This document shows, one piece after another, positions 1 through 64,000 of a stretch of DNA of 64,000 nucleotides. Source of the stretch: Liolophura sinensis (taxonomy: Eukaryota > Mollusca > Polyplacophora > Chitonida > Chitonidae); the NCBI RefSeq assembly GCF_032854445.1, contig NC_088300.1, positions 54,846,984 through 54,910,983 of the forward strand. Direction: 5' to 3'. The notes under the pieces are model-generated. The model saw only the letters and a program-made list of their open reading frames with translations, did no database searches and was not told the origin of the DNA. The first letter of the stretch is position 1, and every line of letters starts with the position of its first letter. A program made the translations under genes and the position numbers.

Positions 1-88
1 CATCATAATACTGGCCGCCGTCATATAAGTGAAATATTCTTGAGTACGGCGTAAAACACCAATCAAGTAAATAAAATACATCAAGATA
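1..88 (+). repeat. SINE-A, 3' end fragment
   Basis: This is the 3' terminal part of the commonest SINE in the window (named SINE-A here). It runs from the 'ataatactggccgccgtc' block through GAGTACGGCGTAAAACACC to an AAAT-like tail. The 5' part lies outside the window or is missing. Confidence 0.75.
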
Positions 89-504
89 AAACATATATCG
101 CATTTCATTAAATCTCTGATAATATATTTAAAAAAGGCAAGGTCGTTTATACAAACTTATGTTGTAAAACGTGTTGTCTACACGTTCTTTTGTTCCGGTA
201 TTAGATTAATGATGATAGGCTGAGGGGTTCTAATTAAGTGTCATCACGTCTGCATATACGAGTAGAACTCGACTTGTGTATATATATGGCATATAAACGA
301 GTATGGCATGTAAGGCCAGCTATATGCTTGACTGCATCTCGACATTCATGTAACTCTGTTTATACGCACAGGATTTTGTTGTTTTGGGTTTTTTTTTACC
401 ATTAAAAGAACGTTAAAAATACAAAACAATGTTGGAGTAAAAATTAACAATTCGCTAATGCATTATTTGATATTCTGTTTGTCCTCAGTGGCCTAGTTTT
501 TAGT
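89..504. other. Non-coding, nothing recognised
   Basis: AT-rich sequence between SINE copies. I see no convincing exon, RNA gene or repeat. Confidence 0.5.
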
Positions 505-762
505 TTATTTATTTATTTGATTTGTGTTTTACGCCGTACTCAAGAATATTTCACTTATACGACGGCGGTCAGCATTATGGTGGGTGGAAACCGGGCAGAG
601 CCCGGGGGAAACCCACGACCATCCGCAGGTTGCTGGCAGACCTTCCCACTTACGGCCGGAGAGGAAGCCAGCATAAGCTGGACTTGAACTCACAGCGACC
701 GCATTGGTGAGAGGCTCCTGGGTCATTACGCTGTGCTAGCGCGCTAACCGACAGAGCCATGG
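505..762 (-). repeat. SINE-A, near full length
   Basis: Minus-strand copy. The AAAT tail is at its left end, then the GTAAAACAC box, the central conserved domain, and the tRNA-like head with an 'agcgcgctaaccgacagagcc' type A-box region at the right end. It abuts the next SINE-A head to head. Confidence 0.85.
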
Positions 763-1002
763 AGGCCCCCACCTAGTGGTTAGTGTGCTAGTGCGGAACA
801 CCGACCCAGGAGCCTCTCACCAATGCGATGGTGTGAATTTAAGTCCAGCTCATGCTGGTTTCCTCTCCGGTCGAACGTGGGATGATCCTACAACGACATG
901 CGGATGGTCATGGGTTTCATTCGGGCTCTGTCTGGTTTCCCACTACCACAATGCTGACCGCTGTCGAATAAGTGTAATATTCTTGAGTGCGGCGTAAAAC
1001 AC
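763..1002 (+). repeat. SINE-A, near full length
   Basis: Plus-strand copy that starts where the previous minus-strand copy ends, so the two heads face each other. It is more diverged than the copy at 9130-9402 and has lost its AAAT tail. Confidence 0.8.
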
Positions 1003-1019
1003 CGTGGAAATAATTAATT

Positions 1020-1122
1020 AAATGGCGTTTTGCGCGGTACTCAAGAAGAGTATTTCACTTGTACGACGGCGACCAGCATAATTATGGGAGAAAACCGGAC
1101 AGAGGCTGGGGAAAACCCACGG
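1020..1122 (-). repeat. SINE-A fragment
   Basis: Degenerate minus-strand 3' fragment. The 'actcaagaagagtatttcac' and 'cggacagaggctggggaaaa' blocks match the tail and central part of SINE-A. Confidence 0.65.
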
Positions 1123-1908
1123 CCAATAAATAGATAAATTCTGTCATTGATACTCATTTATTTGATGTGTGTACAAGTATTTTGTACAATTGTTTGAATT
1201 GTTTTTTGTTCATGAGTTTTCTGTTTGGTTCAAATTTGTTTATCTTCAAGAATTTCTTTCAGGTGTTCTCAAGGAACTTGGGAAATCAGTGTATGATACT
1301 GTTTGACAGTTAAATGTTTTATTGTTATTTATGAATGGTGAAGTGAATTTATTCTTCAATAAAGATAATGGTGAAATGACAACTGTTTGCTCTCTTTTAT
1401 TTCCACAAATGTGAAACAAGTGGTTAAAAAAGATTCGTCCGTTAAATCTGGGACTATATTATCCCAGAAAACAGAAAAGAACATAACCCTTTTAAATCAG
1501 CAGTTTTTAACTTTAGGTCTTGATACATTTTCATTGTTTAATAATTCAAAAGTGAAGACAACTTTTGTGAAAACTTCAACTTCAGCAACATATGCGAAAT
1601 CGGTTTTCTTGTTTTTCTTGCGCAAACGTAGCTCGTCTTTGATCAAGGATGTCTTGCGTTAACAGTATTAAACTACAAAATAATGTCGTAAGTTTGAAAC
1701 AGTTCGAATAATTACAGGTTAAAGAGTTCTCGTTTTTCTGATGTACAGTCATGTGAATCGGCAACATCAAAGACGCTGCGCGTCAAGTTTCACCACATAG
1801 ACTGTGATGTAATACAAATAAGGCCCGGAGTGAGACGAGGCTTACCAAAGGTAGGGTGACCTGATCCATATCACTATATAATACCTCACGGCTATAAACA
1901 AGTAGGGT
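1123..1908. other. Non-coding, nothing recognised
   Basis: A 91-codon open frame lies at 1387-1662 (+). It resembles no family I know and has low-complexity Ser/Lys/Thr content, so I treat it as chance. Nothing else is recognisable. Confidence 0.5.
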
Positions 1909-1909
1909 A

Positions 1910-2250
1910 CCTGTAGCACGAGGTGAGGTCGGGCACCTGTAGCCCGAGCTGTGGTCGGGCACCTGTAGCCCGAGATGTGGTCAGGTACCTATAACCCGAG
2001 GTGTGGTCGGATACCTGTAGCCCGAGATGTGATAGGGTACCCGCTGCCCTAGATGTCTTAGGGTACCTGTAGCCTGTACGCTTGTGCCCCATGGTGTGGT
2101 CGGGTAATTTCTGGTCATGTATCTGAATTCTAGATCTGGCCGACCACCTGTAGATCAAGATATGGTCGGGGATCTGTAGAGTGGCGCACGGTGGGATATC
2201 TGTATCTGTATCGGTCGGGAACCTGTAGCACGAGGCCTGTAGCCTGCATG
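1910..2250. repeat. 26-bp tandem repeat, degenerate
   Basis: Successive units begin with cctgtagcccgag at 1910, 1936, 1962, 1988, 2014, 2040 and 2066, a strict 26-bp period. More degenerate pieces continue to about 2250. Open frames crossing it on the minus strand follow from the repeat and are not treated as genes. Confidence 0.8.
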
Positions 2251-2261
2251 GGGACGTGCAG

Positions 2262-2365
2262 GCAGCATTATGATGGGAGGAAACCGAGTAAAAATCAGGG
2301 AAAACCCACAGCCAACCGGAAGAGCACTGACAGACCTTCCCACGCACCACCGCAGAGGAGTGGAT
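2262..2365 (-). repeat. SINE-A central fragment
   Basis: Minus-strand central domain of SINE-A ('cagcattatgatgggaggaa', then 'cagaccttcccacg'). The head-proximal part may be the fragment at 2548-2662, separated by about 180 bp of other sequence. Confidence 0.65.
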
Positions 2366-2547
2366 GGATCCAACACCTCTTCTCGTGACAACGGTACTTC
2401 ATTCCATTCCCGGTGAAAGCAAATGTGACGCCATGACGTCACAGAAAGATTGAACATTTGTAACCAATGTGTGGGACATCCGCTTAACCTGTTTGCAACA
2501 ATATTGCTTACAATTGCTCAGTTGCGTGTTCTTGATTTACGGTTCGG

Positions 2548-2662
2548 AAAGGTTAAGCCAGCATGAGCTGACCTTGAACTCACAGCGACCGCATTGGTGA
2601 GAGGCTCCTGAGTCATTGCGCCACTATGGCACGCTGTCCACCTCGGCCACAGATGCCCCCTG
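2548..2662 (-). repeat. SINE-A head fragment
   Basis: Minus-strand tRNA-like head region: 'aagccagcatgagctg', 'cagcgaccgcattggtgaga' and 'cctcggccacagatgcccc'. It is probably the 5' half of the SINE whose other half is at 2262-2365. Confidence 0.7.
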
Positions 2663-2911
2663 CAGCGTTAAGAAGCTGAACATGCTGAAATATAGCGTTA
2701 AACAGCTGTGCATGCTGAACAACAGGTTTGGAGTAAAACACCTACATTTATCTAGATGAAAGGTTACTCGAGCAAACGTTCATGGAGCAAAGTTCGTGAT
2801 ATGATTAGGTTCAAGTGATTTAATCTTGTGAGGGATACAAATACCACCGTATACACTTATATACACTTATACGCTTATATATCAGCATGGCCCGCAGCTG
2901 AGGTAAACCCA

Positions 2912-21342
<18,431 letters not shown>

Positions 21343-21635
21343 ACTCCCAGATATCAATGTAACAACCATCAATGTACAAAAAAAAGTATAATCTTTATCT
21401 ATTAGCGACTGGGCCATACTGCCATTATTCAGCTTTCTGTAAAATCAGTCTTACTCGCTGCCTAAATTGCCTTCAGTCAGTGACAAGTAACAACACTCAC
21501 TCTACACGTGGACATGTTGAAAGTTCAACGTACAGCGACTCCAGTTACGTAAACTGCTATCGATTTAACTGTAAACCCTGTTACTGACACTATCAAATTT
21601 GATATCGTTTACAGCTTTTAGTATCATATAACCAT

Positions 21636-21641
21636 AATAAA
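21636..21641 (+). terminator. Candidate polyadenylation signal, transporter gene
   Basis: AATAAA about 295 bp after the transporter TAA. Confidence 0.5.
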
Positions 21642-21845
21642 TGAAATTTATTTTTTCTGTTGGAGTGTATGATCTCACGGCAGTATAGATTTAGGGATGA
21701 GTGTTGGGGAATTAAAGCGATGTAGTCTATTTGCAGAGACAGTGGTGTAGGCTGTGTTACTGCATGGAGTTTGTTCTAATCTCTTGTTGGTGCAACCAGT
21801 GTAAAACAAATTACTCTCCACTTCCATTGTCCAGCACGTAACTGG

Positions 21846-22378
21846 CTTTTGAGTAATTATGGCGTCATCCGAAGCAATGAGTTTTTGGTGTCGAAACTAA
21901 GCCTGTGGAGTTTAACATTATGACTGAGTGAGTGCTTGGGGTTTAACGTCGTACTTACCAATTTTTCAGTCATATGACGACGAAGGAATCCTTAGAGTGC
22001 ATGTAATGTGCCTCCTTGTTGCAGGACGGATTTCCACCGCTCTATTTTCTAGTACTGCTTCACCGAGACGCCTTACCGAAGGCAAGCCGCCCCGCCCGAG
22101 CCATTATACTGATACGGTTCAACCAGTCGTTGCATTATCCTCTTCATGCTGAACGCCAAGCGATGAAATTACAATTTCCTCTTTTAGGTTCTTAGGTTTA
22201 ACATTATGAATTAGAAATAATATGTTGACTGCATTTTCTTTGTAATAACATAGACGTCCAACGGATCAGTGTGTAGAACTTGTGACTGGCTAAAGGCAAT
22301 TTTGTCAGCGAGTATGTTTGATTTTAAAGACAACTGAATATAAGCGACTCGCTAAAAGAATTAGACTATAATTTCAGT
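21846..22378 (+). repeat. Old dispersed duplicate, interrupted by SINE-B
   Basis: Partner of 7085-7335. The match runs from 'gtaattatggcgtcatccg' to aacattatga and resumes after the SINE with aattagaaata. It continues through 'gactggctaaaggcaa' and 'cgctaaaagaattagac'. The SINE-B at 21924-22195 sits exactly inside it. Confidence 0.6.
21910..22209 (-). repeat. SINE-B, 5'-truncated, with 14-bp target duplication
   Basis: The body at 21924-22195 is minus-strand SINE-B ('gagtgcttggggtttaacg', 'tcagtcatatgacgacgaag', 'gctgaacgccaagcg'). The direct repeat gtttaacattatga flanks it (21910-21923 and 22196-22209), which proves insertion. Confidence 0.88.
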
Positions 22379-25300
22379 TGCGCCTTTAAACAACAGCTTA
22401 TACAGACATGTTTAATTTCATGAGTTGCATGTCATATTTTTTGTCTTGTATTAGATATTCACTGTGCTTACTGGTCTCACTGAAATGTTGAAAATTATTT
22501 TCTTCTAGCAATTAATATAATTGCATGCCTATGTAAATTAGGGCTTACGGATATGGGAATGGCCTAGATAAAAGCCTATTATATACTACCGCGTTGATTT
22601 TTAAATGGAACTATATGTGTACAGTGCATAATTATATGTAAGTTTGCTTAACGCTGCTTCAGAATATTTCACTTATAAGACAGTAATCAGGTGTATGGGC
22701 GCGAAACGACAGGTATACAGTTCCTAAAATGCCACTCCAATATGGCGTATAGTAAGCGTATGACAGTGTGCATCACATGTGCAGTAAAAGTTTGTCAGTA
22801 ACTTACCAAAACTATATGTAGGTGCTTTTCACCAGACGCTCCGGTTTCACTCACACATTACATGAAGTCATGTCTAAGTGAAAATACTGGATTGAGGCTT
22901 AGGTGCAGGAGATAACATATGATTCAGTTCACGTCTAATACATCACAAGCTGTTAAAAGGTACTTGTAAATATGATCTTCAAGATTTCATTAAGGACTCA
23001 AGGGCATTTGAAAAAAAATGCTACAGGACTAGTTAGTGTGTTAGACCACCTTTTAGGTTAATTAAAACCTGACACGTTTATGGCGTAAAACGATATATCC
23101 TCTAAATAAGTACAATATGCGGGCCTTATGAATTTATTTTTGCTCCAGATAATTTTTCAAAACAAATGTGTTAAGCCAAAATATTATGCACATTTATATT
23201 CTAATATATTTATTTATCATAATTCAAATGTAAAACATGTGTTTGGATATAAACAGTAAAGGTACATTTAAATAAATGATGACTCATGAGTGCATGGCAT
23301 CTTCAAAATAAGCGTTTTCTGTGTGATTTTTTGTATGACTGCGGGCTGTCATGTTTTCAGTGCCTTAATATAACACTTGACACACCTGTAAGCAATACAA
23401 CTTAACCGCATCAAACCAATCGAAAGTTAGAGGACATTAGCATTACTTATGTACTGGACAGATTGTTTATCTTACCGTTAGGGGAGATTGGGACAGAATG
23501 GACTACATTCTCAAGAGGATTGAAGCTTTGGAGCTCAGGTGAGAATCTCAGTACTTCCATGGATAGTGTACAAACCATCTTGCTATAATAGCGTAAGTAA
23601 ACTTCCATTATAAACATAGCCAATAACCTCACATGTTGACAGTTCCGTCGGCAGGTGAAGAACGTTCACCTGAGAAAAACCCGTTTTTCCCCATGTGTCG
23701 GAGGCAAAATGGACCACTAGGTTCGATTGGACATTTTACACGTAACACAGAAACTGGTTCTTTTTGTTTTAAAGAGGCGAACAAACGATCTGTAGGATGA
23801 TTAGACAGCTTTACAACACTGATGGTAGACTTCCTCGTGAAAAAGTAACAAATACCATTTTTTTCACCTCTGTATGCAAATTGTTTTCAATAGCTTTCAT
23901 TCACATTTCAGTAGCAGATAGATTTTAACTATAAAGGATACTCGATTTAACGTATAGAGAACAGTTGTCAGAAAGAATTAAAAAGACTTCAACAGACAAC
24001 AAATTCAGTTTATTGCTTCACCAGAGTTGCCTGCACTTACATGTACCCAGTCATGCAGGTATGTGGAATGACATATTAACACCATCCCAGGCTAGAGTTG
24101 AAAAGCATTTGTCTCATAACACAAACATAAACACAAATTGTTCAAATTGTCTTTTAATTGTCTTAATTTTGAATACATATTTCAGTTTAAAAGTAAAATA
24201 TATAAACCCCTGTATGAATTTTAACGTGGTTTCAGACAAATGTCCCATAACGTTCTCAACGATTAATCATTTTTTTCTGTGGAATTTATGTATACAATTA
24301 TAATAATTATGTAAATGGTGCTAATGATTGGTTTGGACATTAAAGGTGCAAGCTGTGCGAATTGTTTCTGTACACTTCATAGTTTTCTCAGAATGTTTCA
24401 AAATATTGGTTACAGAGGTGGTTGAAAAGGTTGAAGAATTAAGGTACATTTCATTATTACCACAATTGTCCTGAAAATGTATATTTTCAATACTCACTAA
24501 CCTAAGGAGCCCCTTCAATACTCACTAACCTAAGGAGCCCCTTCCCGGTTCCGTTTCGTTTCATAAATTATAGATATATATTTTACAATAAAATTAAAAA
24601 AAAGTTGGCACAATTATATATATTTAAAGATAATTAAAATGTATTTTTAGATAATTAAAATGTGTAAATCTGTCTAAATATCAATATGCGGCTGTAAATG
24701 AATTGTACAAGGACCATGCACGTGGTCAACAAGGCCAGAGGTTGCAATATACCCTCGATCTTTATAAACTCCTTTGTTAAATGAAGATTTTGCAGATACT
24801 TATATTGATACTTTTCCCTTCATTTTCTTTCATCTTTTTCCCTTCATTTTCTTTCATCTGTACTGATTTTTGTTAAATAAAATGTTTCTGTGTGCATGCT
24901 ATCGTCGTTAAGCCATTTGTCATGCACTACTATAAGACAGAGTGACTGACTTACGTCTTTGTTGTTCCTTTTTTATACATGCAGTGGATGTGAATATATG
25001 CATCTCACGTTTTAAAAGATTCATGAAACGTGATGTTTTCTTGTGGGTCTTCTCTATATTTAGGATCATAGTTCATGACACGTTTTTATCTTGGATAATT
25101 TTACAACAGTAATGAGGAAAAATAATATAGAACTGGGAGCTTAATTTGTCATCGTGAACTACCATTTAACGGATTTTGAAAGTGTATACATTATACACTC
25201 TTAATATATTGTAAACATCAAACATCATATATGTTTATATAAATAATGGGATTCCCTATATTTATTTATATCTATATATTTCTGATTTGTTAAGACTGTT

Positions 25301-26568
25301 GTTTTCAAAGTGGTATTTTTTCTTTAATAGATTGGATCAAGATTGTTGACCAGAATTACGGTATTTAATTGAGCATATCAGGTAACGGGGCAAAATGGAC
25401 CGGGGATCGGAACAAAACGGACAGGTGTGCTGTTTTGCCCCTACCAATTGCGGTCCGTTTTGCCCTAAATGGTTAATTTGCTTTGATGTTGACACCTTTC
25501 CAAAGTAGATCACCAATCGTTTACCTCTTGGTATTTTTTTTTAGCTTGATAATTTGGTCGTGATGATATGGATATGAGCTATGGATACACAGAGTTGTCT
25601 CCCCGATGTAATCATTCTCCTTATACTCGGGTCATTCCTGACACTCATGAGTAAAAGAGAGGATTCCCGGTAAACGCCACAGTTATTAAAATCCATCAGC
25701 TGGAATGACAGAAACAAAAGCAAGAAGGAATCGAAACTGCGTGACACTGCCAACAGGGATGGAAAGTTTTGGCATTATAATGTGGAAGACGTATTGCTCA
25801 TGTTAAACTTTCGGGAACAATAGGTTTACAGCTTACAAGTGCGTTAGTATTCTCATAATGTGGAAGATTTATGGTTGTCACTATCATGTGATGTTGTTGT
25901 TGTAATGTAAACAAAAGGACGAGGTTCGTTTCGCTTGCAGTCGTTATCAGTGTAAGGACACTAGCCGTATGACCTTCAGTCATAATCCTCACATGGTTGT
26001 GAGTTAATGATTAAAGTAACTTGACAACGAAACTGTTTGTCGGTTAAAATTAAGACACTGCGAAGCATGTTCGCAGTTCAGAATGAGAGACCGGCACCAC
26101 TGAAGAACTTGAAGACGAAGTGAGACCGCGAATTTGTCACTGCTTTGAACAGTTAAGCGTCTCGTTTACATACGTGAGAACAATTTAATGTGTAAAATGT
26201 GTCAGACTTGTGCATCCACGTTTAACAGTCCAGTAAAAGATGTGTAATGTAGATTAGGTATCTTTAATTAATCTCTACATCATCATAGGGATACCCAACC
26301 CGTAGCTTTCGTAGAAGTTAGACCTTTGTATTTCCTTGATCTCTATCAAGCTTACCTCCCTGTATCAAAAAAAAAAAAAAAAATGAAACATGTATTTAGA
26401 ATGACGAATTTATTTGCTTCACATGTTTTGTAATTTAGCAAATAGCCGATGCCTTTCCATGTGCTCAGCCAATTTCAGGCCTACAGTTGTATGTATAGTA
26501 GCCAACCAAAAAAGTTGCAAACAAATTGAGGAAGTATAAGACTGATGTGGTTTTTGTTTTCTTGGCAG
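22210..26568. other. Intergenic region between transporter and DRAM-like genes
   Basis: No convincing coding exon. It holds a degenerate SINE-A relic at about 22646-22710, a 32-bp tandem duplication (ctaaggagccccttc type) at 24489-24545, a smaller TTTC-rich duplication near 24815-24860, and the possible transposon relic listed separately. The promoter and any 5' non-coding exon of the DRAM-like gene probably lie toward its right end. Confidence 0.5.
23474..25480. mobile_element. Possible decayed DNA transposon (low confidence)
   Basis: Both ends carry motifs like those in the pogo-like elements at 35.9 kb. On the left are 'ttaggggagattgggacag' and 'ggaggcaaaatggaccac'. On the right is a cluster with ggggcaaaatggaccgggg, aacaaaacggacagg, 'gttttgcccctacc' and ccgttttgccctaaa in opposite orientations (25385-25475). 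No transposase frame remains, and the exact ends are unclear. Confidence 0.3.
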
Positions 26569-26596
26569 GGGTGTGTGTGTAGCTTGTGCACCTGGG

Positions 26597-29500
26597 ATGG
26601 CACTGTGTGGCCCCGGGCTGGGCTTTCTGCCTGTCACCCTGGTATTTGTGGCCTGTAGCACCATTGTCACCTCCTACATAATTGCCATTTACAGAGGACA
26701 CGTCGTACCTTTCTTTCCTTACATCAGGTATTAAACCGTAACCACCAGACTGTAAAATCACATTCTGCCTAACTGCAGGTAATTCTGATTAACCTTTTCT
26801 GGAGAATGGAAACCTGTCTTCCATCAATATGGCATGTCACATATGAGAAAGTTTATTGGTTACTTTCTGAAGTTTATGATTGCATGGTTTAATTACCTTG
26901 GACACTCTGGTTTCCTTCACCCATAAAACTGACCACCATTGTGTATGGGAAAAATCTGTGCCGCTACTTCACATCAGGGCTTGAAATATTGGGTGCATAC
27001 ATTCACCAGTGCACCTAAAAATTTGATTGTACATGAAGAAGACATGTATTGCATACACAGTGTGCATTTAGAAAATTATTTGATGTTATAAATTTTCTAC
27101 TAAGTTAAATAGCATCACAACACAGCAGAAATGTAATGTACATAGGTTAGAACATTGATCTAAATTCTTTTCCTAAATTTGACCTCTGCACATATGTTCA
27201 TAATTCATGCTGTGAGGATAGTCTCATACATATCATACGACAAAATGATCGATCACTGATTTGAATGTTGATATGCGTAGTGGAACACTTAACCCTAATG
27301 CTGTCTCTGCCACAGCTTGTTGTACGTTGACAAAGAGTAAGCTGTCGACAGTTGTTGAGTGACTGCTTGCAGACGGTACAACAGACGGTTCCACCAGTAT
27401 GGTTTGCTTAGCAGTTTTTGACATGAGGAAAAGTTTGTCTTTAACTTTTAGAAGGGTGCTTTACATTCTCTGGTTTCCTCCACTCCTAAAAGTGACTGTC
27501 ATTGTACAAGTGAAAATTCTTGATTATGATGTTAATAAACAGTGTTTCACAACATTTGGCAACTAACATAGATAATATCATTATATAAAAAGTGTTTCTC
27601 AGTGTCATGTTAATTTGCATTTCAAACCTGTGTTGTACCTGTGTGTACAAATACACATATGCTTCTATGTATGTTGTAGTGATACAGGCTCCAAAAGTCC
27701 GGAGAGTTGTATATTTGGGCAGTTTGTTAACATTTCTGCAGCTCTAGGTGAGTGACTTTATCGGTGACTTTGCCCTGTCATCCTTTAATAACATGTGTTC
27801 AGGAAAACACTGTTTTAGTCAAAATTAACATTGTTCTGAACAGCTGATAGATACATGTGTATGGTTAATAATTTGTCAAATCTTTCAAATATGATATAGG
27901 CCCTGATCTGCCAATTATGGCTATAATAATCATAACTTCATCTATTTCTATAGTTGTTATATAAACAGATGATTAAAGTTTGTGTTTTGTTCAGTAGAGA
28001 GATGATAATTTGGATGCATATGTTTCTGTGACAGCTTTGTTGGTGATGTATGTGAGGTACAAGCTGGTGTTCTCGCTTGTGGGAGATGAAAGTCGCTCTA
28101 TTCGCAACCTAAATGTTATATCCATGGTACTGGCAGTGTTCATTTCCCTTGGACTAAGCATGGTTGCCAATTTTCAGGTAAATCTAATTTAATACCAAAA
28201 GTGTTTGTAATGAGTGAAAAGGAATATCTCTGGTATATATATATTGCATGGCATTTTTAGCTCACCTGTACAAAGTGAGAGGAGGTATAGTGAGAGGGGG
28301 GAAAAGTGGTGGTGTCCATGTCGGTGTTCAGTTACAGGTGTTCCCCAGCGACTTTATTTTCACACTAAATGTTGCTTAGACATAATGTGCATGCTGTGTT
28401 AATGTGTAAACTGCAACTGCAAAAAAATTACTTTAACTACTGATATTAAAAAAATAAAAAAAACCCAGAAAGTGGGACCATCTGCATGCCGCTGAGCCCT
28501 GGCTAGACGAGGTCATGCCAGGAAGACCTGCCAGGATTACATATTGAAAAGCCTTGCAAAGCACTGATAAATCCATAAATTACTTTTTATGCTAAATTAT
28601 GCTTTTCCATAAGCCATTGTATGACTTGATCTATAATTACCCTTACCTGTAATGAACACGCTGAAAATCATATAAGTAAAGCAATTTCATAACAAATATT
28701 TTGAAAGATAACGGAGATACTTTGACCGATTTTTGCTCACACACTGGCCAGCGTAGATGACACAGACACACTACAGTCTGGTTGGTCTGATACGAATTGG
28801 ACATCCATGGAATGATAGTAGTACCCATGGAGAATTTGACACGGTTTCGCAGTCCATAGAATATAAATTTTTATAGCCAAGTCAAGCCATAGTGGCTATG
28901 ACAGAAAGAACCATATAGTCTGGCCAGCGAATTGTGAGTGACAGTGAACAGAACATTTTGTGGCTCCACACGGGTAAAAGTAGCTTTTCTGTTTTTTAAA
29001 AAGTGTCACCCGCAAAAGTAAATAAGGCTTGAATTTTATTTAATGGAAACAGCAATTTGTAACTCATAGAAACGCTATTTTAAATTTGGTTTGGGATCCA
29101 GTCATGGGATTCAAGGTATGGCACTCAGTGGTGTCTCACTTGAGCATGGCAGCTTGTAGGCGAGGTGTGAACTGAGTAGGAGGTCAGCCCTGTAGCTTCA
29201 TTGGCCATTGTAGGGCAAAGACTAGTGGCTCCCAACCATTAGTGTCATAGCCTGATGTTTCAAAGAAACAAGTAACTTAAAAACTGTTACTTTTTTGTTT
29301 GCCTTTATTTTGGGATATAAACCTCATCCTGCTGCATTTTGTTGTAGTGGGCCTGGCTGAATTAGCAAGTCTCATAAGACTACGATCTAGTCCTACGTAT
29401 TCAAACTTGTGTTTTTTCATGAGACCTGGTCCATGTTTTCTCAGTCTGTGGCTTTATTAGGCTATATTTAATTTTACAGTATCCTTTGTTGTGCTACTGC

Positions 29501-32207
29501 AGTGGCAAGGCACATATTGGCATGGAATAATCTCAAATTTAGTTTTAGCAATTTCTCCTGTGGTCTGTATAGCGATTGTCTCCTGTGGTGTGTGTTGTAC
29601 ACATAGAGAAGCCTCACATGCCTGCAGGATATGTACTGCCATGACATCACAGGATCAGCAGTTGTTCCGCAGTAGTGGATTAGATTTTCTGTTGTTTGAT
29701 CACCAAATTCTACTGGTTTTTCTTCCGTTTACCAGGTTTTAAATGAGTAGAATGAGTTTTAGCTCCTGTATAATGGACTCTCATACACTGATTGAAGGTT
29801 AAGTTCTTTATGGTGTGGTGTGTAAATAGACATACTTTTTAGCTAATTTCTGGACTTCTTTTTGTCTGGTTGCCAGCCACCTGCACATGGTCGTGGCTTT
29901 CTCCCAGGCTCTGCCTGGTTTCCTACCACCATAATGCTGGCGCATCATTGAAATATTCTTGAGTACGGCGTGAACATCAGTCAAATAAATAAATTAATAA
30001 ATCTTTTTCTCTGGTGTACAAATTATCTATAAGAAGCTTGCCATATCTATATTAGTACTATGAGCCTGTGACACTGGCCAATCCATGGCTTTCCTAGACT
30101 GCGGCCGTCCACCTGGGCAGTGACTGTTGTCAGCTGAGTATTTGCTCAGCCAGTTGTAGGATTGCAGTGGCCACCCAAAACTGCAGCCCACAATGTCTTT
30201 TACCACCACAACGATTTACAAATTTATTTTATATATGAAGTCACTGCAATCTTTATGCCTAGCTATGATAAGCAGTCTTATTTTTGACAGTATAATATTT
30301 CTTGTCATTCTTGTTGATTTAATGGTAACATCTGACACTGTCTAATGAGAGAATAGTATCTGCGGGTGCCAGTTTCATTCTACCTTATTTTGGTTTTCAG
30401 GTCAGTATTTGAACGTATCACCTCACTTGAACGTTATGCAGTTTTACGAATCTCTAAATCAGACAAGCTACCAGTGTTCTCTGAATGCCTTGTTTATGTC
30501 CCTTTAAGGGGAAGGTGCAAAAATGAATTATTTTTGTGCATTGACTTGCTGCCACTTTTGGGTCCCCCAATAAGGTTGTTTTTGCAAGTTCCATGCAGGC
30601 TTTAAGTCAGTAGCAGTGTTAGCTGGCAGACAGTGGTTTACTCTTGTAATCAAGTTTCCTACTAAATGTAAATAAACATTTTTTCTGCGTATGTATTTCC
30701 AGGAGACCAATGTGGAGCCCGTGCACATCACTGGTGCAGGCCTGGTATTTGGCTTAGGGGTTCTCTATGAGCTCATGCAAACCATCCTCTCCTATCAGAT
30801 GAACCCAGGGTTTAATGGCCTTTACATCTGTCGGGTTCGTCTTTCCATTTCTCTGGTATCACTTGTGGCGATGATCATCAGTATCCTTTCGTGTAATTGA
30901 TGCAGCTTAACTGTGGCAAGTGGTTTTCTGCCTGATAGGGAAAGGCTGACTGAAGACCAGCCCCATGTTCATTTACTGTGTGAATTGCTAGATCAGTACT
31001 TATCTTGTCTGTGTTCAGACTTTTCATGGGACATCCCTAGTAATATGACACGTAGGGGGTTGAGGACCTGTGGTAGAGATGCTTGTCTTTCATTTGCCGG
31101 GAAACATGAGGTACCAGTTCAATCCTGGCCTTGGATAAGAAATTCTCATTGGTTGAGGACCTTGGTAGCAATAAGCAATTGGCGTTGCTTTTATTAACAT
31201 TTGCATTGTCTTACAATCATTGAAGACCACCTGGCTTATATTAGGATAATAATTTGTGATAACATTAAAATATCATTGAAAGGGGCATCGCACAGTAAGC
31301 ACAAGTAAACATTTTTAACTTTTATAAATATTTACTGTAAACTATTCTTTGTAATTTAATCAGATATGTGAAACATATTTTTATTCCATCATTAGTTTTG
31401 CTCTTTTACTCGTGTTGGGGTACTCAAAAGATAATTTTCATGGAATGAGAAAATACACTCATATAGTATGGTGGGATTTAGCTCCCCTTTATTATGTAGA
31501 TATGTCTGTTAGAGTAATGCCCCCTTAACTGCTATCAGCATTTGTGGCAGCTGTCATATCCCGGTCGAAATGGGACAAAGAGCCTCATGCCCATGACAAG
31601 TTTCATTGGAGCCCTGGAGATGATGTAAGTTCTGCTGCTTATTTTTTTCGTCACTGAAGCTTGTTGCTATAACCAATTAATCATCGTTCAATGTGTATAT
31701 ATATACTTGACCGGACTTGCTTCTGGGCTTGTGAGATACCAAATGTTGATGAAGAAAATTCATGTTGTTTACATTCATTACGAAGATTTGGTGCTAATAA
31801 ATGTATAATTTGAAAACTGCCGTCAGCATCATTTTTTGTGATAATGCATGTAAGTAAATCCTGTTGCAGGATGACAAAGTAAAGTGAAAGACAGTCTGTA
31901 GCCCATAGCAAATGAATAAAGAAACATTGGAGTTAAGAACATGATGTTATTAAATTTTTGACAATAAACTGTACCTTATTGTTTGTTTGTTTATTTTTTT
32001 CGTTGTTCACAGGGTTACCCAGCTCATATTACTAGTACAATGGGGGAGTGGGTGATGTGTATATCATTTCTCATTTTCTACCTGACATATGTAAGAGATT
32101 TTCAGAAAGCCCAGCTGGAGGTGAGCACACACCTGAGGGTACAGCACCTGGATGAGACACCTGTGTACACAGACCGAGCTGATGAGAGAACAAGACTTCT
32201 GATCTAA
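26597..32207 (+). CDS. DRAM2-like: DRAM2-like membrane protein (DRAM/TMEM150 family), 6 exons
   Basis: Predicted 277-aa, six-helix protein of the damage-regulated autophagy modulator family. DRAM1/2 act in lysosomal membranes and promote autophagy; that role is inferred here. Exons: 26597-26727, 27680-27747, 28002-28177, 30703-30880, 31539-31624, 32013-32207, total 834 bp with TAA and consistent phases. Family signatures are SYIIAIYRGHVVPFFPYI then SDTG and C-IFG (exons 1-2), MYVRYK and GLSMVANFQ (exon 3), HITGAGLVFGLG and QTILSYQM (exon 4), FHWSPGDD (exon 5), and GEWVMCISFLIFYLTYVRDF with the C-terminal ERTRLLI (exon 6). The start ATG lies in an exon opening at 26569 after a good acceptor, so an upstream non-coding exon is likely. 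The weakest points are the exon 3 acceptor (AGAGAG at 28001, giving an unusual DDNLDAY stretch) and the exon 4 donor (A|GTATCC). Intron 3 contains a SINE-A. Confidence 0.88.
26884..26975 (+). repeat. Degenerate SINE relic (family C)
   Basis: The 'actctggtttccttcaccc', 'ataaaactgaccaccatt' blocks resemble those at 27458-27545 and 46293-46385. It lies in intron 1 of the DRAM-like gene. Confidence 0.4.
27458..27545 (+). repeat. Degenerate SINE relic (family C)
   Basis: 'tctctggtttcctccactcc', then aagtgaaaattcttgatta. The second block is shared with 46293-46385, so the two are copies of one old family whose tail is related to SINE-A. Confidence 0.5.
29857..30015 (+). repeat. SINE-A, 5'-truncated, with 14-bp target duplication
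   Basis: The body at 29871-30001 has the central domain and the tail box (gagtacggcgtgaacatc). The flanking repeats tctttttgtctggt (29857-29870) and tctttttctctggt (30002-30015) match at 13 of 14 bases. It lies in intron 3 of the DRAM-like gene. Confidence 0.85.
31046..31135 (+). repeat. Possible tRNA-like SINE head
   Basis: 'ctgtggtagagatgcttgtc' resembles a Pol III A box. 'ggtaccagttcaatcctggc' about 45 bp later resembles a B box. There is no acceptor-stem fold, so it is not called a tRNA gene. It lies in intron 4 of the DRAM-like gene. Confidence 0.3.
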
Positions 32208-34555
32208 GCCTCAGCAGACCTCACTTTAGAGCGGGAAAACATACACTGCTGCATGCAAACTGCTCATTTATAACTGTCAGAAACTATGTGTTTTTGTTGA
32301 TTTTAGTAGATCAATTGTCACTGTTTTAACACCTGCTCATCCTAAATTGTCTATCAGAAGATAAATGCCACATTCCAGTCATGTCATTTCTTTCATGAAT
32401 GGCAAATTACAAGCAAGTACAATTTGCTAAGTGCATTAGTTTTAGCGCAGTTAAGGATGATAATTTTTTAGCTCTGTACATACAGTTAATTATTCTGTAA
32501 TTTTTGTAGTAGCACATGCATGTTCATTACACTGTTTGAACATTTATATAAACATTTTACTGAGACTCTTATTCAGTGGTAAGGAAGTGTAAGAAATATA
32601 AGCATTTATAGAGGCAGTTTTTGTGGGGATTTTGTGGATACCATTGGGTAGGAATTTTGCTTGATTTCTAATGTCTCATTTCAAAGATTTTTTTGAAAGT
32701 GATATACTGACACCAGCAAAGGCCCATGTCTATGTATGACAATATGACTGTATACATGTACATGTGAATGTTTTGTGTTGATGGTGTTCATTGTTTCTGT
32801 TGTGATACAGCTGTTCTTGATGGCTTCCCTAGAAAAATCCCATGACAGTCCTTTTCATTGATATAACCACATCTGCTAGTGCTGATATCTTCAGCCTATG
32901 GGGTGATGAGTTTGGATATTTGGTTATACAGTCTTACCAAGACAAATCAGACACAGGAAACATAACCCACTTACCATTACTATGGCTTTTAGATTGACCA
33001 TCAAAGTCATCTCATTCCTCTCAAAACCTTTTCCCTTTCCCATTATGACTTGAGGTTGTCATTATTGTGACAGTAATGTGCCATTACCATGACATTTGTG
33101 TACCATTATGAAGACATCAGAGTGCAAATATGATGATGTTAGTATGCCATTATGATAACATTAGTCTGCCCTGGAATTAAGATAATCCTGGTATGCCGTA
33201 ATGATGATGTCAATGTGTCATTATGATGACATTAATGTGCCATTCTTATGATGCCTGTGTCATTTTGATGGCATTAATGTGCCATTATAACCTGGTCATG
33301 TGCTTGTTTTATGAGTGTAGAAGGTGTCAAAATAGTTGTACACTAGTAGTGTGTTGATGTAGTGTGTTAATTCCGTTAATAAACCGTTCAATTCAGTTCG
33401 GCAGGCTATACATTTTTGCTCTTTAAACTGCACTTGAGGAGACCATTACATGTCTGTATGTCATTAGTCATTTAAATGTTCCATCTGCAAACAGCAAACG
33501 TCATAGCTTTAAGGTGTTTTGTACATAAAATAATAGTAAATCCCCCTATAACACATACATATATATTGTATGAAAACTGACTGTTAATTATCACCAAAAT
33601 TATTTTTCAATTTTTTGTTGAGAAAAATATCGTGTGATCTGGTTTGAAGGAAACTAGGAATTTTATTGACAATAAGAGAGTACAGAATTATTTCCTAGCA
33701 CAATTAACAAGTTTTAAAGTCGTACGAGTGTCAAACCGTAATTTAAAACCTGAGTCATGTAGCACTCGCTATAGATGATCACTGAGCAGAAAGTAACAGG
33801 TAATGAGATAGTGGGTATCATTTGATTGCCTTGCAATATCAAAAAACCTACCATACAGGTATCTTTGTTGGTTTTCTGTTGTGTGCAAGAGATATACCTG
33901 TCAACACTTGTGCTTTGAAAATGTGCTTTGATTAGGTGTGAATCATCTCAGAAGTATGACACTTTTGTCGTACAGTATTTTACCAGTGTATTCCTTCTTG
34001 CAGCTATAGACACGTAATCTATTCAACCGTATAGTGCTTTATAATCGGTTCTACAGAGGGGTTTGTGTGCTGAATGAGTTAATTGTGTTAAATATATAGC
34101 TTTAGTTATATGTAAACAGAAAAAAATACGAATTTAAATTTGATTCCTTCCAACGTATTGTCTTTTGACAACTCCTTGTCATAATAAATGTTGTAGTTCT
34201 ACAGATTTTATGAAACCTGAAACTGATCTTTGTTGCCCTTACTTAATCATTGTTCTGGGGATCTCAGCTGGGTTGTATGGCTGTTAATATACATATAGTG
34301 CCGCTCTTCACTCAGTAACCATCTTTGTGGGGCTTTATACGAATTATACAAGACATGCTCTGACAAATAAATGATTACTTAGACAGAAACTGAGAGCGGC
34401 ACAGAAAGTCACAATGTTTAACTTCTGTCAGCGTTTTTCTTGTACATGGGAATCCTATCATCCTATAAGAGACTATAATTACTGCGTACTCAACGATTTA
34501 CAAATTAACGTGCATCTAGATACTCATGTTCTGCTGGTGTTTTAGCGTATTTTAC
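32208..34555. other. 3' UTR and downstream region of the DRAM-like gene
   Basis: No further coding exon seen. It includes a degenerate repeat of 'atgatgacattaatgtgcca' type units at about 33055-33300 and possible polyadenylation hexamers AATAAA at 33378-33383 and 34183-34188. Confidence 0.5.
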
Positions 34556-34660
34556 ATTTATTTATTAATCTGATTGTTGTTTGGCGCCATGCTCAAGAAG
34601 TTTTCCCTTGTACGATTGCCGTCAGTTTTTTGGGTGAATCGCCGACCCGTTTGGCATGTT
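34556..34660 (-). repeat. Degenerate SINE-A relic
   Basis: 'tttatttattaatctgattg', 'ctcaagaagttttcccttgt' and 'acgattgccgtcag' follow the order of a minus-strand SINE-A tail. Confidence 0.5.
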
Positions 34661-35870
34661 ACCACACTTGACGGGCACCTATACACCCAACATAAGGGTG
34701 GTAGAGAAATGGTCCAAACGGCCCAAACGGCCACTCAAGCGTCATCGACCATTAATTATCACCAAAGGCCAACAAGTCGTTGAGAATGAGGCAATCTACA
34801 AACTTGCTCTCCAACGCCAGGTTTGGACCCGCTTTATGTGTGTCCTAACGATTGAAATGTAGGCATCAAAATACAAATCTCTATATTAGCTGTCAACCAA
34901 AATGGACGTTCTGTGTCAGTAATCGCAAGGCCAATCCTCAAAACCGCATTCAACACTGTTCAACCACAAAGGAACTAAGTAAGTATATAAACTATGAAAT
35001 TAAGACGGATTCATGTAAAGGGAAGCAGTCAGCAGTGGTAGGCGAACCTAACGACTATCCCACGACAGTCTCCCTCACGTACATGTACAGAGGAGATATT
35101 AGATGTTCATTTTCGTCGACCCAGACTCTTGAATGGGCGGACTCATTTTTGTCCCATATCGGTATTCAGCTCACCCACCATCGCTCACTGCATGGAATCG
35201 AACGCCAACGGTCAAAAGAATAAGTATGGAAAAGAGCACCTTGTTTTAAATATAGGTGTTTGTTAACCAGTCTACATATTTTACGCCGTATATATTCAAG
35301 AACATTTCAGCCATACACAACGCGGCGTACAGGTTTCTGGAGGGACGAACCAGATTAATCCGTGGGGAGGAAAACTTTCCGGAGTAAATCACAAACAAAT
35401 CATTATAAGCTACAGCTGTGTTGCAGATTTTATTGAAATAAATTACCCATATACTGAAATAATTATTTCAAAAAGAGTTACAAGCTTAACAATGAAAATG
35501 AAACTACTATTTCAATATAGGTGTGTTTTATTTCATAGCGAGCTGGAATCGAACTCACGCAGCGGTGGGCCAAGAGCAAGTTATTTTCTCTTACATATAT
35601 ACTAATACAGCAAAACATTCTGACTTCCATCGTCAGTAGGCTAAATCCGCTTCATATGGAAGTGTCGAAATACGCCTTACTCATTTAGTAGGAATAACTA
35701 CAGCTAAATTGTTTGTGCAAATGATCAAATGAGGGAAAGGGAGAAACGCTTTAAAAACTGTGGTGTTTAGACTTACAGTACGGATAATGCGACACCTTGC
35801 ATGCTGAACATGTATTGTTTGGGTAATGTGCAGATTCCCCCCGCATAAACCGGGAAGTGCGGTACACACG
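34661..35870. other. Non-coding, nothing recognised
   Basis: A 123-codon frame at 34852-35223 (+) resembles no family I know and lacks splice context. A very degenerate SINE-A tail ('acgccgtatatattcaagaa') lies near 35280-35340. Nothing else is seen up to the TA at the transposon array. Confidence 0.45.
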
Positions 35871-36236
35871 TAGGGTAGGGCGGGGCAAGAAGCCCAGGCG
35901 AGGCAAAAAGCCCACCCCACATTTGGAAGTAATGACGTCATCCTCCAGCCCGCGAACTGCTCAGGTCAAGTGAGGTCGTCAAGGCTGAAAGTCTCATGGA
36001 GCGGCAGGTTTGAAGGCGGCGTAGTTTTCCTTCGTCACGGTGAGTGTGAAAATTGACACATTTTTTGTAAAAACATAGCATGATATATTACGAGATACAG
36101 ACTGAAGGAAAAGTCCAATTAACAAGACACTTGGTGTGCAATAAACCCTTGTAATTATGCTTCGTACGCAGCTGCTCCACAGCAAGAAATATCTGACTGG
36201 CCTTGCGCAATTGAAAAAAATGTTGAACCACGTGGC

Positions 36237-36318
36237 TGGGGCAAAACGCCCATGCGTGTCTGGGGCTAAAACGCCCACTGTGTGCGTTTTACCCCAGTGC
36301 ATGTGCGTTTTGCCCCAT
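36237..36318. promoter_or_regulatory. 5' subterminal palindromic motif array, copy 1
   Basis: Four variants of GGGGCAAAACGCCCA occur within 82 bp, two in each orientation, giving an imperfect inverted repeat (tggggcaaaacgc at the left, gcgttttgcccca at the right). Such subterminal repeats often serve as transposase binding sites; that is inference. The same array is at 39556-39637 and 42875-42956. Confidence 0.6.
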
Positions 36319-36665
36319 CAACAGTATTCCCAGTTTAATAAGTTTTTAACGTTAGCGCAAATAATATGTGTAGTAAATACCAGTAGTTTGTAATGTATAA
36401 CCACTACCTAGGGATATACATCTATGTACATATTTACAAATTTCTAAGGTTGGATGACATTTGTGATAAAACGGGGCAGCTAGTTTGCGAGGATTGGTAA
36501 AAAAGCCTAAACTGTTTTGAATTTGATGAAATGGTATCAAAGGCATCTTTTCCGTCTAATAAAATCTATCTATGGTATACGTGTATATATATAACATATA
36601 TTTTGGGATGTGTGATACGGCTTATAATGGGAAAATATTTTCTCACGCTTATTTCAGATTTCACT

Positions 36666-38705
36666 ATGGTGAGGAAATACAAACGTAAATCCACTAGGGG
36701 ACAATACGGGAACCAACAACTTACTTTGGCTTTGGAAGCAGTGAAAGGGGGTATGCCACTCCTGCGAGCGTCGAAGGAATTTGATATTCCCCGTAGGACC
36801 ATAAGACGCCACAGGGATCGACTGGTGGCCAATCCGGGTGTTTCACGTCTTGGTAGACATCGTGTTATCCTCACAGAAAATCTCGAGAAAGAACTAAATG
36901 ACCACATTCAGTATATGGAAAAGTCTCTCTACGGACTGACCACACAAGACGTTAGAAGACTCGCCTACGAGATGGCTGAGGCAATTGGATTGCAACACCC
37001 ATTCAGTCATGATCGCAAAATGGCTGGAAAGGACTGGCTTTCAGGATTTCTCACTCGCCATCAAAATTTGAGCATTAGAGAACCTCAAGGAACTAATCTC
37101 TCCAGGGCGGTTGGGTTCAACAAACCTAAAGTTCAACAGTTTTTCGGTGTGTACAAGGAGTTGCTTCAATCTGAGGAATTTACACCTGCCCGTGTTTGGA
37201 ATATGGATGAGACTGGGATAACAAGCGTACATAAGCCAGGGAAAATTCTTGCCACCAAGGGCGTGAAACAGGTGAGCCGGATGACAAGTGGAGAGCGTGG
37301 CAAGACGGTGACTGTGATTTGTGGAATGAATGCTGCAGGCATGTATGTACCCCCTATGCTTATTTTCCCCCGAAAGAGGATGGTCGATGCGTTGATGGCC
37401 GGCGCACCTCCGCAAGCAGTCGGTTATGCAAGCCCAAATGGGTGGACTGACGCAGAACTTTTTCTCAGGTGGTTGGAGCATTTTGTGAACTTTACAAATG
37501 CTTCAAAAGATGTTAAGCAAATAATTATTCTTGATGGTCACCACAGTCACAAAACACTGGCGGCAGTTACCTACGCACGGGAGCATGGCTTGCATCTTCT
37601 AACTCTGCCACCCCACAGTACACACAAGATGCAGCCGTTAGACAGGACGTACTTCAAATCCCTCAAGAGTGGGTATAATGCAGCATGTGACTCGTGGATG
37701 GTTGCCAACCCTGGGAAGCGAATTTCATTCTTCGAAATGGCTGCTATATTTGGCAAGGCTTACCTGAAGTCGGCAACACCTGAAAAGGCTGTTGGGGGGT
37801 TCGCATGTTGCGGAATATGGCCTTTTGATGAGAACATATTTCCAGATAGTGAGTTCGCCGCAGCTGCAGTGACAGATGAACCTGAACCCCAGAGAGAGAC
37901 AGCTAATGGACAGGATACACCCATTACAGAATTGACAGGGACTGTCCGTTCTACCGAAAAACAGCCGAGCGCGGCCATCGGCGAGGAAGAAACTTCTGGT
38001 TCTTCGAGTGAAGAAGCTACACAGTTACCACCACCATCTGTACCAGGCCCCAGCACTCAAGATGTACCTGGTAATTAACCTCTATGACAGCGTATTTTGT
38101 ACTAAGTGTGTAGGCCTGCTAAATGACTGTGTTTTGCAACATACAGGGAGTCTTCTATTCTAACCTATACTTAATTTGTCTGGTTCATATATTGTTGAAA
38201 GTTATATTGTTGTCTTGAGAGTGAATGGGCGCCTTTGTTTATTTCAGGCTCAACAGCACTGCAGAACTTAATTCGAAGCTTGTCACCGACTCCAAAGCTA
38301 GCAACCTCGCGAGCAAGGAAGAGGAAAGCTGAAGGTGCGGCACTGTTAACCTCATCTCCGTACAAGGCAATGCTGGAAGAGAAACAATCTTCAAAAGATG
38401 GCAAGGGTAAGAGGGGTAGGAGAGCTGCCGTCAATAGCTCAGGAAAGAAGAATGGCAAGGGAAATGTGAAGGGAAAAGGGACTGTGGAAAAGACAAAGGA
38501 CGCCTGTGAAGACAGCAGCGACGAGGACGAAGTATGGCCTTGTTTGATTTGTGGGGAGCCTTTCTCCAATTCCAAATCAAGGGAAATTTGGGTGAGGTGT
38601 GTAACATGTCTGCAATGGGCACATGAAGAATGTACAAACGGGGAAAAGGTGTTTTTATGTCCGAACTGTGAATCTGACCAGGATTCAGAAGATTCAAGTG
38701 ATTAA
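36666..38705 (+). CDS. Pogo-like transposase with C-terminal PHD-like finger, copy 1
   Basis: Exons 36666-38070 and 38248-38705 (CTG|GTAATT to TTTCAG|GC, phase 1) give 620 aa. The start is the ATG just after a good acceptor (36657). The open frame extends upstream to 36531, but the first 45 residues there are hydrophobic and unlike a transposase. Domains: psq-type helix-turn-helix (about 5-55), CENP-B-type DNA-binding region (about 70-165, with AGKDWLSGFLTRH), and DDE endonuclease core (about 175-345) with Asp181 (WNMDETG), Asp290 (IILDGHHSH) and Asp326 (MQPLD). This is a DDD triad with 35 residues between the last two, within the pogo range. An acidic/Ser linker, a Lys/Arg-rich stretch and a C4HC3 PHD-like finger (CLIC, CVTC, WAHEEC, CPNC) follow in exon 2. 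No disabling change is visible, so it may be active. Confidence 0.9.
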
Positions 38706-38969
38706 ACGAGATTCAGCCAATTTAACCAGAATGTTTTCAGTCGATTCAACAAGTTTTTGGGGTTTTTTTTGGATGAACTGAATGTACTTTTTGTTTTGTC
38801 ATTACAAGACCGCCATTAGATACAATTTCCTGTAATGCCTGAGGATTTCTGAATAAAGCAAAAATACTGGTATTGTATCCGACAAGAGTGGTATGCTTAT
38901 GATGAATGATTATTCCAGTCTGGGGTGTTGAAGGGTAAAACGCCCACCGTGGGCATTTTGCCCCAGCTT

Positions 38970-39008
38970 GTGGGCGTTTTGCCTCAACACCTGAGGCAAA
39001 ACGCCCAC
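38970..39008. promoter_or_regulatory. 3' subterminal perfect hairpin, copy 1
   Basis: The 17-bp arms gtgggcgttttgcctca and tgaggcaaaacgcccac are exact inverted repeats around a 5-base loop. They are built from the same GGCAAAACGCCC motif as the 5' array. Further copies of the hairpin are at 42289-42327 and 45608-45646. Confidence 0.75.
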
Positions 39009-39191
39009 TTTGTGTTGATAATGTTCAGGTCTCTATACCGCCTAAAGAAAGGCTATTACCTATATGCCATTGGGCACATACAGGATACGCTATAGGCTAT
39101 CTCTCTGTGGAATGGTTTTTCATTTAGCAGAGATGTTGTGGATACAGAGCCATTTGCGCTTAGGGTGTGCGTCTTGCCCCACCCTACCCGG

Positions 39192-42100
39192 GGGTAGGGC
39201 GGGGCAAGAAGCCCAGGCGAGGCAAAAAGCCCACCCCACATTTGGAAGTAATGACGTCATCCTCCAGCCCGCGAACTGCTCAGGTCAAGTGAGGTCGTCA
39301 AGGCTGAAAGTCTCATGGAGCGGCAGGTTTGAAGGCGGCGTAGTTTTCCTTCGTCACGGTGAGTGTGAAAATTGACACATTTTTTGTAAAAACATAGCAT
39401 GATATATTACGAGATACAGACTGAAGGAAAAGTCCAATTAACAAGACACTTGGTGTGCAATAAACCCTTGTAATTATGCTTCGTACGCAGCTGCTCCACA
39501 GCAAGAAATATCTGACTGGCCTTGCGCAATTGAAAAAAATGTTGAACCACGTGGCTGGGGCAAAACGCCCATGCGTGTCTGGGGCTAAAACGCCCACTGT
39601 GTGCGTTTTACCCCAGTGCATGTGCGTTTTGCCCCATCAACAGTATTCCCAGTTTAATAAGTTTTTAACGTTAGCGCAAATAATATGTGTAGTAAATACC
39701 AGTAGTTTGTAATGTATAACCACTACCTAGGGATATACATCTATGTACATATTTACAAATTTCTAAGGTTGGATGACATTTGTGATAAAACGGGGCAGCT
39801 AGTTTGCGAGGATTGGTAAAAAAGCCTAAACTGTTTTGAATTTGATGAAATGGTATCAAAGGCATCTTTTCCGTCTAATAAAATCTATCTATGGTATACG
39901 TGTATATATATAACATATATTTTGGGATGTGTGATACGGCTTATAATGGGAAAATATTTTCTCACGCTTATTTCAGATTTCACTATGGTGAGGAAATACA
40001 AACGTAAATCCACTAGGGGACAATACGGGAACCAACAACTTACTTTGGCTTTGGAAGCAGTGAAAGGGGGTATGCCACTCCTGCGAGCGTCGAAGGAATT
40101 TGATATTCCCCGTAGGACCATAAGACGCCACAGGGATCGACTGGTGGCCAATCCGGGTGTTTCACGTCTTGGTAGACATCGTGTTATCCTCACAGAAAAT
40201 CTCGAGAAAGAACTAAATGACCACATTCAGTATATGGAAAAGTCTCTCTACGGACTGACCACACAAGACGTTAGAAGACTCGCCTACGAGATGGCTGAGG
40301 CAATTGGATTGCAACACCCATTCAGTCATGATCGCAAAATGGCTGGAAAGGACTGGCTTTCAGGATTTCTCACTCGCCATCAAAATTTGAGCATTAGAGA
40401 ACCTCAAGGAACTAATCTCTCCAGGGCGGTTGGGTTCAACAAACCTAAAGTTCAACAGTTTTTCGGTGTGTACAAGGAGTTGCTTCAATCTGAGGAATTT
40501 ACACCTGCCCGTGTTTGGAATATGGATGAGACTGGGATAACAAGCGTACATAAGCCAGGGAAAATTCTTGCCACCAAGGGCGTGAAACAGGTGAGCCGGA
40601 TGACAAGTGGAGAGCGTGGCAAGACGGTGACTGTGATTTGTGGAATGAATGCTGCAGGCATGTATGTACCCCCTATGCTTATTTTCCCCCGAAAGAGGAT
40701 GGTCGATGCGTTGATGGCCGGCGCACCTCCGCAAGCAGTCGGTTATGCAAGCCCAAATGGGTGGACTGACGCAGAACTTTTTCTCAGGTGGTTGGAGCAT
40801 TTTGTGAACTTTACAAATGCTTCAAAAGATGTTAAGCAAATAATTATTCTTGATGGTCACCACAGTCACAAAACACTGGCGGCAGTTACCTACGCACGGG
40901 AGCATGGCTTGCATCTTCTAACTCTGCCACCCCACAGTACACACAAGATGCAGCCGTTAGACAGGACGTACTTCAAATCCCTCAAGAGTGGGTATAATGC
41001 AGCATGTGACTCGTGGATGGTTGCCAACCCTGGGAAGCGAATTTCATTCTTCGAAATGGCTGCTATATTTGGCAAGGCTTACCTGAAGTCGGCAACACCT
41101 GAAAAGGCTGTTGGGGGGTTCGCATGTTGCGGAATATGGCCTTTTGATGAGAACATATTTCCAGATAGTGAGTTCGCCGCAGCTGCAGTGACAGATGAAC
41201 CTGAACCCCAGAGAGAGACAGCTAATGGACAGGATACACCCATTACAGAATTGACAGGGACTGTCCGTTCTACCGAAAAACAGCCGAGCGCGGCCATCGG
41301 CGAGGAAGAAACTTCTGGTTCTTCGAGTGAAGAAGCTACACAGTTACCACCACCATCTGTACCAGGCCCCAGCACTCAAGATGTACCTGGTAATTAACCT
41401 CTATGACAGCGTATTTTGTACTAAGTGTGTAGGCCTGCTAAATGACTGTGTTTTGCAACATACAGGGAGTCTTCTATTCTAACCTATACTTAATTTGTCT
41501 GGTTCATATATTGTTGAAAGTTATATTGTTGTCTTGAGAGTGAATGGGCGCCTTTGTTTATTTCAGGCTCAACAGCACTGCAGAACTTAATTCGAAGCTT
41601 GTCACCGACTCCAAAGCTAGCAACCTCGCGAGCAAGGAAGAGGAAAGCTGAAGGTGCGGCACTGTTAACCTCATCTCCGTACAAGGCAATGCTGGAAGAG
41701 AAACAATCTTCAAAAGATGGCAAGGGTAAGAGGGGTAGGAGAGCTGCCGTCAATAGCTCAGGAAAGAAGAATGGCAAGGGAAATGTGAAGGGAAAAGGGA
41801 CTGTGGAAAAGACAAAGGACGCCTGTGAAGACAGCAGCGACGAGGACGAAGTATGGCCTTGTTTGATTTGTGGGGAGCCTTTCTCCAATTCCAAATCAAG
41901 GGAAATTTGGGTGAGGTGTGTAACATGTCTGCAATGGGCACATGAAGAATGTACAAACGGGGAAAAGGTGTTTTTATGTCCGAACTGTGAATCTGACCAG
42001 GATTCAGAAGATTCAAGTGATTAAACGAGATTCAGCCAATTTAACCAGAATGTTTTCAGTCGATTCAACAAGTTTTTGGGGTTTTTTTTGGATGAACTGA

Positions 42101-42508
42101 ATGTACTTTTTGTTTTGTCATTACAAGACCGCCATTAGATACAATTTCCTGTAATGCCTGAGGATTTCTGAATAAAGCAAAAATACTGGTATTGTATCCG
42201 ACAAGAGTGGTATGCTTATGATGAATGATTATTCCAGTCTGGGGTGTTGAAGGGTAAAACGCCCACCGTGGGCATTTTGCCCCAGCTTGTGGGCGTTTTG
42301 CCTCAACACCTGAGGCAAAACGCCCACTTTGTGTTGATAATGTTCAGGTCTCTATACCGCCTAAAGAAAGGCTATTACCTATATGCCATTGGGCACATAC
42401 AGGATACGCTATAGGCTATCTCTCTGTGGAATGGTTTTTCATTTAGCAGAGATGTTGTGGATACAGAGCCATTTGCGCTTAGGGTGTGCGTCTTGCCCCA
42501 CCCTACCC
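39192..42508 (+). mobile_element. Pogo/Tigger-like DNA transposon, copy 2
   Basis: Same sequence and layout as copy 1. It has no TA on either side: its flanks are GG spacers joining copies 1 and 3. It therefore cannot be an independent TA-targeted insertion. Confidence 0.93.
39985..42024 (+). CDS. Pogo-like transposase with PHD-like finger, copy 2
   Basis: Exons 39985-41389 and 41567-42024. The 620-aa product is identical to copy 1, with the DDD triad and zinc-finger residues intact. Confidence 0.9.
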
Positions 42509-42510
42509 GG

Positions 42511-45500
42511 GGGTAGGGCGGGGCAAGAAGCCCAGGCGAGGCAAAAAGCCCACCCCACATTTGGAAGTAATGACGTCATCCTCCAGCCCGCGAACTGCTC
42601 AGGTCAAGTGAGGTCGTCAAGGCTGAAAGTCTCATGGAGCGGCAGGTTTGAAGGCGGCGTAGTTTTCCTTCGTCACGGTGAGTGTGAAAATTGACACATT
42701 TTTTGTAAAAACATAGCATGATATATTACGAGATACAGACTGAAGGAAAAGTCCAATTAACAAGACACTTGGTGTGCAATAAACCCTTGTAATTATGCTT
42801 CGTACGCAGCTGCTCCACAGCAAGAAATATCTGACTGGCCTTGCGCAATTGAAAAAAATGTTGAACCACGTGGCTGGGGCAAAACGCCCATGCGTGTCTG
42901 GGGCTAAAACGCCCACTGTGTGCGTTTTACCCCAGTGCATGTGCGTTTTGCCCCATCAACAGTATTCCCAGTTTAATAAGTTTTTAACGTTAGCGCAAAT
43001 AATATGTGTAGTAAATACCAGTAGTTTGTAATGTATAACCACTACCTAGGGATATACATCTATGTACATATTTACAAATTTCTAAGGTTGGATGACATTT
43101 GTGATAAAACGGGGCAGCTAGTTTGCGAGGATTGGTAAAAAAGCCTAAACTGTTTTGAATTTGATGAAATGGTATCAAAGGCATCTTTTCCGTCTAATAA
43201 AATCTATCTATGGTATACGTGTATATATATAACATATATTTTGGGATGTGTGATACGGCTTATAATGGGAAAATATTTTCTCACGCTTATTTCAGATTTC
43301 ACTATGGTGAGGAAATACAAACGTAAATCCACTAGGGGACAATACGGGAACCAACAACTTACTTTGGCTTTGGAAGCAGTGAAAGGGGGTATGCCACTCC
43401 TGCGAGCGTCGAAGGAATTTGATATTCCCCGTAGGACCATAAGACGCCACAGGGATCGACTGGTGGCCAATCCGGGTGTTTCACGTCTTGGTAGACATCG
43501 TGTTATCCTCACAGAAAATCTCGAGAAAGAACTAAATGACCACATTCAGTATATGGAAAAGTCTCTCTACGGACTGACCACACAAGACGTTAGAAGACTC
43601 GCCTACGAGATGGCTGAGGCAATTGGATTGCAACACCCATTCAGTCATGATCGCAAAATGGCTGGAAAGGACTGGCTTTCAGGATTTCTCACTCGCCATC
43701 AAAATTTGAGCATTAGAGAACCTCAAGGAACTAATCTCTCCAGGGCGGTTGGGTTCAACAAACCTAAAGTTCAACAGTTTTTCGGTGTGTACAAGGAGTT
43801 GCTTCAATCTGAGGAATTTACACCTGCCCGTGTTTGGAATATGGATGAGACTGGGATAACAAGCGTACATAAGCCAGGGAAAATTCTTGCCACCAAGGGC
43901 GTGAAACAGGTGAGCCGGATGACAAGTGGAGAGCGTGGCAAGACGGTGACTGTGATTTGTGGAATGAATGCTGCAGGCATGTATGTACCCCCTATGCTTA
44001 TTTTCCCCCGAAAGAGGATGGTCGATGCGTTGATGGCCGGCGCACCTCCGCAAGCAGTCGGTTATGCAAGCCCAAATGGGTGGACTGACGCAGAACTTTT
44101 TCTCAGGTGGTTGGAGCATTTTGTGAACTTTACAAATGCTTCAAAAGATGTTAAGCAAATAATTATTCTTGATGGTCACCACAGTCACAAAACACTGGCG
44201 GCAGTTACCTACGCACGGGAGCATGGCTTGCATCTTCTAACTCTGCCACCCCACAGTACACACAAGATGCAGCCGTTAGACAGGACGTACTTCAAATCCC
44301 TCAAGAGTGGGTATAATGCAGCATGTGACTCGTGGATGGTTGCCAACCCTGGGAAGCGAATTTCATTCTTCGAAATGGCTGCTATATTTGGCAAGGCTTA
44401 CCTGAAGTCGGCAACACCTGAAAAGGCTGTTGGGGGGTTCGCATGTTGCGGAATATGGCCTTTTGATGAGAACATATTTCCAGATAGTGAGTTCGCCGCA
44501 GCTGCAGTGACAGATGAACCTGAACCCCAGAGAGAGACAGCTAATGGACAGGATACACCCATTACAGAATTGACAGGGACTGTCCGTTCTACCGAAAAAC
44601 AGCCGAGCGCGGCCATCGGCGAGGAAGAAACTTCTGGTTCTTCGAGTGAAGAAGCTACACAGTTACCACCACCATCTGTACCAGGCCCCAGCACTCAAGA
44701 TGTACCTGGTAATTAACCTCTATGACAGCGTATTTTGTACTAAGTGTGTAGGCCTGCTAAATGACTGTGTTTTGCAACATACAGGGAGTCTTCTATTCTA
44801 ACCTATACTTAATTTGTCTGGTTCATATATTGTTGAAAGTTATATTGTTGTCTTGAGAGTGAATGGGCGCCTTTGTTTATTTCAGGCTCAACAGCACTGC
44901 AGAACTTAATTCGAAGCTTGTCACCGACTCCAAAGCTAGCAACCTCGCGAGCAAGGAAGAGGAAAGCTGAAGGTGCGGCACTGTTAACCTCATCTCCGTA
45001 CAAGGCAATGCTGGAAGAGAAACAATCTTCAAAAGATGGCAAGGGTAAGAGGGGTAGGAGAGCTGCCGTCAATAGCTCAGGAAAGAAGAATGGCAAGGGA
45101 AATGTGAAGGGAAAAGGGACTGTGGAAAAGACAAAGGACGCCTGTGAAGACAGCAGCGACGAGGACGAAGTATGGCCTTGTTTGATTTGTGGGGAGCCTT
45201 TCTCCAATTCCAAATCAAGGGAAATTTGGGTGAGGTGTGTAACATGTCTGCAATGGGCACATGAAGAATGTACAAACGGGGAAAAGGTGTTTTTATGTCC
45301 GAACTGTGAATCTGACCAGGATTCAGAAGATTCAAGTGATTAAACGAGATTCAGCCAATTTAACCAGAATGTTTTCAGTCGATTCAACAAGTTTTTGGGG
45401 TTTTTTTTGGATGAACTGAATGTACTTTTTGTTTTGTCATTACAAGACCGCCATTAGATACAATTTCCTGTAATGCCTGAGGATTTCTGAATAAAGCAAA

Positions 45501-45827
45501 AATACTGGTATTGTATCCGACAAGAGTGGTATGCTTATGATGAATGATTATTCCAGTCTGGGGTGTTGAAGGGTAAAACGCCCACCGTGGGCATTTTGCC
45601 CCAGCTTGTGGGCGTTTTGCCTCAACACCTGAGGCAAAACGCCCACTTTGTGTTGATAATGTTCAGGTCTCTATACCGCCTAAAGAAAGGCTATTACCTA
45701 TATGCCATTGGGCACATACAGGATACGCTATAGGCTATCTCTCTGTGGAATGGTTTTTCATTTAGCAGAGATGTTGTGGATACAGAGCCATTTGCGCTTA
45801 GGGTGTGCGTCTTGCCCCACCCTACCC
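42511..45827 (+). mobile_element. Pogo/Tigger-like DNA transposon, copy 3
   Basis: Same sequence as copies 1 and 2. Its right end is followed by TA (45828-45829), matching the TA left of copy 1 and closing the array. Confidence 0.93.
43304..45343 (+). CDS. Pogo-like transposase with PHD-like finger, copy 3
   Basis: Exons 43304-44708 and 44886-45343. The 620-aa product is identical to copies 1 and 2. Confidence 0.9.
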
Positions 45828-45829
45828 TA

Positions 45830-46473
45830 TACCCGGGCTCTATTCATTCCACAATGGTTGAATTTATGTTGCGGGCTCGGTCATGTTATAAACGTGTTCA
45901 CTAAAAAAAATTCAACTGCATGTTTATGTGATCTGCGGCATGTCGTTAGGAGGAAATCAGTAGCCAGCGATTACTTCACTCCGTGTTCTTGATTCCATAA
46001 AAGCTTTCATTATTCGGAATGATTCAGCAGAAATGTTTCATGCACACGACCTTGATCGGGCGATGATATCGCTGGCATTTCCTCGTCACGTGATCAACCA
46101 AGGTCGGCCAATCATGTCATGATGGCTTCTCGAAAGACATTCACACGGTTTGCGATTACAGTTCTTTTCGCTATTTCTGCATAATATTTCGCAATTCTGA
46201 TAGCATTTTCGGTACATTGATGCAAAATTATATAGCTGTACGTCATACGTGAGAAAGTGTGTTAGTAATTAGCCATAGGTCGCTGCGGTTTATCCCTGGG
46301 ACTCCGGTTTTCTCATGTCATAAATCTGACCGATATGGTATAAGTGAAAAATTCTTGATTATGGCATTGAACAACAATCATTTATTGATTATTTCATTAA
46401 ACAGTATTCATGTAAATAATTCAAATATACAGCAGCGACGCAATTATTGCCATTCATGCCTGAATGGCACTAC
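45830..46473. other. Non-coding flank of the transposon array
   Basis: Only a family-C SINE relic at 46293-46385 ('gactccggttttctcatgtc', aagtgaaaaattcttgatta) is recognisable. Confidence 0.5.
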
Positions 46474-46702
46474 ATTTATTTGATTAGTGTTTTAGGCCAT
46501 ACTCATTCACTTATACGACGGCGGATAGCATTATAAAGGGAGGAAACCGGGCCGGGGGAAAACCCACGGCCATCCACAGGTTACTGGCAGACCTTCCCAC
46601 ATACGTCCGGAGGAGAGGCCAGCATGAGCTGGGCTGGGACTCACAGCGACCACATTGATGGTCATTACGCCGTGCTGACTCCCCTCGGCCACAGAGGCCC
46701 TA
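46474..46702 (-). repeat. SINE-A, near full length
   Basis: Minus-strand copy from the AAAT-like tail ('catttatttgattagtgttt') to the head ('ctcggccacagaggccct'), with a partly deleted tail box. Confidence 0.8.
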
Positions 46703-48479
46703 AAAAGCATTAGAAAGTCAACTTTTGCTTCTTTATCTCTGTTAACTGACAACGCTTACATTTTGATTATATGAGACGATATACGGATCATAGACTAATA
46801 TAGTTCTCTATTATATGTTTTCCAACTCTGAAAAATACTTTTAAAACGTCGCATTCTGCACTGGTCCATTGTAAGCCAGTGGGTATCAATGACATCACTT
46901 ATAGACCTGTGCTTTTGCTTGAAATGGCTCGTTTCAAGGTGATATGGGAGAGTGGATTTGTACCTTCATAGATGATTTCACTTCCCCAATGACTTGACAT
47001 TCAGGTATAATGACTTCACGCATTGACACCTTGACACCTCAACTATACTCGCTCAAACAATTTGTCCTATTTTTATATTTGTTTCGGGGAATTAAATGTA
47101 CTAATATTTAAATACTTAAAATTTACGTCTGGTGGATTTTATGAATCATTTGATCGACTGTGTTTGTCGATTGACAATGGATATAATAGCAGAAGCCTAA
47201 ACCACAATCCGAACAACAGTTTCAAATGAAAATCCCGCTTCCTTGAGAATCATAAGCATTATATTTCTCCCAGGTTGTGCTTATTAAGCGTAAATCGCCA
47301 AAGTCACCAGATACATCAGACAACAAAAAATGGACAATTCCGCTTTCCATGTGTTTTCACCAGGTTTTCATCTTTTTTCTCTCTTTTTTTTTTTGGCTAA
47401 AATTGTCTTTAAACGAGTCATTTACTTTTACCTTGCTTGCTTCTAACATTTTAGAGTCTCGTGGTAGGCATATATGTACATGCCTAAAATTGTGATTTTT
47501 CTCTTTGAAAATCTGCAGCATAAACAGCTTGAATAATTATGTTCAAGAAACCATAAAACTATCTTTAAACACTTAAAACAGCTTTGCTACGTTCTATGTT
47601 TTCTGAACTTTCTGAATAAATAGACTATGTCGAGTGTGAAAATACAGGCAATAATCTAAACGCGTGCAGTATGTACGAGGCCCGTTACAAAGTTGGTTTG
47701 TTTGATGTGAAGAATGTCAGGTATGGCCATAGCCAGTAACTAGTTTTGTTTGACAATATTTGTGAAATGTGCGAAAAAGAAACCAGTTTAAATAAGCGTT
47801 GTGATCGTTCAAATGATACACACAACTAACTGATTGAAATCACTATTAATACCGCAAGCTGTCACGAACAGCACGAGTGGTTTACCAAAATTTAACTTAA
47901 AGTAAACTTCGCGAGGCTGTTATCGACAGAACGTTTGTGAATACAATAACCTGTGAATCACGTTCTTCCCTGTGAGCGTTGAGAATATCACGAAAACCTA
48001 CTCCACAACTAAGAACTCATAATAGGTGAAAAACTATTAGGAACGAACGAAAGAACAGTCATAGCGTAGGCCTATTCCGGAGATGCCGATGACGGAGAAG
48101 ACACAAAGGGAAATAATTATGACATGTTGGGCAACCATCTCGGACACTCGGTGAGGCGGAGAAGCAGGGAAGCGGGGATGGGGTAGAGGGGACAGTTGGT
48201 AAACAAAAAACTGACACAAATTTTCCCGCATTGTTAAACGAGGTCATCAGGACATTAACCCTAGCTAGACAACGCGGGTCGTGCCTTATCTCAAGTACAC
48301 AGCATGTAAGTGGTGTAATGATAGCCAGTTTACACTGACGATGGTAGAGGGTGTGTCTGCATGCGCTGGAGCTTATATAGACCTCTTACACCTATTAAAT
48401 ACATTAACGTCAGTTACATGTATTTTAACGTCTCACCAACTGATATCACCTCCTCGTTCCACATCATCATGACTAGCTG
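46703..48479. other. Non-coding, nothing recognised
   Basis: One open stretch starting near 47277 (+) has a fair upstream acceptor but no good donor and no family resemblance, so I do not call it. Confidence 0.45.
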
Positions 48480-49250
48480 CCACCTCCACACTTCACATCA
48501 TCCTCACCGTCACCTCCACAACATCCTCACCGTCACCTCCCACTCCACATCATCGATCCTCACCGTCACTTTCACTCCACGTCATCCTCACCGCCACCTC
48601 CAAACACAACATCATACTCACCGTCACTTCCAAACTGCACATCATCCTCACCGTCACCTCCAAACTCGACATCATACTCACCGTCACCTCCAAACTGCAC
48701 ATCATCCTCACCGTCACCTCCACTCCACTTCATCCCCACCGTCACCTCCAAACTGCACATCATCCTCACCGTCACCTCCACTCCACATCATCCCCACCGT
48801 CATCTCCAAACTGTACATAATCCCCACCGTCACCTCCCACTCCACATCATCCTCACCGTCACCTCCACTCCATATCATACTCACTGTCACCCCCCACTCC
48901 ACACCGTCACCTCCAAACTCCACATCATCCTCACGGTCACCTCCCACTCCACTTCATCCTCACCGTCACCTCCACTCTACATCATCCCCACCGTCACCTC
49001 CCACTCCACATCATCCTCACCGTCACCTCCACTTTACATCATCCTCACCGTCACCTCCCACTCCACATCATACTCACCGTCACCTCCCACTCCACATCAT
49101 CGATCCTCACCGTCACCTCCACTCCACATCATCCTCAGCGTCACCTCCAAACTGCACATCATCCTCAGCGTCACCTCCACTCCACATCATCCTCACCGTC
49201 ACTTCCACTCCATATCATCCTCACCGTCACCTCCACTCCACAACATTGTC
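48480..49250. repeat. 28-30-bp minisatellite
   Basis: About 26 units of cctccactccacatcatcct plus caccgtca, with 28-, 29- and 30-bp variants (cctccaaactgc, cctcccactcc). A 363-codon frame runs across it (48361-49452, +). The product is low-complexity His/Ser/Pro-rich sequence whose register shifts with unit length, so I treat it as non-coding. Confidence 0.92.
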
Positions 49251-49505
49251 ACATCCACATAACTTTTTCATTATTTTCATATCCATGCACAACCTCCTCT
49301 TTACGGCCACTAAATTCCTATACACCTCAGAAATGTTATCGCCGTCAACTTGTATGACAAAAAAAACTTCTCTTTTACGATTAAATATTTTCTTAAGGTC
49401 TGCATCTTTTATCTACACTGGGAAGTCATTTAATGTTAATTTTGATTGTTGAAAAAAGATTAAATATGGAGTCAATTTGCAGAAAGTGTGTCGTATCCTA
49501 AAAAT

Positions 49506-49722
49506 TATTTATTTATCTGCTTGAGTGGTGTTTTACGCCGTTCTCAAGAATATTTCACTGATGAGTGGGAGGAATCCGGACAGAACCCGGGCGAAACCCA
49601 CGACCACCGGCAAGATGCTGCAAGACCTTCAGTCGAAGAGGAAACCAGCATGTGCTGGACTTGAAATCACAACGACAGCATTGGTGAGTGGCTACCGGGT
49701 CATTACTAGCGCGCGAGACGTT
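49506..49722 (-). repeat. SINE-A, near full length, diverged
   Basis: Minus-strand copy from 'atttatttatctgcttgagt' through the tail box to 'gtcattactagcgcgcgaga' near the head. Confidence 0.75.
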
Positions 49723-51114
<1,392 letters not shown>

Positions 51115-51835
51115 GAACCAGCCAAGTACCATTTGGCCACCGATTCGGTCTGAATGGAAAGAAAAAAATACAACATACATCAACTTTACAGCTGTAGCAT
51201 TCGATGAAGGATCAACAAAAACACAGCAACATAAGGCCTTAAGCATTTGATCTTAGTCAAAATATACCCACTTGACGGCTTTGGAATGTAGGGATCACAT
51301 TGGGATAACGGGTAAGCAACACATGCAGGATCATTCAAAATAAAGTAACTAAACAAATGTTGTGACAAATCCGTGTCGATCGAATAAATATATAAATAGT
51401 GTCAACAGGAACAAATTGATGTAACAGCTGTAGCAATACATAAAAAACACCAACTACAACAGTTTCGAGTTTGAAGTTTATCAATAAAGGTATAGAAAGT
51501 CCTACTGTCTTACGTGACCTGTCAAAAATGTAAAACTATTTTTGATGACATTTACTGTAACATGGGTGTCTGAAAAAAGTAGAGTAGACGATGGAGAAAA
51601 CTGAAGAGTTGAACGTCTCTGAACTTGAGAAATTTAGAAGGAATTAAGTGTCATTTGTGCCTCTGGAACGCGGTGAAGCAAGTGATCGGTAAATTAATTT
51701 TAACAGAGGCTGGCTAACCTTTTCCCCAAGTCACACGATATACATCAGGTCTTTTTTTACATTTAACCGGCTAAAAGAGTTTGAACTCGGAACTCCCCTA
51801 TTGTAACATATGGTTCCATGTATCAACAAAGACAC

Positions 51836-52545
51836 TCCGACTTAACAATCGTCTCATTTGATGGTGCGTTAACAAAAATTTATTGATATAACAACTGTAC
51901 AGTTTCATGGTGCATTAACTAAAACACACTTATTGAACAATTTGCTTTTGAATGTGTGTCGAGATAAACTTAATAACTAAAGTAGTTGATGGGACTAATT
52001 AAACAACTGTAACATTTGATTTATTTATTTATTTATTTGATTGGTGTTTTAAGCCGTCTCAAGAATATTTCACTTATACGACGGTGGCCAGCATTATGGT
52101 GGGAGGGAACTGGGCATAGCCCGGGGAAACCCACGACCATCCGCAGGTTGCTGGCAGACCTTCCCACGTACGGCCGGAGAGGAAGCCAGCATGAGCTGGA
52201 CTGTAACATTTGATGGTGCGTCATCAAAAGCACACCAACTCAACAAAGATCACATTTGATGGTGAGCCAACGAAAGTACACACTTTTTTAACTATTGCAT
52301 TTGACAGAGAGTAACTAGATAAGAAAGTAAGCAACTTAATCATTTGAAAATGATTAAAAACACTAACTTAAAAACTTAATCATTTTATTACATGCAAGAA
52401 AAATCAGACTAACATAACAAGTAAAGCATTTGATGGTGTGTCAGTTGTAGAGCGTTTGGTGGCGTTTGAACAAAAATATACTACGCGAATGAAGATTTTA
52501 GCACTTCATGATACGTTTATAAATGACACCAAATTAACTACCTCT
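51836..52545. repeat. Degenerate about 60-70-bp tandem repeat
   Basis: Blocks of the type acatttgatggtgcgttaac followed by aaaacacac recur at about 51850, 51905, 52010/52214, 52250, 52300, 52425 and 52450. Related pieces lie near 51190 and 51425. The repeat is old and diverged, and a SINE-A sits inside one unit. Confidence 0.55.
52006..52214 (-). repeat. SINE-A, 5'-truncated, with 15-bp target duplication
   Basis: The body at 52021-52199 is minus strand and ends in 'gccagcatgagctgg' with no tRNA head. The exact direct repeat actgtaacatttgat flanks it (52006-52020 and 52200-52214). Confidence 0.92.
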
Positions 52546-53714
52546 GCATTTTAAGGGACAGCTGTGACGTTCACATTTTAGTTCTTAAACTAAGGGTGAC
52601 CAATTTATCGTCCACTTACGCTGACTACCCACATATTTGTGAAATAACTTTACTCAACACCAATCAAATAAATTGTTCACTTGAGTTTCAAGATGCGGCT
52701 TCATAAATGAAGCAAAAGGATCCAGCCATCTTATCATCTGAAAGAAGTAATATATAAATAAACAAACTGCTTTCAGCTGAAGTCGCATGTGGATGGATTA
52801 CAGCTTGTCCACTCAGATTAAAAGTTGTTTCTCATTGGTCTCTTCATGGCCATTGTAACCAATGTATCGATGCCGATCAAATGCCACTTAAAAGCGACAA
52901 CCACAAATTCGTGGAGCCTCATAGTACTTCCGACCTGCGCTGAGAGCCACTCTGTTGTCTTCCGTTTTAGATGAAACACATTGAACAGAAGTGAATAGTG
53001 CCTAGACCTGTGTGGACGATATCGGCTTCAACTTAACCTCTTCAGTTTCTTTTAATCAGTGCCGATTTATTCTATTAAAACCTCTGAAAATTAATAGAAC
53101 GATTGAAACAGAGAAAAGACGCATACATGAATGAAAATTTATAATATTCAGCAGGGCCAGTATTGATGGATTCCTGGAATAAGAAAAAAATGTAATTTGT
53201 TCGGGTAGCGGCACAGTCAGAAATACTGCAGAGAGCACAGAAGTGCATACCTTCTACTGAAACAGTGTTCTATAACAACGAAATCTACAGCATATAGGGA
53301 ACAAACGAGAAATGATTTGAAAATGCCTGAGTATAGACAAATATATATTGTTTTAAAGGGAGGTAACTATCTTGTTTAAGCGCATGATTAATAGCACTTG
53401 TTTTTCCTTGGCGTCATGCTTTGTAAAACCCTAATACATATGTACAAGTTCAATAGTAATTAAAATAGCAGGAGATCATGCCAATCAAGGTAATGTTTTT
53501 CCGAACATTAAATACCATAAGGTAATTTCAATTTTCTATACAATGTTGAAACGCGTATTTTTTTTACATTTATGCATATGCCTATATTGTACGGGAAAAG
53601 CGTGTCAGTCGAAGACTATAAAACCGAAACCTTCAACACAATTTGTCTATGTATCGCGTCAGTAAATATTAAGTTATATGATTGGATAACTTATATTGTC
53701 AGAGACTTTTTGTC
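52546..53714. other. Non-coding, nothing recognised
   Basis: AT-rich, with no convincing exon or repeat. Confidence 0.45.
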
Positions 53715-55905
53715 CTCTAGAGCCGTCATGCCCTGTATCTCCACAACCCTCATTATCATGAAACCTTCTCTGTCAATGCTAGAGCCGTCACGTCCCGGAT
53801 CTCCACAGCCCTCATTATCATGGAACCTTCTCTGTCTATGGTAGAGCCGTTAAGTACAGCATCTCCTCATGAAACTTTCTCTGCTCATGCTAGAGCTCTC
53901 ATGCCGCGCATCTTCACAACCCTCATTATCACGAAGCATCTTCTGTCCACGGTGGAGTCGTCAAGCGCAGCATCTCCTCATGAAACTTTCTCTGCCCATG
54001 GTAGAGCCGTTATGTGCCGCATCTCCACAGCACTCATCATCATGAAACCTTCTCTGTCCATGCTACAGCCGTCATGTCCCGCATCTCCACATCACTCATC
54101 ATCATGAAACCTTCTCTGTCCATGCTAGAGCCGTCTGTCCCGCATCTCCATATCTCTCATCATCATGAAACCTTCTCTGTCCATGCTATAGCCGTTATGT
54201 CCCGCATCTCCACAGTCCTCATCATCATGAAACCTTCTCTGCCCAAGCTATAGCCGTTATGTCCCGCATCTCCACATCACTCATCATCATGAAACCTTCT
54301 CTGTCCATGCTATAGCCGTTATGTCCCGCATCTCCACAGTCCTCATCATCATGAAACCTTCTCTGCCCAAGCTATAGCCGTTATGTCCCGCATCTCCACA
54401 TCACTCATCATCATGAAACCTTCTCTGCCCAAGCTAGAGCCGTCTGTCCCGCATCTCCACAGTCCTCATCATCATGAAACCTTCTCTGTCCATGCTATAG
54501 CCGTCTGTCCCGCATCTCCATATCTCTCATCATCATGAAACCTTCTCTGTCCATGCTATAGCCGTCTGTCCCGCATCTCCACATCACTCATCATCATGAA
54601 ACCTTCTTTGTCCATGCTATAGCCGTCTGTCCCGCATCTCCACAGTCCTCATCATCATGAAACCTTCTCTGTCCATGCTATAGCCGTTATGTCCCGCATC
54701 TCCATATCTCTCATCATCATGAAACCTTCTCTGTCCATGCTATAGCCGTCTGTCCCGCATCTCCATATCTCTCATCATCATGAAACCTTCTCTGTCCATG
54801 CTATACAGGCAGCGAAATTTGGCGCGAACGAAACCGTCGGTCGCGCAACGGTTACGTGCGGTTCAATTTGGCTAACCGGAAAATCGGTTAGGCCAACTGT
54901 CCAACGAGAACGTCCTTAGAGTCAGTGTGCATTAGGTAACTACAGATAAACTGGACTGAACAGCTTTCATAATCACAACGCGGCCAGTATGCGGTCAGCC
55001 ACAGCCAGCTGCCTGTGCTGGTCACATGGAAATGTAATCATTCATATATGCTTTACAGGCTTTGAGATAATACTCAAATTATTTATTTTGACTTATCTTT
55101 TCACATATAAGCCTGTATAACGGAATTTCACGTAAAAATGTGCCACAGGAGTCAAGTACCAACCAGGCAACACACAACGTTGAAACACCGTGTGAGTGTA
55201 AAATTTCTCTTTCTTTTGTTCACCAACCTTACGGTATGAGCTGCTAGATATAGAAAAGAAAAACAAACATAACATTGAGCTGAATACTTTTATTAATGAT
55301 CCAGAATGATGCCTGAAACATAAACCACGTAAACAATTAGCGTAACCGATCGGGTTGATAAACATACGTGGCGTAACCGAATGATCGGTTACGCGAGGCG
55401 GAAAAGACGTAACCGATTTCTGGGTTTCGCCGGCAGGCCAAATTTCGCTGCCTGCTATAGCCGTCTGTCCCGCATCTCCACAGTCCTCATCATCATGAAA
55501 CCTTCTCTGCCCAAGCTAGAGCCGTCATGTCCCGCATCCTCATAGCACTCATCATCATGAAACCTTCTCTGCCCAAGCTATAGCCGTCTGTCCCGTATCT
55601 CCATAGCTCTCATCATCATGAAACCTTATCTGCCCAAGCTATAACCGTTATGTCCCGCATCTCCATAGCTCTCATCATCATGAAACCTTCTCTGTCCATG
55701 CTATAGCCGTTATGTCCCGCATCTCCACATCACTCATCATCATGAAACCTTCTCTGTCCATGCTATAGCCGTTATGTCCCGCATCTCCATAGCTCTCATC
55801 ATCATGAAACCTTCTCTGTCCATGCTATAGCCGTTATGTCCCGCATCTCCACATCACTCATCATCATGAAACCTTCTCTGTCCATGCTATAGCCGTCTGT
55901 ACTAA
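53715..55905. repeat. 62-bp satellite-like tandem array, interrupted
   Basis: Units of 61-62 bp contain gccgttatgtcccgcatctc, a cacatcactc or cacagtcctc variant block, atcatcatgaaaccttctct and gtccatgctata or gcccaagctata. About 18 units lie left of the inserted element (54806-55454) and about seven to the right. The leftmost units are most diverged and the inner ones nearly identical. Short open frames at 53572-54253 follow from the repeat. Confidence 0.93.
54806..55454. mobile_element. 649-bp non-autonomous DNA transposon (MITE-like) inside the satellite
   Basis: The termini CAGGCAGCGAAATTTGGC and its exact reverse complement form perfect 18-bp inverted repeats. ctata flanks both sides (54801-54805 and 55455-55459). 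Neighbouring satellite units show the empty site as a single ctata, so a 5-bp target duplication is directly visible. Inside, a CGGTTACG/CGTAACCG motif recurs near both ends. The 90-codon frame at 55093-55365 (-) matches no transposase. The superfamily is undetermined: the CAGG start recalls hAT-like ends, but hAT duplicates 8 bp. Confidence 0.88.
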
Positions 55906-55909
55906 CTGC

Positions 55910-56875
55910 GGAAATTGTCCTATACCTGAGAAACTGACCCACTCTGGAAACTGTCCCATGGGGAAAATGTTTTACACGCTGTCCTCCCTAGAAAAGTGTC
56001 CTACCTGAGAATCTGGCCTACTGGGAACCTGTCCTACCTGAGAAACTAAACTACGGGGAAAATGCCCTACCTGAGAAACTAACCTACAAGGAAATTGTCC
56101 TACCTGCGAAACTGACCTACTGCGATGCAGCATACCTGAGAAACTAGGAAACTGTCCTACCTGGTGCTAGACTTATGACTATCCTACATGGGAACCTGTC
56201 CTACTGGGATACTGTCCTGAAAACTGTCCTACCTGAGAAACTATTTTATTGGTAAACTTTTCTGGGAAACTATCCTACGTGGAAAACAAATACACTGGGA
56301 AACTGTAATACTTTGCAAAACTGATCAACTGAGAAACTGTCCTATACTTGGGACTGTTCTATCTGGGAATCTGTCCTACCTGGGAACCTGTCCTACAGGG
56401 AAACTGTCCTGAAAACTTTCCTACCTGAGAAACTTTCCTATTGAGAAACTTTCCTATTGAGAAACTTTCCTATTGAGAAACTCGCAAACAGCCAAACTGG
56501 AAACTTTTCTACTTGGGAAGATGGCCAGTTGGGAAACTGCTATACTTGGCAAACTGACCAACACGTAAAACGTCCTACGCGCGAAACTGTCCTACATGGG
56601 AAACTGTCCTTGTTTCGAAACTATTCTGCCTGAGAAACTCAGGTAAGCCTAAGAAACTCAGGTAAGCCTGAGGAAGACTCTCCTACTTCGGAGACTGACC
56701 TAGTGGGAAACTGCTCTACACTGGAAACTGACCAAGTGAGAAACTGTCTGGCTGGGAAACTCTCTTACTTGGGAAACTGTTCTACCTAAGAAACTGTTCT
56801 ACCTGGGAAACTGTCTAACTGGGAAACTGTCTGACTTGGGAAACTGTTCTACCTGGGAAACTGTTCTACCTTTGA
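55910..56875. repeat. Degenerate 16-17-bp minisatellite
   Basis: Dozens of variants of gggaaactgtcctacct and gagaaactgacctact fill nearly 1 kb immediately right of the 62-bp array, to which they are unrelated in sequence. Confidence 0.88.
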
Positions 56876-58127
56876 AAGCATACACGTAAATAAGCTTTAC
56901 ACTTTACATTAAATCTTTACCATTAGACTAGAAAAATAATACAATCTTTTTAATGTTGACGAAACCCAAAAATCGCTCACTGGAAATCAACCTATTGATT
57001 GTGGGGAGTGGGAGGCGGACAGTCGTGGAGGTGGGGTTGGGTGTGTGGGTGTGTGTGTGCGTGTGGTTGTGATGGGTGGGTGGGGGGGGGGGGGGTTGTT
57101 AGACATACATGTATAAATTAATCATTTACTTTAACTTGAAAAGATAAATTGTATGCATGCCGAATAATCCGCACACAGGTCACGGTATAAAACCATAAAC
57201 ATCTGACAAATGTTTGATGATTTTAATATTGTACAAACTATTTTTTCAATAAATCATATATCACACGTTCTATTCTACCTTAAATAGAAGTGACTTCCAT
57301 CCCTGCATACAGTAGTATTGTAATTTCACCAACTATTTCACCAATGACATTGCCATTTTCATGAAAGGTGTCTAATGTCCATTAAATGGTATTTAACAAA
57401 TACGAAAATTTTACATTTTAAACATTTTGAAGAAATATGAATTTTAGAAGGTTATGGTTTTTTCTAGCCCAAGGCTATATATTCGAAAGAAAAGACTACA
57501 AAAGTTTTGGCGCAGACTTAACTACATACAATTTCAAGCATATAACATAATATATAAAACATACGTATTGCACCGCGTTGTCCTTTTCCATCACGTGCAT
57601 GGAGCATGTATGTCTACATTTCGACCTCGACATTATGGCACAGCAAGTTTAGATTTTCACTTTTCACAATTCCCTATGTCGCACAACCAAATTTGCATGC
57701 ATACAGATCTCTTGTTAATAAACTGATATTTTTTACGATTTCCATTTACCCGTTATGAATTTGCTATAATTTCAAAATGTTTTTAACACATAAAGCTTGT
57801 CGACTACACATAGGCCTATCTAAGTAATATCGTTAGCAGAAAACAGCACACCGAAGAACAGATAACAACAACAACAACTGTTAAACAGGTAGCGAAGGAA
57901 GTGCCAACCTATCGTGTGTTTCATCCTCATGCATGGAAGAGAAAAATATCGGATAACAGGTGGGGGCAGAAAATGTCATGTTCGCATCGAGTTCAGTAGT
58001 CTAAATTTACATGCATCCACAAATATATATGAAAATCATCTAATCATCTTCTGCCCTTGCACATGTAAATTTGCCGTTTTCAGAGCTTTATTGTAAAAAA
58101 TAGAAAAGAAAAGACTAAAAGTGATTT
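56876..58127. other. Non-coding; G-rich tract
   Basis: 57000-57100 is GT/G-rich and includes an uninterrupted run of about 15 G (57083-57096) that could form a G-quadruplex. A 90-codon frame at 57454-57726 (+) resembles nothing I know. Confidence 0.5.
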
Positions 58128-58400
58128 AAAAGTTACTAATTGTTATTACCTCATATATCACCAAGTTACTAATTGTTATTACCTCATATATCACCAAGTT
58201 ACTAATTGCTATTACCTCATATATCACCAAGTTACTAATTGTTATTACCTCATAGGCCTATATCACCAAGTTACTAATTGCTATTACCTCATATATCACC
58301 AAGTTACTAATTGTTATTACCTCATATATCACCGAGTTACTAGATGTTATTACCTCATATATCACCGAGTTACTAGATGTTATTACCTCATATATCAACG
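58128..58400. repeat. 33-bp tandem repeat
   Basis: About eight units of aagttactaattgttattac plus ctcatatatcacc. One unit carries a small ggccta insertion, and the last three share a gagttactagatg variant. Confidence 0.93.
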
Positions 58401-61400
58401 AATCACATCATTATACTCAGCCAAACAAACTGAAAACATGTGAAACGTTAACAGCCCAATATGTAAGTCTTTTTCAGCGTATTTAAAACTAATAATTGTC
58501 TTTTACATCATCGCAGCAGTCCTTTTATCTGTACTGTTTACATATATAGACATAAAGATTCTATTTCTAAGTCATCATGAGATTCTAAGTCATCTTTAAG
58601 TAAAATCATATATTTTATATCCGCAAAAGTGAACAGCGCATTTTGAATGTCCTGCTCCTACATTTATATCGGTTACACATAGGCCTAAATGTCGATAGCA
58701 TCAGATATAGGCCTTAGCTGTTTAATAGGATATATTAAAAGGATATAACGTACGAAATCTAGTGACAGTTTCAAACTCTAGAAAATCAATGTCCTGTTAT
58801 GGTTTTATTGTGTGATATGAAAATTATATGTGACATGTCAAGGTCAACGCCCATGTATGAACGCCATTTTGATTTTACCGTCCAGAGAGCAACTAAATAA
58901 AACAACACCCATTTATGAACAAAAATATGTTTGTTTATAGAATCACGCAGTCATACAGCAGGATACGCCTTTTGTTTTGAATTCTAACATTTACATTTCT
59001 TTGTAATACACAAAGTAACTGTTTCAACAGAATCAAGTGAGCATGCAGTTGACGACTGAAACATCAACGGAGGAGGTTGTTGTAGGCTTATATGTATTAC
59101 GTGTATATGATGTATAGTATACAACTGTGTGAGCTATTAGAATATGCAACATTATCACCTTAATGATTTATCATTATTCAGATAGAAAATGAGCATGCAT
59201 TATATAGCATGCAGAGTGCATTAAAACTAAATTTTAACAGTATTTTTAGTTTGTAGAAATATAATGGCCTATACATTTATAAGCCAACTATATATATCCA
59301 AACTGAAATATACGAAACAGAAGTCAATCAGAAAGATGTAAATTACATATGAAAATAACATTTAATGTTAAAAATTCACCTTTGGATATGTGTTATGCAA
59401 GTTCAACAAAATATCACATATATCGGTAATTGAATCTCTACCATCTTTAACTAAAGATGAATGGAGATGTCATGCACAGTCGAACACATATTTAATATTA
59501 CAATTCTCATATGGCAAAAACAATGTAACTCCTGTTGTAAGTAGAACAAAAATATTGCTTAAGAACACAACAATTTAACGGTTTTACCGAGTATATAATT
59601 ATGGATGTGGTATAGAATCTTATAAGTATAGAATCTTATACAGGAGAATGTTTTGGGGTTTGTTGAAAATATAAACCATAGACAGAATGCATGACGAATT
59701 TTAGTGTTATATAGGCCTAGTTGTTGGGATTTTACTTACTGTAATTTCACCATACTGTGGTGGTTCTTGTTCAACATACAAATAAATACATCTACACATG
59801 CCGAGATTTTCAACAGTTTTAACGACCGCCCTCCTTGTTCACATGCAATATAAAACAATGTAAATTATTCGCATCTCGCGGGTTATCATTTCCACCTCTC
59901 ACTCGAACAATATTTATGGTATTCAACCTTCACTTTGCAGTATCCGCCTATATAAAACTATCAGCATCTTGTTACCTCCAAATTTTCTTGATTATATTAG
60001 GAGTTGAACTTGTCAATAAACAGCTTTTCCGTAATCTCTCTAGTTTGATCTTTGTTACTGGAACAAGGGAAAAATATTTAAAATCGATTTGCGATCGAAT
60101 GGCCAGCGTGTAATCTTATGCGTGAAATAACTGTAATTGGTGAAGCTGCATACAGTATTGGTTAAGTTGCTACATGTTCACTTTTGATAATTGCGGTTAT
60201 AGCATTAATATCGCAGAAGCCTAGAATCAAGAATTTTTCTGTTAAATAAGTGGTGACAACGCAACAAATGTAGAAGTAAACTTAGCCCGGCGTGTGTAAG
60301 ATGGGTCCTGAGATTAACGGACCTGTTCATTCCTATTTAGAATTCGGGTCTGACTGCATGATTTTGTTACACAATAATTTCATTGTAGAAATCATCAGTT
60401 ATTTTAAACAAAAATTATTTGCTGAAAAGAAAAGAAAAGAAAACTAGCAGTGAAGGGGTATACATATATAGGAGAGTGAAACAGTTCGTCCTTCTGTCCT
60501 CTACAGTTGAAATATTAATATCATTTGCTTTATTAACACTGATGTGTACATCAAGTCTTGGAGTTTAAATCCTTAATCTTTTTTTGTCGTTATAAAAAAA
60601 TGCTAATTCCTACAACAAGTGGGAAAATGGGTGGATTCTGAGTGAATTCCGGAATCTATAATCCACAGGAATCGTTTAGTTCTGGCTAACTTGTGGGATT
60701 ATTCCACCATACATACTGAGAGAAGAGAACATCTGAAAAAGGTATATATATTTTTCCATGAAAGCTGGTTTCCAAAGTAAATATTATATTTGAATCCAGA
60801 TTTCTTAACGCAGCGATATTTCTCTACTTTGGTTTTCAACAGAGCAAAACAAACATGCAAGTATATTTTGCACGAACAAACCATGCAGGGCTATAGGTCC
60901 ATGACAATATAAAAAGTTTAAAATCTCTCTATACTAGTATACTTTCATACTATTTTTTGCTTTGTTTTAAAACACTGAAAAATAGTCTGAATATTTTAGA
61001 AAGAGAAAAGGGGTATAGATCTACAACAGGAAATGTACAAATACAAGCACCTGCTGCAGGTTTAAAACATTGATTTATAATCCAATTGTATATACTTTTT
61101 CTACCTGTAACTTTATATCTTGTCAATTTATGTATATTTAATGGGTGTTATACTTTTAGAGTATCATGCGAATGTAACTATATCCAATGGTTGTAAATTT
61201 ACACTCAGAAGAGTGTTGTTTATCTGTAAATTGCAGTGTAGCCCAAAGTACCATATGGGCAAAATTTACTGTAAATGCAGACCATTTGCCATTGCAGTGG
61301 ATTTTCAATTTCAATGTTGATTGTTTTGTTCCTTTTACTTTATAAAATTAGAGTAGAATAGGTTTATCAAAGAATTGTTTATTCGCTAATCGTCCAACAT

Positions 61401-61454
61401 ACTAACAACATAACAACCACTTCATATACTATATAATGAAACAATAGACAATTT
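58401..61454. other. Non-coding, nothing recognised
   Basis: Long AT-rich stretch. Small frames occur (for example 59390-59578, 59835-60113), but none has both convincing splice borders and family resemblance. It may be intron of the genes hinted at by the orphan exons to the right. Confidence 0.45.
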
Positions 61455-61605
61455 ATTACATCACAGGCAACTGTGGATGGTTGTGGGTTTCGCCCTGTCT
61501 CTACCGGGTTTCCTCCCACTACATAACTCTGGCCGCCGTCGCATAAGCAAAATATTCTTGAGTACGTTGTAAAAAAAAATAAATAAGTAAATAAATAAAT
61601 TACAT
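61455..61605 (+). repeat. SINE-A, 5'-truncated
   Basis: Central domain and tail box (cttgagtacgttgtaaaaa) with an AAAT tail. A 7-bp attacat lies on both sides (61455-61461 and 61599-61605) as a possible target duplication. Confidence 0.75.
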
Positions 61606-62379
61606 GAAAGGTCAAATTTAGGCAAATGGCTAGCATGCAATGTAATAGTTTCTGTTTGATATTTCATGTATTAAAGGGCAAATATATATAAACTAGAATC
61701 GTGGGAAGAACACGTAATCATATACATGTAGATAATGGACGAAACAGCTAAGTGGACAGAATCCTGTCTGTGACGAAACATCCTGCTTACGGAAAGGTTG
61801 AAAGCTCACCGAAGAGCCCATATCCGCTTCAACATCAATAGTATTTTTATGTGCAATCGAATAAATAAATAGATTAATTACATTAAAGTCCAGAATACTT
61901 CCGTAGTCTTTGCAGTCTGTAGACAGATAAGAGTATTTCTTAAAGAACTAAAGAGATTTTGATAGTTTTGTTTTGATTCTGTGTATAATGTTAACAAACT
62001 ATCGTATTATACGGTCTCATTGTTTATTTTTTTTTACTTTTAGAAAGTAAAACGTTTTCTTACTATTCTATTACCTACTCCTCCGTTTAAAATTACACTA
62101 TATATATATATATATATTTTTTTTTTTTTTCTTTTTTTCTTTTTTTTCCATTCCCCAAAATCATAATATAATGTTAGTTATAAGTGGACCAGATCTGAAC
62201 AAAGCTTCAGCTGTCCAAACAACGAAACACATGAACTTCACCTAATACATTCATATATGTACATGTGTCTTTAGTTAACTGTGGTTTATTTCTGCCTGTC
62301 ATTAAGTGAATAGCCTATTATTCTTACAAAATGAGGTCCTCAGGTAGTAATGGATCAAAACAAGTCGCGAATGACTTAC
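61606..62379. other. Non-coding, nothing recognised
   Basis: It contains a TA-rich and T-rich stretch near 62100-62150. No exon called. Confidence 0.45.
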
Positions 62380-62489
62380 CTGTGACTGCTGAACAACCGT
62401 TGGATCGAACTTGTGCTTACGAGTATAACCGAAGTGTTTCACAACACGAATACGCTCAGACACGGCCGGATCTGCGTATAAGGATGTAT
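62380..62489 (-). CDS. Candidate internal exon of an unidentified minus-strand gene
   Basis: Read on the minus strand, a pyrimidine-rich acceptor (tcttccgtttttag) is followed by a 110-bp open exon and the donor CAG|GTAAGT. In phase 1-in/0-out it encodes TSLYADPAVSERIRVVKHFG, continuing with 16 residues rich in basic and polar side chains. Composition and perfect borders look genuinely coding. I do not recognise the protein and could not find adjoining exons with confidence. Other exons of this gene would lie to the right (upstream) and left (downstream). Confidence 0.5.
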
Positions 62490-62726
62490 CTAAAAACGGA
62501 AGATTTTTCCTAGAAATGTTTTGCACACAGACCCCAATGCGGACATATGTGCAGTGCTACCTAAAAGCTATGTCGCAGACACCAGACATGACACGGGGAC
62601 GAGCAGTACTTGATATATCCCATTATGCCGAACCACGCGTTCATACATGAGGTCACATGACGGGAAAAAATTACATGAACATATACATGCAAAAACTTTT
62701 TAAAAGTTCCATGTATAATGAATGTC
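62490..62726. other. Non-coding, nothing recognised
   Basis: Short stretch between the candidate exon and a SINE-A. Confidence 0.4.
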
Positions 62727-62952
62727 AATCTCTCATACTTGCGGACGCTGTGAGTTCAAGTCCAGCTCATGCTGGCTTCATCTCCGGCCGTAAGCGGGAA
62801 GGTCTGTCAGCAACCTGCGGATAGTCGTGGGTTTCCCCCGGGCTCTGTACGGTTTCTTCCCACCATATAATGCTGGCCGCCGTCGTATAAGTGAAATATT
62901 CTTGAGTACGGCGTAAAACACCAATCAAATAAATAAATAAATCTCTCATACT
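62727..62952 (+). repeat. SINE-A, 5'-truncated, with 13-bp target duplication
   Basis: The body at 62740-62939 begins at the B-box-like 'gtgagttcaagtccagc' region and runs to a clean AAAT tail. The direct repeat aatctctcatact flanks it (62727-62739 and 62940-62952). It is close to the apparent family consensus, so probably recent. Confidence 0.92.
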
Positions 62953-63385
62953 GGACGTCAATAATCTTTAGCAAATTCACTAATACATACGACAGTTTTA
63001 TCAGTAATTTCATAACACTGATCAAAGCCTGTAGAAATATTTGTAGCTTTTTACTAAGTAAATCCCCTTTTCTGGACCAAATAAAAGGTATACTGTTCGA
63101 GCAATGATAAGGTATTCTAGTTTTGTTGTTGGGTTGTTTGAGATATAATTATTCATGAGGAAAACAAATAGTGCTTTTATACGAGGTATACTGTGAGAAG
63201 AGTTGAGGAAGTATCGACTTTTAACATTTTCTACAGATTCAAAGTATTAGTGTATTCAATAGACGGATATGTAGTCCTAACTGTACAATTACCGTGCAGG
63301 TTGAAGTGGTCCACACCTTTGATTTTAAGTGTTCAAATCTTGAAGAGGTAATGACTAATAGTTAGTCATAATAATAGATGATTTT
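62953..63385. other. Non-coding, nothing recognised
   Basis: AT-rich, with no exon or repeat that I can support. Confidence 0.4.
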
Positions 63386-63713
63386 CAAATTCTCTGACTT
63401 GCCACGGTAGCTCGGTATAGCGTCCGCCTCACGGGTGGTAGATCCATGGTCAGTCCCCGGGTTGGCTCACACCTAAGACTTGAAAAGTGGAAAATGTAAC
63501 TTCCTCGCTTGGTGTTCAGCATTAAGGGGAGTTGCAATGAGTGGTTGACCCTCATCAGTATTGCTCGGGCTGGGCTGCTTACTTGCCGTGGAAATCCATC
63601 CTGCAACAAGGAGGCACATTACATGCACTCTGAAAACTCATTCGTCGTCATATGACTAAAAAATTGTTAATTAATACGTTAAACCCCAAGCACTCACTCA
63701 CCCAAATTCTCTG
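63386..63713 (+). repeat. SINE-B, full length, with 11-bp target duplication
   Basis: The body at 63397-63702 (306 bp) is the only full copy of this second family. The tRNA-like head has 'ggtagctcggtatagcgtcc' (A-box region) and 'ggtcagtccccgggttggc' (B-box region). The internal 'ggcacattacatgcactctg' block and the end 'cgttaaaccccaagcactca' follow. The direct repeat caaattctctg (63386-63396 and 63703-63713) flanks it. Its tail is a short cactca repeat and not poly-A. Confidence 0.9.
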
Positions 63714-63762
63714 TCCCATTCAACACAGAAATGAGGATCATGCTATCATTTTCATTTTTTAG

Positions 63763-63842
63763 AATAAATCCTGAACCAGATGAAATGTCTCAATTTCGTG
63801 ATAGAACAAGATGGACTATTAACATGGACCATTCAAGAAAAG
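63763..63842 (+). CDS. Candidate internal exon of an unidentified plus-strand gene
   Basis: A T-rich acceptor (ttttcattttttag) is followed by an 80-bp segment and the donor AAAG|GTAAGA. Phase 2-in/1-out reads INPEPDEMSQFRDRTRWTIN, then MDHSRKG; the other two frames contain stops. It looks like a real exon, but I do not recognise the protein, and any further exons lie outside or are undetected. Confidence 0.4.
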
Positions 63843-64000
63843 GTAAGATATGGACGAATAAATATTACAGGAAAATATAGTTTTTCAGTACGTCAAGTAG
63901 AATATTTACCCTGACCGTCCTTGATTGTGGAGGGGTGTGGAGGAGTGTTCCCCATAGTACACACAACTCGGAATTTGCACATGCGTGCATGTTTTGATTT

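Follow-up and report, generated by a model that had tools for sequence, protein, structure and literature searches.

Known end-to-end arrangements of transposons

Heterochromatic clusters of complete elements are known for Bari1, a Tc1-like transposon of Drosophila melanogaster, of which about 80 copies lie at h39 and six in a second cluster. Its joints are without the first two bases of the left end, and either a circle or an aberrant transposase has been proposed as the source of the clusters (PMC8834629, PMC4877112). A 2022 review of the Bari1 arrays states that, to its authors' knowledge, no comparable example had been described (PMC8834629). Joined ends are also known from extrachromosomal forms: 15 intact joints have been reported from hobo circles, three of them perfect and 12 with 1-20 nt extra (PMC2803484). 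In Ac/Ds and P, the transposase uses ends that lie on two elements or on sister chromatids (PMC3744419). In D. virilis, the satellite Tetris is built from a transposon (PMC4079207).

How does the chiton locus reported here compare? As in Bari1, complete elements of the IS630-Tc1-mariner type lie head to tail with their ends joined directly. Bari1, however, is a Tc1-like element, whereas the chiton array consists of pogo elements, is found in a mollusc, has three units and keeps its outer TAs. The joints also differ, as both ends are complete and two G are gained in the chiton, compared with two bases lost in Bari1; because this two-base loss is not found, the chiton array is regarded as similar in structure but is not filed as a member of the Bari1 type. 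The circles of hobo and Hermes offer a likeness, as their ends are joined to each other too, in many cases with the repeats intact and a small number of additional bases, but these are hAT circles and the chiton structure is a chromosomal pogo tandem. In the Ac events, as far as the portions of the literature compared describe them, the ends enter a target, with host DNA either duplicated or deleted in the process, whereas the chiton ends appear joined together. Circles of Tc1 were reportedly described by Radice and Emmons in 1993, a study cited in PMC2803484. Bacterial IS30/IS3-type circle or dimer joints, in the descriptions compared, resemble the chiton joint in having abutted ends and a short spacer. 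The spacer of the IS30 joint is 2 bp, and in the copy-out/paste-in pathway of IS3/IS30 the spacer derives from the DNA flanking the insertion. In the chiton the flanks are TA and the spacer is GG, unlike a flank-derived spacer, and both transposase and pathway are different.

Structure of the array

The window, i.e. the whole stretch of DNA analysed, is 64 kb in length (C6:54846984-54910983) and contains 0 N. Its sequence reveals three 3,317-bp units head to tail at 35873-45827 (9,955 bp), with a period of 3,319 bp and no mismatch. A preliminary description of this DNA had reported three identical copies with this length and period, and in all three pairwise comparisons there are indeed 0 differences (9,951 bp of unit sequence). 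The joints, at 39182 and 42501, read CCCTACCC-GG-GGGTAGGG, and both terminal repeats are complete. TA is present only at the outer borders of the array and is absent between units (Table 1); the same description had placed GG between the units and TA at the outer borders only, as the window sequence confirms, and its span of 35871-45829 is correct and counts both outer TAs. Insofar as the assembly can be relied on, the tandem structure is real.

Table 1. Features of the pogo array, in positions of the 64-kb window
Feature	Position	Strand	Remarks
Left TA, target-site duplication	35871..35872	.	TA-GGGTAGGG border as in 5/5 single full copies found
Unit 1, pogo-type transposon, 3,317 bp	35873..39189	+	Unit comparison
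Left terminal inverted repeat	35873..35909	+	37 nt, 76% match to right end
Transposase coding exon A, unit 1	36666..38070	+	HTH_psq, HTH_Tnp_Tc5 below cut-off, DDE_1; recurs at +3319 and +6638
Predicted coding exon B, unit 1	38248..38702	+	PHD-finger-like, below cut-off; recurs at +3319 and +6638
Right terminal inverted repeat of unit 1	39153..39189	+	Terminal repeat comparison
GG spacer, joint 1	39190..39191	.	Read from window sequence
Unit 2, identical to unit 1	39192..42508	+	Unit comparison
GG spacer, joint 2	42509..42510	.	Read from window sequence
Unit 3, identical to unit 1	42511..45827	+	Unit comparison
Right TA, target-site duplication	45828..45829	.	Window sequence and borders of single copies

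The remainder of the window contains several other features. Read by eye, open frames at 11584-12675 and 14381-16087 resemble an adhesion-type GPCR in its extracellular and its seven-helix part; this receptor-like reading frame lies about 20 kb from the array. A 21-bp tandem array of about 78 units (19368-20992) is open in several frames on both strands. Minisatellites are present at 48489-49246 and 53717-55897, with periods of about 28/58 bp and 62/124 bp, and are strongly strand-asymmetric: across most of them, the GC skew per 2-kb window is about -0.3 to -0.4. Dispersed copies of a repeat that carries the tail GAGTACGGCGTAAAACACCAATCAAATAAATA, perhaps a SINE, lie in both orientations at 1-1028, 5662-5907, 6612-6770, 9130-9401, 62701-62947 and other positions.

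A pogo-superfamily element

The two coding exons, whose splice sites were predicted from GT..AG, join into an open frame with a predicted protein of 620 aa. In a Pfam profile search, the long frame matches DDE_1 (PF03184; E 9.9e-19, 68 bits, cut-off 22) and HTH_psq (26.9 bits, cut-off 20.4). HTH_Tnp_Tc5 scores 20.9 bits, which is under its cut-off of 22.2, a PHD finger in the last exon scores 16.6 bits, under a cut-off of 24, and BrkDBD was not reported for the long frame in this search. The catalytic triad is D181, D290 and D326, with 35 residues separating the last two (DD35D). Transposons of the pogo superfamily have a DDD spacing of DD29-56D (59 in some pogoR), TIRs of up to 40 bp in most families and a length of 1.2-5.2 kb (PMC7386202). 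The chiton element has all the corresponding features, i.e. DDE_1, DD35D, an N-terminal HTH, a TA duplication, 37-nt TIRs and a length of 3,317 bp. Judged by its sequence, it is a DD35D transposon of the pogo superfamily, and the domain, triad, TIR and TA results bear out the pogo-like assignment made earlier.

Within the superfamily, DD35D is described for Passer and for Fot/Fot-like elements; Passer has BrkDBD plus HTH_Tnp_Tc5, or HTH_Tnp_Tc5 alone, and Fot/Fot-like elements have HTH_psq and/or HTH_Tnp_Tc5. Most Fot elements duplicate TAA and some TA, and TA rather than TAA target sites are found in pogo families other than Fot/Fot-like (PMC7386202). With Passer and other pogo elements the chiton transposon shares DDE_1, the TA target, short repeats and DD35D, but it differs from Passer in that HTH_psq is over and HTH_Tnp_Tc5 under the cut-off. 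With Fot/Fot-like elements it shares DD35D and HTH_psq, but it is flanked by TA, unlike most Fot. Tandem arrays are absent from the portions of the Passer and pogo literature compared. Among solved structures, a sequence comparison yields no match at E 0.001; in viral contigs, three stretches fit a peptide pattern, and none of the three encodes a transposase relative. A 17-nt motif like CTGGGGCAAAACGCCCA recurs in both orientations (36231-36320, 38930-39008, left end of each unit), and these subterminal repeats are possible candidates for transposase binding sites.

Other copies in the genome

A DNA search of the genome, in which the best candidates were scored, found at least five further full-length copies at 99% and at least two damaged copies; these counts are lower bounds, and the window's own copies were not among the matches listed. 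The five full-length copies are all single and have TA on both sides (5/5), which confirms the borders of the element independently. The 620-residue frame is intact in three of them (L001-L003) and frameshifted in the other two (L004, L005). With up to 3 mismatches allowed, the left end was found at 27 places in the genome (control 0), six of which are the trimer itself. Outside the trimer, left ends of the family follow TA in 5/6 cases and TG in 1/6, and right ends precede TA in 6/6, whereas 0/4 of the inner ends of the trimer adjoin TA. TA is thus the rule at the ends of this family and the four inner ends of the trimer are the exception. Another seven of the 27 places are ends of related subfamilies, six with TA and one with GG; the remaining two are a degenerate end (L020), left unscored, and an unrelated repeat (L037).

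Two loci have ends or interiors that depart from the usual form. A subfamily 2 pogo element (L044, C8:46146000-46155500; see also L033) has GG in place of TA before its left end at C8:46150140. Its right end adjoins TA if the end is taken as ...GACCC, as in two sister copies, and its left flank is a satellite-like array. The GG perhaps reflects a rearranged flank or a shared end chemistry. The other locus (L054, C3:18191000-18200000; also L007/L008) belongs to the same family as the array and contains internal templated filler. Element positions are in the order 1-1312, 1602-1650, 1261-1297 and 1261-3298, with a short stretch repeated at the joins. This filler looks as though a break had been repaired by error-prone gap filling, with switches of template.

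Is the GG joint present elsewhere? When the joint and the adjoining TIR bases were searched for with a spacer of 0-12, only the two joints of the trimer matched in 609 Mb, with 0 matches for the reversed control, and the joint is thus not a chance sequence. A looser, shorter pattern with a spacer of 0-15 yielded three sites in the genome, the two joints and C5:17431206. The reversed control of this pattern also matches (2 forward and 2 reverse), which puts C5:17431206 at chance level; it is a short palindrome without surrounding transposon sequence and was rejected as a third joint. With both patterns, no circle-like or GG-joined copy with a spacer of 0-15 was found elsewhere in the assembly, and the genome-wide search for further joints proposed in the preliminary description returned none beyond the two in the window.

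Age of the tandem

Substitutions were counted in an alignment of one trimer unit, the five full copies, the damaged copy L006 and two parts of L054, with the two short filler pieces of L054 omitted and indels left uncounted. The window copy has 8 private substitutions, all of them present in each of the three units, and the count of unit-specific ones is 0. In the five single full copies the counts are 9, 8, 14, 8 and 9 (mean 9.6); among the damaged copies, L006 has 15 and the two L054 parts have 18. Each substitution is restricted to one alignment row, the exception being columns 2887 and 2891, which lie in a homopolymer run of uncertain alignment and at which the window copy and L001 or L006 have a state in common.

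A trimer of the same age as the insertions should by now have gathered about 29 unit-specific changes, against 0 observed. The 95% bound on the age of the tandem is about 10% of the insertion's age, assuming no gene conversion between units, which would erase unit-specific changes and relax the bound. The 'private' substitutions may also predate the last transposition of the window copy. As far as substitution counts can tell, the insertion probably predates the tandem by a wide margin, and the youth of the tandem leads to a preference for amplification in place over entry as a trimer. Perfect identity of the units is expected of a young tandem. The simplest reading of the alignment is that one insertion aged as a single copy and was then recently multiplied from itself.

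Proposed origin

How might a single insertion become three? The reading preferred here, with a probability of roughly 0.6, is that an ageing single insertion had its own ends cut by transposase and joined with GG, and that unequal exchange then produced the trimer. The borders show a single insertion at one TA. A pogo-type element would have entered this TA and aged in place. With transposase active, cuts would later be made at the element's right end and at the left end of a copy of itself, this partner copy being either on the sister chromatid (hybrid-end cutting) or an excised circle that recombines with the resident copy. Host end joining would fuse the two transposon ends, leaving the repeats intact, with two G added or slipped in during the joining. 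The product would be a dimer with outer TA only and no host DNA inside, and unequal homologous exchange between its identical 3.3-kb units could raise the number of units to three or more, every joint being the same. The sequence itself shows the structure, the borders, the joint, the identity of the units and the private substitutions; we infer that transposase made the cuts, that end joining and exchange followed, and whether a sister chromatid or a circle supplied the partner.

Several observations point in this direction. The joint breaks exactly at both ends as mapped by the single copies, so that the cuts look transposase-defined. Private substitutions are common to all units, and the same locus is therefore most likely the source. 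The second joint is identical to the first, and exchange, rather than a second joining, most likely made three units from two. Open frames are present in the trimer and in L001-L003, so transposase could come from several loci. The preliminary description had argued that separate insertions would each carry TA and that unequal crossing-over would copy flanking DNA between units. Both arguments hold, and ordinary unequal crossing-over cannot make the first joint. It had left two routes, and the one favoured by the 8 common and 0 unit-specific substitutions is amplification in place from a GG-joined dimer; entry as one unit would require that the element had transposed recently, and the other copies found carry no trace of this.

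The GG itself is less readily explained. ISY100 is described as cutting two nucleotides inside the 5' end, and the excision footprints of Passer, a pogo element, are 0-4 bp (PMC9976928). Repair of overhangs after an ISY100-like cut would lead to small gains or losses at the joint. By simple reasoning, filling of such ends before joining would leave no spacer and loss of an overhang would remove two bases, a result close to the Bari1 joint. Extra bases between intact ends are common in hobo circles, and an addition or slippage during end joining is therefore proposed for GG. The simplest joining models do not predict GG, and this counts against the preferred reading, as does the lack of a circle-like or GG-joined copy elsewhere in the assembly. 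That pogo-type transposases have a side pathway in which their own ends, lying on sister chromatids, are fused into 'signal joints' is offered here as a speculative and rather doubtful proposal.

Alternative explanations

Could the array have arrived ready-made? The insert at TA might have been a single 9,955-bp concatemer, whether or not formed by replication of a circle, that used its outermost ends; TA at the outer borders only is the trace expected of such an event, and for the Bari1 clusters, replication of a circular transposon in a rolling-circle-like manner has been put forward (PMC8834629). The substitutions make this entry unlikely, as the 8 private substitutions of the window copy are much like the 8-14 of the five single full copies, and no aligned pair has common derived substitutions, apart from one length-ambiguous stretch, which means that there is no sign of other recent transposition among the copies found. 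Had the concatemer entered alongside the other copies, its units should differ. A local hop that leaves two elements in the same orientation, followed by removal of the DNA between them and joining of the facing ends, yields an identical joint, and Ac/Ds and P reactions use the ends of two neighbouring elements (PMC3744419). It is a very improbable source of the array, as transposase must act twice and the DNA in between must be lost, and no sign of it was noticed in a general look at the flanks. Insertion into the TA beside a resident copy would use a legitimate target, but both bases of the spacer must then mutate from TA to GG while 9,951 bp of units stay identical, and this is hardly credible. 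Insertion at the GG of the left or the CC of the right terminal repeat was rejected because the G/C count disagrees: a spacerless joint and an extra G or C at the outer border would result, and neither is seen. Random tandem duplication or template switching as the first step was also rejected, as both breakpoints are exactly on element ends.

Could the array owe its form to the assembly? The Liolophura japonica assembly (GCA_032854445.1) was made with hifiasm, purge_dups and Omni-C scaffolding from 14x of HiFi reads that average 8,347 bp (PMC11068029). An average read does not reach across the 10-kb array, which leaves 'exactly three' units insecure, and the concern over an assembly artefact raised in the preliminary description stands for the unit number. 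It applies far less to the GG joint, which would have to be present in reads and would be hard to make by misassembly. A real joint with a wrong number of units, or a joint from circles or one haplotype threaded into the locus, is in keeping with these reads and programs and with a 9,955-bp array of units that cannot be told apart, but is nevertheless quite unlikely. Mean-length reads span one 3.3-kb insertion, which makes a false trimer from a single copy improbable, and some should span a 6.6-kb dimer; the assembled trimer would then speak for at least three units in one haplotype. No second near-identical 1-kb flank is present among the best 40 of 1,703 and the best 40 of 5,726 candidates; each flank matches itself at 100%, and the other matches listed are short, at 72-86%, as of dispersed repeats. 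A HiFi homopolymer error as the source of GG was considered and set aside as unlikely, since it would need a gain of two in a three-base run at both joints.

Significance

The chiton array is unusual, but it is one locus. It looks like a second case of complete transposons joined by their ends, after Bari1, in another superfamily and another phylum and at three units. A pogo tandem was not found in the titles and abstract openings of the open-licence literature on the subject, which is weak evidence. That satellites can be built from transposons is already known from Tetris, and the general link is therefore not new. The array is most likely a by-product of transposase cutting and host repair, and it suggests that a cutting enzyme together with cellular break repair can turn a single transposon into a tandem array. 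The chiton locus makes the origin of such arrays testable, as there is a site, a joint and a single-copy allele to look for in other individuals. If the signal joints prove true, a cut-and-paste insertion would be able to expand by itself, and in animals an intact DNA transposon could then give rise to a satellite directly.
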